64,000 bases of DNA, taken from assembly GCA_947044365.1 (NCBI GenBank), contig OX345639.1:4755944-4819943 (forward strand), in the 5' to 3' direction. The position numbers were made by a program, and so were the translations under genes. The stretch is from Petrosia ficiformis (lineage: Eukaryota; Porifera; Demospongiae; Haplosclerida; Petrosiidae). The notes under the pieces are model-generated. The model ran no database searches. It had not been told where the DNA came from and saw only the letters and a list, made by a program, of their open reading frames with translations. Below, piece by piece: positions 1-64,000 of this stretch (the stretch's first letter is position 1; every line of letters starts with the position of its first letter).

Positions 1-61
1 TGTCTATCTGTCTGTCTGTCTATCTGTCTGTTATGTCTAACTGTTCTTCTCCTCACTGTAG

Positions 62-461
62 GAGAGTCAGAGATAAGTTGATTGCTGATGACAGATATAA
101 GCTTGCTATGGAGGTATCTACTAAGTGTTTATTAGACACAAGTGCTGTCTGGTCAGCATGGGGTATGGCTTGCATTAGAGCAGGAGATTTTAACAAAGCC
201 AGGGAACTTCTTAGACACTGTTTCCAGGTTCATCTGTCTATCCATTCATCCATCTGTCCGTCCATTGATCCATCCATCCATTGATCCATCCATCCATCCA
301 TTGATCCATCCATCCATCTATCCATCCATACATTGATCTATTCATCCATCCGTCTGTCCATCTATCCATCCATCCATCCATCCATCCATCCATCCATCCA
401 TCCATCCATCCATCCATCTATCCATCCATCCAACCGTTCATCCATCCATCCATCTATCCAT

Positions 462-493
<32 letters not shown>

Positions 494-1536
494 TCAATTT
501 AGGTAAGTTCACAGTCATCACCTTCTAGTGGTGGATCACATCTTCTTGAGAGAATAGTGGAACAAATATTAACAAGTCCTCTTGTCTCAGTGAAGGTATT
601 ACACATCATTAACGAGCTTAAATTAATTAATTAATTAATTAATTACTTAATTAATTCCCTCTATTAAACAGCAAAGTGAGGATTGGTCAGAAACTGTGAA
701 AAACGCTATGATGTTGTCAGAGGTATGTCAGTCTGTCTGTTAGTATTTTTATCTTGTACTTTTGTTTGTCTAGCAACGTCATGATGTAGCACTAATGGAT
801 AGTAAACGTTTTAATGAATGTTGTCACTATATTAATGTGTATGGTACAGCTGGTATGATGGTTGGGTTTCTGTCTCGCCATCACTGCTGGAAAGAGGCTT
901 GTACACATGTTCTCAAAAATGTAAGAGCAATTAGTATCTTTCTTTCCTCCTTCTCCTCCTCCTCTTTCTCCTCCTCCTCCTCTTCCTCTTCCTCTTCCTC
1001 TTCCTCTTTTTCTTCCTCTTCCTTTTCCTCCTCTACCTCCTCCTCCTCCTCTACCTCATTCCCATCTGTTCTTCTTTTTGTCCTCTCAAGAAATGTTCTA
1101 CTGATGTATTTGTCAATCACTTATGGATACCAGGACTCAAATCTGGCCAGTTAGAATATCTAGAGGAGTGTCTTCGATCTACTGATCCCTCATTATCAAA
1201 ATGGGAGCAGTATTTGACAGCTGTTTGTCGTTTGTTATCACAACGTAGACTCTATCATATATTATACCATACACAGCTGTTTATGAAGGTATATGTACAT
1301 GTACATATATGATACAAGTACATAGTACATGTACATACTGTATGTACATGTACATATGAGTACATACATATATTGCATGTATACTGTACATGTACATACA
1401 TATATTACTATATGTACATGTACATATATGATACAAGTACATACATATATTACATGTATACATGTATGTACAGACATGTATGTACAGATATGTATGTAAC
1501 ATATTACAATTATTTTGTGGACTTCAGTTCTTTTAC

Positions 1537-1617
<81 letters not shown>

Positions 1618-3588
1618 GTTTATCTCTTTGTCTATCTATCTATCTCTCTGTCTATCTTTATAGGATTTTGTTCGAAGTGCTATGACGTGCATTAAGTTCT
1701 ACATTGGGTTTTCAGGACGATCAACAACAATTGAGGAACTCTATCTGAGAAGAAAGTATCTAGAAACAGCACGACAGCATTTCCAATCTGCCATCGAAGC
1801 TAGTCAACCTCGAGGGCGTATGTTTGGTATGTCATCACGAGATGAGTCCTCTTCAAGAGGATCTGGTGGTACTCTTCCTAGAAATATGAATATTCAGGAT
1901 ATGCAGGTAAGGAAGTAGTCATTCCTCTCCTTGTCTGCTCCTTGTCCTCATTTTTATGTACATATACAGTATACACAGTACTGCAGGGTACTGCAGGGTA
2001 CGTCAGGGTATTACAGGGTACTGCAGGCTACTACAGAGTACTTTATGGTATTGCAGGGTACTGCAGGGTACTTCAGAGTACTGCAGAGTACTGCAGGGTA
2101 CTACAGGGTACTTCAGGGTATTACAGGGTACTTCAGGGTATTACAGGGTACTTCAGAGTACTGCAGAGTACTGCAGGGTACTACAGGGTACTTCAGGGTA
2201 TTACAGGGTACTTCAGGGTATTACAGGGTACTTCAGGGTACTGCAGGGTACTGCAGGGTGTTACAGGGTACTGCAGAGCACTGCAAGGTACTACATGGTA
2301 CAACCAAACAGCACATTTTATAAGCATTTTAATTACTATTTGTTCCGTTCATCTCTTCTCTACAGACACACATCCATACAGTATGTCTTCAGATTACAAT
2401 CACGGAACTGCTTTATAAAGCAAGTATCGTAAGCGATACTCTACAAAAACCTGTTCCTGTTGTTAATACTGGAGGAATAGGGAAGGAGCAACAGCAACCT
2501 GCTACACTTTTCAGTACAGGAATTGTTCGTGGAGAGGTCACATGTCATGTGAGTGGGCGAGTGTGGTCATGTGATGTAATATTATTTAAAAATTTTAGTT
2601 GTTAACGTCATGTCAAGATTTTACCGAAGGTTTTCAAGTAGCATATGAAATTATTTCAGTCAGTTTTCGGTTAATTAGAACATTTATGGAATTATATTAA
2701 ATTTTACTTTGTAGGCTTATCGACTGCCAGCAAATCGTGTGCTTAGTGAGGTTGCTAAGCAACTAGCTTTGAAAGAACGATATGTAGATGTAAGGCTGCT
2801 TGTTCAGTGTGTTCAAAAGTCTTCACTTAGCTCTAGTGAACTAAATGATGAGATTTGCATGGCTGCAATCAAAGTGCTAGCCAATCAAAGTAAAGAGGTT
2901 TGAGAAACATATAATACTGATTCAACCAATTAGAATTCTTTATATAGGCACGTCAGCTTGATAAACACTTGGAGAAATTAATTCAAGCAATAACGAATGA
3001 CAAGAATAAGGTACTTATTAGTGGGTGTGGTTTAGGGTGTGTCCATTTCTAATGATCACCTAAAATGTGCATTACCATCCTTACTTCATCACACATTCTA
3101 TCTATTAATTTATCCTTTGTCTATCTATATATTTATTCATCTACACAATGTCCATCTATTATCTATTTATTCCTTCCTCACTCGTCTATATCCTTCTCTT
3201 GATCACACCTTCCCCTTTCACACCCTCTTGGCCTTCCCCCTCACTCCTTATCACCCTCCCTCCTCACACCCATTCCCCTCACTCCCTGTCACCTCTCACC
3301 CTCCACCCTTACTCCCTATCACCCTCCCCTCACCCTCCACTCTTACTCCCTATCACCCTCTCTCCTCACACCCTCTCCCCTCTCCCCCCTTACTCCTTCA
3401 CTTATACATTACAGATAAAAGCATTGATTCAGTGTGGCAAACTAAAGAATGCTTATCTAGTAGCAATCAAAGCTCGTCTTCACGAAGAAGTAGAACTAAT
3501 AGCTGATGTTGCAGCTAAAGCTAATCAACTAGGCGTAAGAGATATCTGTGAGAAATGGTTGCAACAACATCAGTCTCACCATAGATGA
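62..3588 (+). CDS. ZFYVE26: ZFYVE26 (spastizin) homologue, C-terminal part
   Basis: Partial gene; the window opens in an intron. Eleven exons join in phase: 62-227, 503-595, 672-722, 774-920, 1091-1288, 1664-1906, 2366-2548, 2599-2658, 2715-2897, 2948-3010 and 3415-3588 (stop TGA), encoding about 519 residues. The order of helical segments matches the ZFYVE26 C-terminal region: an opening [16 protein letters not shown] segment, [23 protein letters not shown], and a last exon with KNAYLVAIK and [10 protein letters not shown]. The FYVE zinc finger of the family would lie upstream and is not in view. In known animals the protein binds PI3P on endosomes and lysosomes and works with spatacsin and AP-5; AP5M1 of that complex is also in this window. 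Introns carry microsatellites. Identification is by remembered family resemblance, with closed splice phases as support. Confidence 0.88.
228..502. repeat. (TCCA)n microsatellite filling ZFYVE26 intron
   Basis: Nearly the whole intron between the exons ending at 227 and starting at 503 is imperfect TCCA with a few TCTA/TTGA variants. The reading frames open across it (Ser-Ile-His-Pro runs) are artefacts of the repeat. Confidence 0.95.
1289..1663. repeat. TACATG-rich stretch and (TC)n tract in ZFYVE26 intron
   Basis: From the donor at 1289 to about 1500 the intron alternates GTACAT/TATGTA motifs. From about 1538 to 1660 it is CT/TCTA repeat that also serves as a very long polypyrimidine tract before the acceptor at 1662-1663. 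Confidence 0.9.
1976..2303. repeat. 10-bp minisatellite (TACTGCAGGG-type) in ZFYVE26 intron
   Basis: About 32 copies of a 10-bp unit, variants of GGGTACTGCA and GGGTATTACA. Ten is not a multiple of three, so all three forward frames read the same 30-nt cycle, and all stay open because the unit makes no stop. This is an intron between exons 1664-1906 and 2366-2548, not coding. Confidence 0.92.
3170..3412. repeat. Pyrimidine-rich CTCACCCTCC minisatellite in last ZFYVE26 intron
   Basis: Degenerate tandem copies of a roughly 20-bp unit (TCACCCTCCCCTCACTCCCTA type) run up to the last acceptor at 3413-3414. Confidence 0.8.
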
Positions 3589-3833
3589 TAATTACTTGTT
3601 TATAAAATGTTTTTTATTTGTTGTTTGCTGAGCTTGCTAATTTTGTGTGTCAACTAAATTCAATTGTATTTCTCAACTTTTATTAATTAATTAATTTATT
3701 GACAGGTAATTTATTAATGAAAAATAATTCATTAAAAAATTTGGGAAAATAAATTATTAAAAGATGAGTATGTTTGTTAATTTAAACTTACACTAAAAAT
3801 TTATTATAATTAATAATTAATTTATAATTTATA

Positions 3834-5288
3834 TTAATCAATATGGTTTGTAATAGTGGATTCCCTGTGAGACTGGTTCCGGTACCTGCCTGGACCCACT
3901 CCAGTTCCCAACACAGCATCATCATAGTTACGGCCAACCTTTTTTTGAATTATCAAAGATCTGTTTTTACCAGTACCATGTGATTTATGTTGCAAGTGGT
4001 ATTGCTCTGAGAGTAAGTGAATGAGTTTACGATCTTCAGAACTCAGATCGGATGAAAACTCTAATTGAGTATCATCAGACATGAGAAACTCTTGCAACTT
4101 GGTTCGAATATTTTGCGAAAAGATGCCCGAATGACCCTTGGACCCAAATCCACCTCTTGTTCCTTCTTCATTAACGTATGCAACTACCGGTTCCTTTCGG
4201 CCTTGTCCTCCAACCCCTAAACCTTCTTTACTACTCCATCCCATTTTACGTAACATCTGATGACCTTTATTGTCTTCGGATATTTTCGGTACTTTCTGCA
4301 TTGATTCCGATAGTTCTTTTAATTCTACAACTTTTCTTCCTAATGAAGGACACAGGATTGGATGATTCTGTTGATATTCATTCACCTCTTGTATTATAGA
4401 ATGGGCAGCATCTCTTTTAGCTTCCTTCTTTTGAGAGCCATTTCCACGCGATGTTAATGTTCCATCAATGAAGACTTTGCATACAAATTGATTCGGAGTC
4501 GACTCGGAATCAAAGTCATATACTATTGTATGTGCTATACGACTACATAGTACATGTAAAGAACAGAGTGGATTCGAATTACCACCATAACATTTCTCAC
4601 ACATACACAAACCTCCTAATTGTTGGATTATTCTAATCCTTCTGGGATTTTGGATAAAATCATGTACATTAGAATTATTGGTATTAGTTTGGGAATGTAG
4701 TTGAGAGGAGGGACTTGATCCCGGTTGATTCGGGACACTGTCTTGGTCTTGTTTCTTGCGGATTGTTGATATCAGAGCATCAAGATGGTGTGTGAGATCT
4801 TCAAATGGGATAGAGTCACATGACTCTTGGCTTGTATCACTACTACCTTGATCATGTGACCTAGATGCATCAGTAATGGATTTTTCAATTTTTTGAATCT
4901 TTGCTGGAATTTCAATTGTGTCGGAGGAACCTAGCGTGCGTTTCATTGTTATCTTGACTTCCTCTTTCTCCTCTTCCCTGATGTCTTTATGAACGTCAAG
5001 CCATCGATCTAATTCGCTCTGGTCTGGTACAGGATAATAAGAGACACGATCTTCTAATTTATCAGAATACTTACAGCCCATGAAGTTAATGTTACTCCAC
5101 ACCATAGACAGACATATCACTCTCTCTGGTGTATACATGTTTCTGTGATCTTCTATGAATTTTCTACGACATAGCCAGTGGTAGCGAGACTCCCAAGCAG
5201 CTTGTTTCAAGCCTGGAAGATCAGCTGCAAAACTTACAAAAGTAGGAGTGTTTATATAAGTGCTTGTTGGCATTGGGTTGGTAGCCAT
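3834..5288 (-). CDS. NKRF: NKRF-like protein: XRN2-binding (XTBD), dsRBD, G-patch and R3H domains
   Basis: Uninterrupted frame of 484 codons from the chosen ATG at 5288 (MATNPMPTS). Residues about 30-90 form an XTBD domain (AWESRYHWLCRRKFIEDH then an ERVICLSMVWSNINFMGCKY segment), the XRN2-binding fold of NKRF, CDKN2AIP and CDKN2AIPNL. Then come a low-complexity linker, a dsRBD-like stretch ending KKEAKRDAAHSI, a G-patch (LRKMGWSSKEGLGVGGQGR) and a C-terminal R3H-like region. This order matches NKRF, a nucleolar factor that works with XRN2 in pre-rRNA processing and represses NF-kB targets in mammals. The frame stays open to an ATG at 5411, but that extension would overlap the start of the opposite-strand gene, so 5288 is preferred. 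Single exon, head-to-head with the NEPRO-like gene and tail-to-tail with ZFYVE26. Confidence 0.85.
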   Translation of the reverse strand: MATNPMPTSTYINTPTFVSFAADLPGLKQAAWESRYHWLCRRKFIEDHRNMYTPERVICLSMVWSNINFMGCKYSDKLEDRVSYYPVPDQSELDRWLDVHKDIREEEKEEVKITMKRTLGSSDTIEIPAKIQKIEKSITDASRSHDQGSSDTSQESCDSIPFEDLTHHLDALISTIRKKQDQDSVPNQPGSSPSSQLHSQTNTNNSNVHDFIQNPRRIRIIQQLGGLCMCEKCYGGNSNPLCSLHVLCSRIAHTIVYDFDSESTPNQFVCKVFIDGTLTSRGNGSQKKEAKRDAAHSIIQEVNEYQQNHPILCPSLGRKVVELKELSESMQKVPKISEDNKGHQMLRKMGWSSKEGLGVGGQGRKEPVVAYVNEEGTRGGFGSKGHSGIFSQNIRTKLQEFLMSDDTQLEFSSDLSSEDRKLIHLLSEQYHLQHKSHGTGKNRSLIIQKKVGRNYDDAVLGTGVGPGRYRNQSHRESTITNHID

Positions 5289-5356
5289 GTTTTTCCAGCA
5301 GCAAGTGTGGGCCTGGTTTATAGGTGGAGCATGCATACAAACCCACGTGGAACAAC
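5289..5356. promoter_or_regulatory. Probable bidirectional promoter, NKRF-like / NEPRO-like
   Basis: Only 68 bp separate the two chosen start codons. The palindromic E-box CCACGTGG lies at 5343-5350. Transcription start sites are not visible, so promoter function is inference from the divergent layout. Confidence 0.5.
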
Positions 5357-7964
5357 ATGGATAAAACTCTGTTGGATTGGGTTGGTCGTTTGTCTCTCCA
5401 CCATCCAGCAAAGGAACTTCCTATCTTTTCAAAATGGTTACATAGATTTAAAAATGCCCACAGAAGAGAGAAGTGTTTTCAGAAACTTGTGAGGGTGAGT
5501 TTACTGAAGATTACAGAAGATTACTGCACTATGCAACATTGTACATTAGATTGAGAATGATTTCAAGCATTACTATCAATTAAGAATATTTATGTATATA
5601 AATACAACAGTGAAGCAACTTACACAGTAAGACACATCTACACATATAAGATACTGATTATTTTATTGATTTCATCAGATTGTGGGATGCATCTAAAGTG
5701 TTACTTCTATCTGAAAAATTATTGGGATATGTTATGTTCAATGGACGATATCTTGAGTTCATGGAATCTACATTCTAGTAAGCTAACAAAGAGTATTATC
5801 TATGTTGGAAATGAGGCAAATTATTTTGCTTTTATAGAGTGGAATTTTGAGCTTGTATATATGTATGGAGGAAAAATCAGAAAAAATAATAGTTTTATGG
5901 AAATGTTTACTTATAAATGCTCACTATTCGAAACATTTTGTTTACTAAACTAGATATCTAGGTAAAGCAACAGCTACACTTACTGTATAAAACGGCTAAT
6001 TAACGAGTGTTGCATGTAAGCCACGACAAAATAATTAGAGTATATATGGTACTACACTAGGCATACTACACTAGGCATACTGGCAGTATATAGACTATGG
6101 TTTCGTATTATAGTATAGTTCATATGAAACATGAGGTAAAGCATTTGATCAAAATTATTCTGACTGATTTGCTAACATGTACATTCAACTTTCACAAATA
6201 TAAATAGTAACAAAACCACAACCCATCCACTATTTATAGTAACAAAACCACAACCCATCCACTATTTATAGTAACAAAACAGCATACAACCATTAACAAG
6301 TTGACTGCCTAGGTAACGATACCCACGTACATGTAATTACATGTACTAGCTAGTAGTATTAAATGAACCTAGGATAATTGTGCAGGTAAATGTGTGTGCG
6401 TCTTTCCCTGCCTCCCTCCCTCCCTCACTCACTTCCTCCTTTCCTTATCACTCCCTTCTCCATCTTTACTCTTTCCGATTTTCTCACATTTATCTGTTTG
6501 TCATACTCGGGAAAACAATGTTTTATTGTCCTTACAGTGATCTCATTCAGAAGATGGAAATTGGACATTTAATACCAATGTATATAGTCATCACAGCTTC
6601 ATTAAGTAGATTATGGTGAGATGAGGAGTTGTACACATTATAACTACATATTAATACATTTATAAATAGGTATTACATGAGAATTCATTTGTGGGCTCTT
6701 GTAGAAACTTATCGACATTTAACAGCACAAGTACCCAACAATGAGGAACTAATGCAGAAACTGTTACATAATATTGACATGAAGTATCACAAATACTTTC
6801 CAGTGAATATGAGAGAACTTTCAAACAAAGAATATAAGTTAGCAGGATGAAAATTTTAATCAAATGCCTGCAATTGAATGATTGCTATTGAGCCTTATTT
6901 ATTCATACAGTGAGGACAATTCTCTTGTACTTAATTCAAATTCTGAAGTTTATCATTTAAAAGGTGAGTTTGTTAAATGATAGGACCATGTGTACTGCAG
7001 TGTTAGGGTAGTTCAATTGTATACAATATATTGATCAAATGCTCACATTTAGACTTTCGCTATATGACCATTTTGCAACTAAAATGGGTTATCGAGGTGG
7101 ACTGGGTAGTCTCACATAGGTGAGGTCAACCCACTATACTAGCGTTCATCAAGAGTATGGTTTTACATCCCCTCAGAAGGATGTAGTAACAAACACCTCC
7201 TCATTGAGGGTGAAGCTGAGTATACTCATGGGTGAAAAAAGCCTGCACCTTAGTGGGGCTTGAACCTGCAACATTTCGATTGCAGGCCAGCACTTTAACC
7301 AACAGGCCACTAGTACACCCTGATTATGAAGTACCCAACAATGGGCTAATATAATAAACATTTGATTAGTCCATACTTACATATACTTGTTGTTAGACAC
7401 AGATCAGAAACTAATTAATCAAAGGCTGATGGATTTTAAAAAACCACCAATATTGTTTTTAAAACCTATACCACCACAGGTAAGTACCTGTTGAACAGAT
7501 TATAATGAATTTATTATTAATACTACTAGCATAGAATAGAGAAGAGTACTAAAAGGAGACATTTTCAATATTATCCAAATGTTCTTAAAATTATAACAAG
7601 TAGAGCCGGCAGGAAAAGTGTATTTTCAATTCGAAGTAGACGTGTACTGAAAGGATTAAAAAGATTGTATACTATTGGATTACAACCATTTCACTTCAAG
7701 ATTATTAGTACAAGAAAAGGTTTTGGAGGTTGCCTTGTCAAACATGTCAGAGTTAGATTAAGATATATGCCTGTATACAGGATGCAGAGACAGTCAGTTC
7801 TGAGGACATGCAGGAATCAGAGAGCAAGCAGACAAAATGTTGACCCTCAGCATCAGTGGCTATTTGTGAAAAGAAAGAATGACATATCACCTGATAATCA
7901 CATGATTAATTCTAATTGTCATACAGCACCAAGTATAGATGATATTTTTAATATTATATTGTAG
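5357..7964 (+). CDS. NEPRO: NEPRO-like (nucleolus and neural progenitor protein) gene
   Basis: Exons: 5357-5494, about 5680-5777, 6538-6615, 6670-6837, 6911-6963, 7397-7479 and 7530-7964. From the second exon on, phases close. The first junction does not (exon 1 ends in phase 0, exon 2 needs one carried-over base pair more), so a small exon or another acceptor was missed between 5495 and 5680. An upstream in-frame ATG exists at 5324. Family-like features: a basic FKNAHRREKCFQKLVR segment, LWDASK, a hydrophobic GHLIPMYIVITASLSRLW segment, and an Arg/Lys-rich C-terminal exon ending SIDDIF before the stop. NEPRO is a nucleolar protein linked to RNase MRP and rRNA processing, which fits the adjacent NKRF. 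The recall of the family is moderate, so the symbol is tentative. Confidence 0.6.
6183..6278. repeat. Tandem unit with TAGTAACAAAACCACAACCC
   Basis: Three copies of a roughly 35-bp unit (TAGTAACAAAACCACAACCC followed by ATCCACTATTTA) in a NEPRO-like intron. The same unit appears in reverse near 52275-52325 and in degenerate form near 39400-39440, so it is a dispersed family. Confidence 0.75.
7095..7330 (-). mobile_element. tRNA-derived SINE, copy 1
   Basis: On the minus strand a tRNA-like head starts near 7320: A-box-like TAGTGGCCTGTTGG, then B-box GGTTCAAGCCC about 40 nt on, followed by an unrelated tail with TGAGTATACTCAGCTTCACC. A second copy with the same head and tail lies at 17190-17365. 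The shared tail, beyond the tRNA-like part, marks a SINE rather than a tRNA gene. It sits in the NEPRO-like intron 6964-7396. Confidence 0.78.
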
Positions 7965-7998
7965 AATGAAGAATTAATATGACAGTTGTAGTTATTAA

Positions 7999-10040
7999 TC
8001 ATTGAACTTGTTGAGCTAGCTGGTGTCTGACTTCCCATCGTAAAGATTGCCTCTTCTTGCTTGTTGGTACAATGTAATTACTAGGTTTACACACACGATG
8101 ATGATGTGGTTCATATATTAGGGTGTCTTGTGAAAGAAGTTGTTCCTGTGGAATACAAATAGTGAGTCATATTTTTTTTTTTTTTGTTGAGGGTATACAA
8201 CTTACTCTTATATGCCAACGGAGAGTATGTCTAGGTTCTTCTCCAGGAGGTTTTTGTGTGTCCCAAATTTCACGAAATTCATGATACCTTAATGATATCA
8301 TTTATACATACTTAGATAGTTACATTATTTATTACACACATACATGTATATACATACATACACACACACATACATACCTACCTACCTACCTACATACATA
8401 CACACATACGTGTATATACATACATACATGTATATACATACATACACACACATACATACCTACCTACCTACATACATACAGACATACATATACATATGTA
8501 CCAGTGCTCTCCACAAAGCAGGGAAGCAGGGCACTGCACACTGCTATGTGCACTGCTTTAAAAATCAATTAAATCATTAAATTTAAAATTATTAATGATT
8601 AAAAACATTTTTAATTACTCCTACTGGACATTGTTCATTGACCACGTGTGTGTATTAACTTGAAGATTACAAGCGTTTAGATGTTTGCAAGTTGGAAGAT
8701 GAAGACTGTAATGAGAGTCTATGATATGAGAATGATTGTTTTATTGCTTTAGGTTACATATTGTGTAAGTATGTGTGGCATAATCATTCATTACATACAT
8801 CTATACATTTATCACGTTTTTCTCATAAATCTGCTTACTATCTGGACCACCCTGCTATTTTTTTTCCTGTGGAGGGCACTGATATGTACATACATGTATA
8901 TACATACATACATACATACATGTGTATACATACATACACACACATACATACCTACATACATACACACATACATACATGTATATACATACATACATACATA
9001 CAAATATATACACATGTACATGTACATACATACATACATGTACTCACCTTTGTACAGGATCAGTCTTGCGTAATCTTTTATTATGTGGATGAGTAGTGGC
9101 TGGTCGAATGACTACAAAACACTACAAATAAATCATTGTTAAATTTATTAAGTCAACACACAAGATTTTGGTTGTCTTTGATGATAGTAAGTGTGTCCCC
9201 TGCGTTCCTCTTGAACAGATTCACTGACTGATGGAGACTGTATTTCGCTGGCTAACAAGGACATATGATATAACATGTATATACATACTAAGTGTGTGTG
9301 TGTAGCATACCAGAGCTAGCAAGAGATTCATCAAAACACAGTGAATTACTTTTTCTACAATTATAATACATCATAAATCATCACATTACATCATATAGCA
9401 TCATCACATTATGTAATAATACATCATATATCTTCATGTTTCGTACCTTAATACTTTTCTCTTAACGCGATGACTTCCCGAACTTGTAACTGAAACTTCT
9501 AAAATAGAATTATCTAAATTAGTAATACGTTTTTGAGCAACCTCATAAGTAGGAGTGGCCATTGCAGGAAGATCTGTTATTTCATCTCTTCCCTCGTGAA
9601 GTACTGTCTAAAAACAGAGATAGAGCAATTTAGAATGTTGAAATAGAAAGGATATATGTTCACTGACCTTGAAGACAGCTGAGGTGGTGGCAGGTGTACA
9701 CACAATCCCTAAATATAATACAATTATGATATTCTTGTATCCTAGCAACCATGTCTTTATTTTGGTTTACCATTTTTCTGAGATACTGACTCAAAGCTGC
9801 TTTCTACAGTGGAATCCTGTTCCTCATCTGACCTGTCCTTCAACAACTGCAAGAAGTCTAATATCATAGTTAATTATATTTTTTATCGGTAGGTATGCTC
9901 TCATTACCTTTGGTATAAACATGTAATTCTTGTTCATCAACAATACTTACACCCATTGAAGCAAGCTGTTGTCTTACATATTCTGTGACGTCTGGTAGAT
10001 TCAATTCTTCTGTTAGTGAAATGTCCTCCTCTGGCTCCAT
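7999..10040 (-). CDS. HYLS1: HYLS1 homologue, centriolar/ciliary protein
   Basis: Nine exons, all phases closing, 282 residues (human protein is about 300): 9908-10040 (ATG at 10040), 9771-9857, 9668-9708, 9447-9607, 9311-9354, 9162-9251, 9048-9111, 8206-8287 and 7999-8145 (stop). The HYLS-1 box spans exons 6-8: QPKSFIRP, then RKTDPVQRYHEFREIWDTQK and PPGEEPRHTLRW. The C-terminus has SNYIVPTSKKRQSLRWEVRH. A VKRKVLR motif occurs mid-protein, as in human. HYLS1 binds SAS-4/CPAP on the outer centriole and is needed to make cilia. Exon 6 uses the donor GTGTGT; that choice is what joins QPKS to FIRP in frame. The stop is 34 bp from the convergent NEPRO-like stop. Confidence 0.93.
8338..9045. repeat. 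(CATA)n tracts flanking a hAT element in HYLS1 intron
   Basis: CATA/CCTA repeat runs at 8338-8490 and about 8885-9040 lie on either side of the 8502-8881 element. Runs of Tyr-Ile-His-Thr in either frame are artefacts. Confidence 0.9.
8502..8881. mobile_element. Non-autonomous hAT element with exact 8-bp target duplication
   Basis: Terminal inverted repeats CAGTGCTCTCCACA at 8502 and TGTGGAGGGCACTG ending at 8881. The 8 bp outside each end are identical (ATATGTAC at 8494-8501 and 8882-8889). CAGTG ends plus an 8-bp duplication are the hAT signature. No transposase frame inside. Confidence 0.88.
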
Positions 10041-10168
10041 CCCGCCACCATTAATTCAAAAGATGAGCACACCCATCATTGCCATCAATTAATTTGATAA
10101 GTAATGAATAATTATTAATAATTAATTAATGCACAAAGAGATTGACAAACAGGATAGTGTGTAATATA

Positions 10169-13100
10169 TTATTTCAATCCATTCAGCACAGCCTCTAACC
10201 AAATGGCAACAGCTTTCGCTCCTGGATCAACTTGTGTTACAAGACTAGAATCAACATTGCTTGCTCTACCAGCTTTAGCATCCATAGTCTTTGTAGACTC
10301 AGCTCCAGAGTGAGCAGCCTTGAGGAAATATATGCATAAGGATAGAGTTATACTCTCACTTAGTTTAGGATATTCAATATGATGTACATACGTACATATA
10401 CATATTACAAGTACGTACATGTACATATATGTATGATGTACATATGTATATATATTACAAGTACATACATGTACATATATGTATGATGTACATATGTATA
10501 TATACATATTACAAATACATACATGTACATATACATATTACAAGTACATACATGTACATATATGTATGATGTACATATGTATATATACATATTACAAGTA
10601 AATACATGTACATATATGTATGATGTACATATGTACATATACATATTACAAGTACATACATGTACATATATGTATGATGTACATATGTATATATAAAGTA
10701 CATACATTTACAAATATATGATGTACATACGTATATATACATATTACAAGTACGTACATGTACGTACTTCTACAGCTTTCACTAGTGCCTTTATAGCAGT
10801 ATCTGTATCAGTTGAACTTCCTAGTTCAGTTTTAAATGCTGTAGCAGCTGGTATAAGGGCATCAAGCTACAGAAAGAACAGTTACATGACACACAAAGTT
10901 TCGTCGTATGCATATAATAATAATAATTATATAATTATAATATTTATAATTATCATGATTGTATGTTGTTACCATTGTCCTATCCCCAATATCAGCACCT
11001 CCATATCTTCTAATAGCATTGATTCCATTCTCTAATCCTTTCAGCCAGTCCTGTGGACTCTTTTTACTGTCCCCTTCAAGAGCAATCGAGGCAGAGGTGA
11101 GAAATATAGTATAAATCTGGAGAAAGAGGAATGGATGAGATACACATGCACGGAAAGGAGAGCAGAGAGAGTAGAGGAGATGCGAGAGGGAGAGAGGAGG
11201 GGCAGATAGAAGAGGCAAGAGGAAGGGATGATGATAAGAGAAGAGGAATTGGTGTGTTTCCCGGCCCCAAAGGTTGGTACCATGGCGCTCCCCCATCCTT
11301 TAATTTTAAAGTTTACCCTTAAAAACACTGTTTTATAACACCAATTGAACATTGTTGACCAAACGTCATGTACCACTGATGCACTCCCCCACCCTTAATA
11401 TTTATCCTGGGAGAAACGCTATGAAGGGCAGAGACAGGCTACTTAGACTCACTGCTCCTGATGTTCCTCCCATGCTTCTTTCCACAATATCAGAAATTGC
11501 AAGAAGAGCTCTATAAGGATTATCCCACAGTATATAATCAATCTCCTTTCTAATTGCTTAGAGAAGATAAGAGAACACATGTCAAATTATAATACAGGTA
11601 TGTATTAATCCTTACCATCTACTCCAGCTCGAAGTGTAGTACCACAATCACCATCTCCACCTCCTCGATCTAACCTATTCAATTCAGCTTCACTGGCTAT
11701 TAATGCTGTACATAAACTACTCACACAATTCCTTAAAGATTGACCTACATACACATTACATAGATATAATTCATATATAAGATTGATATACTAGGAGCTG
11801 TACATAGTATATACAGCATACATACATACATTCATAGATGTATACATACATACATATATACATACATACATACACATACATACATACATACATACGTACA
11901 TACATACATACATACCTAAGTACGTATATATTATACATACATAGATATAAAATAATGTCAAACTGATCGTTATACATCAAATATAGTGCATACATGTACA
12001 TAATATATAATAATAATAATTATACATGCAACTACAAATTACCATATATGGTATTAGGTTGAATGAGGTGTGCAGACAGATTTGTTTGTTTGTCTGTTCC
12101 TTTTGTCGGAAAGGGAGGTGTGTCTGTTCTCATAGCACTTCCATCAGGTCCAAGAGATATAGTCGGCCAACCAGGAGCAGATGTAGACTGATCTGAAAGT
12201 AGTATAAATGATGTTATGAATAATGAAGCGTGTACACTGCTAACAGATTTCACTTTCACACAGTTACTTTTTATAATTATAATTATCATTTATAATAATA
12301 ATTATAACAAAAGACTTCAGCATTATATGTAGATATGGTATCATACCAAGACACTCTGCCCATTGAGGAGTCATTTTGAGAAGGGTAAATGACACCCCGG
12401 CCATTTCCAATGAAGTCATCAATGCACCCATGTAAGCACGAACCACTTTTAACTTGAGTTTCTCAGCTAAAGAGAAGAGATATTTACATCACCAGTTCAA
12501 GGGATCGCTTACGTACTCAAATAACTGATTGCTGAGCCAGCCATAATAGATAATTCTAAGTTTGATGTACCACCTAAATTATTAACCACAAGAGCCACTT
12601 CGGTACCTTATATAAAAGAAGAAAGTGTTATAATCATGACAGACACATTGTATGCTCTGATGGTCATTACTATAAATAAACAGTTAATAAAAGTCATTGT
12701 ACATTCTGTTGATTAAACTATAGATAAACAGTTAATTATAAAAGTCATTTCTGATTTACAGTAAGTCAGTATCACTTTTGATCAGTCTAAAACAAGTCTC
12801 TCAAGTTTTAACAACCAAGACATTACAAAAGGTAAATTGAAGCCCAAGTTGTCATGATGATACCAAATGACTTGTTGATGATGACCTTACCTGGATTAGT
12901 CTCAAAGTATTGGTAACCAGGTTCTGTTGATGTCATGTGATCTATCATCCTAGCAACAACTTCATCAGCAGGCAACAACTGCAGGGAAAAAATATTGAAA
13001 AAGTAGTAAAGATTTTAAATTAATTATAAATTCCTCCCTCCCTCCCTCTCCCTCTCCCTCTCCCCACCCCCCCCCCCCCCCTCTCACTCCTTACCTTTGT

Positions 13101-15260
13101 TCTCTGTGCTCCAGCCTCTCCATGGATACCTAAACCAAGTTCCATTTCATCCTCTGCCAATTCAAATGTGGGTTTGTGTCCAGGTATACTACAAGGAGAC
13201 AGACTCACACTCATCGTGGCTATGCTGTCTGCAACTTGTTGAGCAGCTTTAACTACCTCCTCCAAAGAACAGCCTTTCTCTGCTAATGCCCCTGCAATCT
13301 ATAAGAAAGGATAGAAAAACAAGTCAGTTACCACGGTAACAGTATAGTGGAATTAAGATTACATGTACATGTGAATATACCGTATAGCGGGAAATTTCCG
13401 TTGGAAGAAATTTTCGTTAAAAATACAAAAAGCTTTTAGAATAAATTTTCGTTGAAATAAATTTCGTTGGCGAGCGGTTGATCGACTATAGCAGTTAGCC
13501 ACACCCTTTTTAAAAATTAATTATGCACGTAACTCATGAGTCATTTAGTCTTGAGTCAATGGTGCGAGCCTTGCGAGGGTATCATGTATACAAAGATATC
13601 TTGCCTTGCCAGAGGGAACCTGCTAATCTACATGATCGTCGTGCTGTAGCTGTGATGAAGCTGTGTCGCAAAATTTTCGTCGAGTCAAATTTTTGTTGAT
13701 TCAAATTTTCGTTGCCCTCAACTGCCAACGAAAATAACAAAATTTTGCACCCAACGAATATTTCCCGCTATACAGTACTCCATACTGTATAAAAGTCTCA
13801 TACTCAGGTCAAACTCCACATTACATATAAACAGTCTCGTACCCAGGTCAAACTCCACACTGCATATGAACAGTCTCATACCCAGGTCAAACTCCACATT
13901 GCATATGAACAGTCTCATATCCAGGTCAAACTCCACACTGCATATGAACACTCTCATACCCAGGTCAAACTCCACATTGCATATGAACAGTCACATACCC
14001 AGGTCAAACTCCATACTACATAACAGTCTTGTCAAACTCCATAGCTTTTTATCATATATACTATATCATTTTATAATAAGTCAGAAGTCCATATGATATA
14101 CATGTATGAATCAATCTCATACCCATACTGTATATGTAGTAATACCCATATAATGAATTAGTCTCGTACCAATACTGTATATGGACTCATACCCATACTG
14201 TATCCATACTCGTACTATGTGAATTAGTCTCATACCCACTCACTCACTAAACGAACAAGAGTTCCCATAATCACATTTAGTATATAAGTCAATGAAGATG
14301 GTATGATGAAGGTATGTCTATGTACACATATATGCATACCTTGTGTACCAGTATAGTTCCACACAAACCACGCCTTCCAGCTGATTTTTTAGTGGATGGT
14401 AAAGCAACATCTTCCCCAACAATCACCATATCAACCTTTATACCCTCTGTCTTAGCTCTCTCAGCAGCTATCCCAAAGTTCAACCTATCTCCTGTGTAAT
14501 TTTTAACAATCATCAGAGTACCAGCTCGACTGGAAATTGCTCTGAGAAATGTATATTTATCAATTTATCATTAACATACGACATGTACATATATGCATGC
14601 AGACTCATAATGCTTATAAAGGCATTATTATGATATGTAGACATAAGATAATTAGAAACAAAGGAAAACAGAAAAAGTCAGGAATTTGACTAGGATTAAA
14701 CCCAGGACCCTCTGATATCACAAAGTCTTCATTTCCAATTCTCTCATGTCTGCATTCATACTTATAATGCATGCATTTAATTGTGACGCGAGATATGTAC
14801 ATATTATGCATATTTGTGTAATGTATTTGCAGACCCCTGTACCACACCTACTACCCAACATTGTGCCACACCTATGCATACCTACACACGCACGTACCTT
14901 AGTGCAGCAAGTATAGCACCTGGTGGTGGAGAGGCAAAGACTAATCCAGCTACAGCTGCACTGAGCATGCCTTTTCCAACGAATCCACCATGAGCAGGTT
15001 CATGACCACTCCCACCTCCTGATAGTAAAGTAACCTGCAATATGTAAAGACCTTTAATTATTAATCATTAATTGAGCAAAAGTTATGAATAATTAATTAA
15101 ATTAATAAGTTACCTTATTTTCAGACCTGATTCTGTCAATATCAGTTCTTAATACAACTCTATATCCATCAAGCAAAGTCAGGCCTGTATGGACAGCTAC
15201 AAGACCGGCAAGAGCCTCATCAACAGCTTTATCTGGTGAATTAATTAGCTTCTTGCTCAT
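10169..15260 (-). CDS. TKFC: TKFC: triokinase/FMN cyclase (dihydroxyacetone kinase)
   Basis: Thirteen exons, every phase closing, 587 residues (human 575): 15114-15260, 14898-15034, 14340-14541, 13095-13298, 12891-12978, 12517-12606, 12347-12466, 12043-12192, 11616-11744, 11453-11556, 10973-11116, 10768-10866 and 10169-10318. The N-terminal DhaK domain shows [20 protein letters not shown] and GLGIHGEAG; its His is residue 221, the position of the substrate-binding His in the human enzyme. The C-terminal DhaL domain shows [10 protein letters not shown] with Mg-binding Asp residues near 410-412. The enzyme phosphorylates dihydroxyacetone and glyceraldehyde with ATP and can split FAD to cyclic FMN. 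It appears intact. It shares a 111-bp divergent start region with ERG28. Confidence 0.97.
10380..10766. repeat. TACATG-rich minisatellite in last TKFC intron
   Basis: Roughly six tandem copies of a 55-60 bp unit containing GATGTACATATGTATATA and TTACAAGTACATACATGTAC fill the intron 10319-10767. Confidence 0.88.
11251..11421. mobile_element. Diverged hAT-like element (family of 43776-43949)
   Basis: Shares GGCGCTCCCCCATCCTTTAA, CATTGTTGACCAAAC and CACTCCCCCACCCTTAATAT with the copy at 43776-43949. The ends (GTGTTTCCC and GGGAGAAACGC) are degraded. Lies in a TKFC intron. Confidence 0.75.
11811..11945. repeat. (CATA)n microsatellite in TKFC intron
   Basis: Imperfect CATA repeat in the intron 11745-12042. 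Confidence 0.9.
13378..13777. mobile_element. Inverted-repeat (MITE-like) element in TKFC intron
   Basis: Ends are TACCGTATAGCGGGAAAT and ATTTCCCGCTATACAGTA in inverted order. Several shorter TTTTCGTTG motifs recur inside. About 400 bp, no protein coding. Superfamily uncertain; a possible TA duplication would fit a Tc1/mariner-like origin. Confidence 0.75.
13795..14040. repeat. 39-bp minisatellite in TKFC intron
   Basis: About six copies of a unit containing CATACCCAGGTCAAACTCCA with ATGAACAGTCT. Immediately follows the element at 13378-13777. Short frames in it are artefacts. Confidence 0.85.
14640..14760 (-). mobile_element. Possible second type of tRNA-derived SINE (weak)
   Basis: The minus strand reads ACTTTGTGATATCAGAGGGT then CCTGGGTTTAATCCTAG, like an anticodon arm (GTG in the loop) followed by a B-box-like element. 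No clear A-box and no second copy in the window. Confidence 0.3.
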
Positions 15261-15371
15261 AGTGCACTTGCAATTTGCTAATAATAATGAAAATTTATCC
15301 TAATTAATGCCCAAAATGGGGTGAGTGTCTGCTGTACATCAGCTCATTAGTTGAGCAAATCTCTTGTAGAA
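15261..15371. promoter_or_regulatory. Probable bidirectional promoter, TKFC / ERG28
   Basis: 111 bp between the divergent start codons of two well-supported genes. No known motif was recognised in it. Confidence 0.5.
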
Positions 15372-15913
15372 ATGATGAGTATCTGGTTAAGAGGATGGAT
15401 TGGACTAGTAGCAATAATAGCAGTTGGCAACACAGTACAGTGCTTTCTTAACGAAGATTACCCAAGACAAAGAATATACACTCTCCAAGGAGAGCTAGGT
15501 ACACACACATCATTTATATATACATGTACATGCATGTTCTTGTGTACAGCTACTCCATTAGTATCACGGCTTTTTGGAGTGTGGACCCTCCTTGCAGCTG
15601 GGATTAGGATGTCATATGTACTATCACCTGATAATCACAGGTACTAATTATAATTTAACGAAGCCGCTAATGTTACCATGCTCATTTAATTTTCCTGTAG
15701 TGTTTATGTACTCACACTTTTATCATTTGTACTGGCATTCTTCCACTTCTCCTCAGAAGTGTTTTTCTATAGGACAGCTCCTCTTGATGTGGGAACTATA
15801 GCACCATTGATAGTATCAGGTATATACATGTATGTGTGTGTTGTAATGATTATATTGAAGAATGTGTTTTCTTTACAGGAGTATCCTGTTTGTGGATGAT
15901 GTTACTTTATTAA
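15372..15913 (+). CDS. ERG28: ERG28 sterol-synthesis scaffold protein
   Basis: Four exons in phase, 123 residues (human 140): 15372-15498, 15550-15640, 15701-15819 and 15879-15913. Start ATG at 15372; a second ATG follows directly. Matches the Erg28 family along its length: GNTVQCF near residue 21, TPLVSRLFGVWTLLAAGIR, VLAFFHFSSEVFFYRTAPLD and a final GTIAPLIVSG segment. Four hydrophobic segments fit an ER membrane protein. Erg28 tethers the C-4 demethylation enzymes of sterol synthesis in the ER membrane. The C-terminus is shorter than in human. Convergent with the FRMD8-like gene, stops about 200 bp apart. Confidence 0.93.
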
Positions 15914-16117
15914 ACTTGAGATCCCAAAACAAATATCAAATTAGAGATAATTATATTCCCCAAAAAATATCAAATTTTAAAATACACTGGAAAGAATTAA
16001 AAATATTTGAAATATGCGATGATCATAAGCTGTCTAATATACTACACGTACATTGATAGACATGAAATACATCTTTTTGTCAAAACTAAATATACAAGAT
16101 GAGAGAACATCATTAGC

Positions 16118-19100
16118 TCACAAAACAGTGTCCTCCCCCTCTTGACTAGATTGATGAGTGGGTGTGGTTTCTGGTGAAGAGAGCTCTTTGTCGGTTAGTC
16201 TCTTAACTAATGATTTGAGTGGGTGTGAAATTGGTTCACCTGTTATAAGAAAAGGAGTCAAATTAAATCTGACAAAATGTGTTGTAGTATTAGATACATA
16301 CATACATACATACCTACGTCCATACATAGATACATACATACATACATACATACACACATAATACATACATAGATACATACATACACAGATAAACACATAC
16401 ATACATACATACATAGATACACACATACATACATAGATACATACATGTACATACATACATACATGTACATACATGCATACATAGATACACACATACATAC
16501 ATGTAGATACATGTACATACATGTACATTACCTTGTGGTGAGTATAATTCACATCTTAGTTTATCTTCCAAATAATTCTTTGCTTTAGAGACACTGCGAT
16601 TACCAGTATCAATGGACTCCATGGGAAGCTCTCTGTACAAACATAATAGGTAACTATGGCAACTCATGGATGTGTCTTTCTTACTGAGGTCCTTCTTGAT
16701 CAATTCTGATTCTCTTCAATTCTTCATCTTGTTTGTTTAAATCATCAACACATCTGCTAATCATCGCATCCATCATGGGAGCCTAGGAGTGACACACAAG
16801 AGAGGGGGAGTGGATGAGAGAGGGAGGGAGGAAGTGAGTGAGTGAGAGAGTGAAGTAAGGGAGGGAGTAGATGAGTAAACAGATCAGAGATAATGAATTG
16901 TCAACTGACTTGTCGGGAAAATATTTGCAGTCTTTTTGAAACTTTCTGCTGCCCATGAGTGGAATCAAACTCTAACCACAATGATGAGAAGAAGTTCTCT
17001 CCTTCTTCAGTAGCTGGTTGAAAATCCCAAGAGAACAGATCATATGTTAAATACAACATGATTTCCTACAGGATGACAATACCATATATATTCTAATTAT
17101 GCAATGTACAGTGCATGCATGTTCATTATGTATGCATTGCACACATATGTCAACATTGGTTTAACGAGGAAGCTAGAATACCAATGTTGCTAATATTAAC
17201 CAGCTCCCTGGCTTACATCTCCTCCAAAGGATGTGGTGAAGCTGAGTATACTCATAAGTGAAAAAAAGCCTGCACCAAGTGTGGGTTGAACCTGCAACCT
17301 GCAACCTTTCGATTGCAAGCCAGCACTTTAACCAGCAGGCCACTAGTACCCCTATTATTACAGTACTTCAAGATAAGTGTTATGTTCCATTGACTCTCCA
17401 TTATCATACAAGTTAGTGTTGTTGTAGTACGACGATACTGACCACTTTTACATGTAATTATACATGTAGCATGACTAGTTTATCACATTATATTTGTAGT
17501 TAAATAACTAAATCAATTTTAGGCTTACTAAAAGGGTTTTAGTTTTAGTTAGTTATAGTTATTACAGTAGAGTTAGTTATAGTTTAGTTAACTGAAGAGT
17601 GATAATGCCTTACTAAAAGGGGTTTTAGTTTTAGTTAGTTAGTTATAGTTATTACAGTAGAGTTAGTTATAGTTTAGTTAACTGAAGAGTCATAATGCCT
17701 TACTAAAAGGGGTTTAGTTATAGTTTTTTGATATGAGTGTGTGGGTGAATGAAATATGTGTGTGTACATATATGTGTGAAAGCTTACTCTCGGACTTGAA
17801 TCTTTAAATATATGAATACATTCAGGATTAATAGCGACCACTACACTACGATCTGAGTATACAAGAAACTGTTTGAGATTTGATGTTTTCCGTTCAACTT
17901 GTCCTCTAAACATGACACACCTGTTATATAATAGATGAAGTATTACAAATACAGCTTGTCATTGCAATAGGGGGTTACACAGAAGGATGTATCGTATTAT
18001 ACTTCAAATTATGTTTGGAAAACTCTTTATTAGTGCACAAAAACAATACATTCCTCTTTTACTTTTTCAAAATGATTATTAAGAATATCATAAAATCATA
18101 ATGGTACTCTATTTTATAAGTGATAGGGGTACTATAATTATACCTACATTGTATATAAGGGGTACAGTATAACTATATAAGGGGTACTGTATATAAGGGG
18201 TACAGTATAACTATAAGGGGTACTGTACAGGGCGGGAAATAAGTCTACAACATCTGGTGAGCAATTCTGTCCCTAGTGCTCACCACAGTACAACTAGGAA
18301 GCATTGTCACATCAAAATCTGGTGCTCCATAAGCTAATTTTGGTACTCAAATGAGCACTGGAGCACTGTTATTTCCCACTCTGGTACTGTATACCTATAA
18401 GGGGTACAGTATACCTATGAGGGGTACAGTATACCTAGAAGGGGTACTGTATATAAGGAGTACAGTATACATATAAGGGGTACAGTATACCTATGAGGGG
18501 TACAGTATACCTAGAAGGGGTACTGTATATAAGGGGTACAGTATACCTATAAGTGGTACAGTATACCTATAAGGGGTACAGTATACCTATAAGGGGTACA
18601 GTATACATATAAGGCGTACAAGTATACCTTTATTGCGTACAGTATACCTATAAGGGGTACAGTATACCTATAAGTGGTACAGTATACCTATAAGGGGTAC
18701 AGTATACCTATAAGGGGTACAGTATACATATAAGGCGTACAAGTATACCTTTATTGCGTACAGTATACCTATAAGGGGTACAGTATACCTATAAGTGGTA
18801 CAGTATACCTATAAGGGGTACAGTACAGTATACCTATAAGGGGTACAGTATACATATAAGGGGTACAAGTATACCTTTATTGCATACAGTATACCTATAA
18901 GGGGTACAGTATACCTATAAGGGGTACAGTATACATATAAGGCGTACAAGTATACCTTTATTGCGTACAGTATACCTATAAGGGGTACAGTATACATATA
19001 AGGCGTACAAGTATACCTTTATTGCGTACAGTATACCTATAAGGGGTACAGTATACCTATAAGTGGTACAGTATACCTATAAGGGGTACAGTATACATAT

Positions 19101-22100
19101 AAGGGGTACAAGTATACCTTTATTGCATACAGTATACCTATAAGGTACTGTATCCCTCTAAAAGATCATAGAGGGAGTATTGCTTGTGACAGAAGCAAGG
19201 AGGTACATGTAGATACTACTTCAAATATCAGCTGGTGTATGTAATATTGATGTCTACACAGCAATTTCTTACCCATAGTAAGGTTTAATCCAACATCTTT
19301 GTAGATATAAAAGCTTGAGTTGCAAGTCAATATCCTGCCATAGTTTCTTTTCTTCTTCTTTGCCTAAACTTACTGCTATAGCACTTGTTTCAACATCTAC
19401 ACATTTATCTCCTCTTTCTTTAGCACAACTACTGACCTGAGAGACACAGAGTATCACATATATTCCCTACTTCTGAAAACATTCTTTACTGACTTTGTTC
19501 CAAGCTTTCTCATATTCTTTACATAAGTCACTCTCCAAACCTCCTCCTCCTCCTCCACTTCTTACACTGTGAAGTAACTTACTCTTCACACCACTGCTAA
19601 CTGGCATCATATGCGCAGGGAAGTATCGTCTCAGAGTATCTCTGCGGAGAGTAATAATAATACATCAACTCCTTCCATTACAGAAGTGGAGCAATACCTC
19701 CTAAATCAAATATTCCCACCGATATTAAATATGGTATTTGTTTTCTATTTGATATATTGACCAGCACAAGTTGTAGTACCCATTAAGAATCTATTTAGTA
19801 CATATCACATGCAGTGTTCTGCCCACACTGGTCGGGAATAACCACCTCTCAGATCAATTAACCACCTCTTAGATAAATTAACCATAAATTAACCACCTCT
19901 CTGATATAACATATATAGGCTACTGAGACAGTATTAAGTATAAACTGGATAAACAGCACTAAATGCATGTAGAATCCAACCACCACTCTAAATATCCTGG
20001 GCAGAACACTGCTGACATGACATTGAACCAATCACATTTTCATATACTAGTCACCTGATCACATTATAAACACCATTAATTACTTAATGCATAGATACAT
20101 GTAAAATGCAACCACACACACTAGAGATTCTATATCATTATCTGGCACTTGGGCAGACCACTAAAGGTCTCAATCACTTGCTTTGTTCATATGCATTATC
20201 TAACCTTAACATTTATTTGGCCTCATTTTAATGCTAAATGCTTCTTATTATTAAACTACTGTACACCCAGTTCCTCACTTCATACTGTCAGGTGTGTGTT
20301 GAGATTCATCATATTCTCTGTTCTCAACTGCACACTGCAGACCAGCTAATTCTAAAACCTCTTCTCCAGACAAAGGATATCTTCCATTTATTACATTAAA
20401 TACAGCCTAGAGGGAAAAAGTCAGACAGATGGACAGACAGACACAGGGAGAGACAGAGACAGAGAGAGACAAAGAGATAATAGTTCAGTTAATGATACAC
20501 TGTTGTGAGCAGCGAAATTTAAATTATGTAAATATATAATTTGATTTACAAAATGTAAATTCTTTACATAAATAAATAAATAAATATAATTATTAACATC
20601 ACACATAAATACTTACCTCGTGATAAAGTAAAGTGATTGCTACTTTAGAATCTTTTTTCGCTATTAATGTCTTTTCTTCTTTGATGGGAAGAAAAGCATT
20701 TCTTTTAAATGACAAGATAGGCTGATCTAATCAGGAAAGGAATATAAACATCTACACACACTCACACACAAACACACACCATATTTGAGGTAGCTCATGT
20801 CAACTAAAAGCCATTTAAAAGCTTCAATGATTAACTTAACCATATTTGGATTTTACTACAACCCATTACTATAATTTATAATGTATTAGCATAACTATAT
20901 ACTGTAAGTACATGTACATATACTTTTATGTACATGTACATGTACATCAATATGATTAGTTTTCCTTGGTAAACCATACATGTACAGGTCATTATGTAAT
21001 TATGTAATTTATAAATGCTTTATGATGTACATGTACACAAATATGGTATAAATTTAAATCCCAATTATATTACACATATATCATGTCCATATTAGGGAAT
21101 ACATGTACATGTGTAATTCCCAATTCATGTTCTCTGATATTTTACTTACCAGTTTTACAGACATCAGAAGAGGCTGTCGTATACTGTGTTAAAAGATCCC
21201 GCCATTTCTTGAAAAGCTTAACAGGTACATGATAAGACTTGAGCTGTAACTCTGTACACACAAATACATGTACACAGTACACATACATAAACATAATACA
21301 TAAATGTACATAAACACACATATGTATAATATATGTACATAAACACTTAAAATACATAATATTATATACATGTACATAAACATAAACATAAACACACATA
21401 TGTATAATATATGTACATAAACACACATATGTATAATATAAGTATATAAACACTTACAGTACATATATACATGTACATGTACATAAACTCACAAATGCAT
21501 AATAATATTTGTACACAAAAATGTACACACATAACATGTACATATTATGTGTTTACATGTTGTGTGTGTACATTGTACACAGAAATGTACACACACAACA
21601 TGTACACACACAACATGTACACACACACAACATGTACACAGAAATGTACACACACAACATGTACACACACAATATGTACACATATAACCAGGGTTGGGGC
21701 CAATTACAAAGACATGATTACGATTACGATTACACCATGATACTGAGACTGATTACGATTACAATTACGGTCAAAAAATGCTGATTACGATTACAAAACC
21801 ATGATTACGATTACGATTACAATTACATACATTTTTTTTTCTTGGAAACAGGAAATGAACAATAACTATTATATCTTATGATTTATGAACAATAACTATT
21901 ACATCTAATAAACATCAACTTTTCAAAAAGTTCATCACAGAGAAGGCACCCTTTAGGTCTAAAGATTTTTTCAACAATGGAAAAAAGTCGCTCAACTCAC
22001 TCAATAAAAGAGCCCAGCTGCTTGTGAAATTATCAATAATCTTCAATGATTACAGACGATTACATATGATTACGATTACGATTACATAAAATTTTAAAGG

Positions 22101-22738
22101 TGTGATTACAATTACTATTACGAATACACAAATAGTGTAATCGATTACAATCAATTACGATTACAATCGTAATTGGCCCCAAGCCTGCTGTATATATTTA
22201 ATTCTAAGACAACTAGGCAAGCGTATGTAGTTTAGAATAAACAGGTTGTCTTGAAATTGTAATTATATAATTTATGTACACACACAACCTCAACTTCATC
22301 CCTCTCTCCCTCCTTCCATATATGAAAATTCAAAGATGACACTTACGTAGCTGCTGTGATGTTAGCCATATACTAAAGACATTATTCATTTCTTCTGGTA
22401 TTTTGAGACGTTTTACCATCTCTTTCAAGATGTCACCAGCAGATGTATGACGACCCGTCTGGAATGTCATTTTATAAGCTGCGTTATCTATCGTATATAC
22501 AGTTAAATTGATTGCTGTGGATAGGAGAAACATAATATACATCAGTTTCTAAATCATTTCTCTCCTCACGTTTCACAGGGGCCATGAAGGTTGGCTGAGG
22601 AGGTGTAGCCATTGTTGGATTAAATTCATCTCCATTACTAAATTTCACTTTTCCTTTATTTTTACTAACTACTTCCTTCTCTTCTCTAGGAACAACACTC
22701 TCGATTTCGATAGGACTAGTTTGTAAATCAACTGCCAT
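16118..22738 (-). CDS. FRMD8: FRMD8-like FERM protein (iTAP)
   Basis: Twelve exons, phases closing, 532 residues (human 464): 22570-22738 (ATG at 22738), 22347-22514, 21150-21251, 20617-20726, 20279-20406, 19494-19641, 19273-19436, 17788-17920, 16910-17065, 16685-16782, 16532-16632 and 16118-16239. The FERM region starts at residue about 58 with a ubiquitin-like lobe (MNNVFSIWLTSQQL), continues through TLRRYFPAHMMPV and YYGCVMFRGQVERK into the PH-like lobe (VVVAINPECIHIF; SSLWLEFDSTHGQQKVSKRL). YYGC-x-x-F-x-G and LWLEF-D match FRMD8 rather than classic ERM proteins. In mammals FRMD8 binds iRhoms and stabilises them with ADAM17 at the surface. Exon 1 uses the donor GTGAGG at 22564-22569, the only choice that keeps frame. 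Introns hold many mobile elements. Confidence 0.88.
16293..16530. repeat. (CATA)n microsatellite in FRMD8-like intron
   Basis: Imperfect CATA/CATAGATA repeat fills the intron 16240-16531. Cys-Met-Tyr runs on the minus strand are artefacts. Confidence 0.92.
17190..17365 (-). mobile_element. tRNA-derived SINE, copy 2
   Basis: Minus strand shows TAGTGGCCTGCTGGTTAAAG, a B-box GGTTCAACCC and the tail TGAGTATACTCAGCTTCACC shared with the copy at 7095-7330. A short local duplication of TTGCAGG lies before the B-box. In the FRMD8-like intron 17066-17787. Confidence 0.78.
17510..17722. repeat. AACTA/TTAGTT-rich repeat with internal duplication
   Basis: Two and a half copies of an about 90-bp unit containing TTACTAAAAGGGTTTTAGTT and ATTACAGTAGAGTTAGTTAT. 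Related AT-rich TAGTTAACTA sequence occurs at 26035-26160 and 57005-57250. Confidence 0.75.
18110..19150. repeat. Large 20-24 bp minisatellite in FRMD8-like intron
   Basis: About 40 copies of a unit of the form ATAAGGGGTACAGTATACCT, with higher-order blocks including TACAAGTATACCTTTATTGC. Fills most of the intron 17921-19272 and is interrupted by the element at 18228-18383. Confidence 0.92.
18228..18383. mobile_element. Short hAT-like element inserted in the minisatellite
   Basis: Ends CAGGGCGGGAAATAA and TTATTTCCCACTCTG in inverted order; flanked by GTACTGTA at 18220-18227 and again at 18384-18391. The flank also resembles the host repeat, so the 8-bp duplication is suggestive rather than decisive. 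Confidence 0.8.
19812..20011. mobile_element. hAT-like MITE with CAGTGTTCTGCCCA ends
   Basis: Left end CAGTGTTCTGCCCACACTGG, right end CCTGGGCAGAACACTG; 200 bp. Internal TAACCACCTCT recurs several times. A related truncated copy is at 55723-55880 and a degenerate one near 31000-31148. Confidence 0.82.
21255..21688. repeat. TACACA/TACATG repeat tract in FRMD8-like intron
   Basis: Alternating GTACACACACAACAT and TACATAAACACACATATGTA units. The short frames across it are artefacts. Confidence 0.88.
21689..22187 (-). mobile_element. hAT element with transposase dimerisation-domain remnant
   Basis: Ends CAGGGTTGGGGCCAATTAC and GTAATTGGCCCCAAGCCTG in inverted order. Next to both ends are GATTAC-type short repeats. 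The middle, minus strand 21996 to 21886, reads VERLFSIVEKIFRPKG then LLCDELFEKLMFIRCN, which is the conserved C-terminal dimerisation motif of hAT transposases (VERxFS...P-K-R...L-x-x-x-x-F-E-K-L). Only this fragment remains, so the element cannot encode its own transposase. Confidence 0.85.
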
Positions 22739-22862
22739 TATCCAAAGATGAACTATATAGATTATCAACCCTGTCTCTTTTATTTCTTGTTTACACACCA
22801 GCAACACCACACCTAGAATTGTAGTCACGTGATTTCAGCTCCACCCACGTGGAGTTGCAAAG
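22739..22862. promoter_or_regulatory. Probable bidirectional promoter, FRMD8-like / COG2
   Basis: 124 bp between start codons. Two CACGTG E-boxes stand close together: GTCACGTGAT near 22825-22834 and CCCACGTGGA near 22845-22854. The first resembles the CLEAR-type site of TFEB/MITF factors. Regulation is inference. Confidence 0.55.
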
Positions 22863-25800
22863 ATGTCTCTTCCATTACCTTCTGAGGAGTTATGCTTTAA
22901 TCCTAACGTCTTTCAGTCAGAAGAGTTCAGTGTAGATGAATTTGTCAGTCAATGCAAAAGGCGGGTAACCACAGAACATCTCCATGACGACCTCCAATCA
23001 TATTATGTCACTCTCAAAGCAGCTATGGTAGAACTAATTAACAAGGACTATGCAGACTTTTTAGATCTATCAGCTAATCTTGTGAGAAATTAGATATATA
23101 ATTAACCTCCAATCCTATACTCATTAGATAGATTTTAATAAGCAGGAATAGACTGGTCTACCTAGCATGCATACAGTCTTAATTAATCATACATACAAGA
23201 AATACTTAATTAAATATGCATAAAATTATATAACAAAAACAAGAAAATACACGTATTAATCAGACCTAATTAAGGTTCAATTACAATTATAATTAACGGT
23301 TAATTATAATTATAATTGTAATTGAGTTTATTTGTCAGATCATATCACATGATCTGACCACCACATATTTCTATAGCCATTCCTGCATCCGGGAGAGAGA
23401 AGAGGATCTTCACCATTAGTGACAAAAGCTTTAGGCAAGAATGTTGCTCTTAACATAGATTAGAGAATTTGAAATATTTCAAGAGCTCCCTCACTCCTAA
23501 TGCATACATAACTGTTATGTAATAATAATTATTATTATTACGTAATACGTATGAATAATCTGTAAATAACACTTTATATTATTTTCTTAGGTTGGTATGG
23601 ATAAGCAGATTGAAGGCCTGTCCTCACCTCTTAGTCAACTTCATCAAGAGATAATGGTATGTATATTTTAATGATTATATATCTGTATATTAATTGATCG
23701 CAATTACATCTATATATTAACTGATCTTCATTTCTTAGGCCATTAAATATTCAATGGAGAAAGTATTGCACTCACTGGAAAATAAAATGGCTGCCCGAAA
23801 AGCATTGAGGGAGAAAAAAGTGGGTGTGGTTAATACAATTAATTGAGAATTATGCAAATATTTTAATGGTGAAAAACCAATTAGTATAGCAAATGTTACT
23901 ACAGGTATATATATACACAATACGTCAACAATGATGAGTAAAGCCCAATGGCCATCACCAGGGTTTTTGGGGGGGGAGATCCTTTTCCTAATTTCAACAT
24001 CTCAGCTACAAGCCTTCTGGGGCCCCATAAGCCACCAGAAGCAACCTTTGCACGATTTCTTTCTCCTCCCTAACAAAAAAATCCTGTATTATTGAATGGG
24101 GCCAAATGTTATAATATTTTGTTATTCTCTATACTGCAGAATATTAAAGAGATTACATCATTCCCTATCATACATTTTTAGGTAAAACTACAAAAGCTAA
24201 TGGTTGTCATGGATACCACAGATTTACTTGAGAAACTATTAGATATTAGAGGAGGGAAAGCTGGAAGAGTAATGCAGGGAGGGGAACTTGATCGTGTTGC
24301 CATGGAGTTTAATAAGCTTCGTCATAATGCATCTTCCATAGCTGATCATTCACTAGTCAAGACTTTAACACCGGTAAGTATCTATAATCATCTCCATAAA
24401 TTATGTTTGAGTTTTGTGATATCAGAATGATGTCATGTGATATTACAGATAATGTCATGTGATTGTGGGATCATTTTGGCTGCATTGGAGGAATTTCTCT
24501 ATTAAATATTAATACATGTATGTTATGGATCTGTTTCAAACTCTCAATCCTTTTTTTAGCGTATGGTAGCCATAACTGAATGTTTCCAGAAAATATTAGA
24601 AAAAATGCTGACACAGGCTTTGAATGATAAGAACCATGAGCTTCTACTGCATGCATTAGAGACTTATGTCTTGATTTGTAGACAAGATGCAGCTGAAGAA
24701 TTGTTTCGTAATTATATTGTTCTCCCCAATATGAATGAGGTTTGTATGAGTTAATATTTGAATGGATGGATGGATGGATGGATGGATGGATGGATGGATG
24801 GATGGATGGATGGATGGATGGATGGATGGATGGATGGATGGATGGATGGATGGATGGATGGATGGATGGATGGATGGATGGATGGATGGATGGATGGATG
24901 GATGGATGGATGGATGGATGGATGGATGGATGGATGGATGGATGGATGGATGGATGGATGGATGGATGGATGGATGGATGGATGGATGGATGGATGGATG
25001 GATGGATGGATGGATGGATGGATGGATGGATGGATGGATGGATGGATGGATGGATGGATGGATGGATGGATGGATGGATGGATGGATGGATGGATGGATG
25101 GATGGATGGATGGATGGATGGATGGATGGATGGATGGATGGATGGATGGATGGATGGATGGATGGATGGATGGATGGATGGATGGATGGATGGATGGATG
25201 GATGGATGGATGGATGGATGGATGGATGGATGGATGGATGGATGGATGGATGGATTGACGGATAGATGGACGACAGATGGCCAGATGGATGAAGGATGGA
25301 AGGCTTAAATAAATGGGGAGATTCCGTAGGAATCCCATATCAAAGTGTGAGTGTGTGTAATATCACCATAGTAATTCATTGCTATTGTGATATGTGTGTA
25401 ATCATTATCTCATTTACTTATAAATTATATATTCTCAGATAATATCAACTAAAACTATTCTCACACAATCTGAAGGACTCGTTGGAATGTACTCAGCAAT
25501 TCTTAAATTCATACCAAAATATTGTGGATTTATACTTGAAGTCAGTGAAGGGGTGCAAGGTACAGATGAGTTTGACTTCTTGGTAAATTCAGTTTGGCCA
25601 GAGGTGGTGACTGCCATTGAGACTCGGGCATCTGTAATATTCGCACCAGGGAATCCCGATACATTTTATAAAGTAAATAAAATTATAATATATAGTTGTA
25701 AGAATAATAAAAAAAACATTTAAAAAAAAATGAAAGAGCATGAAGGGATATGAAAACTGAAAAAGCACACAAACAAGATGGGTATAGTATCTTAGCAACA

Positions 25801-28800
25801 AAAACTAACCACTTCCATATAACAACCCCGCATTAGTAGAGATAGTAAAACACAAAGAAGCTATACTTATTATGTAGGGTTGTTATGTGGAAGATGTTAG
25901 TTGAATTTAGCTGCTAAAGTGTCATCCCAATCTTGTTTCTGCGCTTTTTCGGCTTTGATATCTCTGCATGTTCTTTCATTTCTTAATTTTTCATTATTAA
26001 CTAAAACAAAAAAATGGCCAATAATGGGCTCTCTTGGTTATTTAACTAAAACTAAAACCCTTTTAGTAAGTCTAATATTACTTTAGTTAACTAAACTAAA
26101 CATTTGAGAAACCAGGCATACTATAACTATAACTAAAAGTGTTCATTATTAACACAACACTAATGTATTATAGCAGTATTATAGGAGTATGTTATAGCAC
26201 ACCTACAAGGCCAAGATGACGATGATAAGTCTCATAGTGCAAATAGGCGTGTTATAATCAAAAGAAAGTTAAAATTAATAGCTGTTCACATTCACGATGT
26301 CCTCAAAATTATGATGTGATGACTTTATATGTAATATAGTGTATAGTTTAATGTGTAAGGTTAATACATGATTATACTGTAACTCACTAATGAAGCAATG
26401 GATTGAAATTTGACATCACAAAAAATAACAGGAAGGACTATTATGTGAAAATGGTGCAGGGGAAAAGATTGTTAGTCATTCCAAACTAAAGTTAGAACAA
26501 TTTTCTGAGGTCATGGTGAATGTGAATGAGTTTTACTATAGTTGTGTAGAGGTTCTTTAACGTTTCATCTTGAGTTGTATTGGATGAATATTGGTGAGTG
26601 TTGTACTCTTTCAATTTATTTCGCTGTGGTCGATGGGGGAGGTTTTGTTCTGTTGTTATTTTGAAGTTTTGCTATATCAGGCTAATATAAATTAAATATA
26701 ATTAATATTAATTATAATATATTATTATACGAAGAATTTATGGTATCTGAAATTGAATCTACTAGATAATTAAATAATTATAATTATCGACACAAATGGA
26801 AACGGAATACCATATTAGATTCTATGAATTATTAGGCGTTATTAACTTATTATAATCTAACTGTCTTGAGGGCTAAAGATACCCTGATACTTCTAAAGCT
26901 TTCTTCCTTCAGTAACAAGACCACTCATTACTCTTAGAATAGCATTCTTTGTTATTTCCTGACAATAACACTTATAATGTATGTATGTATGTATGTATGT
27001 ATGTACATGTATGTATGTATGTATGTATGTATGTACATGTATGTATGTATGTATGTATGTATGCATGTACAGTATGTATGTATGTACATGTATGTATGTA
27101 TGTATGTATGTATATATGTATCTATGTATCTATGTATGTATGTTTGTATGTATGTATGTATGTATGTATGTAATACTATGTATGTATGTATGAATGTATG
27201 TATGTATATACACGTATGTATGTATGTATGTATGTACATATGTATGTATGTATGTATGTAATACTATGTATGTATGTATGTATGTATGTATGTATGTATG
27301 TATGTATGTATGTATGTGAGAATGTATGTATGTATGTATGTATGTATTTATGTATGTATGTATGTACATATATGTATGTATGTGTGTGTATGTATGTATG
27401 TATGTATGTATGTATCTATGTATCTATGTATCTATGTATGCATATGCAAGTACATGTATGTGCATGTAAGTATGTAGGAATGTATGTCGCTAATAACAAC
27501 AATCATATAAATATACGCTAATCATACATCTTATTTGTTTTTCATGCAGAATTTCACAGCTACTATGGATTTTTTAGATAAGTTTGAAAGTAGTTGCCGA
27601 AGTATTGAACAAGTTAAGAGATTGCGAGCTCACCCTAACTATATTAGTTTCATTAATAAATGGAGTCTACCTGTCTACTTCCAAATAAGGTAACAATAAT
27701 TACTCCATAAAGATATTGATTTCATATTTTTGTAGATTTCAAGAAATTGCTGGTAACCTGGAATCAAAACTTGATTTACCACTGAAAGAAGGTACTGTTT
27801 ATGTATATGTGTGTGTATGTACATTTGTGTATATATGTATGTATGCATGTATGTATGTATGCATGTATGTATGTATGTATGTATCTATGTATGTATGTAT
27901 GTATGTATGTATCTATGTATGTATGTATGTATGTATGTAACTATGTATGTATGTATGTATATGTATGTGTATACGTACATGTATGTATGTATGTAAGAAT
28001 GTATGTACATGTATGTCAGTGTATATATATTTATACATGTTGTATATACACATACTTTATAATAATTATTGTTTTTTATTATTACTTCCAGCTGATGAAA
28101 TTGGTCTTTATTCTCTTGAAATATTTTCTGTATTATCTTCCTGTCTAATTCAATGTTGGGCTGATGGAACCTATCTCTCAGCTTTAGTTCATCGCTTCTG
28201 GAAACTCACATTACAGGTTAGAAGAATGGAGAAATGTACAATATACTAATAATTCTTTATGTCTTTAGTTAATTATTAGATTGGGGGTGTGGCTATCAGA
28301 AGTCTTGGAGAAACCTGAGGTCAGTATATAACAACTGTTAATATTTTATTTGCTTGTGAACCACACCCACAAAATTTATATATTCACTCACCAAGTTACC
28401 CAGATATGTTATCTGGTTACCTTGGAGATAAAAGGTTATTGAGACTTCAAGTATATTAGAAATATGACAACTTAAAATAATGTTTTGTCTTCATAAAATT
28501 ATATGTTTATTATATTGCATCATAGTGGACTATGATATATATAGTAGGCAGTGTTTTTGACAAGTTCATATGGTGCACCATTGGCCCAAAGTGGTTCTTA
28601 TTTGGCACAGTACAGTTGTCTCTTTGGGGCAGATGGCACAGTTAATTATGATTATATTGTCACTAACAGCATTAATTGGATCAAAATGTATCCCAATGGT
28701 TCACACACTAACCATTGTTGAGCCAATTTGGCCCATGCTGCTTCAAAACTTATCAAAAACTCTAGAGTAGTGTTTGGATGTGAAGGATTGATCATGCAAA

Positions 28801-31800
28801 GCACACAGCTGGAAGGATCTGGGATAGACTCCTCCAGGAAATGTTAATTTAGACCCTCTGAGGTGACTTTTGGGAGGCTTCTAGCTGAGATGTTACTGCA
28901 TGTTGAAATCAATTTGGTCTGAAATTTAGGGGGAGGGGATCCTCCCAAGAATGATGCAACTTCCTTGTTTATGTGTGTAGCCAAGTGTGTATGTGACATA
29001 AAGATAATTATGTAGATAACCCACATGGAAAGCAATCATGGGGATAGTCTGTAAGTCCTATAGGGATTATGTAAAGTAAAGAAGATAAATAATCACTTCA
29101 ATTGTGTTAACTTTACTTATTTTAATGAAAATGATGATTATAATGTAATGTTTCAACTTGATTCTTGTTTAGTATAGAACTGTTTTTTGTACCTCTACTC
29201 ACCACACTATACATATCTGTATTAAATTATTAACCCCTTAATATCAGTTAATATTTTTTTGATTTATTAAATTTGTATGATTATAATATCTTATATATTA
29301 CTAACACCAGAACCCCATGAAAAAATAACTTTGTTTGTATTAATGGCTCTTAGAAACACATACATAGAGTATATTATTATATATGACATGTGTGTGCCAT
29401 GTGTGATTCTATGCTAATGACTCTCATTAACTAGTGAAACTTACATATGAAACCACCTCTTACCTTATCTTGTAAAGTTTGTGAGAATATAATATTGTAA
29501 TGTAAATATTGTAATGTAAATATATTTTGTGGTTGATAAAGTGTTTGTAAACATGTTTACTGTTCATGAGATGAGATGTACGTGGTACCACAAAGGGAAA
29601 GTATAAATGTGAAAAATTAAGGGATATCACATCTTGTAAGCTGTCTATATACATACATAGTTTTACATACAAACATACATACATACATACACACATACAT
29701 ACATGATGCATAGTTGCATACATACAGGAATGCATACATTCATAACACACACACATACATACATACGCACATACATACATACATACATACATACATACAT
29801 ACATACATACATACACACATACATACATACACACATACATACATACATACATACATACATACATACATACACACACACATACATACATACATATATACAT
29901 ACATATATACATACATACATACATACACACATACATACATGATGCATAGTTGCATACATACAGGAATGCATACATTCATAACACACACACATACACACAT
30001 ACATATATACATACATACATACATACATACATGCATGCATGCATATACCATCCATACATACATACATTGATCACATTGATCCCATTAAACCACCTTATCA
30101 AACACACAGTTTGCATAGTGCTTCATTACTCCAAGTGTTTGTTTGCAAACTATATCTTATCATAAGATATTAAATATTATATTCATCATCCAGTCCCCTT
30201 ATTCATTTGATGACTGTAGAACTGGGTTTTACCGGTTGGATGATTGAAACTACTGGTATTCTTTATGAATTATTAATTATAACAATTTTTCCTTTATAAC
30301 CTTAACAAATATCAACAATAAAACTAGACATGTTATTTTTTTTGAAAATGTAAAGAGGAAGAGTTTCCTTTGGGTTTCTCAGAAGGGCGACCCCCAGAGC
30401 TTCATCAGGAAGATATGTTCCTAAATTAATTTTGTATGTTTTAGAAGAATGGTTGAAGTTTGTGATGAATCTTTCAAAAAGGTTCCTGAGGTTTGTAGAA
30501 GGATCCCAATCCTTTCTGATCTTTTAAATAATAAATAACACACTTACTTACCGGAACAGAAATCAATCAACTGTTTCAAATTATATCTTTAGTATTACAT
30601 GACAGCTAGTGGTTATCAGAATTAATGATTAGTAACTATTTACACACTGTGGTACATAATGAATTAATAATTTATTAATAGATTCCTAAATGATACAGTT
30701 ATTATAAGTAATTAATTACATTTAATGAGACCAATTATATTCATTAATACAATGGGTATCAAAGGTTTCATACCGCTTGTGCATTCTTTATATTATACAT
30801 CAATAAGAGGTTTCCTGATGTGCATCAAGGGAAACACATAACGAATCATGATTGGAACTTACTATAAACACGGAGACAGGATGTGTTTTAATAAAACATG
30901 TCATGTCTTTCGGTTACTGGTAAGTTTCAGTCCTGTTTTCTTACATTTTTCTCTTGATGCACATCATGAAACCTCTTAAAGTTTGCAGTCAGGAATACTC
31001 ATCTTCCCGATAAAGTAACCACTTCTCTGATAATACATATAAATACATGTATATATAATGTTATAGACCTCTGAGACAGAATTACGTACAGCACTAAATG
31101 CAAGTTAGAATCCAACCTCTATTCTACATAGCCTAGGCAGAACAATAATCTGGATTATATGACATTAATTACACATGTAATACATAACCTGTATTTATTA
31201 CAGGTTCTGTCAGTAAATGATTGTGTCAAATTAGTTCATGATATTCACACACTGGATGAACAGGTATGTTTATATTAATAATAATGTTTTGAGGGTATGA
31301 GATAAGTCCATCCATCTTGTTAATAATGTATGCATATAATTTTGCTGGAAAGAGAATGAAATTTTTTAGGTAACTTCAAAGTAATAAATTCTGAGAGAAT
31401 GGCAATATGATTTGGCATTTGCTGGAAATCTTAATAATTGACAATTTGTAGTGAATATCAGAGAGTATGATAGTACTCTCTATGTAGGCATGGCATGGGA
31501 ACAAAATGGCCACCCATACATTTCAATTTCAAGTGATGAGCTGAAATCTCTGCTAATATCATAGAGATAAGTCTTATTACACACATACCTTTTGATATCT
31601 AGTATTTTTATGACTACCAACACCTTCTGGAACCAGCAAGTAGCAAAATCTTCATCATAATATATATATATATATATAATTATTATTGAAAATGGAGTGG
31701 GGAGGTTCTAATGGCATTTTATAACACTCATTGAAACCACATTGAACATATACTATTGGTGCTGATGCAAGGATAATTACATAATCATGCACAATACATT

Positions 31801-31988
31801 ATATCGTACTTTTTATGAAGGAAATTTTATTCTTGAACCTTATTCAATTCATTGATAATAGCATCTTTTCTACCATTGTGTGCATAACAGTAACACAGTA
31901 AATATACATCATTTATTGATGGTTATGGAACTTATGTCACAATGAGTCCATGACATGGAAAATTCCATATTGTGGTATCACTCAATAC

Positions 31989-32040
<52 letters not shown>

Positions 32041-32315
32041 CATGCTACCATGGCAACCGTTTGATGTGGTTAGGTCTTATATTTTTGTATATAGACCTGT
32101 GAATCTTTAATCTATCAGCATACAATATATTGTATATAGTACACTTACAGTTCTTATATAAAACAATATAAAACCTTGGTTTAGTGTCCTCGGATGTGAT
32201 ATAGCCCTCGCAGGCTCGGGCTATATCACATCCTTGGACACTAAACCTCGGGTCTATATTTTTGTATATAAGACCTGTAAGTGTACTATATATATTACAT
32301 ATATAATTGTATTGA

Positions 32316-32356
<41 letters not shown>

Positions 32357-35300
32357 CTAGCTAATGACTAACTATTGAGTCAAAGCCAAAGTTTTATGGC
32401 TTTGCTGAGCTCATTGAAGTTGCAGAAATGTTGTTAATTTGTAGCATAATGATATGGATATCATAATCAAAATTTTCTTTATTGAATGAAAAAGATTTGT
32501 AAAAATTACAATGAATTTTTGATATAATAAAATCGAGATTTTGCTGAATAAAAAATGATATATAATTATAGTTAAGTTAATTGTAATACAAGTGATCAAA
32601 GAGGAAGCATATATATATACCAAGTGATTCCTTGTCCTCGTTGTCCAGTTTATAAAGAGGTTAGGCACATGCTACAGATACTATTTCTTGTCTCCATTCC
32701 CAGTTCTTCTTGCTTGTCACTGGATTACAACCTGTACTGTATAGCACTGGAATCGGATAGAATATTTGTTTGCAGTTATGAGGGCTAAAAGTTACATCCC
32801 ACCAATATGTGTTTGTACAGTTTGCTTGAAATACGTATGCAGGGAATCTGTTTGGGTTATAGTCGCATGAATATTCCCAAGGACAAGCCTGGTCATGTTG
32901 CTGTTCATGTTTATTGTAGGGAATATTGCTGCATACATGCTCTGGTTGAAGGTGATGATATTGATTATTACTGAGGAAATGTTTGAAAGACCAATGAGAT
33001 TTTCGTACTGCATCTGGCAATGATATGTTCACTCCGATATGTAGAAATGGTTGCTTTAGAATTTGTTTGTTGTAAATATGAAGAAACCACTGCAACGAAT
33101 AGTCTTCACATTCTTCAGTTGTGTTCTGTACTTCAAGCGATTGTTCATCTCCACTCTCCCCAGACACAAAAGTAAAAAATGCCATTTGCACAAAGACAAC
33201 TGCAAGCAACTGTATTAGTAATTTATTTAGACTCATCATCACAAGCTTGTAGTAAGAATTATATTATTTTTATTATTTGCTCAAGGCTCAGATGTTCTGC
33301 AGTTTGCAGTTTTTCCTTTTTATATCTGCACATTCAAAAGACTTTAATTGTAAACAAATAATACACAAAGTTTACACATTAGCAGTTAAGTAATAAATAA
33401 TTATACCTATAATTATATTCAGTGTGAGGTAATCGTTTTCAGTTTAATTTATAACTTATAATTTTAACTACTATCATAGTAGAGTTTCCTCCTTGTTACA
33501 CTTTCTGTATGGAGTGATTGGTTCTTCCTTTTTTGAAGGGAGGGAATATCTATTGTAGGATATCAAAAAGGAATATCCTTATCTGCAGATGTGGTTACTG
33601 ACTCAGTTTTGGGACCTACTTATAATGAAAAGAACTGGTGAAGTTGGCTCTGGTTATTGAGCAATGTTGATGTCTAGAGATTATCTATGATGATAGCTTA
33701 ACTCGTGATATTTCCCAATAAATATATTTGTGTACTTAAATTAAATGGTTTACTTTGTAGTAGTATATTTATTGCTGGTACAATGGTTGGGTATGGCTTT
33801 CAGACTCATTTCTGATGCAAACTTGATGTTTTCCTATATCAATTGTGAATTGACCTTGCAAATAAACAAGAAGAGGCTGCTTCAACATCTGGTATTGTGA
33901 TACATAAATATAAATTATAATTTTATATAATTATGTATAATTATTCATATGATTATTGTGAATTTTCAACAATTTGAAAGATGTGTTGCCGTGTATGTGT
34001 ATTGATTGTAGGAGTGGAATTAATGTCTTGCATATGCTTACATAGTTGCAGATGTATAATTATAATCATTTTGATTATTGGTATGAGTATAATTGTTATT
34101 TCTTGTTTTATATTTTTGTGGTGAAGTTTATGACAAAGGATGTCTGTAGGAAGGCCAAAAGGAGTTGAGTGGGCTTACTCATTAGATATACACCTGTAAT
34201 TGTATGATGCTGCATCTATATACAGCTTATATACATGCTATGTGTACATGTATTTTCTCCAGTAGAATTGATCAGATTTTTAGAGCTATTGTTGAAGTTA
34301 TAATTAACAGTGAAAAATAAGAAAACATGTAATTATAAAATGATGCTTGCTTGATGGATGTACATTGTGGTCAGACACAATACTACGTCTAGAATATAAT
34401 ACTATAATATTGTGTATATCTTTGCTGCAAGGGTAGTAAATAATAGGTATATGTATTCCTTATGAGCAGCAATCTAGGCATAGAGCTGTTACGGGTGTGG
34501 TATAGTTTTACACGCAACTAAAGCATATCAGATTCCTGTGTGAAGCTGAAAATACTATAATAATATACTATTATCTTGTGTATTTACTGTTGCTGCGTGT
34601 TGCATAGTTGCAGCTGTATTACATAATTATAAAAATTTTGAAAGCAGAGTGCTAGTCCATTGTGTAAACCAAACACCTTTATACTTAATGTGACTAGATC
34701 CTAGGGGAATATCAGTATGGCTGTATGAAAAATCTAATTCAAAAAATAATTAAAAATTTTATAATGTAAGAAATAAAATCGGTGTAAAAAAAAAGTCGAG
34801 CAAAATAATTTGGTTTAATGTACAATTAACCAGTTATTACATGTATTATAATTATGATTAATTGGTGATACTCGTTCTAGCCAGTCACAGTTCACACTTC
34901 ACATTTCACACATACAATCTGTTATGAGCCATTCTCTTGATTCGATCCACTTTCCAGATGCATCATTGTTGGCACGGTCGTTGAATATTAGTTTGTAACT
35001 AGGTGTTTGCTGATATATGAGAATTGGTACTCGCACATCATGTTTAATACATCTCTTGATGTCAGGGTAGTTACAGTAAGAATTAGCACATTCTTCACCA
35101 TTGACCATTATAGCTGGAAATCTGAGAGGGTCAAAAGTGCAGTGCAATGAGAAATCACAGCCTCCTTCATCAGTTTTTGCTAGTGATCCATTCCATGCTG
35201 ATTTCACTATATCCTCACAATACTCGACACCCTCAGCTTTAGTGAGCTCCGCAGGATCATGGTAAATCATTCCGTACAGTAAGTTACCTAGTGAGGTCCT

Positions 35301-37767
35301 GTTCAAACCTATTACTATATTTGTGTACTTTTCAGTTCTGTATAATTTGCTGTCCATTAGTTGTTGGTATGGTGTTTGGGAGAGAACATCATCGCCAGAC
35401 GTCAACCCATCAGAGACAGTTGAAGTGATGACGGTTGCCACATATTCAAACGGTTTACACATCGCAGGTCTCGAGATAAAAATGGCGCACAGTGCAAGAT
35501 ATATGTAGCGAACCATCTTTTTTAAAGTAGTTTTTTTTTTCGTCCTAACAATAAAGCAGTGAGCAATGATCAGTAAAGTGAATAATCTCGTGGACAAGAG
35601 CTATTTTATGCAATAATATTGAAAATGAAAGCTGTTTAGCCAAGGGTGGAGCAATTGCAATATAATGTAACATTTTGGAATTTTTTAAGCTTCCTCCTAT
35701 TCTCTACAGATGCCAAATATTTTCAACAATATTATCCTTTCCAAAACTAGACAGTTCACAACACAGCAAGGTATAATACAGATAATTATAATTTAAATGT
35801 GTCGAGGATGTTGCATCATTCCATAGTTTCACTGCAACAAACATGTGGATGTCTTGTAGTTCTGTTACCAAAGATTAGTGATTGTGCAACTGATGTCCTC
35901 TCAAACCAGTCAATTAAGAACTTAGACCCAGTTTACACCATACCTCGTCTTTACAGACGAACAAATAGGGAGGTAAGTTATTAAAAATAGGGAAAAGTTA
36001 TTATAATGTAAGGGACTATCGACATGCACCAACTTGTTTTTGATGTTCATACGAAACCCACAATGACAATGAAACAGAACGATGGATAAGTTATATTAAC
36101 TCCATCCCTAAACCAAAGGGTGTGTTCCCCTATGGTTTGGCAATCATGTCTAGCTTATGTCAGTATTATAGCAAGTCAGTGGCTCTTATTACTACTGACT
36201 ATTGGTGTTGATAGACACATGCACTACCTTAATAAAGTTATTTTAAATTATATATTATCAGGAGCTTATGAACAGCACTCATAAGTTATGTATATGCACT
36301 TCTATTCATTCTGTCTGGGGATTTTAACAGTACAACTACAATGTATACTCTGTTTTAACAATACACAATTTGTATAATTATTGAATTAGATGTGTAATTT
36401 TTAGATTCCTAGCAAAGCATCAAGTTATGTAACAATCATTCTAAAACCCCTATGTCAAATGAGTGAAGAGCTGGAAGGTGAACAAGGACTAAAATGGAAA
36501 AGAAGAGTAATTGACATTGTGACAGAGAGGTCAGTTATATGGCTGTAGTTTTCTTGCTAGGCATAAAAGATTTCTAAGTACTATGGTCAATTCCTACCAA
36601 CATTATGGAGTTGCTAATTTAGCTAATGTTATAATTTTCATAGATTTTGCTAATTTTTGTACATGCAAACAACAATTACAATATCAGTATTTGCTGGTCT
36701 TTCAAATAGTACAGTGAACCCATTTTCAAGAGAGGAATGACCATCATTTTAATAGTCCTGCTCAGTGTGGCTTAACTTGAGTAGTAAACTGAATGACTAG
36801 ACCACTCAGTCAATCCCTACAATATCATAATACTAATCAATGACCATCATTTTAATAGTCCTGTGGCTTAATTTCACTGATGGCCAGATAACTCAGCTTG
36901 GAAGTGAAGGGTGTGGCTACGCTAAACTAATAACTCAGTCATTACTAACCCATTATTTTTTACTAATTTTTTAGATATCATGATATGACATCAGAAGTAC
37001 TGAGTAATGTTAAAAGAACAGAAGATAGTCTTCTAAAATTGAAGAGAAGTCGCCGATCACTAATACCTGAAACCAGAAGTGGAATGAGTGATGATAATAA
37101 AATAAGACTACAAATAGCTTTGGATATTGAGTACTATATTCAAGAGGTATGAAGAGATGAGTGTGTTTAGTGGGTTTATATTTAAGAGATGAGAGTCGGT
37201 TTATTTTCGAGAGATATGAAGAGATGATAGTGTTTATATTCAAGAGGTATGAAGAGATGATAGTGTTTATATTCAAGAGGTATGAAGAGATGAGAGTGTT
37301 TATATTCAATAGGTATAAAGAGATGGTATATAGTGTTTATATTCAAGAGGTATGAAGAGATGAGAGTTTATATTCAAGAGGTATAAAGAGATGAGAGTGG
37401 GTTTATACTCGAGAGATATGAAGAGATAAGAGTGTTTATATTCAAGAGGTATAAAGAGATGAGAGTGTTTATATTCAATAGAAATGAGAGTGGGTTCATA
37501 CTCAAGAGTTATGAAGAGATCCAAGCAGATTTATATTCAAGTAAATCATAAAATACCGTCAGCCAGGGTGAACGTATTTATAGGCAAATGAGATCCACAG
37601 TACAGAGTATCACTAAGATCAAAACTTTTAGTGTATATCCACTATTATTTTTTTAATAGGTTAACAAGATTCTTACATCAGAATATACATCATCTTCTTT
37701 AACAAAACTCCTGGAAATGGCTGCTCTAGCGAAATCAACAGCTTTAACATCTACAGATACTAATTAA
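22863..37767 (+). CDS. COG2: COG2, conserved oligomeric Golgi complex subunit 2
   Basis: Sixteen exons: 22863-23081, 23591-23656, 23739-23819, 24182-24373, 24560-24739, 25439-25672, 27550-27689, 27736-27791, 28092-28216, 28269-28319, 31204-31263, 35710-35770, 35807-35972, 36405-36529, 36975-37146 and 37660-37767; about 678 residues (human 738). Strong landmarks: [20 protein letters not shown] in exon 1, [57 protein letters not shown], and [21 protein letters not shown]2 is a coiled-coil lobe-A subunit of the Golgi tethering complex for retrograde vesicles. All junctions close except 35770/35807, which is off by one base; one of these two boundaries is misplaced or a tiny exon is missing. The 31264-35709 intron holds two antisense genes. 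Confidence 0.94.
24757..25255. repeat. About 500 bp almost perfect (GGAT)n array in COG2 intron
   Basis: Roughly 125 uninterrupted tetranucleotide units with slight decay at the right end. Reads as Trp-Met-Asp-Gly or Ile-His-Pro-Ser in either strand; none is coding, as COG2 exons end at 24739 and resume at 25439. Confidence 0.97.
25803..25901. mobile_element. Small inverted-repeat element in COG2 intron
   Basis: Arms CTAACCACTTCCATATAACA and TGTTATGTGGAAGATGTTAG face each other across about 50 bp. MITE-like fold-back; superfamily unknown. Confidence 0.6.
26035..26160. repeat. TAACTAAAACTAAAACCC-type repeat
   Basis: AT-rich sequence with repeated AACTAAAA and TTAGTTAACTAAAC, related to 17510-17722 and 57005-57250. 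The rest of the intron 25673-27549 up to 26977 shows nothing recognisable. Confidence 0.6.
26978..27490. repeat. (TATG)n microsatellite in COG2 intron
   Basis: Long imperfect TATG array ending about 60 bp before the acceptor at 27548-27549. Cys-Met-Tyr-Val reading frames in it are artefacts. Confidence 0.95.
27800..28030. repeat. (TATG)n microsatellite in next COG2 intron
   Basis: Same repeat type fills the intron 27792-28091. Confidence 0.93.
28549..28764. mobile_element. Probable hAT-like MITE in COG2 intron
   Basis: Left end CAGTGTTTTTGACAAGTT; right end AACTTATCAAAAACTCTA, an imperfect inverted repeat. Flanks do not show a clean duplication. Just to the right, 28800-28950 is related (reverse orientation) to 23940-24060 in an earlier COG2 intron. 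Confidence 0.5.
29640..30066. repeat. (CATA)n microsatellite with a duplicated segment
   Basis: CATA array in which a unique segment with GATGCATAGTTGCATACATA and CAGGAATGCATACATTC occurs twice, starting near 29704 and 29940, about 237 bp apart. This is a recent segmental duplication inside the array. Elsewhere in the 28320-31203 intron nothing coding was seen. Confidence 0.9.
30804..30978. mobile_element. Inverted-repeat element, ends TAAGAGGTTTC
   Basis: Arms TAAGAGGTTTCCTGATGTGC (30804) and GCACATCATGAAACCTCTTA (ending 30978) are inverted copies with one mismatch. No coding. A MITE of uncertain family in the COG2 intron. Confidence 0.7.
31975..32340. mobile_element. Nested fold-back element, copy A of hairpin family
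   Basis: Outer arms TCACTCAATACAATTATATA and TATAATTGTATTGAGTGATA enclose AT runs and an inner hairpin at about 32139-32287 whose arms carry TTTAGTGTCCTCGGATGTGA and TCACATCCTTGGACACTAAA. The core TGTCCTCGGATGTGATATAG recurs in copies B (45560-45850) and C (51915-52205). In the COG2 intron, next to the IL-17-like genes. Confidence 0.82.
32661..33242 (-). CDS. IL-17-like secreted cystine-rich protein A, nested in COG2 intron
   Basis: Uninterrupted 193-codon frame on the strand opposite to COG2. The N-terminus (about residues 1-28, [19 protein letters not shown]) is a good signal peptide. The C-terminal half resembles the IL-17 cytokine core: [15 protein letters not shown] at 120-134, like the family's W-x-Y...D-P-N-R-x-P motif, then Cys142, Cys157, [10 protein letters not shown] (Cys172) and a last strand [11 protein letters not shown] ending at Cys192. 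There are eight Cys after the signal peptide (45, 104, 120, 126, 142, 157, 172, 192) and N-glycosylation sites NTT, NIS and NCT. The classical C-x-C ending is reduced to one Cys. No other family was recalled that fits better; a divergent cystine-knot protein remains possible. Expression is unknown. Confidence 0.68.
   Translation of the reverse strand: MMMSLNKLLIQLLAVVFVQMAFFTFVSGESGDEQSLEVQNTTEECEDYSLQWFLHIYNKQILKQPFLHIGVNISLPDAVRKSHWSFKHFLSNNQYHHLQPEHVCSNIPYNKHEQQHDQACPWEYSCDYNPNRFPAYVFQANCTNTYWWDVTFSPHNCKQIFYPIPVLYSTGCNPVTSKKNWEWRQEIVSVACA
34899..35516 (-). CDS. IL-17-like secreted cystine-rich protein B, nested in COG2 intron
   Basis: Single-exon frame, 205 residues from the chosen ATG at 35516, which starts a signal peptide ([20 protein letters not shown]); an in-frame ATG at 35597 gives a less signal-like N-terminus. 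The core parallels protein [16 protein letters not shown] (residues about 120-134), then Cys at ECANSYC, KRC, a VRVPILIYQ strand, and an ending [10 protein letters not shown] that keeps the C-x-C of IL-17 proteins. The pattern D-P-x-R-F-P followed by C...C and the terminal V/I-x-x-C-x-C are IL-17 hallmarks. It lies about 1.7 kb from protein A, on the same strand, in the same COG2 intron, and its 5' end is about 190 bp from COG2 exon 35710-35770. Overall identity to A is low, so the duplication would be old. Confidence 0.66.
   Translation of the reverse strand: MVRYIYLALCAIFISRPAMCKPFEYVATVITSTVSDGLTSGDDVLSQTPYQQLMDSKLYRTEKYTNIVIGLNRTSLGNLLYGMIYHDPAELTKAEGVEYCEDIVKSAWNGSLAKTDEGGCDFSLHCTFDPLRFPAIMVNGEECANSYCNYPDIKRCIKHDVRVPILIYQQTPSYKLIFNDRANNDASGKWIESREWLITDCMCEM
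37129..37530. repeat. Minisatellite made of the COG2 exon-15 splice donor
   Basis: The exon end and donor (ATATTCAAGAG|GTATGAAGAG, boundary 37146/37147) is repeated downstream about every 33-45 bp, with the exact string CAAGAGGTAT again near 37231, 37274, 37343, 37374 and 37443. The intron therefore carries at least five decoy donors. Confidence 0.88.
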
Positions 37768-38089
37768 ATTAATTTTTGTATTACACATTGAAATTGATTT
37801 CCATCTGAGGATTATCAAGGATGTGATTTAAAAACACAAACATAATATATAATAATTAATAATTGTATGATCTATGCAGTTTATAAATATCACTAACTAT
37901 CGAGTCACCACCCAAAGAGGTCCTTCACTTTACTATAATGAGTTGATAAAGTATGATTGGAAACAATCTATGTACTTATTGGATCCCAATCATGGGATGT
38001 TTACTTTTACTGGGAAAGAAAGTTTATCAAAACATCCTGAGATAGATACTGATTGCAAATAACACATTAATGTATATAATATAAACACT
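37768..38089. other. COG2 / ZNRD2 convergent intergenic region
   Basis: 322 bp, AT-rich, holding the 3' UTRs of both genes by position. No repeat family, RNA gene or further coding exon recognised. Confidence 0.6.
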
Positions 38090-39746
38090 CTAGGTTTGTT
38101 GTAAATCATTTTTGAGTTTGTTAATCTTTGCCAGAGCTCTAGTTATTGCTGTTATTAAGTTACACAATTGAATACAATACTCTGTTGAAGAACTTGATTC
38201 CAACTCTTGTGTTGCTGTTCGTAGTTTCGTTAATAAAATACATTTTGCATCATTGATTGTTGATGGCATTTCTGGAATGTCTTCCTGTCTGGATAACGTA
38301 TCAGATTTACATTCCCCTAGTTCTGACGTTTGTAAGGGGATTGTGTCTTTCCTTTCTAAAGTGCAATTAGGGACATTTGTAAAATATATTAAATTATTGA
38401 AACACGATAATTATTATGTCATTAATTAGCTATCTAAACCATACGTAATTTCTTGATAACCATTTGCTACTATAAATAGAACCACTTGTTTCTATAAATA
38501 GAACCACTCCCAAATCTAACAATGATACTGCCAAGAATAACTTTAAGATATAATGATGACCTAATCCCACTGAGGTTACATGAAAAAGCACTCAAAATAT
38601 AGACAGTTTGCTGTTCACAAAGTGTGATGTGGGCATGACTGGGCTCATGCGTTTTATATGTAAACAATAAACAGCTGTTCGATTTATCACTGGAAGTACT
38701 TAGTAGTGAGGTGAGAATGGAGACTGCTACTTCTTGTTGGACACAATCCAAGGAAGATATCAGCTGGTTGTCTTGTATTTCTCAGTAGGGAAAACGCTTA
38801 GAATGTGCATATGCATTCGTGAACTAATTGGTAAATTTTTATTTGACAGTTTGAACCCAAAACGATCAAATAAAACACATCATTAATTATTTCCACATAA
38901 TTATACTATATATGAATTTTAGGTTCCTTCTGTATATCAACTTCATTACCAGTTTCGCCAGGCGCTGGATGCTATTGACAAATGCTAGTACAGTGGGTTG
39001 AGTAGACTCTTCCATTATATATAGTAGGTTGAGTCTAGCTACATAAGACTACCAGAGGCAATCATATTGTTTAGGTGATTATATTTTAATTGGCTATTTC
39101 ATCATGTAAACATTATGGTATTACATCATCGAGTCAAGTTGTTAAGAGTTGAATGTGTTGTTATTTATAGTAGCTAATGCTCCTTCATGTTGCATTATAT
39201 CATGCAATGAGTCAATTTTTCAAGTGGGTTTCTATTTATATAACAAATGTTTATATGGATGCTTCTTCATGTATTATATCGATGAGTCAACTTGTTAAGG
39301 TTTGATGTGGTTTTTAATTATAGCAACATGGCACTTCTTCATGTAACAGTCATTGCATTATACCATACATCATTGGCAGTGAATGTTGTATGTTACTATA
39401 TATAGTAGATGGGTCATGTTACTATTTATAGTAGTGAATGTTACATGAAACTGATTTTCAACATTAACGACAGAACCTCTGCTACAGATATACTGAAGAC
39501 TTGTTTTTAATTACATACCTCCAGGTAGTATTTGTTCACACAATACACAAAACTGATCTTCATTTTTTCTCTGAATCAGAACAGTCTATATAAGACAGCA
39601 CTGAATAAATACACTATATTTGTGTTATAACTTACTCCACACTGAACGCAATGTGTAGCTAGCATACGATATCCTTTCAAAAGATTTTCACCAATAAGAG
39701 AAGCTGCTTTGTCTCTAAGTTCACCCATATCAATCAGAGTAGCCAT
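38090..39746 (-). CDS. ZNRD2: ZNRD2 (SSSCA1) zinc-ribbon protein
   Basis: Three exons in phase, 147 residues (human 199): 39636-39746 (ATG at 39746), 39519-39585 and 38090-38355. A zinc ribbon spans exons 1-2: LKGYRMLATHCVQCGT then FCVLCEQ, the same four-Cys pattern (C-x-x-C, C-x-x-C) and LxGYRML lead-in as human ZNRD2. The last exon ends with a helical segment (LLTKLRTATQELESSS; YCIQLCNLITAITRAL) that matches the human C-terminus. The linker between is shorter. ZNRD2 is a small conserved protein linked to mitosis and tankyrase; its function is poorly known. The long intron 38356-39518 contains TATTTATAGTAG-type dispersed repeats and a segment (38465-38600) related to 40115-40230. Confidence 0.9.
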
Positions 39747-39939
39747 TTTATAAATGTTTTTGCAAAATAATTAAATTTTTATAATTACTGCTATATAGTA
39801 TTAATTATTATTAATAGGATCCTGTGCTAATATATATACATGAAGTGTAATTCAATATAAAATATTACCGAAAACCCAAAAACCCTTCAAAAACTTTATG
39901 TTGGGTTTAAAAATACATTTTAACGAAGCAATGAAGTTG

Positions 39940-51070
<11,131 letters not shown>

Positions 51071-51326
51071 ACTTTCCCACAAAGAGTCAATCTATAATAA
51101 GCAAGGATAATGACAACAGGTAGTTGCTGCTTATCTCCGTAATGGAGATCTTTACCTCCTTCGGTTGCAGTTTAGTCTTCACGTCTTTGTTTTAGTCCTT
51201 ATTTCTACTCCCGTTCAACCAGAGATTGACCTAAGGCATTAGCTTCTTTAGTTTGGTTACCATGGAGACTATAAACCCAGTGGGTGTAGTCAATTAAATT
51301 GAGTAATTAAAGAGTTAAAATTGAAT
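51071..51326. promoter_or_regulatory. Divergent start region QRICH2-like / CIAO2A with an RFX X-box
   Basis: 256 bp between start codons. GTTACCATGGAGAC at 51256-51269 fits the RFX X-box half-site palindrome (GTTNCCATGGNNAC), about 190 bp upstream of the QRICH2-like ATG and about 60 bp upstream of the CIAO2A ATG. The distance fits X-boxes of ciliary genes. Function is inferred. Confidence 0.55.
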
Positions 51327-51505
51327 ATGGCTGTGAAATTAGAAGCTAATCAAACTGACAGAGAAAAAGAAATGGCCTTAGATATTTATGGTAAGTATGT
51401 TATAATCTTTAAATAAATTATGCTATTAATGCAATTCCAATAAAGCAATCAAACAGGAGCTTGATTAGATTTTTAATGAATATATAATTATAGATCTATA
51501 TATAA

Positions 51506-51578
<73 letters not shown>

Positions 51579-53010
51579 GTCTATATATTATAATTATATA
51601 TATATATATATATGTATAATTATAGTTTTTGTTGTACATATAATCAATTATTTATTTATATATTCAAATAGATATAATCAAGGACATCAAGGTCTGCTTG
51701 CACACATACGCTCACCATCCCTTTTGTCATGCAATTTCTATCACAGGATCCTGAGCGTCCAGAAACCTTGGAAGAGTTAGAAGTTGTGAAGGAGGAAGGC
51801 GTGATGGTTAGATGTGTGAAGGAAGAGGAGGTATGGGTCACCATTACTTTCACACCAACTGTTCCACATTGTTCTTTAGCGACACTTATTGGTACGATAA
51901 GTGTGTTGGTATGTATAAATGATATATAGTATGATGGTGACATCATCCCTTTGATGTGGTGAGTTTTATATATTGTATATATATAGACCTTCCATGTGCA
52001 CACTATGCAGGAGATGTCACCATCATACAATATATTGTATATAGTATGCTAATAGGTCCTATATAAGGCATATAGGACCCTCGTTTTGTGTCCTCGGATG
52101 TGATATAGCCTTTGCAGGCTTGGACTATATCACATCCTCAGACACAAAACTCAGGTCCTATATTTTGTATATAGGACCCGTTAGCATACTATATATATTA
52201 CATATACCACCTGCAGGTGTTCAGTAGGTATTGCATCATACATTCTAGGCAGTCAACTTGTTAATGGCTGTATGCTGTTTAGTTACTATAAATAGTGGAT
52301 GGTTGTGGTTTGTTACTATTTATAGTTACATACATGCAGAAACTGTCGGCACACCACTTGGCCATATACTGGCCTTGGTTTATATCCACATAAACCTCTT
52401 CCACTGCAGATGGTATATCTGGCATATACATCTCATGATAATAGTAGATATAAAACAATGACAACTGCTAGAAATTTAATTAATTATGGGTCTTAAAAAT
52501 AGCGTCATCTGCAGGTGTCATATATTTACATACATGAATACAGTAATTAGCGACTTGTTTGTGATCTTTGATTTTTTAGGATTATGTTTAAGAGTAAGAT
52601 TAGAAAGAAATTTTCTTCAAAAATTTAAGGTTTGTATATATATTAATAATTATAATATAGCCATAAGTCACAAGTTTGCAGTATATAATATATACATAAT
52701 TATGCATGATCAGTTGACATACAGGCCGGGCTATACTTAAATATTTTCTACTTATAAAAATTTAATTATCTTTTTGTTACTTTTAGTTGGATATTAAAGT
52801 GCTGGAAGGGACGCATTCAATTGAAGAGGATGGTGAGTACATGCATACCTCAGTATACTCCTGTATATTTTCAGTAAATTATACCGTTATAGTTTACTGT
52901 TTGTATACATAGTTAACAAACAAATTAATGATAAAGAAAGAGTGGCAGCTGCCATGGAAAATCCTGATTTGAGAAAGATTGTTGAAGAATGTGTGATTGA
53001 TAGAGAATAG
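51327..53010 (+). CDS. CIAO2A: CIAO2A (FAM96A), cytosolic Fe-S assembly, MIP18 family
   Basis: Six exons in phase, 140 residues: 51327-51390, 51672-51691 (a 20-nt microexon), 51747-51891, 52580-52629, 52787-52832 and 52913-53010. The core is close to human CIAO2[35 protein letters not shown] (conserved Cys in the loop), [40 protein letters not shown]18 proteins pass Fe-S clusters to target proteins with CIAO1; CIAO2A favours IRP1/ACO1. The microexon supplies the seven residues around DIIKDIK found in the family, so it is real. Intron 51892-52579 contains hairpin element copy C; intron 51391-51671 contains an AT dinucleotide tract. Confidence 0.96.
51505..51615. repeat. (AT)n tract in first CIAO2A intron
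   Basis: Long TA dinucleotide run with a short interruption (GACGTC). Confidence 0.95.
51915..52205. mobile_element. Composite double-hairpin element, copy C
   Basis: Same two hairpins in the same order as copy B: GTATGATGGTGACATC / GATGTCACCATCATAC (51929-51944, 52013-52028), then the AGTATGCTAATAG to TTAGCATACT hairpin with TGTCCTCGGATGTGATATAG. Nearly identical to copy B by eye, so the two moved recently. Confidence 0.88.
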
Positions 53011-53390
53011 CTATACCTCTTTATGTCTCTCCTTTCTTCTTCTCTATAATTATAATTAAATCATTCTTCTCCTGAATTTCTTTTATTGCCAGATTTATAT
53101 ATGAAAAGAAGTTTTCTCCCCCTAATCATTTACAGAAATGATTAATATTATGCTTTCCTCTATGTAAATTCAACAGTGAATTATACATGTACTATAGATA
53201 TATTATATTCACTAAGTTATATACTATTTGCTGTATGGTGTACAGAGGGGTTTACGCTCTTAGGTCTCAGGTTATATCTGTACACATAACACTCTGGCAT
53301 CCAGCTGGTGGTATATCTGTCACTATAGTATATTTAATTATGACTTATGAGATACTTTATTGGTAATGATACGTTACAGTATATTGTAAG
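53011..53390. other. CIAO2A / COA8 convergent intergenic region
   Basis: 380 bp AT-rich DNA with no recognised repeat, RNA gene or coding exon; by position it holds both 3' UTRs. Confidence 0.6.
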
Positions 53391-54249
53391 TTATTTTGTT
53401 CTCGGATTAATAAATGATCTCAAGTGTGTATTAAACATAACGAGAGTCAATTGGAAATTCAATTTCAACCATTTCCTGAACATAAGAAAATAAACTAAAA
53501 ATTGAGAGAGGATGCTTTAGTTCTAACCTCAAATATTTCATATGTGATTGATATTTCTCATCCAAGAATCTCTTATAAAAGTCCGATAATTCATCAGCTG
53601 TTAATTTCTTGGATCCAGTCTCTTGAGATCCTGATATTTTTCTTTCGGCTAGTTTCTCAGCAATATAATTAGATTTACACTATAGAATGTGTAGATTAGT
53701 CACATGTACATACCCATTCATAATACAAGTGGGTGTGTTTCCATGGTAACCTAACACTACACAAGCCTATACTTTGTATTATATAATGTTATATAATACA
53801 TGCATACGTTACCATGGAAACATACTCAAATTTCCAATGATATTGACTGCAAAGAGATCCAATATAGGAGGTGTGGTTTAATATTCTACTATTATTACCT
53901 GCTGAAACTCTTCATTGTGTTGCTTCCAAAATGTATGATTAAACAACCAAACTCTAGCTTGTAAATCCTGCAATCGCTTTTCCTGCAATATTATAATATG
54001 AATCTAAATATCCATTTGTACATATAGTCTCATTCCCATACCTGTTCATTCCTTGGTGGTCTTAATTTAATCGGAGAAAGATTAGAATCAGGATCAGGTG
54101 GTCCAATCATGTGATATTTCTGATTAGTACAAGTACTACTGCTAAATCGACAGTTGATAAGTGATGCCAAATATCTAGAGATAGTAAAAGATAAATGCAT
54201 TATGAGATTAGATGTAATTAATACACTGGAGGTGTGGCTCTGATTGCAT
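53391..54249 (-). CDS. COA8: COA8 (APOPT1), cytochrome c oxidase assembly factor
   Basis: Five exons in phase, 158 residues from the ATG at 54249: 54227-54249, 54042-54174, 53899-53982, 53528-53679 and 53391-53475. Family landmarks: HMIGPPDPDSNLSPIKLR (human has the same GPPDxxSNLRP), a Trp-containing helix with FWKQHNEEFQ, LTADELSDFYKRFLDEKYQS, HMKYLRKWLKLNF. The choice of phase at the last junction is set by RKWLKLNF, which matches the human C-terminal helix. COA8 is imported into mitochondria and protects complex IV assembly under oxidative stress. The short first exon gives a modest targeting peptide; the frame is also open to an ATG at 54417 but that would overlap AP5M1 exons 1-2 in antisense. 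Confidence 0.88.
53733..53826. repeat. Inverted repeat with X-box-like palindromes in COA8 intron
   Basis: GTGTGTTTCCATGGTAAC (about 53734-53751) and GTTACCATGGAAACATAC (about 53808-53825) are inverted copies about 56 bp apart. Each half is itself the palindrome GTTTCCATGGTAAC, an RFX-like sequence. Confidence 0.7.
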
Positions 54250-54255
54250 GCCAAG
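54250..54255. promoter_or_regulatory. Six-base gap between divergent COA8 and AP5M1 start codons
   Basis: The sequence reads CAT GCCAAG ATG: COA8 starts leftward at 54249 and AP5M1 rightward at 54256. Any 5' UTR of one gene must overlap the other in antisense. Confidence 0.6.
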
Positions 54256-57200
54256 ATGAGTGTAAGAGGAGTTTGGGTTATCAGACCAAGCCCTCAGGAA
54301 GGAGAAGTGCTTTTTTCCAGGTAACTCTAATTGTAGCTCAAAATACCAAGTTGTCTTGATATTTTGCAATTCTTTACTCCATCTTTGCTCTGCAGACGTT
54401 TTCCCACAGTTGAACACAGATTCAAGAAGTCATGTAATAAATTGTATTACAATATACCATCTGATATAGATTTATGTACTGAGGTTATGTTACGATGTAC
54501 AGCATCCACAAATGAGGTTTGAGAATTGAACAATAGTTGATAGCAAGCAATCACAAAATACTGATCTTTACAATTTCCAATTTTAAGTAATCAAGGATTT
54601 CTACCTTTTTTAAAGCAATTAGAATTTTTTTTGTCCCCATTTTGCTACTACTAAACTTAATACAATTACATATACCTACTACAATTAATACAATTACATA
54701 TACCTACGTATTTGTCAAGTTTGAATTTCAACATTGCCTTAATTAATTATAAACATTGTATATTTTATTAAAATTATTAGTGATTCCAACATCATTATAT
54801 AGTTTATACAAGAAAGAGACAGCATACAAATTCCATTACAATGGCCTGTTTTTGAATTCTTTGATGGAAAACTATGGCCAGTAGTCTGTTTACAAAAAGT
54901 AAGAAAAAAAATGGTGTCCTTTTTAAATTTTTGTTTATTTTTATTATTTTAGAATAATCTTCTTTTTGTCGCTATTGTTCCATTTGATTCTGAAGGAAAT
55001 CAAAGACCATCTTTAATTAATGTGTGAGATGAAGGACTTTAGATAGATAGATTGTAGTTATGTACATAAATAAACGGAGGGATATATGTATGGTTTCTTG
55101 GAGAGATGGAAGTATGAACTCAACAAGAAAGATCATAATTTGATTCAAATATTAATTTACCACTCTATCCATTCTATTGCTCATTGTGTAGAACTGGAGT
55201 ACCTGTGGCTATTTCACTTCTAACAGGGATGTCAGAAATATTAGGAACCCTTACTTCCGAACTAACTCAATCCTCGCTCCAAATTATGGAACTCTCTCAA
55301 TTTCTTTGTCTGTCCACTCCATTTGGTACACCTAGCGAGACAAATCCGGCAAATATCAAACTTCAAGTACAATTTAGAAAAGCTAACACCATACCAAAAG
55401 AGAAGGTGAGTGCATCGTTGCTCATAACATGACACCATTTGTTTAAACTCAGATTCCTTCATGGAGACCTGCCGTTTATAAAGGCCCTTCAAAAATACAC
55501 CTCATTCTAAGGGAACAGATTAGAGCTGTACAGGTAATGTTATGGAGTGTGTAGGTATAAGTGGAGTTAACTTGTTTCTCTCTGACTTATAGTACGATAG
55601 AGAAGATATGGAAGATGTATGGCAGGTATATGGATCGTTGTTATGTAAGGTAGGTGAGAACTTAGGGAAAATTACTTAAATGATAATATTAGACAGTAAA
55701 GTGTATGTTTGTAGTCCTAAATGCAGTGTTCTACCCACACTGGTCGGGAATAACCACCACTCATCATGAATTAACCACCACTCGGCCACCACTAAAATGA
55801 GTTAACCACCTCTCTATTAAGTGTATACTGGATAAAACGGTTGCAGTTGGGATCCAACCACCATTCTAAATATCCCACTTGTTACTCTTCTAACGTGCAT
55901 TGGGTGGGTATTTATTCAAAGTTGGATTCTATCATCTGGTAGTATATTTAATTACAACCTAATGTACAGTGAGAGGAAATCAGTTCTACTGTAATAATTA
56001 CAACTAAGGAAATTTGACACTAAAAACAGTCAATAATTATTTTTATTGTTACATACTTAAAGTAACACAATCTTGTATTATTTATTCCAGGCTGAGCTAG
56101 AAGGTCACCCTGATGTTATACTATCGCTGACCACACCCCCTGGTCCTTCTCATCTTGATCATCTGATTGTGCATCAGTGTGTTCAGTCAGCTGATACAGA
56201 ACCAAATATAGTCTCATCTGCTGGGCCTGATGCTACTGAAACACGAAAAATAAGATTTTCAGCCCCCCTGGATTTGTTCACTTTATGTCATTATCAGTCC
56301 TCATCATGTATTCTTCCTATTAGAGGCTTTTATCAAATGAAGGTTTCTGTGTATGTGTTTGTCTGCCTGTCAGTCAAACGGTTGACCTTTGACCTTTGAC
56401 CTTTATTATTTTGTAGGGTGATAAAAGTGTTGAATTACTTGTGCAGTTAAAACTTGTTGAGAACATTCGTAACAACTTTGAGTATTTAGAAGTTCGTATA
56501 CCCTTCTTTAATAGGTATGTATGTATGTATGTATGTATGTATGTATGTATGTATGTACATGTATGTATGCATGCATGCATGCATGTATGTATGTATGTAT
56601 GTATGTGTGTATGTATTTTTGTATGTATGTATGTATGTATGTATATATGCATGTATGCATGTACGTATGTATTGTATGTACATGTATATTATGTGTATAC
56701 ACACACACATATATTGCATTTATTTAAAATCAATGTGTCCAGAGGTCCAATAGAAAAGGTTGACAATATACATCCAACTACTGCTAATATTGTAGTCACT
56801 CGTAACAAGCGTGTCATAGTTTGGAATGTTGGTCAGAAGTTTCCAGCTAAATCTCTTGAAACATCTCTGAATGCAACTGTGACATTTGTAGAATTCCCTC
56901 TAGAAGAAGAGAAGGATGTAGTAATAGATGAAGTTGGGAAGAGAGAGATTGATGAAAAGTTTTGCATTGAACAAAATGGATATTGTGAGGTAGAGATATA
57001 ACAGTGTTGTTTAGTTAACTATAACTAAAACCTCTTTTAGTAAGGTGTTGTGCCTTCAGTTAACTACACTATAACTAAAATTACATTTCTGCAGCAATAA
57101 CTATAACTAACTAAAATGAGTGTTAGCTAATATGCACTTTTAGTTTGTTATTACATGCAAATTTTAAAAGTAGGCAGTTAATTTAAAAATAAATTTAGCG

Positions 57201-57358
57201 AGCCTATTATTTGTAGTTAATAACTATAACTTAACTATTTATAAAAGTGGTTATTAATGTCATACTAAAACAACAACATTAGTCAGCAGGTAACCACACT
57301 TCTTTCTTCCTGTTGTTACATCTGTTATTCTTTGCCTCTGTAGCCTTTTTTTCAATTG

Positions 57359-57428
<70 letters not shown>

Positions 57429-57806
57429 AGTTACACTTCAAAATTCAGGATTACAACTTGTCAGGTTGTAATGTGGATCATCGGTCTATTACTATGCTAC
57501 CACCTGTTAAATACAAGTCATCATTAGGTAGAGACTATTCTAATTTATACTCCAGCTGTATTTATTGGCCATCATAAATTCCATCCATCCATTCATTTTT
57601 ATCCCCACCCATCCTTCCATCCATCTATTTATTATTCTGTCAGTCTATTCATTCATCCATCTATTTTTTGCTAATGAACAAGGTATGTTTTAACATTTTT
57701 TATAGTTCGTGAACTAATTTCTTCTGACTATAAAATATGGAATTCACATGGTGATGTCCTTGGTATGCCTTCTATTGATGAGTTATCTATATCCTCTTCT
57801 TCGTAA
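54256..57806 (+). CDS. AP5M1: AP5M1 (MUDENG), AP-5 adaptor mu subunit
   Basis: Twelve exons, phases all closing, 492 residues (human 490): 54256-54320, 54396-54483, 54803-54898, 54953-55023, 55192-55405, 55453-55533, 55593-55649, 56091-56342, 56417-56514, 56743-56989, 57429-57537 and 57706-57806. Landmarks: MSVRGVWVIRP at the start, RRFPTVEHR, DGKLWPVVCLQK, WRPAVYKGP, QYDREDMEDVWQVYGS, GFYQMK, NNFEYLEVRIPFFNRGPI, WNVGQKFP, LHFKIQDYNLSGC, LISSDYKIWNSHG. The C-terminal mu-homology domain is complete. AP-5 acts on late endosomes and lysosomes with SPG11 and ZFYVE26 (spastizin, at the left end of this window). Introns hold a truncated hAT element, a TATG array and a TC tract. Confidence 0.95.
55723..55880. 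mobile_element. Truncated hAT-like MITE (family of 19812-20011)
   Basis: Left end CAGTGTTCTACCCACACTGG and GGGAATAACCACCACTC match the 19812 copy; TCCAACCACCATTCTAAATA matches its right part; the right terminus is lost. In AP5M1 intron 55650-56090. Confidence 0.75.
56515..56700. repeat. (TATG)n microsatellite in AP5M1 intron
   Basis: The array begins directly at the splice donor GTATGT (56515). Open frames running from the exon into it are artefacts. Confidence 0.93.
57005..57427. repeat. AACTA-rich repeat and (TC)n tract in AP5M1 intron
   Basis: 57005-57250 contains TAACTATAACTAAAACC-type repeats related to 17510-17722. 57356-57420 is an almost pure TC tract before the acceptor at 57427-57428. 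Confidence 0.8.
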
Positions 57807-57999
57807 TATCAGAAAATTTTAAAAGACTTCAAATCGACGAAATAATTTTTTTGTGTTGCAGTAACAGAAAACAAAAAAAAAATACTACATTGTATATTAT
57901 TGATATGGTAATTGTTATTTTAATACATTATATTTCTGTTACAATACATAGTTATGTAAGGGAGCTTGTGTTTATTTATTATTTTTGTGTTTGGGTTTT

Positions 58000-60900
58000 T
58001 CAAATTGAGTCCTTCAAACTTTCATTAGTAACATAGAGATTATTTTCTGTGGATCTACTGAGCTCATCATATTCTACTCCATACCAATTTGCATAGGATT
58101 TATCGTTCTCAACTTTCTGCTGTTTTCTTTTTGGACTTTCATAGTTAGTTTCACAACCAGGCATAGCATTTTTATCTTGTTTCTTTTCAAAAGCATCACC
58201 AGGTGTGGAGTATTCCTTCAGTGAATCATTTTCCAAGAAGTAACTTTTTTTCAGGTGCATTTGGTGTTTTGCGGGCACTAGTGACTCATAACTGGTTGGT
58301 ATTTTCTTTGTACCGTTATGTAATTGCTCATAACCATTCTGGTTACTTGGACTGTTCAGAGATTCTTTGTGTGTTTGCAAAACACCATCAATGGGAACAT
58401 CATAATCATCTTTTTTGCTTCTACGAAAACTCTCTCCCACTTGGACGTTGACAAAAGGTTTCTCTCCGGCTGCTACAGCTCCATCAATTGGGGTCTCGTA
58501 CAAGGTACTATATTCTTCAATTGAACGACCTTTCACAACCTCATAGCTACCACTATGCGATATGCATGCTTTATTCTTCATAGACTTAGCAGTTTTGTAT
58601 GTGTGTTCATCAGATATTGATATATAGAAAACACTGTTAGAATCTATTCCATAACATGGATTGTCTAAGTCTTGGAGAGCCTGTATATTTAGGTCCTTTG
58701 TAGTGGAATAGATATGACTATTTGTAGTTCCTAATAAGTTTGAAAAGGTATAAAAAATACATTGTTTACTGTGTATATACTTCAGTTTAATTCAGTAACG
58801 TGACATTATGCTTGTTGTATACTTCAGTTTATCTCGGTATACTTAAACTATATACTTAACTACGATATTAATGGAAAATGCTATAAAGTATTGAGTGCTA
58901 ATTGAGTACTGGACTGCACAATGAAACATGCACCAAAATTTTATTTATTTTTGATCAACCATCCAAGTGGCATCAACTAATATGCAAAAGGGTTGTGATA
59001 GTATTGATTGACTCTGGAGCAGTATTCAACAACAGTAATTGAAGTACTAATATCAAACGATCGAGTATCTTGGCATCAGTATTGCCCATATGTCTCTTTG
59101 CATGATTATAGTCAGAGTTTAATTGGATTAAGAGTACATACATACCTGGCAATATAGTAGATTTAACAAGGATTCTTCTTTTAGTTATTTTTATAATTAC
59201 CACTATTGTGATAAAAATTATCAACACAGCCAAAAGTGTACCAACAATACCACCAATAATGGCACCCACTTCATCTTTGTTTGCACCACCTGGATAAAAC
59301 AGAAGTGATGTATGACTTCACTAATCTGTGTGTGTGTGTGTGTCTGTGTGTTTGTAGCATACACACATACCTTTTTTATCATTCATTGTTGACTCAATAT
59401 TTCCACTACTTGAGCTAGAAGTGGTAGATACAACCACGATTTCATTATTGCTTGCTGATGACATGGTAGTTCCTGATGACATGGCAGTTCCTGATGACAT
59501 GGTAGCTTCTGATGTTATAGTAACACCAGATAAGGTTGTACCAGTAACAATGCTACTAACAATCGTACTAGTGCTAGACTGCATAACACTGATAGGGGAC
59601 TGTATTGGCCTGCTAATAGTAGTAGTAGTAGTACTGGTTGAAGATTGAATGATACTTGTTGGAGATAGTATAACACTTGTACCATATGTAGCACTACTGG
59701 ATTGTGGTTGTATAATCCTATTAATACTGGTTACATATGTTGTGGGTATGTTTATAGTGCTAGTTGTTGGATTTAAACACTGAATGTCACCTATGGCACA
59801 AACACAATTAGTACCGGGATCTTCAAAACCAGGGAGACACTCAATACTACCTGTAAATTGATTACAGCTATAATGTCCATTAGAGTCATCATGAGGAATA
59901 CACAATATGTCACAGTCTGGACCATAGTAATTAGACTCCTGACACACAAGTTTGTAGCTAAGGATTATGGCAGCAACTCCAAAATCACCTTGGTACATTT
60001 GAACATTTTCTGCACTTCCAATTTGTGAAGGAACTTCAACAAATATTTTATCCATCAGATCAATAATATTTGATGTAAAATCGTCATCAAAAGCACTAAG
60101 ATCATCATCCTCTATCTTAATGTATAACTGAATACCAACCTATAATATACGTAATAATAATTATATATATAGATAAAAAATTAATTATTATATATATATA
60201 ATTGTTTATTTACAAATGATCATTTCTTTCCCGTATTGTGTGTATACATGTTCAGTAATTACATTATATATGCATATAATTATGTGTGTTACCTGTGGGA
60301 TGCTGCTCAGATCAAACACTACTGGATTAGGCAGTGTTCCTATTGTATTATCGAATGTAATATTGTCACCTCCTGCCACTCCAGATGTCACAATGAAATC
60401 TGGCCAAGAACACACATCATTGGCATGGTCAGTTCTTCCATCACGTAAACACAGAGTGAACATAGTTTCACAAGGTACATAACAGCTAAAAATTCCCTGG
60501 TCACAACAAGTCTGCGTCTCATCCCAGTGGTTGGGATTGGTATAGTTTAGGAATTTGAACTCCAGTCTATATTTCTGGGCACAAGTTTTCTGCAAAGATA
60601 TATATACAATTAGATGGATACAAACATATAAATTATACATAATTATTATAATATAATATATATTATACATAATAGTATATTACACGTGACTTCCAACTAT
60701 TGCGTTATATACCTCCTATAATGCATAACTGCAGTAATCTATACAACTACTATTGATGATAGCACTTACTGTACATATCCAAACATATAATATTATATAA
60801 TTATAATTATATATAATTATAATAATATAATTATTATACATAATAATATATTACATGTGACTTCCAACTATTGCATTATGTACCTCCTATAATAACTAGT

Positions 60901-61149
60901 AATCTATACAACTACTATTGATGATAGCACTTACTGTACATATCCAAACATATATATATAATTATATATATAATTATAATATATATTATACATAATAGTA
61001 TATTACACGTGACTTCCAACTATTGCATTATATACCTCCTATAATGCATAACTGTAGTAATCTATACAACCACTATTGATGATAGCACTTACTGTACATA
61101 TCCATAATGCATAGATGATAACAAATGAACTTCTTACTCTCCAATTCAT
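58000..61149 (-). CDS. Delta-like Notch ligand: MNNL + DSL, Ser/Thr stalk, one TM, Tyr-rich tail
   Basis: Five exons in phase, 665 residues: 61093-61149, 60293-60589, 59371-60139, 59146-59289 and 58000-58730. Exon 1 is a signal peptide (MNWRVRSSFVIIYALWIC). Residues about 22-118 resemble the MNNL domain of Delta/Jagged (YRLEFKFLNY, CC, then C-x-x-x-F-x-x-CLRDG). A DSL domain lies at about 184-230 (CQESNYYGPDCDILC, PHDDSNGHYSC, CLPGF). Unlike classic ligands there is no run of EGF repeats; instead a Ser/Thr-rich stalk of about 130 residues follows. A transmembrane helix is at about 383-408 (GTLLAVLIIFITIVVIIKI), stopped by KRR. The 250-residue tail has many Tyr in short motifs (YDVP, YETP, YESP, YSTL, YDEL, YESL). 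Expected to act at the surface as a Notch ligand; orthology to a named Delta is not assigned. Confidence 0.87.
60663..61105. repeat. About 150-bp tandem repeat that copies the Delta-like exon-1 donor
   Basis: Three units (ending near 60785, 60950 and 61105) share TTACACGTGACTTCCAACTA, ACCTCCTATAAT and AGCACTTACTGTACATATCC. The last string is the complement of the true exon-1 end and splice donor (boundary 61092/61093), so two decoy copies of the donor lie in intron 1. Confidence 0.85.
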
Positions 61150-62251
61150 ACTCTATCAGCTAAGATGACTGTACAGAACAGAGTTCTTGGAATTATATTA
61201 ATAGTTCAGTCAACTGCAGAGCACTAGCTCGAGCCAAGCCAGTACATTATATATAGAACACAAATACTGCATAATAACATTCTACACTTTCACTGTGTAC
61301 TGTAAAGTCACTAACACATACATACTACATATACAAACACAGCCAATTACAGTATTATTGTTAACAGTAATTATGAAGTGTCCAGCCCAGCTTATTGAAT
61401 AATTTTTAATCTGATTTGATGTCTACTTGGAGCAAGTTGATACTATATTTCCACACATAGACACTAATCAGTTGACTATTGCAACAAAAATATGTTAATC
61501 ATTTCATATTCGATAAATAATGTCACGAAGAGAGACCACATTTGGACTAATGTGATTGAGCTTGTCAAACAATAATTAGTGGATTAATTCATTCTTAATC
61601 AAATAACACAGTTCTTGGAACGAGACTGTAACCTTCACAATTATACATATGTATCTGAAAAATGCATGAGTAGATTAACACACAAAATGACATGATCACT
61701 ATCATTCTGAGCTACATATATGTGATGATTGTGGACATTCCCATAAGTGTGTACAAGAGACCGCTGATATGGGAACGAGACTATAACTTGTGCATGTTCC
61801 CATAAACATGTACATGTATACTACTGATATGGGAACGAGACTATAAATTGTGCATGTTCCCATAAACATGTACATGTATACTACTGATATGGGAATGAGA
61901 CTATAAATTGTGCATGTTCCCATAAACATGTACATGTATACTTCTGACATGGGAACGAGACTATAAATTGTGCATGTTCCCATAAACATGTACATGTATA
62001 CTTCTGACATGGGAACGAGACTATAAATTGTGCATGTTCCCATAAACATGTACATGTATACTTCTGACATGGGAACGAGACTATAAATTTTGCATGTTCC
62101 CATAAACATGTACATGTATACTACTGATATGAGAATGAGACTATAATTATTATCATAATTATGAAAATTTTTGTAACAATAATTATATATAATACAAATA
62201 ATTATAAAATAAATAATGAAATATTATTTTCTTTATTAATTATAATTACTA
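61150..62251. other. Intergenic region between Delta-like and ANKRD55-like genes
   Basis: Likely contains the Delta-like 5' UTR and promoter near 61150-61260 (TATATATAGAACAC-type AT-rich sequence around 61250). 61380-61740 shows no recognised feature. 61745-62145 is the 60-bp tandem array listed separately. No RNA gene or exon seen. Confidence 0.6.
61745..62145. repeat. 60-bp tandem array upstream of the Delta-like gene
   Basis: Six to seven near-identical 60-bp units, each with GGGAACGAGACTATAAATTG, TGCATGTTCCCATAAACATG and TACATGTATACT. Within each unit ATGGGAAC and GTTCCCAT are inverted copies that can pair. The unit length is a multiple of three, so a long minus-strand frame runs through it; regarded as non-coding. 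Confidence 0.9.
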
Positions 62252-63933
62252 TTATTCTGGTACAACAGTGTTGTTATTGGAGTGAACACAGGATACAAAG
62301 AACTGGAAAAACTGGTTTAAACGAGATGGATTTGAAGATTGAGGCTGATGCTGTAGAAGGTGGTTAGAATCTTGAGGAATTTCATCCTGAGAGTAAAATA
62401 CATTTTGGGATGTAAAATACATCAGACTTTAATTATATCATACCAATGTGGATAGTCTTCTTTCTTGAGACTGACACTCATTCTGGGTCTGATTCTCATT
62501 CTGAGGCTGACTATTAATCTCTACATAGTCATTATTAATCCTGTTAGAAAATTAAATCAATTACTTACCTTCCTGGGTAGGAGAAGGTGGGGTTCTTTCA
62601 GTATCATCAGTCTGTGAATGTCCATCTGCAGGAGGACGATCAAAGGAGGAGAAAGATCCTCCAGATAAAAAGAAATGCTGAGTTGGTCTTTTCATTGGAA
62701 CGTGACCATGTTCGTCAAGTTCAGGTGGTGTTGGTGGATGGATGGAGAACTAGATATAGAAAAATAGTAGATGAAAATTAATGCATCACAGATGAAAGGA
62801 TGATTCTAACAATGAACAAATAACTAAATGGATGGATGGATGGATGGATGGATGGACGAATGAATGATTGGATGACTGGAAGGAAGAATGGGTGATGGAT
62901 GGAAGAATAAGTTATATGAACGATGAAAGCAGACAATCAGACAAATATATAAGTACCTGTGATGCAACAGACCAAGCTGATGTTGGTCTCTGTAATCCAT
63001 AACTTTTTAAGACTTGAACACATTCTGAATGATTTCTTAGAATAGCATAATCCAGTGGTGTCATATTGTCATTGTCAGTTTGTCCACGATCCGCTCCTCT
63101 TCTATACATTACATGAGAAAAAATAATCAGTTTGTCATAAGTTCAAATAGGTTGACATACCTTAGTAACAGTTGAACTATACCTGGTTGATTAGCAGCAG
63201 CTGCCCAATGGAGAGGAGTTGTACCTCTGTCATCCTTCACGTGAAGATCACAACTGAGAAAGGATTAGTATATTGAAGAACAACTTATAATATTACAATG
63301 ATTGTTCAATAATATTATATATTTCAAGTTCAATTGTAGAAAAGAAACTATATAGTTGCATACATAAAGAATTCTTTAATACCTTTTACAAGCCAGTATT
63401 GTCCTAACACAGTCAGCTGAACTTTCGGCACATGCATAATGAAGAGCAGTTCTTCCTTTGCTATCTTTATGTTTGATTTCTGTTGGTCTGAGGTCTAATA
63501 TAGTCTGCGTGAATATAATATATTTTAAAATGGAATAACTATCATATCTCTGGACTTACCTTGACACACACTGGTGAGAAATTAAGTACTGCATAGTTTA
63601 ATGGCGTACGGCCTTTAGCGTCTGGACAGTTCACTTTTGCACTTGGAAGTGATGAAAGAAGAATTTTGATATGTTGAGGTTGTTCACACATTACTGCCCA
63701 GTGTAAGGGAGTTAAACCTTCTCTATCCTGGAATAAGTTTAGAGATGTTAGTATACTTATTCGAAAAATGTCAATTATTTATTGAAGTCATTTCAAAACT
63801 CACTGCTTTGTTTTCCAAACCAAGTGCAGCATACTTGCATAGTACCTTCAAACAAAGCACATTTGGAGTTTTCATTGCCCAATGGAACACTGTCCTTCCG
63901 TCTGGATCACACTCATGTATATTTGCACCATAT
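62252..63933 (-). CDS. ANKRD55: ANKRD55-like ankyrin-repeat protein, C-terminal part
   Basis: The gene runs off the right edge. Visible exons: 63804-63933, 63560-63727, 63383-63504, about 63160-63253, 62957-63101, 62569-62749, 62444-62520 and 62252-62386 (stop). Consecutive ankyrin repeats: YGANIHECDPDGRTVFHWAM, DREGLTPLHWAVMCEQPQH, DAKGRTPLNYAVLN, DSKGRTALHYACAES, DDRGTTPLHWAAAANQPG, then RGADRGQTDNDNMTPLDYAI. The combination EGxTPLHWA...QPQH and DDRxTPLHWAAAA, followed by a final TPLxYA repeat, resembles ANKRD55. The C-terminal tail is Pro/Gln/Asn-rich and unconserved. The human protein is linked to IFT-B and cilia. Ankyrin proteins are easily confused, so the symbol is tentative. Length of the 63160-63253 exon may be off by one. 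Confidence 0.66.
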
Positions 63934-64000
63934 CTGTTAATAGAGTCAGAACACAATAGCTACTGCAATTACACATAATTTCTCCCTGTACTTTAATAAA

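Follow-up and report, generated by a model that had tools for sequence, protein, structure and literature searches.

The window analysed here, a stretch of 64,000 nucleotides, lies within a 9.94 Mb contig that represents chromosome 4 of the Petrosia ficiformis assembly odPetFici3.1. P. ficiformis belongs to the demosponge order Haplosclerida. An earlier note proposed two reading frames in this window, hereafter called A and B, as IL-17-like cytokine candidates, and checks of the ATG and stop coordinates place both frames at the positions given there. The two frames are carried on the same strand with approximately 1.7 kb between them, and the features assigned to them are as follows.

32661..33236, minus strand: frame A, an IL-17 family protein, probably secreted (single exon, 191 amino acids, from the ATG at 33236 to a stop codon that ends at 32661)
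34899..35516, minus strand: frame B, a probable divergent IL-17-like protein (single exon, 205 amino acids, from the ATG at 35516 to a stop codon that ends at 34899)
33159..33236, minus strand: putative signal peptide of A (approximately residues 1-26, from hydropathy, boundary set by eye)
35457..35516, minus strand: putative signal peptide of B (approximately residues 1-20, from hydropathy, boundary set by eye)
32667..32888, minus strand: IL-17 domain of A (residues 117-190, from Pfam and alignment with IL-17F)
34908..35159, minus strand: IL-17-like region of B that is rich in cysteines and spans C120 to C203 (from alignment of the A, P0003 and B domains)
33317..33323, minus strand: TATAAAA, a possible core promoter element upstream of the ATG of A, read from the sequence
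32478..32483, minus strand: AATAAA, a possible polyadenylation signal downstream of A
34814..34819, minus strand: ATTAAA, a possible polyadenylation signal downstream of B

The putative signal peptides correspond to hydrophobic N-termini (best 12-residue Kyte-Doolittle mean within the first 46 residues of 2.6 for A and 2.2 for B). No later transmembrane-like stretch is evident in either protein, with best 19-residue hydropathy means of 0.84 for A and 0.95 for B.

Several other elements were noted in the window. Exons of a Notch ligand with MNNL and DSL domains lie at 59321-60670 on the minus strand, and a frame of 525 amino acids at 3834-5411, also on the minus strand, encodes XTBD, double-stranded RNA-binding, G-patch and R3H domains and is presumably NKRF-like. 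A long tandem repeat at 24742-25338 translates as (WMDG)n in one orientation and as (IHPS)n in the opposite orientation. An inverted repeat located by eye at approximately 32180-32290, beside an AT-rich microsatellite a short way downstream of A, is perhaps a small mobile element. The Notch-ligand exons and the XTBD-containing gene, together with the size of the chromosome 4 contig, make it very unlikely that A and B derive from a contaminant. Scans for a possible horizontal or viral origin of A, run with two short peptide patterns each and not exhaustive, matched 21 stretches in prokaryote genomes and 13 in a viral collection, and in neither set was a relative of A confirmed.

The earlier note had described a cysteine followed by an R-F-P motif as common to A and B, and this feature is present in both proteins as C-x5-C-x-[YF]-x3-R-F-P. 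When 598 stop-to-stop frames from the window and from loci L011-L013, each 50 amino acids or longer, were screened, only A and B contained the C-x5-C-x-[YF]-x3 motif with R-[FY]-P. The motif is followed by four cysteines in A and five in B, in agreement with the four to five that had been described, and the proteins end in C-A and C-M-C-E-M, respectively, as the description of a final strand closing on C or C-x-C had implied. The further claim that the cysteine spacing is typical of IL-17 proteins holds for B but is only partly borne out for A. Alignment predicts that B has cysteines at all six expected knot positions (C120, C143, C148, C156, C201 and C203), including a C-x4-C pair (C143/C148) and a terminal C-x-C pair (C201/C203). 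A, in contrast, carries the first cysteine only of each pair, and thus is without the third and sixth knot cysteines.

Despite these missing cysteines, the assignment of A to the IL-17 family that had been put forward from its cysteine pattern is upheld by profile comparison. The Pfam IL17 profile (PF06083) matches A with 34.9 bits (cut-off 24, E 2.1e-8). When the sequences of the Protein Data Bank (PDB) were searched with A as a single sequence, three IL-17F sequences ranked highest (E ~0.003); next came a protein of no relation to IL-17 (E 0.14) and then IL-17A (E 7). An 11-member profile of the A family likewise found IL-17F as its best match (E 1.9e-4), and all 25 distinct PDB sequences that it matched at E <=10 are named IL-17A, IL-17F or IL-25. 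Ten database relatives of A were recovered at E <=1 from 21 candidates, are 36-96% identical in alignment, and carry PF06083 as a precomputed domain without exception. Rescanning at E <=10 placed Pfam IL17 on each of the 11 members of the A alignment. NCBIfam gave no useful match for A, B, P0003 or P0004, the last two being ligand candidates encoded elsewhere in the genome.

A resembles vertebrate IL-17F and IL-17A in matching the IL17 profile and in being short and probably secreted, and its alignment with IL-17F reveals P-W-x-Y, D/N-P-N-R-[FY]-P and Q-A-x-C in common. The two proteins differ in that the third and sixth knot cysteines are absent from A. Eight cysteines (C43, C102, C118, C124, C140, C155, C170 and C190) are invariant among the 11 aligned members of the A family, which also all retain the R-F-P and D-Y-N-P motifs; the terminal C-x-C is present in five of the 11. 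At the position of C118, PDB IL-17F has a serine. In IL-17F, this serine and another stand in for the threading bond of the knot. On the usual pairing of knot cysteines, A may close the threading bond that is missing in IL-17F while being without the III-VI bond, since it has no third cysteine and no terminal C-x-C. C124 and C170, both invariant in the family, may pair to form an extra bond.

The proposal that B is also of IL-17 type fared less well in its original form. Neither Pfam nor NCBIfam assigns B to a family, and a Pfam scan at E <=10 yielded nothing, including IL17 and Noggin; what remains is a weaker but statistically clear similarity to A. Because the Pfam profile does not match it, we do not file B as an IL-17 member. 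PDB sequences were matched neither by B alone nor by a five-member profile of its family. The database search at E <=1 retrieved only three relatives of B, with identities of 72-100% and one sequence the same as B, and no Pfam domain is annotated in any of them. A paralogue of B, P0004, resides on chromosome 3 (G000:C3:5344660-5345226) and is 78% identical to B; this protein and the B relative P0017 are likewise without a Pfam match at E <=1. Comparison of B with the chromosome 3 paralogue gives dN 0.128 and dS 0.396 (NG86), and the resulting ratio below 1 indicates selection on the protein.

The failure of B, P0004 and P0017 to match Pfam profiles, the failure of B to match PDB sequences and the narrow set of B relatives are what would be expected if A were a true IL-17 ligand and B an unrelated secreted, cysteine-rich protein of the sponge lineage, whose motif is convergent and whose adjacency to A is coincidental. 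Direct comparison of profiles with hhalign also leaves room for this explanation, as the B family aligns with the A family plus P0003 at a probability of only 50.6% (E 1.6e-4, one pair) and with P0003 alone at 25.2% (E 7.6e-4). Nevertheless, a model built from the A family and P0003 scores B at 18.5 bits (best single stretch 16.3) and the B paralogue at 15.5 bits, and B lies above every scored shuffle in two sets. The best score was 11.9 bits among shuffles of the mature part of B (4,741 scored of 5,000) and 11.8 bits among shuffles in which the cysteines were held in place (4,758 scored of 5,000). Moreover, among the 598 frames B ranks second for the A-family model, at 17.4 bits with the third frame at 10.7, and A ranks second for the B model, at 10.1 bits with the third frame at 4.1. 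The two genes also lie close together on one strand, and have in common the motif and, to a large extent, the order of the cysteines. These findings suggest that B is probably a divergent relative of A and of IL-17, and we consider an unrelated origin of B unlikely.

To place A and B among the ligand genes of the whole genome, 191,215,263 bases on 29 contigs were searched by profile. PF06083 gave two matches over the cut-off among three candidates scored. One is A and the other is a frame on chromosome 1:

G000:C1:12455305-12456147 (L001 829-1779): P0003, 281-316 amino acids, with a hydrophobic N-terminus

P0003 and A retrieve each other (E 3.2e-9 and 1.5e-8), and alignment predicts that P0003, like B, has cysteines at all six knot positions. 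With A, B and the B paralogue, the genome thus holds at least four candidate ligand genes. P0003 exceeds the cut-offs of two Pfam families, scoring 34.1 bits for IL17 and 25.6 bits for Noggin (cut-off 24.1), and P0015, its database copy, carries both domains as precomputed matches. It is also the sole match in the genome to Noggin (PF05806), for which one candidate was scored. The boundary between the IL-17 and Noggin families is therefore soft.

The double match of P0003 and P0015 raises the question of whether the sponge proteins form a noggin-like group, namely secreted antagonists of BMP or TGF-beta whose likeness to IL-17 would stem from the cystine knot that both possess. However, P0003 itself scores higher for IL17 than for Noggin. 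A has no Noggin match in Pfam, none of the 11 members of its alignment has one at E <=10, and B has none. PDB sequence searches with A, with the A profile and with P0003 all returned IL-17 at the top, with no noggin listed, and the same genome contains SEFIR genes (see below). We therefore regard a noggin-like identity as improbable.

Cystine-knot families resemble one another, and this likeness could also bring a ligand of the Trunk, Spaetzle or neurotrophin type, whose receptors would be kinases or Toll-like receptors instead of SEFIR proteins, close to the IL-17 profile. The account given in PMC13105070, citing Chen 2024, in which the IL-17 pathway arose from domain shuffling of two older pathways, is compatible with such a relationship. 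The Trunk, Spaetzle and neurotrophin families are, however, absent from the Pfam matches of A, B and P0003, and membership in one of these groups seems more remote still than a noggin-like identity.

In established IL-17 signalling, the ligands are secreted as cystine-knot dimers. They bind to receptors with a SEFIR domain, and these in turn recruit the SEFIR adaptor CIKS/Act1 and, through it, engage TRAF6 and NF-kappaB. The earlier note had called for a search for SEFIR genes in the same genome, and such genes are indeed present: of the four candidates scored with PF08357, three exceed the cut-off. A single exon on chromosome 3 carries a SEFIR domain (26.2 bits, cut-off 23) downstream of a long hydrophobic segment, judged by eye to be membrane-spanning. 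Two upstream exons are predicted to join this exon, with GT-AG ends and matching phase, and would supply a presumed extracellular part in which a C-x3-C cluster precedes the membrane; SEFIR scores 24.8 bits on the joined model. No FnIII match was found in the joined exons, and no profile recognises the presumed extracellular part. The IL-17 receptor ectodomain profile PF16578 found nothing over its cut-off in the genome, with one sub-threshold match at another site that contains two stops, and the ectodomain profile PF16556 found no match in the genome. Fourteen of 14 control genomes were silent in the IL17, SEFIR, Noggin, PF16578 and PF16556 searches.

On chromosome 17 (L013 5555-7538), an exon encoding SEFIR is predicted to join, in phase and with GT-AG ends, to one that encodes Death. 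Both domains of the joined model exceed their cut-offs (SEFIR 44.3 bits, Death 30.1 bits), which makes it a candidate for a CIKS/MyD88-like adaptor in this sponge. It resembles a placozoan protein, compared to CIKS adaptors and MyD88 in PMC6321704, in which SEFIR likewise occurs together with a death domain. The sponge model has SEFIR first and Death second on two exons joined by prediction, and its comparison with the placozoan protein concerns domain content only.

Further SEFIR or SEFIR-like sequences were also observed. Two near-identical frames of 376 residues with a membrane-spanning stretch are located on chromosome 3 (L019 and L020 1099-2229; G000:C3, about 1.274 and 1.255 Mb), and their SEFIR scores of 17.6 and 19.0 bits lie below the cut-off of 23. 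As these frames are near-identical and ~20 kb apart, they probably arose by recent duplication. On chromosome 14, a SEFIR exon lies near a caspase-like exon (L012 1295-3702; caspase 18.1 bits, cut-off 21.4), and the two possibly form one adaptor gene. The presence of SEFIR alone is no proof of IL-17 signalling, because two out of three ctenophores have the domain according to PMC11797021, as do placozoans according to PMC6321704.

From these components we propose a signalling route in which the ligand, receptor and adaptor steps each have a candidate in the sponge genome. A and B would be secreted from the cell and would bind, probably in dimeric form, a receptor that crosses the membrane once and has a cytoplasmic SEFIR tail. 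This tail would recruit the SEFIR-Death adaptor through SEFIR-SEFIR contact, and the adaptor would drive an NF-kappaB-type epithelial response to microbes. The fold, dimerisation, orthology, receptor binding, expression and function of the sponge proteins, including any role in immunity or in symbiont control, are predictions from sequence. We consider it likely that A is a secreted ligand of the IL-17 family and B a divergent member of the same cystine-rich ligand group, with action through a SEFIR receptor and adaptor as the likeliest mechanism.

The sponge Amphimedon, examined in two published surveys of IL-17, belongs to the same order as Petrosia. PMC4517768 (2015) reports no IL-17 in Amphimedon or in the two cnidarians considered there, and proposes a nematode origin. 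In PMC8353272 (Saco 2021), Amphimedon is again reported to be without IL-17 and Cnidaria is the earliest phylum, and PMC13105070, following Chen 2024, places the origin of IL-17 in ancient eumetazoans. A Pfam IL17 entry for Amphimedon queenslandica (A0A1X7VXB1, residues 359-442) is nonetheless referred to in PMC8353272, whose authors could not locate it in the genome. This entry resembles A in being a sponge sequence filed under Pfam IL17, and differs in that its coordinates imply a protein of at least 442 amino acids compared with 191 for A; it is known here only through the remark in PMC8353272. Where excerpts of other sponge papers refer to 'IL-17 signalling' (PMC8242945, PMC9335075 and PMC7882143), the term is a KEGG pathway label, and no ligand is named in those passages. 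Among the publications listed in literature searches, none announces a sponge IL-17 ligand in its title or in the opening of its abstract, which does not establish absence from print. The IL-17 family and a sponge Pfam entry are thus already known, and what is added here is a chromosome-anchored set of ligands together with receptor and adaptor candidates.

An IL-17 gene on a sponge chromosome, accompanied by SEFIR receptor and adaptor candidates, would contradict the published dating of this family to a time after the divergence of sponges if orthology holds. Only if the sponge and eumetazoan IL-17 proteins are orthologous does an origin at the base of animals follow. A broader reading, which we hold tentatively and with somewhat less than even confidence, is that sponges possess a complete IL-17 axis that predates their split from other animals, and that a single cystine-knot ancestor gave rise to both IL-17 and the noggin-type antagonists. 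The first part of this reading follows from the axis that sponges would have, consisting of a ligand, a transmembrane SEFIR receptor and a SEFIR-Death adaptor. The second part is suggested by the retention of six knot cysteines in P0003 and B, and by the match of P0003 to both profiles. P. ficiformis is rich in symbionts, with 112 binned bacterial genomes given in its genome paper (PMC12648040). If the proposal is true, it would become testable whether a mucosal cytokine began as a signal between epithelium and microbes in animals that have neither lymphocytes nor a gut.
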